NCBI GenBank assembly: GCA_023807065.1
Contig: JAJJLU010004567.1
Coordinates: 1-11,583, forward strand
From: Isotricha intestinalis
Lineage: Eukaryota; Ciliophora; Litostomatea; Vestibuliferida; Isotrichidae
Direction: 5' to 3'
DNA: 11,583 nt
The position numbers were made by a program, and so were the translations under genes. The notes under the pieces were generated by a model, which did not search any database, was not told where the DNA came from, and was given only the letters and a program-made list of their open reading frames with translations. The first letter of the stretch is position 1. Every line of letters starts with the position of its first letter. This document shows, in pieces, positions 1-11,583 of this stretch.

Positions 1-531
1 ATTAGTCAAAAATTTTGACCTTTCAAAAAATGAAATAAATAATAATCATTCAAGTTTTATAAATTTAGAATATTCAGAACAAAATTCTTTATGTTTTAAA
101 GGAATAAAAAAACCAAAAAGAATATCAATGAATGATTTAAACTAAGATTTAAATTATAAACAATTATATGAAAAAGCAGAAGATAATTTAAATAAATTAA
201 AAAAAGCAGGAAAAAAATTTGGATTTTTATATATCAGAAAAAAAAGTAAATAATATACAATATCAACCTTCTAAAATATGAAAATCAATTAAGAGATGAA
301 TTAATGACTATTAATAATATTATATTTGATAAAAAATTTGAAAAAAAAGACTTAATGAAAAAATTAAATGAGATTTATAATGAAGAAACAAAAAGTACAA
401 GAGAATATCATTATTTATTTAATGAAATAAATTATGGATTTGAGAAATTTGAAGATGATTTTAAACATAAAAAAAAAAGACTCCAAAATTTAGTCAAACT
501 AAAACTAATTCAAAATCAATTCATTAATTAA
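1..531 (+). CDS. Partial coiled-coil protein of unknown function, C-terminal part
   Basis: The 5' end lies outside the window. Frame 2 is coding from base 2 to about 225. It changes at an ATATAT/A-run near 222-240 to a frame containing YSEKKVNNIQYQPSK, and again near 278 to an open frame ending at TAA 529-531. A further change in the A10 run at 469-478 would instead give KTPKFSQTKTNSKSIH ending at TAA 525-527, which reads as the more natural C-terminus. An in-frame TAA at 143-145 sits between LN and DLNYKQL, with coding-like sequence on both sides. The product is Lys/Glu/Asn-rich and mostly helical, probably coiled coil. I recognise no domain. The strand is supported by A-richness and codon pattern; the function is unknown. 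Confidence 0.55.
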
Positions 532-714
532 ATCTTTAATAATTCCTTTTTTAATCAATTTTTTAGTTTTTTTCACATCTTTAACTTCTTTAGGAACATT
601 TTTAATATTAGAATTATCTAAATCATTAAATGACATTGAAACAGAACTTTCAAGATAATTAATAAATCCTTTTATTGTATCAAAATTTATAAATTTTTCT
701 TTTAAAGAAAACAT
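505..714 (-). CDS. Small hypothetical protein, 69 aa
   Basis: This is an open frame from ATG 712-714 to TAA 505-507. The - strand is the A-rich one here, unlike the flanking DNA, and its product ends in a charged amphipathic stretch (VPKEVKDVKKTKKLIKKG and following) typical of real coding sequence in this window. The + strand of the same bases is T-rich and reads as hydrophobic shadow with stops. It overlaps the 3' end of the upstream + strand gene by about 25 bases and its start lies 10 bases from the next + strand gene, which is very tight for two eukaryotic promoters. It could be a small gene, a fragment of a larger gene broken by indels, or a local inversion. No domain is recognised. Confidence 0.35.
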   Translation of the reverse strand: MFSLKEKFINFDTIKGFINYLESSVSMSFNDLDNSNIKNVPKEVKDVKKTKKLIKKGIIKDLINELILN

Positions 715-724
715 TGATTTGTAA

Positions 725-1135
725 ATGTCAAAATAATATAAATTAAAAAGATAAATGAAAATTTAAAAAAACAGAATGTGAAAATTTATATGAAAGTAAA
801 GATTATTAAGAATCAAATAAAGTTTTAATTCCTTTAAAAAGATTTGAAAATACAAATAAAACAGAAAATATAAATATTACAAATAATATTATTTTAGATA
901 AAGGATTTATTAATAATCCTTCAAATAATACAAATAGAACAACAAGAACTGAAGGAAGGAAAAATAATATATTTAATATTAATAAAGGTTAAATGAAAAT
1001 AATGGTATTTACCCTTCTAATAGAACTAGTTCTAATATTAGAAATAGAAATTTTAATACTAAAGATTTTAATGGAAGAAATGGAAATAAAGGAAATAAAA
1101 GTAATGGAAAAGTATTTAAGAAAAAAGGTGTTTAA
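725..1135 (+). CDS. Small basic Asn/Gly-rich protein, hypothetical
   Basis: Coding pattern is clear from about 750 to TAA 1133-1135 once single-base deletions are allowed near 745-750, in the A7 run at 765-771, and near 990. An in-frame TAA at 807-809 falls between ESKDY and ESNKVLIPLKRF with the same frame on both sides. The C-terminus is basic and rich in Gly and Asn (NGRNGNKGNKSNGK), as in low-complexity RNA-binding tails, but no domain supports an RNA-binding role. The start is uncertain: ATG 725-727 requires two further in-frame TAA codons in the first ten, and ATG 755-757 is the alternative. It may be the 3' part of a gene whose 5' part is scrambled at 505-720. Confidence 0.45.
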
Positions 1136-1483
1136 AATTTATATAATTATATATAAATTTATTTTAATCAAATAAAAAACATAATGTTAGAAAAATTCAT
1201 TTAAAAAATAATAAAACAATAATTATAAATAATAATTTAATAAATAAAAGTCTTTCATTTTAAAAATTTTATTTTATTTTTTTATTTTTTTTATTTTGAA
1301 TTATAAAGTTATTTAAAATTAAAATATAAAAAATAAAATATGCAAAATATTGAAAGATATTATGTCAAAAATAATAATTATTTTAATTTGGAAATAAAGA
1401 TTACTTAATTTTTTTCAAATTTTTTTTTAAATAAGATTTTTGATTATAATTTTAATGTTTTATTTATAAAAAAACATCATTTT
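1136..1483. other. Intergenic spacer between convergent gene ends
   Basis: This is A+T-only-like sequence with long T runs (1269-1295) and many stops in all frames. It separates the 3' ends of a + strand and a - strand gene. I see no ORF, RNA gene or clear repeat. It would hold the 3' untranslated regions of both genes. Confidence 0.5.
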
Positions 1484-1495
1484 TCAATGAAAGAC

Positions 1496-3952
1496 TTATT
1501 TAGAATTTTCTTTAATAACATTAATAAACTTTTTCATATTTCTAATGTTATGTGGCATAACAGGAATCATATAAATTTTTTCTTCATTAATAACATAAAA
1601 TTTAAGTAAAAGTTTATTTTCAATTTTTTCAATTTGCTCTTTGCTTAAATTTTTAAAAACAAAAGTAAAATAATTGATTTTTTTACATATTGGTTTAAAC
1701 TCGATAAAATTATTTAATTCTTTTTTAATTAATTCAACAAAATCATTTTTCCCTTTCAAAAGAAAATCTACAAAATCTTTTTGTCCTTTTTCATTATAAT
1801 TATCAACATACCATTTTCCTAATAAAGCAGGAATTCCACTTCTAATTCCAATTAAAGTATCATCATTAAAAGGATAAATTTCATTATCTATTTCAATATA
1901 TTGTTGTAAATTTTTTCGACAAAGAAAAATTCCTATTGAATAAGGTAATTGACCAGTTTTATGAGCATCTAATCCAATAGTCAAAACATTTTCGTTTTCA
2001 AAAAAATATTTTTTATCATTTTCTATAAAAGGAATTATAAATCCTCCAAATGAAGCATCTATATGTATATATACTTTCTCTTTTAATTTTTCATTTATAT
2101 ATTTATTTATTTTTATTATTTTATCTATTGAACCTGATAAGGAAGAACCTATTGATAAAAATAGTATAATTTTATTATTTTCATTTTTTGCTATTATTTC
2201 CTCACATTTTTTTATTAATTCTTCATAATCAATTCTTTGTTTTTTATCAATATTTAAACAATAAGTATTTTCAATATTTAAAATATTACAAGCTTTAATA
2301 ATAGATTGATTAGATAGTTTAGAATAAATAACATGAATATCATTTAATTTTCCTCCTTTTTTAATAATCATATTTCTTAAAATCCAAATTCCCATTATAT
2401 TACTTTCATCACTTCCACTACAAATATAACCATCAATATCATTTTTAATATTTGTACTTGTTTTAAATAATTGTTTCCCTATCCAATATATATATTCTCT
2501 TTCTGCTTCTTGAGATTCTTCAAAACCTTCTAAATATTTTTTATCATTTCTTGTATGTGTTCCATAATTATTTAATTGCTTTGTATAATTTCTTGTTACT
2601 ATTTCCATATTCCTATTTGTTGTTATCATTCCCGGATATGAAAAAGGAGGAATATTTTTTTCATATGGTGATACTATTTTCTTATATATTGTTTTATCTT
2701 TAGCATAAAATAAATTAACAATATCATCATTAATTTCGCTTCTTTTTTTTTGATGATTTAAAATTAATTCAGTTAATTTTTCAATAAGAGCATTTTTAGT
2801 TTCTCCACAAGAAATTTCTCCTTTTTTAAATCCAGTTAAAATATTATTTAATTTGTCATCATCTAATTCAAAGAATTTTAAATATTGACAAGGAATATCT
2901 TTTTCAACATCTCCTCCGAATTTCTTATGATCCTCAAGGGTTCCATCACCACCTCCACCACTAAAAGCATATTTATTTATTTTATTTTTAATAGTTTTAG
3001 CATCATCAGTAAGAAAAACAGTAGTTTGTGAATTAACAGAACTACTCATTTTACCTTGATTAATACCAGCTAAAGGAGGAATAAATTTTCCCATAATAGA
3101 ACAAGGTAAAGGTAATTTAAGTTTTTTGGCAACATCTCTACCAAGTCTAAAATAAGGATCTTGATCAATTGCATAAGGAATTAAACATAATCCTTTCTTT
3201 CTAAATAAATGAGGATAAGCAGATGAAAATGAAGCTGCAATTTGATATGAAGGCCATGTTATCATTCCTATATTTGATTGATCTGTAAAGCCAAATATTT
3301 TTGTTAAAGTGTGAAATGACATTTTTTTATTTATTTCTGATACTAATTCTTCATATTCTGGTGTAGATAATCGATAATCTCTATTTGAAAAAATAAATGT
3401 TTTTAAAGGATTAAATCCTATTGCAATTATATCTTTCGTATTTTCATATCCTTGTTTGTAAATTTCTTTAAATTTATTATCTTTAAAATAAAATTTCTCA
3501 TCGTCAGAAATTTGAATTACTAAATAACAATCTAAAACATCTTGAAGCCATTTTGTAAATAAAAATGGTATTAAATGACCTATATGTAATGCATCTGATG
3601 TTTGTCCTCTTCCTGTATATAAAAAAAATTTTCACCTTTTTCATATGCATCTAAAATTAAATTCAAATCTTTGTGACAAAAAAAATAATCCTCTTTTTAT
3701 CCATGGATGAATTGGTTTTTTTGTCACTTTTTCAAATCTTTCTATTAATTTTTCATCTATTCTTTCTGCTCCAAATTGTTTTAAAAGTTTATCATAATCT
3801 ACTTCTCCTTTTACTTCCCAGGGATTCACTATTTGTTCTTCTTCTTTTTTCTCTTCTTTTTTTACTTCTTCTTCTTTTTTCTCTTCTTTTTTTACTTCTT
3901 CTTCTTTTTTCTCTTCTTTCTTCTCTTCTTTTTTTGAATCTGGAACCTCCAT
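1496..3952 (-). CDS. WARS: Tryptophanyl-tRNA synthetase fused to a PLP-dependent group II decarboxylase domain
   Basis: The protein is about 818 aa, starting at ATG 3952-3950. Order: a Lys/Glu-rich tail (about residues 6-40); the eukaryotic WARS entry region (VNPWEVKGEVDYDKLLKQFG); the class I HIGH-type motif LHIGHLIP (about 3573-3596); IFGFTDQSNIG; AIDQDPYF; the KMSSS loop at 3052-3038; and the FGG/LIEKL anticodon-domain end. After about ten linker residues a decarboxylase of the histidine/serine/aromatic family begins (about 2680-1496): NNYGTHTR, SGSDESN for the cofactor phosphate, IHIDASFGGF with the Asp for the pyridine nitrogen, DAHKTG with the Schiff-base Lys at 1960-1958, then IGIRSG and the MPH end. 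The synthetase charges tRNA-Trp in the cytosol; the second domain's substrate is unknown. Its usual ring-stacking His is Asn (2311-2309). Two T8 runs (3678-3685, one base long; 3621-3628, one short) break the N-terminal frame; the last 608 codons are intact across both domains. It ends at TAA 1498-1496; a TGA follows four codons later. Confidence 0.9.
3841..3930 (-). repeat. 30-bp tandem repeat encoding a Lys/Glu decapeptide
   Basis: Bases 3841-3870 and 3871-3900 are identical, and 3901-3930 is a diverged third copy. On the coding strand each unit gives KKEEKKEEEV or a close variant. It forms the charged N-terminal tail of the synthetase fusion, in the place where many animal WARS proteins carry a WHEP domain. 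Such repeats expand and contract easily, so copy number may vary between alleles. Confidence 0.85.
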
Positions 3953-4075
3953 TATTTATATTTTTTTCCTTTTTTTGAATTGATTTTTAATATCTTTTTA
4001 AAAAAATTATTTTTTAAATAAAAAATAATTTTTGTCGAATTTAAAAACTTTTAATATTTTTTCTTTTCATCAATA
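3953..4075. promoter_or_regulatory. Divergent intergenic region, presumed bidirectional promoter
   Basis: These 123 bases separate the start codons of the synthetase fusion (-) and the DM10 gene (+). They are nearly all A and T, with T-rich and A-rich halves and a TTTTTAAAAAA-type junction near 3996-4005. Shared promoter function is inferred from the head-to-head layout only; no defined element is recognised. Confidence 0.4.
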
Positions 4076-5537
4076 ATGTATTACATATCCTGCAAATTAC
4101 TTAAATTACGTTCAAAATTTAGCAAGTTCAACAATAATAAAATTTGATCAAATAGCACCTAATAAAGTAGATGATCTTCAAAGAACACATAATTTTCCTC
4201 CAGAAACAGTAAATAAATTCAAAGCTATAAAATATTGTAAAAATGAAATTACGTTTGAAGAATTTAAATTTGATAAAGATGTTGGTACTTCAAAATTAGA
4301 AAATGTTTTTGGTGTTGTTACAAGATTAGATGAACAATTCGTTTTTTTTTTATGTAAAAGGACAAGCTACTGGAAAAGCTGTTGTTCAATATAATTCTGT
4401 TCCTTATAGAAGTTGCTAGAGATATTAAAAGTTGTAAAACTAAACATAGAAAAGTTAAAAGAGGATTGGATTTAATGAAAATGAAATTATTAGAAAATCT
4501 TTAGTTGCTAAATTTTATGAAACTTTAAATACTATTCTTGATTTAGATCAACAGAAAATGATTGATAAATTTAAAAGATTAGCTTCAATGAAAAGAACAT
4601 CTTTTCCAGCATATTATAAAAAATATGTAGTGACAGTGAAAACATATTTAGATTTTAAAACAGTATCATTGTATTCAATAAATGCAATTCAAAATTTAAA
4701 AAATAGTGGATTTAATGATAAAACAATAAACAGTATAAAAAATATATTTGGAAAGCCAAATAATTTAGTTGATATATATCAAATAACAAAACATGAAATA
4801 GACGAATTAAGATTAAAAATGGGAGTTGCATATTCTGTTGGTGGAAGAGTTCTTCTTTCTTATGATGATGCTATTAGTGAATCTAAAAGATATGAACAAT
4901 ATTGTAATATGGAAGCAAATTCATCTGAAGAAACTTGTCTTGATGATTCTGTATGTGTTGATGAATGTAATACATATAAAAAACATGTTATGAGATTCCT
5001 TGAAAATTAGTATCACCTAATCCTTAAGATGAAGAAAGAAAATTTATGGTATCATTTTATTTAAGAGACTTTGAAGTCCAAGTATATGAATTAACAATGA
5101 GAAATAATGGAAGAGTGACAGGAAAATTTATAGAAAAACTAAAAATAAAAAATCCATATATAAATTAATATTATCAAAAAAAAAGATTTTGTAATGGGAA
5201 ATAATTTTTATATAAATAAATATATATTAAGATTATTAGAAAGTAATGATATACAAGAAAATATATGAGAGACAATCCAGAAGTATTCAAAGATTCTGAT
5301 ATGAACTTTATATATGATAGAATTCATGCTGTTGTTCAAAAACAAATTAATTTCTTGATAAATGTTGGCTACCATTGATCCTATGGGAACCAATTGGACA
5401 AATTCTGATGCTATTGAATTAGGATTTAAAACTCTTGGTGTCACTTTATCACCATTACAAGTTTTCATTATTTGCAAATTTTAAGAAGGGATGGTATGAA
5501 TAATTCTATGGAAGATTTGTTTAATTTAATAAAATAA
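4076..5537 (+). CDS. DM10-domain protein, EFHC/RIB72-like axonemal component
   Basis: Stitched across frames this encodes about 485 aa. The decisive part is a DM10 domain at about 5034-5290: RKFMVSFYLRDFEVQVYELT, then RNNGRVTGKFIEKLKIKNP, DFVMGNNFYINKYILRLLES and KYMRDNPEVF. These match the DM10 repeats of EFHC1/EFHC2 and ciliate/algal RIB72, proteins bound inside doublet microtubules of cilia. The N-terminal 310 residues are not recognised; they include an intact 150-codon stretch (4558-5010) with a short Cys-rich insert (ETCLDDSVCVDEC). The tail ends NSMEDLFNLIK at TAA 5535-5537; it sits where EFHC proteins have an EF-hand, but I see no calcium loop. Frame changes occur near the start, at the T run 4340-4348, and near 4412, 4476, 5005, 5178, 5258, 5367, 5464 and 5483. 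In-frame TAA at 5025-5027 and 5166-5168 lie inside or beside the domain. Confidence 0.7.
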
Positions 5538-5596
5538 AAAAAAGTTTTAGTCTTTATTTTTCTTTTTTTTTTTTTTGGGATTTTTTTTTTAAATAA
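5538..5596. other. T-rich spacer between tandem genes
   Basis: It contains T14 (5563-5576), GGGA, then T10 (5581-5590), ending just before the next start codon. It is probably the 3' flank of the DM10 gene and the 5' flank of the coiled-coil gene. The poly-T lengths are likely unreliable given the indel pattern elsewhere. Confidence 0.4.
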
Positions 5597-6191
5597 ATGA
5601 ATATGAGCAAATGATAAATAATTATAATGAAGAAAATTATAGTTTACAGAAAATAAAAATAAGGATTTAATAATACAAAATAAAGATAAAATAATCGAAA
5701 AAATTAAAAATAAATTATGAAGAAACAATTAATGATTTAAAGAATAAATTATCATTAAATAAAAATAATGAATTAAAAGGAGAAAATAATGATAAAGAAA
5801 TTGTTAAAAAAATAAAAGAATTAGCAATAGAAAATGAAAAATTAAAAATATATTATAAAAAAATTAATAAAGATATTGCAGAAGCAAATAGAATTTTTAA
5901 TAAAAAAAAATTGAATTTTATGAAATAAATTTAGAAAAAGAAGATAAATTAGTAAAATATAGAGAAAAAATAAGAATGTTAAAATCAAAAATAGATGAAA
6001 TGTGAAAAGATGAAATTGAATTAAATAATAATAAAATTTATAAAAATAATAATATAAATAATGAAATTAATCCTAATTCAAAATATTTTTATTCAACCTT
6101 TAATCCATCAAAATCTATAAATTATAATTTAAATAATCTTCAAAATGACATTTTTATTACAAAAAATAAATCAAATAATTTAATGAAATAA
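5597..6191 (+). CDS. Coiled-coil protein of unknown function, about 198 aa
   Basis: Coding pattern runs from ATG 5597-5599 (alternative ATG 5611-5613) to TAA 6189-6191. The body, about residues 25-140, is Lys/Glu/Asn/Ile-rich with heptad-like spacing (KELAIENEKLKIYYKKINKD; KYREKIRMLKSKIDEM) and should form a coiled coil; the Asn-rich tail (FYSTFNPSKSINYNLNNLQN) looks unstructured. Frame changes are needed near 5604, 5655, 5715 and in the A run at 5902-5910. A TGA at 6003-6005 lies within the coiled coil (KIDEM, TGA, KDEIEL) with the same frame on both sides. It follows the DM10 gene on the same strand at 59 bases, but a functional link is not shown. No family is recognised. Confidence 0.55.
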
Positions 6192-6380
6192 TTAAATAAT
6201 TTTTATTAATTAATTAAGATTTAGTATTTGAAATATTTTATATATTTAATTAATTAAAATCATATAATTTTTAATATTTTATTTTTGTTATTTTTTTTTC
6301 TTTATATAATCATAAAGAAAAGAAAAAAATTCATGTTTTTTAATAATAAAAATACTATAACTTATATAATAATTTTTGGA
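6192..6380. other. Intergenic spacer between convergent genes
   Basis: This is A+T-rich with stops in all frames. A 10-bp inverted repeat (6296-6305 and 6312-6321, loop of six) embedded in T9 and A-rich flanks could form a weak hairpin between the two 3' ends. It holds no gene that I can see. Confidence 0.4.
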
Positions 6381-6974
6381 TTAATTTCCATTAATTATAT
6401 TTACATTATTCAAAATCTTATCTAATCTTTTAATATATTCACCATTTAAAATAAAATTTATTTCCCTTTTCATAGCATTTGTAAATTTGATACAAACCTA
6501 AAATATGAAATCTTTGATCAAATAATGAATATAATCTTATTAAATTTATATTAAGTATTGGTAACATATTATGTACAGTTATATCAATCATAAATTTTGT
6601 TTTATTATCTACAACTCTTAATAATACATATCTCCCTGTTCTATGTGTTAATTTGTGTTCAGCATATTTTTTATTTATAATTTATTCTTTTATTTTTTCA
6701 AAATATTGATCAAATTCTATTATATTACATCTTGGAACAATACAAATGTCAATATCACCTGAATCTATTAAGAAATTATTCATATATGAACCATATGGTT
6801 TTATTTTCCTTTATTTATATCTTTATTATTTTCAATTGTTTTCTCTTCTTTATTTGCATTTGTTATTTCTATTTTATTTTTATTTTCAATTATTAAATTA
6901 TTTTCATTCATTTTTACTTCATTTGACTCATGTACAGAAAATTGTTTGTCTCTATCTTCATTTAATTCACACAT
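6381..6974 (-). CDS. Cid1/TUTase-like nucleotidyltransferase, short form
   Basis: The stitched product is about 197 aa. It carries the polymerase-beta-type nucleotidyltransferase signature of the non-canonical poly(A)/poly(U) polymerases: IKPYGSYMNNFLIDSGDIDI supplies the GS motif and the first two catalytic Asp (DID), FMIDITVHN the third Asp, and LPILNINLIRLYSLFDQRFH matches the following N..L...Y...D.R segment, ending at an IK. Family members add nucleotides to RNA 3' ends. Usual members are far longer and have a PAP-associated domain; here the frame ends at TAA 6383-6381 soon after the core, so this may be truncated or continue beyond further errors. ATG 6974-6972 opens an Asn/Glu/Lys-rich leader. 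Frame changes lie in the A4 at about 6798 and near 6490. TAA 6684-6682 is inside the core (KIKE, TAA, IINKKYAEHKL) with the frame kept, and Gln fits. Confidence 0.65.
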
Positions 6975-7275
6975 GATGACTTTTATAAAATTTTATTCTA
7001 TATTTACTATAGAATCAATTTCCTAATCATATGAATTTATTGTTGTTAATTGGAATGTAAATTTTTTGAAACAGAATGTTCTCTTATATCAATCTATTTT
7101 ATCTTTGTAAGATATGAACTATAGTATATATTAATAGTAAATATACATTTATTGATATATTTTCATTATTTTAATAATTCTTATTTTTTAATTGACTAAT
7201 TTTTACGATTTATAAACTTAAAAAATAATTTCTAATTTTCCTTTTTTTATTAAATATTGGACTGTTATACTAAAA
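6975..7275. other. Upstream flank of the nucleotidyltransferase gene, no clear gene
   Basis: No long ORF is present under the standard code. On the - strand, the frame of the nucleotidyltransferase start continues upstream to about 7080 if one TAA (about 7000) and one TAG (about 7023) are read through, giving protein-like text (FTFQLTTINSYD). This could be an N-terminal extension or leader sequence. A 12-bp inverted repeat pairs about 7000-7011 (tatatttactat) with about 7134-7145 (atagtaaatata). I otherwise see nothing from 7150 to 7275. Confidence 0.3.
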
Positions 7276-7374
7276 CTCAAAAGGCTCATAATATTAAACA
7301 ATAAATATGAAATTTTATTTCATATAATGTAAAAGAAATTTCATATTTATTGTTTTATATTATGAGCCTTTGAG
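7276..7374. repeat. Long near-perfect inverted repeat (hairpin)
   Basis: The left arm 7276-7313 and right arm 7338-7374 are reverse complements over 37 positions with one mismatch and one bulged base, around a 24-base A/T loop. The arms start CTCAAAAGGCTCATAATAT and contain more G/C than the surroundings. GGACT at 7259-7263 and AGTCC at 7372-7376 add a second, displaced inverted match. It begins 25 bases beyond the stop of the - strand gene at 7399, so it probably lies in that gene's 3' untranslated region. It may be a MITE-like or other foldback element, or an RNA stem-loop; no clear target-site duplication is visible. Confidence 0.85.
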
Positions 7375-7398
7375 TCCTGGAAAGAATTCAATAATAAT

Positions 7399-7797
7399 TT
7401 AGTTCTGAATTATTAATAAAATTTTTATATGATTTATATAATATTTAATATAGATAGAAATAAAGAAATATAAAATACTTTTAACATAATTGCAATTAAT
7501 ATAAACAGAATCCAAATCCATGTCTTCTTCCACATCAACTTCAAGATCTTTTATATTATTATACCCTTTTTTAGTAATTCCTATACATTCCTCATATCGA
7601 TTTTCTTTTTCATGACCCTCATTTTATACATAAAAATATAAAAGACAGCAATATCCATCTGATGGATTATGTTTTCGACGTTCACTTGTATCAATAGAAG
7701 TATATCCACCTATTGGAGGATTTATACATGAACTATAATAAGAGGAAATATAACTTTTAATATAAGTAAGCAAAATTAATAATAGTATATATTTCAT
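7399..7797 (-). CDS. Small secreted or membrane-anchored Cys-containing protein
   Basis: There are 133 codons from ATG 7797-7795 to TAA 7401-7399 with no frame change, rare in this window. The first 57 residues begin with a hydrophobic signal-like segment (MKYILLLILLTYIKS), then a short ectodomain with GYCC. Codon 58 is TAA (7626-7624). The frame then runs on with clearly protein-like sequence (RYEECIGITKKGYNNIKDLE), an acidic patch and a hydrophobic C-terminal segment (SILYFFISIYIKYYI) that could be a membrane anchor. Either TAA is read as an amino acid, or the gene is a 57-aa truncated product with a decaying tail; the preserved frame and the matching Cys residues favour read-through. The family is not recognised. 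The inverted repeat at 7276-7374 lies just downstream. Confidence 0.55.
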
Positions 7798-7874
7798 TAT
7801 ATTACAAATTTTTGTTTATTTCAATTTATGTATTAAATTAATATATTTGAAAAATAGGTAAAATAAAGGATAAA

Positions 7875-8739
7875 ATGAGTGTATATTGTTGTGTAACTTG
7901 TTTTTGTAAAAATTCTAAAATGAAGTCAATAAATATATTATATATATTATTTATATCAATTTCAATTTTTTTTTCCTTATTAAAATATATAATTCTATCT
8001 AATAAAACTTCTCGATATTCTGAAGCATTAAAATATTTAAAAGAAATAAATGAACAAAAAAATCAAATATTAGACTATTAAATAATAGAACCAGAACAAT
8101 AATTAATTATAATGGTGAACAATATTATATTAACGAAGAAGAAATAAGTTATCAAAATGTATTTAAAAACTGGAAATTGAATTAACATTTAATTTAATAA
8201 GATTTTTTTTTTTATATTTACCTTTATTATATTTTTCATACCATTTTCTTTCATTAAGATTAAAAAGTTTGGATTTAAATGAAAATATATTAATAAAAAC
8301 ATCAAAATTAGCAATGATTAATTTTATATTTTTAATAGTCTGTTTAATATTTAATATTTGTTTATTTTATTTAAGAATATTAACAATTTCAACAGACGAA
8401 GAAATAGGATTATATAAAGTTAATAAGATAACTAATTTTGTAAAATATACTAGTTTGAATATTTTTTTTGATGTTATAATAATTATTTTAAATAGTATTT
8501 GTCTTGGTCTTTCATTTAGAATATATGAGAATGTAAAATATAATAAAGGAAAAAATTGTCCTATAATAGATAAACAAAAACAAAATAATTTACCTAATGT
8601 GAATTCAACTAATAATTTAAATAGTGAAAATAAAATAAATAATAATAATAATATTGAAAATAATAATGTAGATGAAATAGATGAAAAATATGATGAAAAG
8701 AAAAATGATGATGAAATTAATGAAAAATATAATGTTTGA
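7875..8739 (+). CDS. Four-pass membrane protein of unknown function
   Basis: The product is about 288 aa after two inferred single-base deletions (near 8079 in TATTA, and in the A run at 8174). The N-terminus has a Cys cluster (YCCVTCFCK) that could be palmitoylated. Predicted membrane segments are at about residues 20-41, 108-128, 148-168 and 197-215. A hydrophilic loop with NRTRTIINYNGEQYYI lies between the first two, and the tail is Asn/Asp/Glu-rich. Four passes plus an N-terminal Cys cluster recall tetraspanins, but the loop between segments 3 and 4 is short and lacks the CCG motif, so I do not assign the family. From 8176 to TGA 8737-8739 the frame is intact. The next gene follows in tandem after 78 bases. 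Confidence 0.65.
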
Positions 8740-8817
8740 TTTTTATTAAATGTTAAATCTTTTTTATTCAAAAATTATTAAATAAATTTAATTTAATTAA
8801 ATAAATAAAATAATTAA

Positions 8818-11583
8818 ATGGAACTTTGTGCAGATGTCAAGTAAAAATATCAGATTTCAAATGTGAAGATTGTAATAAATCTTTTTGTGTTGGATGTGAT
8901 TCATATTTACATTCTCTTGCTATATTTTTAGGACATAAAAAAATATTGATTCAAAATAATAAAATTGAGCCTTATTGTCAAAATAATAATTTTAATTATA
9001 CTAATGATAAAACTATTGTAAATAATAATATTAATGAAAAGGATTTAAATAAAGAAAGTAATATTAATGATAATGAAAATAATTGCCCTGAAATTAATGG
9101 AGTTAGTAAAAATTTAATTATTCAATTAAGAGAAAATTATGAAAAAGAAAATAAAAGAATTAACTGAAGAATTATAAAACAATTATTAAATAAAAGAAAT
9201 ATAAATTTAAATGATGATAATAATAATAATATAAATAATATTAATTATAATAATTATGATAATAATAACCAAATTCAAAATGATATTAATGAAATCAATA
9301 ATAATTTTGATAAAAATGAAAAATTAAAAACAATAATTTCAGATAAAGATACTCAAATAGAATATTTAATAGAACAATTAAATAATCAAAAAGAAATAAA
9401 TTGTCAATTAAATCAAAAAATAAGAAATTATGAAAGTTGAGTTGCCTCAACAAACGAAGAACGCTGTAATAAAATAATTAATTTAAATTGTTTATTAGAT
9501 AATTTATGTATTGAAAAAAATCAATGGAAGAATTTTATAAAAATAAAATGGAAGATATATATCAAATGTATGAATGTGAAAAACAAAAAATAATATGTGA
9601 TTATGAATGTCAAATAAATCAATTAAATAATTTGTTTGAAAATATTGAAAGTGATAATAATAAAAAAGTTGAAAATGAAAATGAGTAAATAAATAAAAAT
9701 GAAGAAGAAGAAAAACAAAATAATGAAATAGATGAAAAAAAACAAATAAATTTGATAATGGTGAAATAAATAATGAAAATGAAGATAATAAAAATGAAAT
9801 TGATGAAGAAAATTATGAAAATAATGAAGAATATAAATTTGAAAATAATAATGAAATTCAAAATAATAATAATGAAGATAAAAATGATGATGATTATGAA
9901 AAAGATTTTGAAGTTTATAATGATTATTGAAGATAATAAAGATGAAAATATTAAAGAAAATATTCAAGATAATAATAAAGAAGAAAAATATGAAGATTTT
10001 GAAGATAATAAAAAAGAAGAAAACAATGAAGAAAATATTAAAGATAATAATGAAGAAAAAAAAAATGAAGATTGTATAGTTATTAAAAATAAAGAAAATA
10101 GTGAAGAAAATGAAGAATATAATGACTTTAATAAAGAAAATGAAGAGAAAAAAAATGAAGATTTAAAAAAAGAAGAAAAGAAAGAATAACAAAATAATAA
10201 AGATGATTCAGAGAAAAAAAATATAAAAACAAATTTAATTAAATAAAAAAATCAAATTATAATAATAATAAATTAAGATTATCAGCAAAAAAAAAAATAA
10301 AAATTTTGGAAATTTTGAAATTGCATAACAGAATTTTCAAAAAATTCATTCAATTATAAATGAAATATTAACAAATCAAAATAAATCTTCTGCAATATTA
10401 ATAAAAGAAAATAAAAAAATACAAAATTTATTATTAAATTTAAATAATATTGTATCATTAATGACAAAGAATATAAAAATATCTCAATCAAAATATAAAA
10501 CATTAAATAAAGAAAAAACAGATTTAAATCAAAATAATGAAAAAATTATAAATAGATATAAAAACGAATATGAAATATTAAATAAACGATATCAGAGATT
10601 AAAAGATGAAAATTATATTAATAATTTAGAAAAAAAGAAAGAAAAAATTATAAAAGATTTAAATTATTTTCAAAGAGAAATTAAAGATTTGCAAAAAGCT
10701 CAAAAAATGAAATCAATAATTATGTCAAAGGAAATAAAAAATTCTAAAACACAATTAATAAAAACTCAAAGAGTTGAAACAGAATATAAAAATTTAAAAC
10801 TTAAATATACTAATTAATGTAATCAAAGAAAAAATGAACAAACTAAAAAAGATAATGAAGCAAAATTAGAAGAATTAAAACAATTTAAAAATAAAATAGA
10901 AGAAATGGGAAAAGAAATGTATGATATAAAAGAATTTATAAAATGAATCAAATCAAATAGAGAAAAATAAAGTAATAATAAAAAATAATTAAGAAATTAA
11001 ATATTATTGATGGTGCTTTTAATATTCATAAAAATAAATATGAAAAAGAAATTGCAATAAGAGAAAAGAAAATTTTTGAAAAAGAAAAAGAGAAATTAAA
11101 ATTATTAAAAGAAATGAGATATGAAACTATTAGAAATGAAAAATTACTTGGTAAAATTAAAGAATTATATGAACCAATTGAACATTTAAATAATGAAAAT
11201 GAAGAAAATATGACTCAAAATGAAAATGGAATATTTTTGAACTTGTAAAAAAAGAAAAAGAAAAAGAAGAATTATTAAAAGAAAAAACCTTATTAAAAAA
11301 AGAATTAGATTATTTAATAAATGAAAAAATGAATAAAAAAAAGAATATTGAAGATGAAAATAATAAAATTGAAATTGATGATGAAAATAAAGATGAAAAA
11401 CAAATAAAAAAAGAAGACAATAAAGAAAATATTATAAATAATACATCAAAATCAACTTCAAGGAAACCAGATTTAAATTTTGGAAAAGTTAATCCAAAAA
11501 AAGATGAATTTAGCAAATCAAAAAATTGAAGAATTAAGTAAAAAAGATATAGAAAAATTTAATATTGAAATTGATAATAAATT
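8818..11583 (+). CDS. B-box zinc-finger coiled-coil protein, 3' end outside the window
   Basis: This is at least about 920 residues, open at the window end. From ATG 8818-8820, one base missing near 8831 restores a B-box finger in residues 4-40: C-x2-C-x8-C-x2-C-x4-C-x2-C-x4-H-x7-H, including FKCEDCNKSFCVGCDSYLH and GHKK. B-boxes are small zinc folds for protein contacts. Then come an Asn-rich linker, a coiled coil (about 9290-9650), a very acidic Glu/Lys/Asn low-complexity stretch (about 9650-10250), and a second long coiled coil (about 10330-11320) including the intact stretch 10461-10814. The overall form suggests a scaffold or cytoskeletal protein; no RING or other domain is seen. Frame changes lie at about 9514, 9745, 9927, 10250, 10290, 10985, 11235 and 11512, mostly in A or T runs. 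In-frame TAA: 9686, 10187, 10244, 10326, 10815, 10968. In-frame TGA: 9165, 9438, 10944. Confidence 0.7.

Follow-up and report, generated by a model that had tools for sequence, protein, structure and literature searches.

A tryptophanyl-tRNA synthetase fused to a PLP-decarboxylase-fold domain, encoded by two paralogous genes of a probable rumen ciliate

The DNA analysed here, a stretch of 11,583 nucleotides referred to as the window, carries on its minus strand a gene in which a tryptophanyl-tRNA synthetase (TrpRS) is joined to a PLP-decarboxylase-fold domain. This gene is termed paralogue B; contig C290 of the same genome carries another such fusion gene, termed paralogue A. The window gene comprises the following features:

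1496..3952, minus strand: whole fusion gene (paralogue B), from the ATG at 3952 to the TAA at 1496; a frame of 819 codons, stop codon counted, that two TGA interrupt
3641..3952, minus strand: N-terminal part up to the first internal TGA, consisting of a charged repetitive tail and the start of TrpRS
3621..3685, minus strand: stretch shifted in frame against paralogue A, between two 8-T runs and containing both TGA
2690..3631, minus strand: catalytic part of TrpRS in an open frame with HIGH and KMSSS, defined by profile, match to a solved chain and motifs
2645..2689, minus strand: join, about 15 residues from the end of the TrpRS match to FSYPGM, colinear in C290 and homologues
1499..2644, minus strand: PLP-decarboxylase-fold domain, defined by PF00282 and motif alignment, its fold predicted for paralogue A
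2627..2644, minus strand: FSYPGM motif of the PLP domain
2291..2314, minus strand: SNQSIIKA in the PLP domain, where Asn replaces the catalytic His
within 2042..2065, minus strand: HIDAS motif of the PLP domain
within 1952..1972, minus strand: DAHK motif of the PLP domain
1859..1885, minus strand: altered loop NEIYPFNDD of the PLP domain

The open frame of the window gene comprises 711 codons (1499-3631, minus strand) and spans the join, which is located between about 2690 and 2644. As originally predicted, the join itself needs no frame correction. Two internal TGA (3641-3643 and 3632-3634) interrupt the gene further upstream, and approximately 60 nt between two 8-T runs (3678-3685 and 3621-3628) are out of frame in comparison to paralogue A. 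Base errors of the contig are the likeliest cause of this frame break, since it sits between two homopolymer runs, a position typical of such errors, and the neighbour gene at 4077-5480 is split among frames as well. An intron is not favoured, because two differences in T-run length explain the break. A reading of TGA as tryptophan is likewise not favoured, because five other genes (the fusion gene on C290, both tubulin genes, the TyrRS gene and a sphingosine-phosphate-lyase-like gene) use TGG for tryptophan in open frames free of TGA, with two TGG in the lyase-like gene and 3-8 in each of the others. A real defect is less likely, although the protein P0023, which is near-identical to the window copy and stems from another assembly, also starts at the downstream ATG. 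P0019, an orthologue from a related but more distant sequence, has an intact frame of 821 residues. The telomere repeat CCCCAAT was not found within the window.

The TrpRS half was recognised by PF00579 (2.3e-17) and by the eukaryote-type TrpRS profile TIGR00233, on which the protein encoded by 1499-3619 scored 240.3 bits and that of C290 247.5 bits (cut-off 176.75). The class I motifs HIGH (3575-3586) and KMSSS (3038-3052) are present in the window gene as well as in C290 and P0019. The two motifs of the complete synthetase claimed by the original prediction were found, whereas the gene, with two TGA near its N-terminus, is not intact. The claim that the complete synthetase lies within 608 uninterrupted codons did not hold: this open reading frame begins at 3322, downstream of HIGH, and reaches only 158.0 bits on TIGR00233 by itself. 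Solved TrpRS chains match the window protein with values down to 1.6e-89. The match to one of them, 5uji, stops at query residue 310 of the 1499-3619 translation, about 15 residues ahead of FSYPGM, so that the join has no long linker. A PF00579 profile search of the genome hit three places: both fused genes and C1037. The latter encodes a TyrRS (341.1 bits on the TyrRS model, cut-off 220). Judged by these profile matches, no TrpRS other than the two fused ones was detected in the assembly, which is possibly incomplete and of which only the best candidates were scored.

The C-terminal half shows the group II PLP-decarboxylase fold according to PF00282 (3.7e-10, 39.5 bits, cut-off 27; 53.2 bits for C290). 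Together with the TIGR00233 score this bears out the predicted fusion of a eukaryotic-type TrpRS to a group II PLP decarboxylase. The PLP-binding lysine (K645), the PLP-binding aspartate (D612) and the catalytic histidine (H529) are all conserved in paralogue A. In an alignment of 28 fused sequences the PLP Lys and the PLP Asp are each present in all 27 readable rows, including the window copy. The catalytic His is found in 25 of the 28 fused and in all 20 bacterial rows. The three fused exceptions, all with Asn, are the window copy, P0023 and P0019. Because tree and motifs agree, P0019 was assigned to paralogue B, i.e. it is by its sequence the same paralogue as the window copy. The same three rows have Glu instead of the loop Tyr, which is conserved in the other 22 of 22 readable fused rows; among bacterial rows Tyr was counted in 8/20, in a column where the alignment is ambiguous. 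Hence, the standard decarboxylase motifs expected for the window gene are only partly retained: HIDAS and DAHK are there, whereas the catalytic His and the loop Tyr are replaced.

Thirty-eight positions are invariant over 40 rows consisting of A-type fused and 20 bacterial sequences (13 of 53 rows, B-type or incomplete, were excluded). At three of these 38 positions the window copy differs (H529N, S684I, G701N; C290 numbering), and P0019 also differs at three (H529N, D642E, S684T). The B pair is 86.7% identical in the TrpRS domain and 75.8% in the PLP domain, and A pairs show 88.4/71.7% and 83.7/69.0%. Divergence of this similar extent speaks against a decaying B domain.

An AF2 model of the PLP domain of paralogue A (pLDDT 90.9) gave alanine/serine decarboxylase and MfnA as top folds. 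Its best matches include serine/alanine, tyrosine, glutamate and histidine decarboxylases within about 2 Z units, and none of the fold matches was Trp-specific. No NCBIfam decarboxylase cut-off was reached by the PLP part (for C290 HDC 151.7 vs. 305 and MfnA 141.1 vs. 299.4), and therefore no substrate can be read from the sequence.

The fusion of TrpRS to a PLP decarboxylase is real and well supported beyond the window. A search of the genome (57.3 Mb, 2153 contigs) revealed the paralogue on C290, which encodes 801 amino acids without interruption and is 65% identical to the window copy. The architecture also occurs in relatives: when the C290 protein was used for a protein search, 25 of the 120 homologues listed contained both Pfam domains. 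These 25 span 47 to 100% identity, and 19 of them are 775-821 residues long. The uninterrupted C290 gene and the recurrence of the architecture among the listed homologues argue that the fusion is due neither to chance nor to misassembly. PF00282 was found at four places of the genome, the two fusions and two further genes on C1260 and C1957, which we read as sphingosine-phosphate-lyase-like, a name of our own. In line with the original prediction, no description of a TrpRS-decarboxylase fusion was found among the papers listed from the open-access literature, to which the search was confined.

The SSU rRNA gene of the assembly (1642 nt) matches P-SSU-316F, PSSU539R and Reg1302R exactly and RP841F with one mismatch; these are primers for rumen ciliates (PMC5320624, PMC7058926). 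SSU rRNA and primer matches point to a rumen ciliate as the source. The fusion genes have a GC content of 22-24% (7-9% at third positions), and the values read from a table for Entodinium caudatum are 23.5% GC and 13.3% GC3 (PMC10384029). The beta-tubulin of the assembly matches PDB 6u0h best. We take this to be a Tetrahymena entry. The alpha- and beta-tubulin genes are arranged head to head on C1640 (L033 634-3489), and C1974 and C1462 carry two divergent tubulin matches with the same spacing.

In a tree of 67 PLP domains, calculated by a quick method only and containing several long branches, 22 rows labelled as fused formed one clade (SH-aLRT 99), counting P0121 and P0125, partial sequences in which not both Pfam domains are present. 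Its sister group (99) consists of four bacterial rows, of which two are from Uhrbacteria, one is from Parcubacteria and one from an unnamed bacterium. The nearest unfused PLP proteins are otherwise bacterial-looking, and several of them are named from Bacteroidota. These relationships are most simply explained if the PLP domain was acquired from bacteria and then fused. A scan of viral contigs with the C290 protein for a giant-virus source, which reaches close relatives only, gave nine pattern matches, none of which was confirmed. P0128 and P0129, in which a MerR-type HTH precedes a PLP decarboxylase domain closely related to those of the fused proteins, may be regulators of another kind.

The unfused P0235-P0237 branch among the fused rows in the TrpRS tree, and a topology that groups the fused rows to their exclusion was rejected (p-AU 0.00018). 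Fused and unfused TrpRS rows as one clade were not rejected (p-AU 0.285), and the tree is compatible with a position of the P0058 group either inside or outside the fused clade. The unfused P0235, P0236, P0237 and P0238 are 77-84% identical to fused proteins. The join is precisely where P0235 and P0237 end, and P0236 extends nine residues beyond it. P0235 may be chimeric, because it shares an identical C-terminal stretch with P0237. As unfused TrpRS (P0235-P0238) nest within the fused clade, it seems that a fusion can be undone, which hints either that some lineages shed the PLP half later or that the predictions are truncated.

A group of eukaryote-type TrpRS (P0058, P0072, P0078, P0085, P0090, P0116, P0120) has a signal-peptide-like N-terminus and is encoded on contigs of up to 486 kb; P0067 is related to this group and has no such N-terminus. 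P0058, P0067, P0072, P0078, P0085 and P0090 adjoin the ciliate TrpRS in the tree. The proteins of the P0058 group may belong to bacterial symbionts that export a TrpRS derived from their host.

Synthetase fusions to amino-acid enzymes seem to be rare. A PLP aminotransferase is appended to the MetRS of Mycoplasma penetrans, where it was shown to feed methionine to the synthetase, and its authors describe it as the first known aminoacyl-tRNA synthetase with aminotransferase activity (PMC7694997). Both systems unite a synthetase and a PLP-dependent amino-acid enzyme in one chain. In M. penetrans this is MetRS with an N-terminal aminotransferase, present in one bacterium and with its activity shown, whereas the ciliate fusion is a TrpRS with a C-terminal decarboxylase fold, occurs in many sequences, is duplicated and is known from sequence. 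TrpRS itself has another partner: the indoleamine dioxygenase domain IDO (PF01231) precedes TrpRS in P0038, P0044, P0079, P0082 and P0257, and the domains were confirmed. Four such proteins are among the 120 homologues listed, and one more is among the 120 of another listing. P0044, P0079 and P0082 also carry a C-terminal tRNA-editing domain, and P0038 is named Harvfovirus. Like the ciliate protein these fusions join a eukaryote-type TrpRS to an enzyme, here of a family that consumes tryptophan, but the haem dioxygenase is N-terminal and the PLP domain is missing. No description of an IDO-TrpRS fusion was found in the open-access literature, and among the papers listed there on tryptophan metabolism none named rumen protozoa. 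The decarboxylase and IDO fusions together suggest that TrpRS gained amino-acid-consuming partners more than once.

The PLP domains of the fusion have the fold, the PLP Lys and the PLP Asp in common with alanine/serine decarboxylase (8jij, 8jg7), MfnA (3f9t) and bacterial HDC (7erv), and paralogue A also has their catalytic His. These enzymes are not fused to a synthetase, and the window copy differs from them in that Asn replaces His and Glu replaces the loop Tyr. His or Asn at the position of His192 distinguishes insect DOPA decarboxylase from aldehyde synthase, with Asn shifting the balance from decarboxylation towards aldehyde synthesis (PMC6494836, PMC6411801). For insect DHPAAS 95% aldehyde-synthase activity is given for the wild type and 22% for Asn192His (PMC6494836), and H192N lowered dopamine formation about 11-fold (PMC6411801). 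The window copy resembles DHPAAS as described there (PMC6494836) in having Asn where decarboxylases have His. Plant aldehyde synthases vary at the loop Tyr/Phe position (PMC6411801); the plant-type change of Tyr to Phe is absent from the window copy, which has Glu. The serine-decarboxylase-like plant enzymes MtAAS/CaAAS convert tryptophan to indole-3-acetaldehyde, with a strong preference for phenylalanine (PMC4177580). Unlike the ciliate protein, DHPAAS and MtAAS/CaAAS are not fused to a synthetase, and they use O2.

With moderate confidence we favour a bifunctional TrpRS with a tethered decarboxylase of bacterial origin, which plausibly acts on tryptophan, and a window paralogue that is altered or regulatory; activities, substrate and the reason for tethering are what we infer from sequence, predicted fold and comparison. 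The family would represent cytosolic tryptophanyl-tRNA synthetases of rumen ciliates, to the C-terminus of which a bacterial PLP-dependent amino-acid decarboxylase was presumably fused in frame. The TrpRS half would charge tRNA-Trp. In the predicted protein of paralogue A every catalytic residue checked is kept, as a decarboxylase needs, and its PLP half most likely decarboxylates an amino acid beside the site of tryptophan use. By analogy tryptophan is proposed as this substrate, since the partner enzyme handles tryptophan and IDO is joined to TrpRS in other proteins; the MetRS of M. penetrans offers a tested precedent, its PLP enzyme working on the amino acid of the synthetase. Conversion of tryptophan to tryptamine would be the likeliest single reaction. 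In paralogue B the chemistry is probably changed or lost, because Asn has replaced the proton-donating His, and Glu the loop Tyr. Its PLP half has probably either turned to decarboxylation-dependent oxidative deamination, as in aldehyde synthases, or ended up with weak activity or a regulatory function. Since aldehyde synthases use O2, which is scarce in the rumen, regulation or inactivity is as likely as aldehyde synthesis. A conserved TrpRS-decarboxylase that is the only TrpRS found here would tie translation to the production of an amine or aldehyde. A more specific version, to which we give a low probability, is a tryptophan valve within TrpRS, in which A would make tryptamine and B would make indole-3-acetaldehyde or sense tryptophan without turnover. 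If true, such a valve would set translation against tryptophan disposal within one protein.

Alternatively, the tethering may be neutral, so that two active enzymes are carried on one chain without coupling and the decarboxylase acts on serine, alanine, tyrosine or another amino acid than tryptophan. The nearest solved folds, alanine/serine decarboxylase and MfnA, are consistent with this, and the unfused TrpRS nested in the fused clade suggest that the link is dispensable. Nevertheless, the fusion is kept down to 47% identity among the homologues listed, and TrpRS was separately fused to IDO elsewhere. We regard neutral tethering as possible, though doubtful.

Somewhat less probable is a pseudogene status of the window copy, which would leave paralogue A as the sole functional gene. 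The two internal TGA, the replacement of His, Tyr and Ser residues in the active site of the PLP domain and the downstream start of P0023 would fit such a view, as would the neighbour gene at 4077-5480, which is also broken into frames. On the other hand, 711 codons are still open, the break between homopolymer runs looks like base error, P0019 is intact with the same key changes, and the domains of the B pair diverged like those of A pairs.

Also compared to a bifunctional TrpRS with a plausibly tryptophan-acting decarboxylase, a role in quality control is improbable. The PLP half would then destroy a near-cognate amino acid beside TrpRS, similar in purpose to the tRNA-editing domain PF04073, which is frequent at the C-terminus of the TrpRS homologues listed and was confirmed in P0031, P0044, P0050, P0079, P0082 and P0098. 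There is no sign of a near-cognate substrate, and to our knowledge all solved relatives of the PLP domain are decarboxylases acting on free amino acids. An assembly chimera of two separate genes was ruled out for practical purposes, as C290 and many other contigs have the same join, even though the contig shows signs of base-level error.

Some further features of the window were recorded. The neighbour gene (4077-5480, plus strand) is split among frames; its family is represented by 13 matches in the genome. A paralogue on C1274 is 79% identical over the searched piece and lies in an open frame of 407 codons, and the piece 5028-5165 matches a DM10 domain. A long coding-like frame at 8814-9590 (plus strand) contains internal TGA at 9165-9167 and 9438-9440, after each of which the same frame resumes; base errors, decay or readthrough may account for them. 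An inverted repeat at 7280-7371 has arms of 41 nt, 93% complementary, with a spacing of 10 nt.
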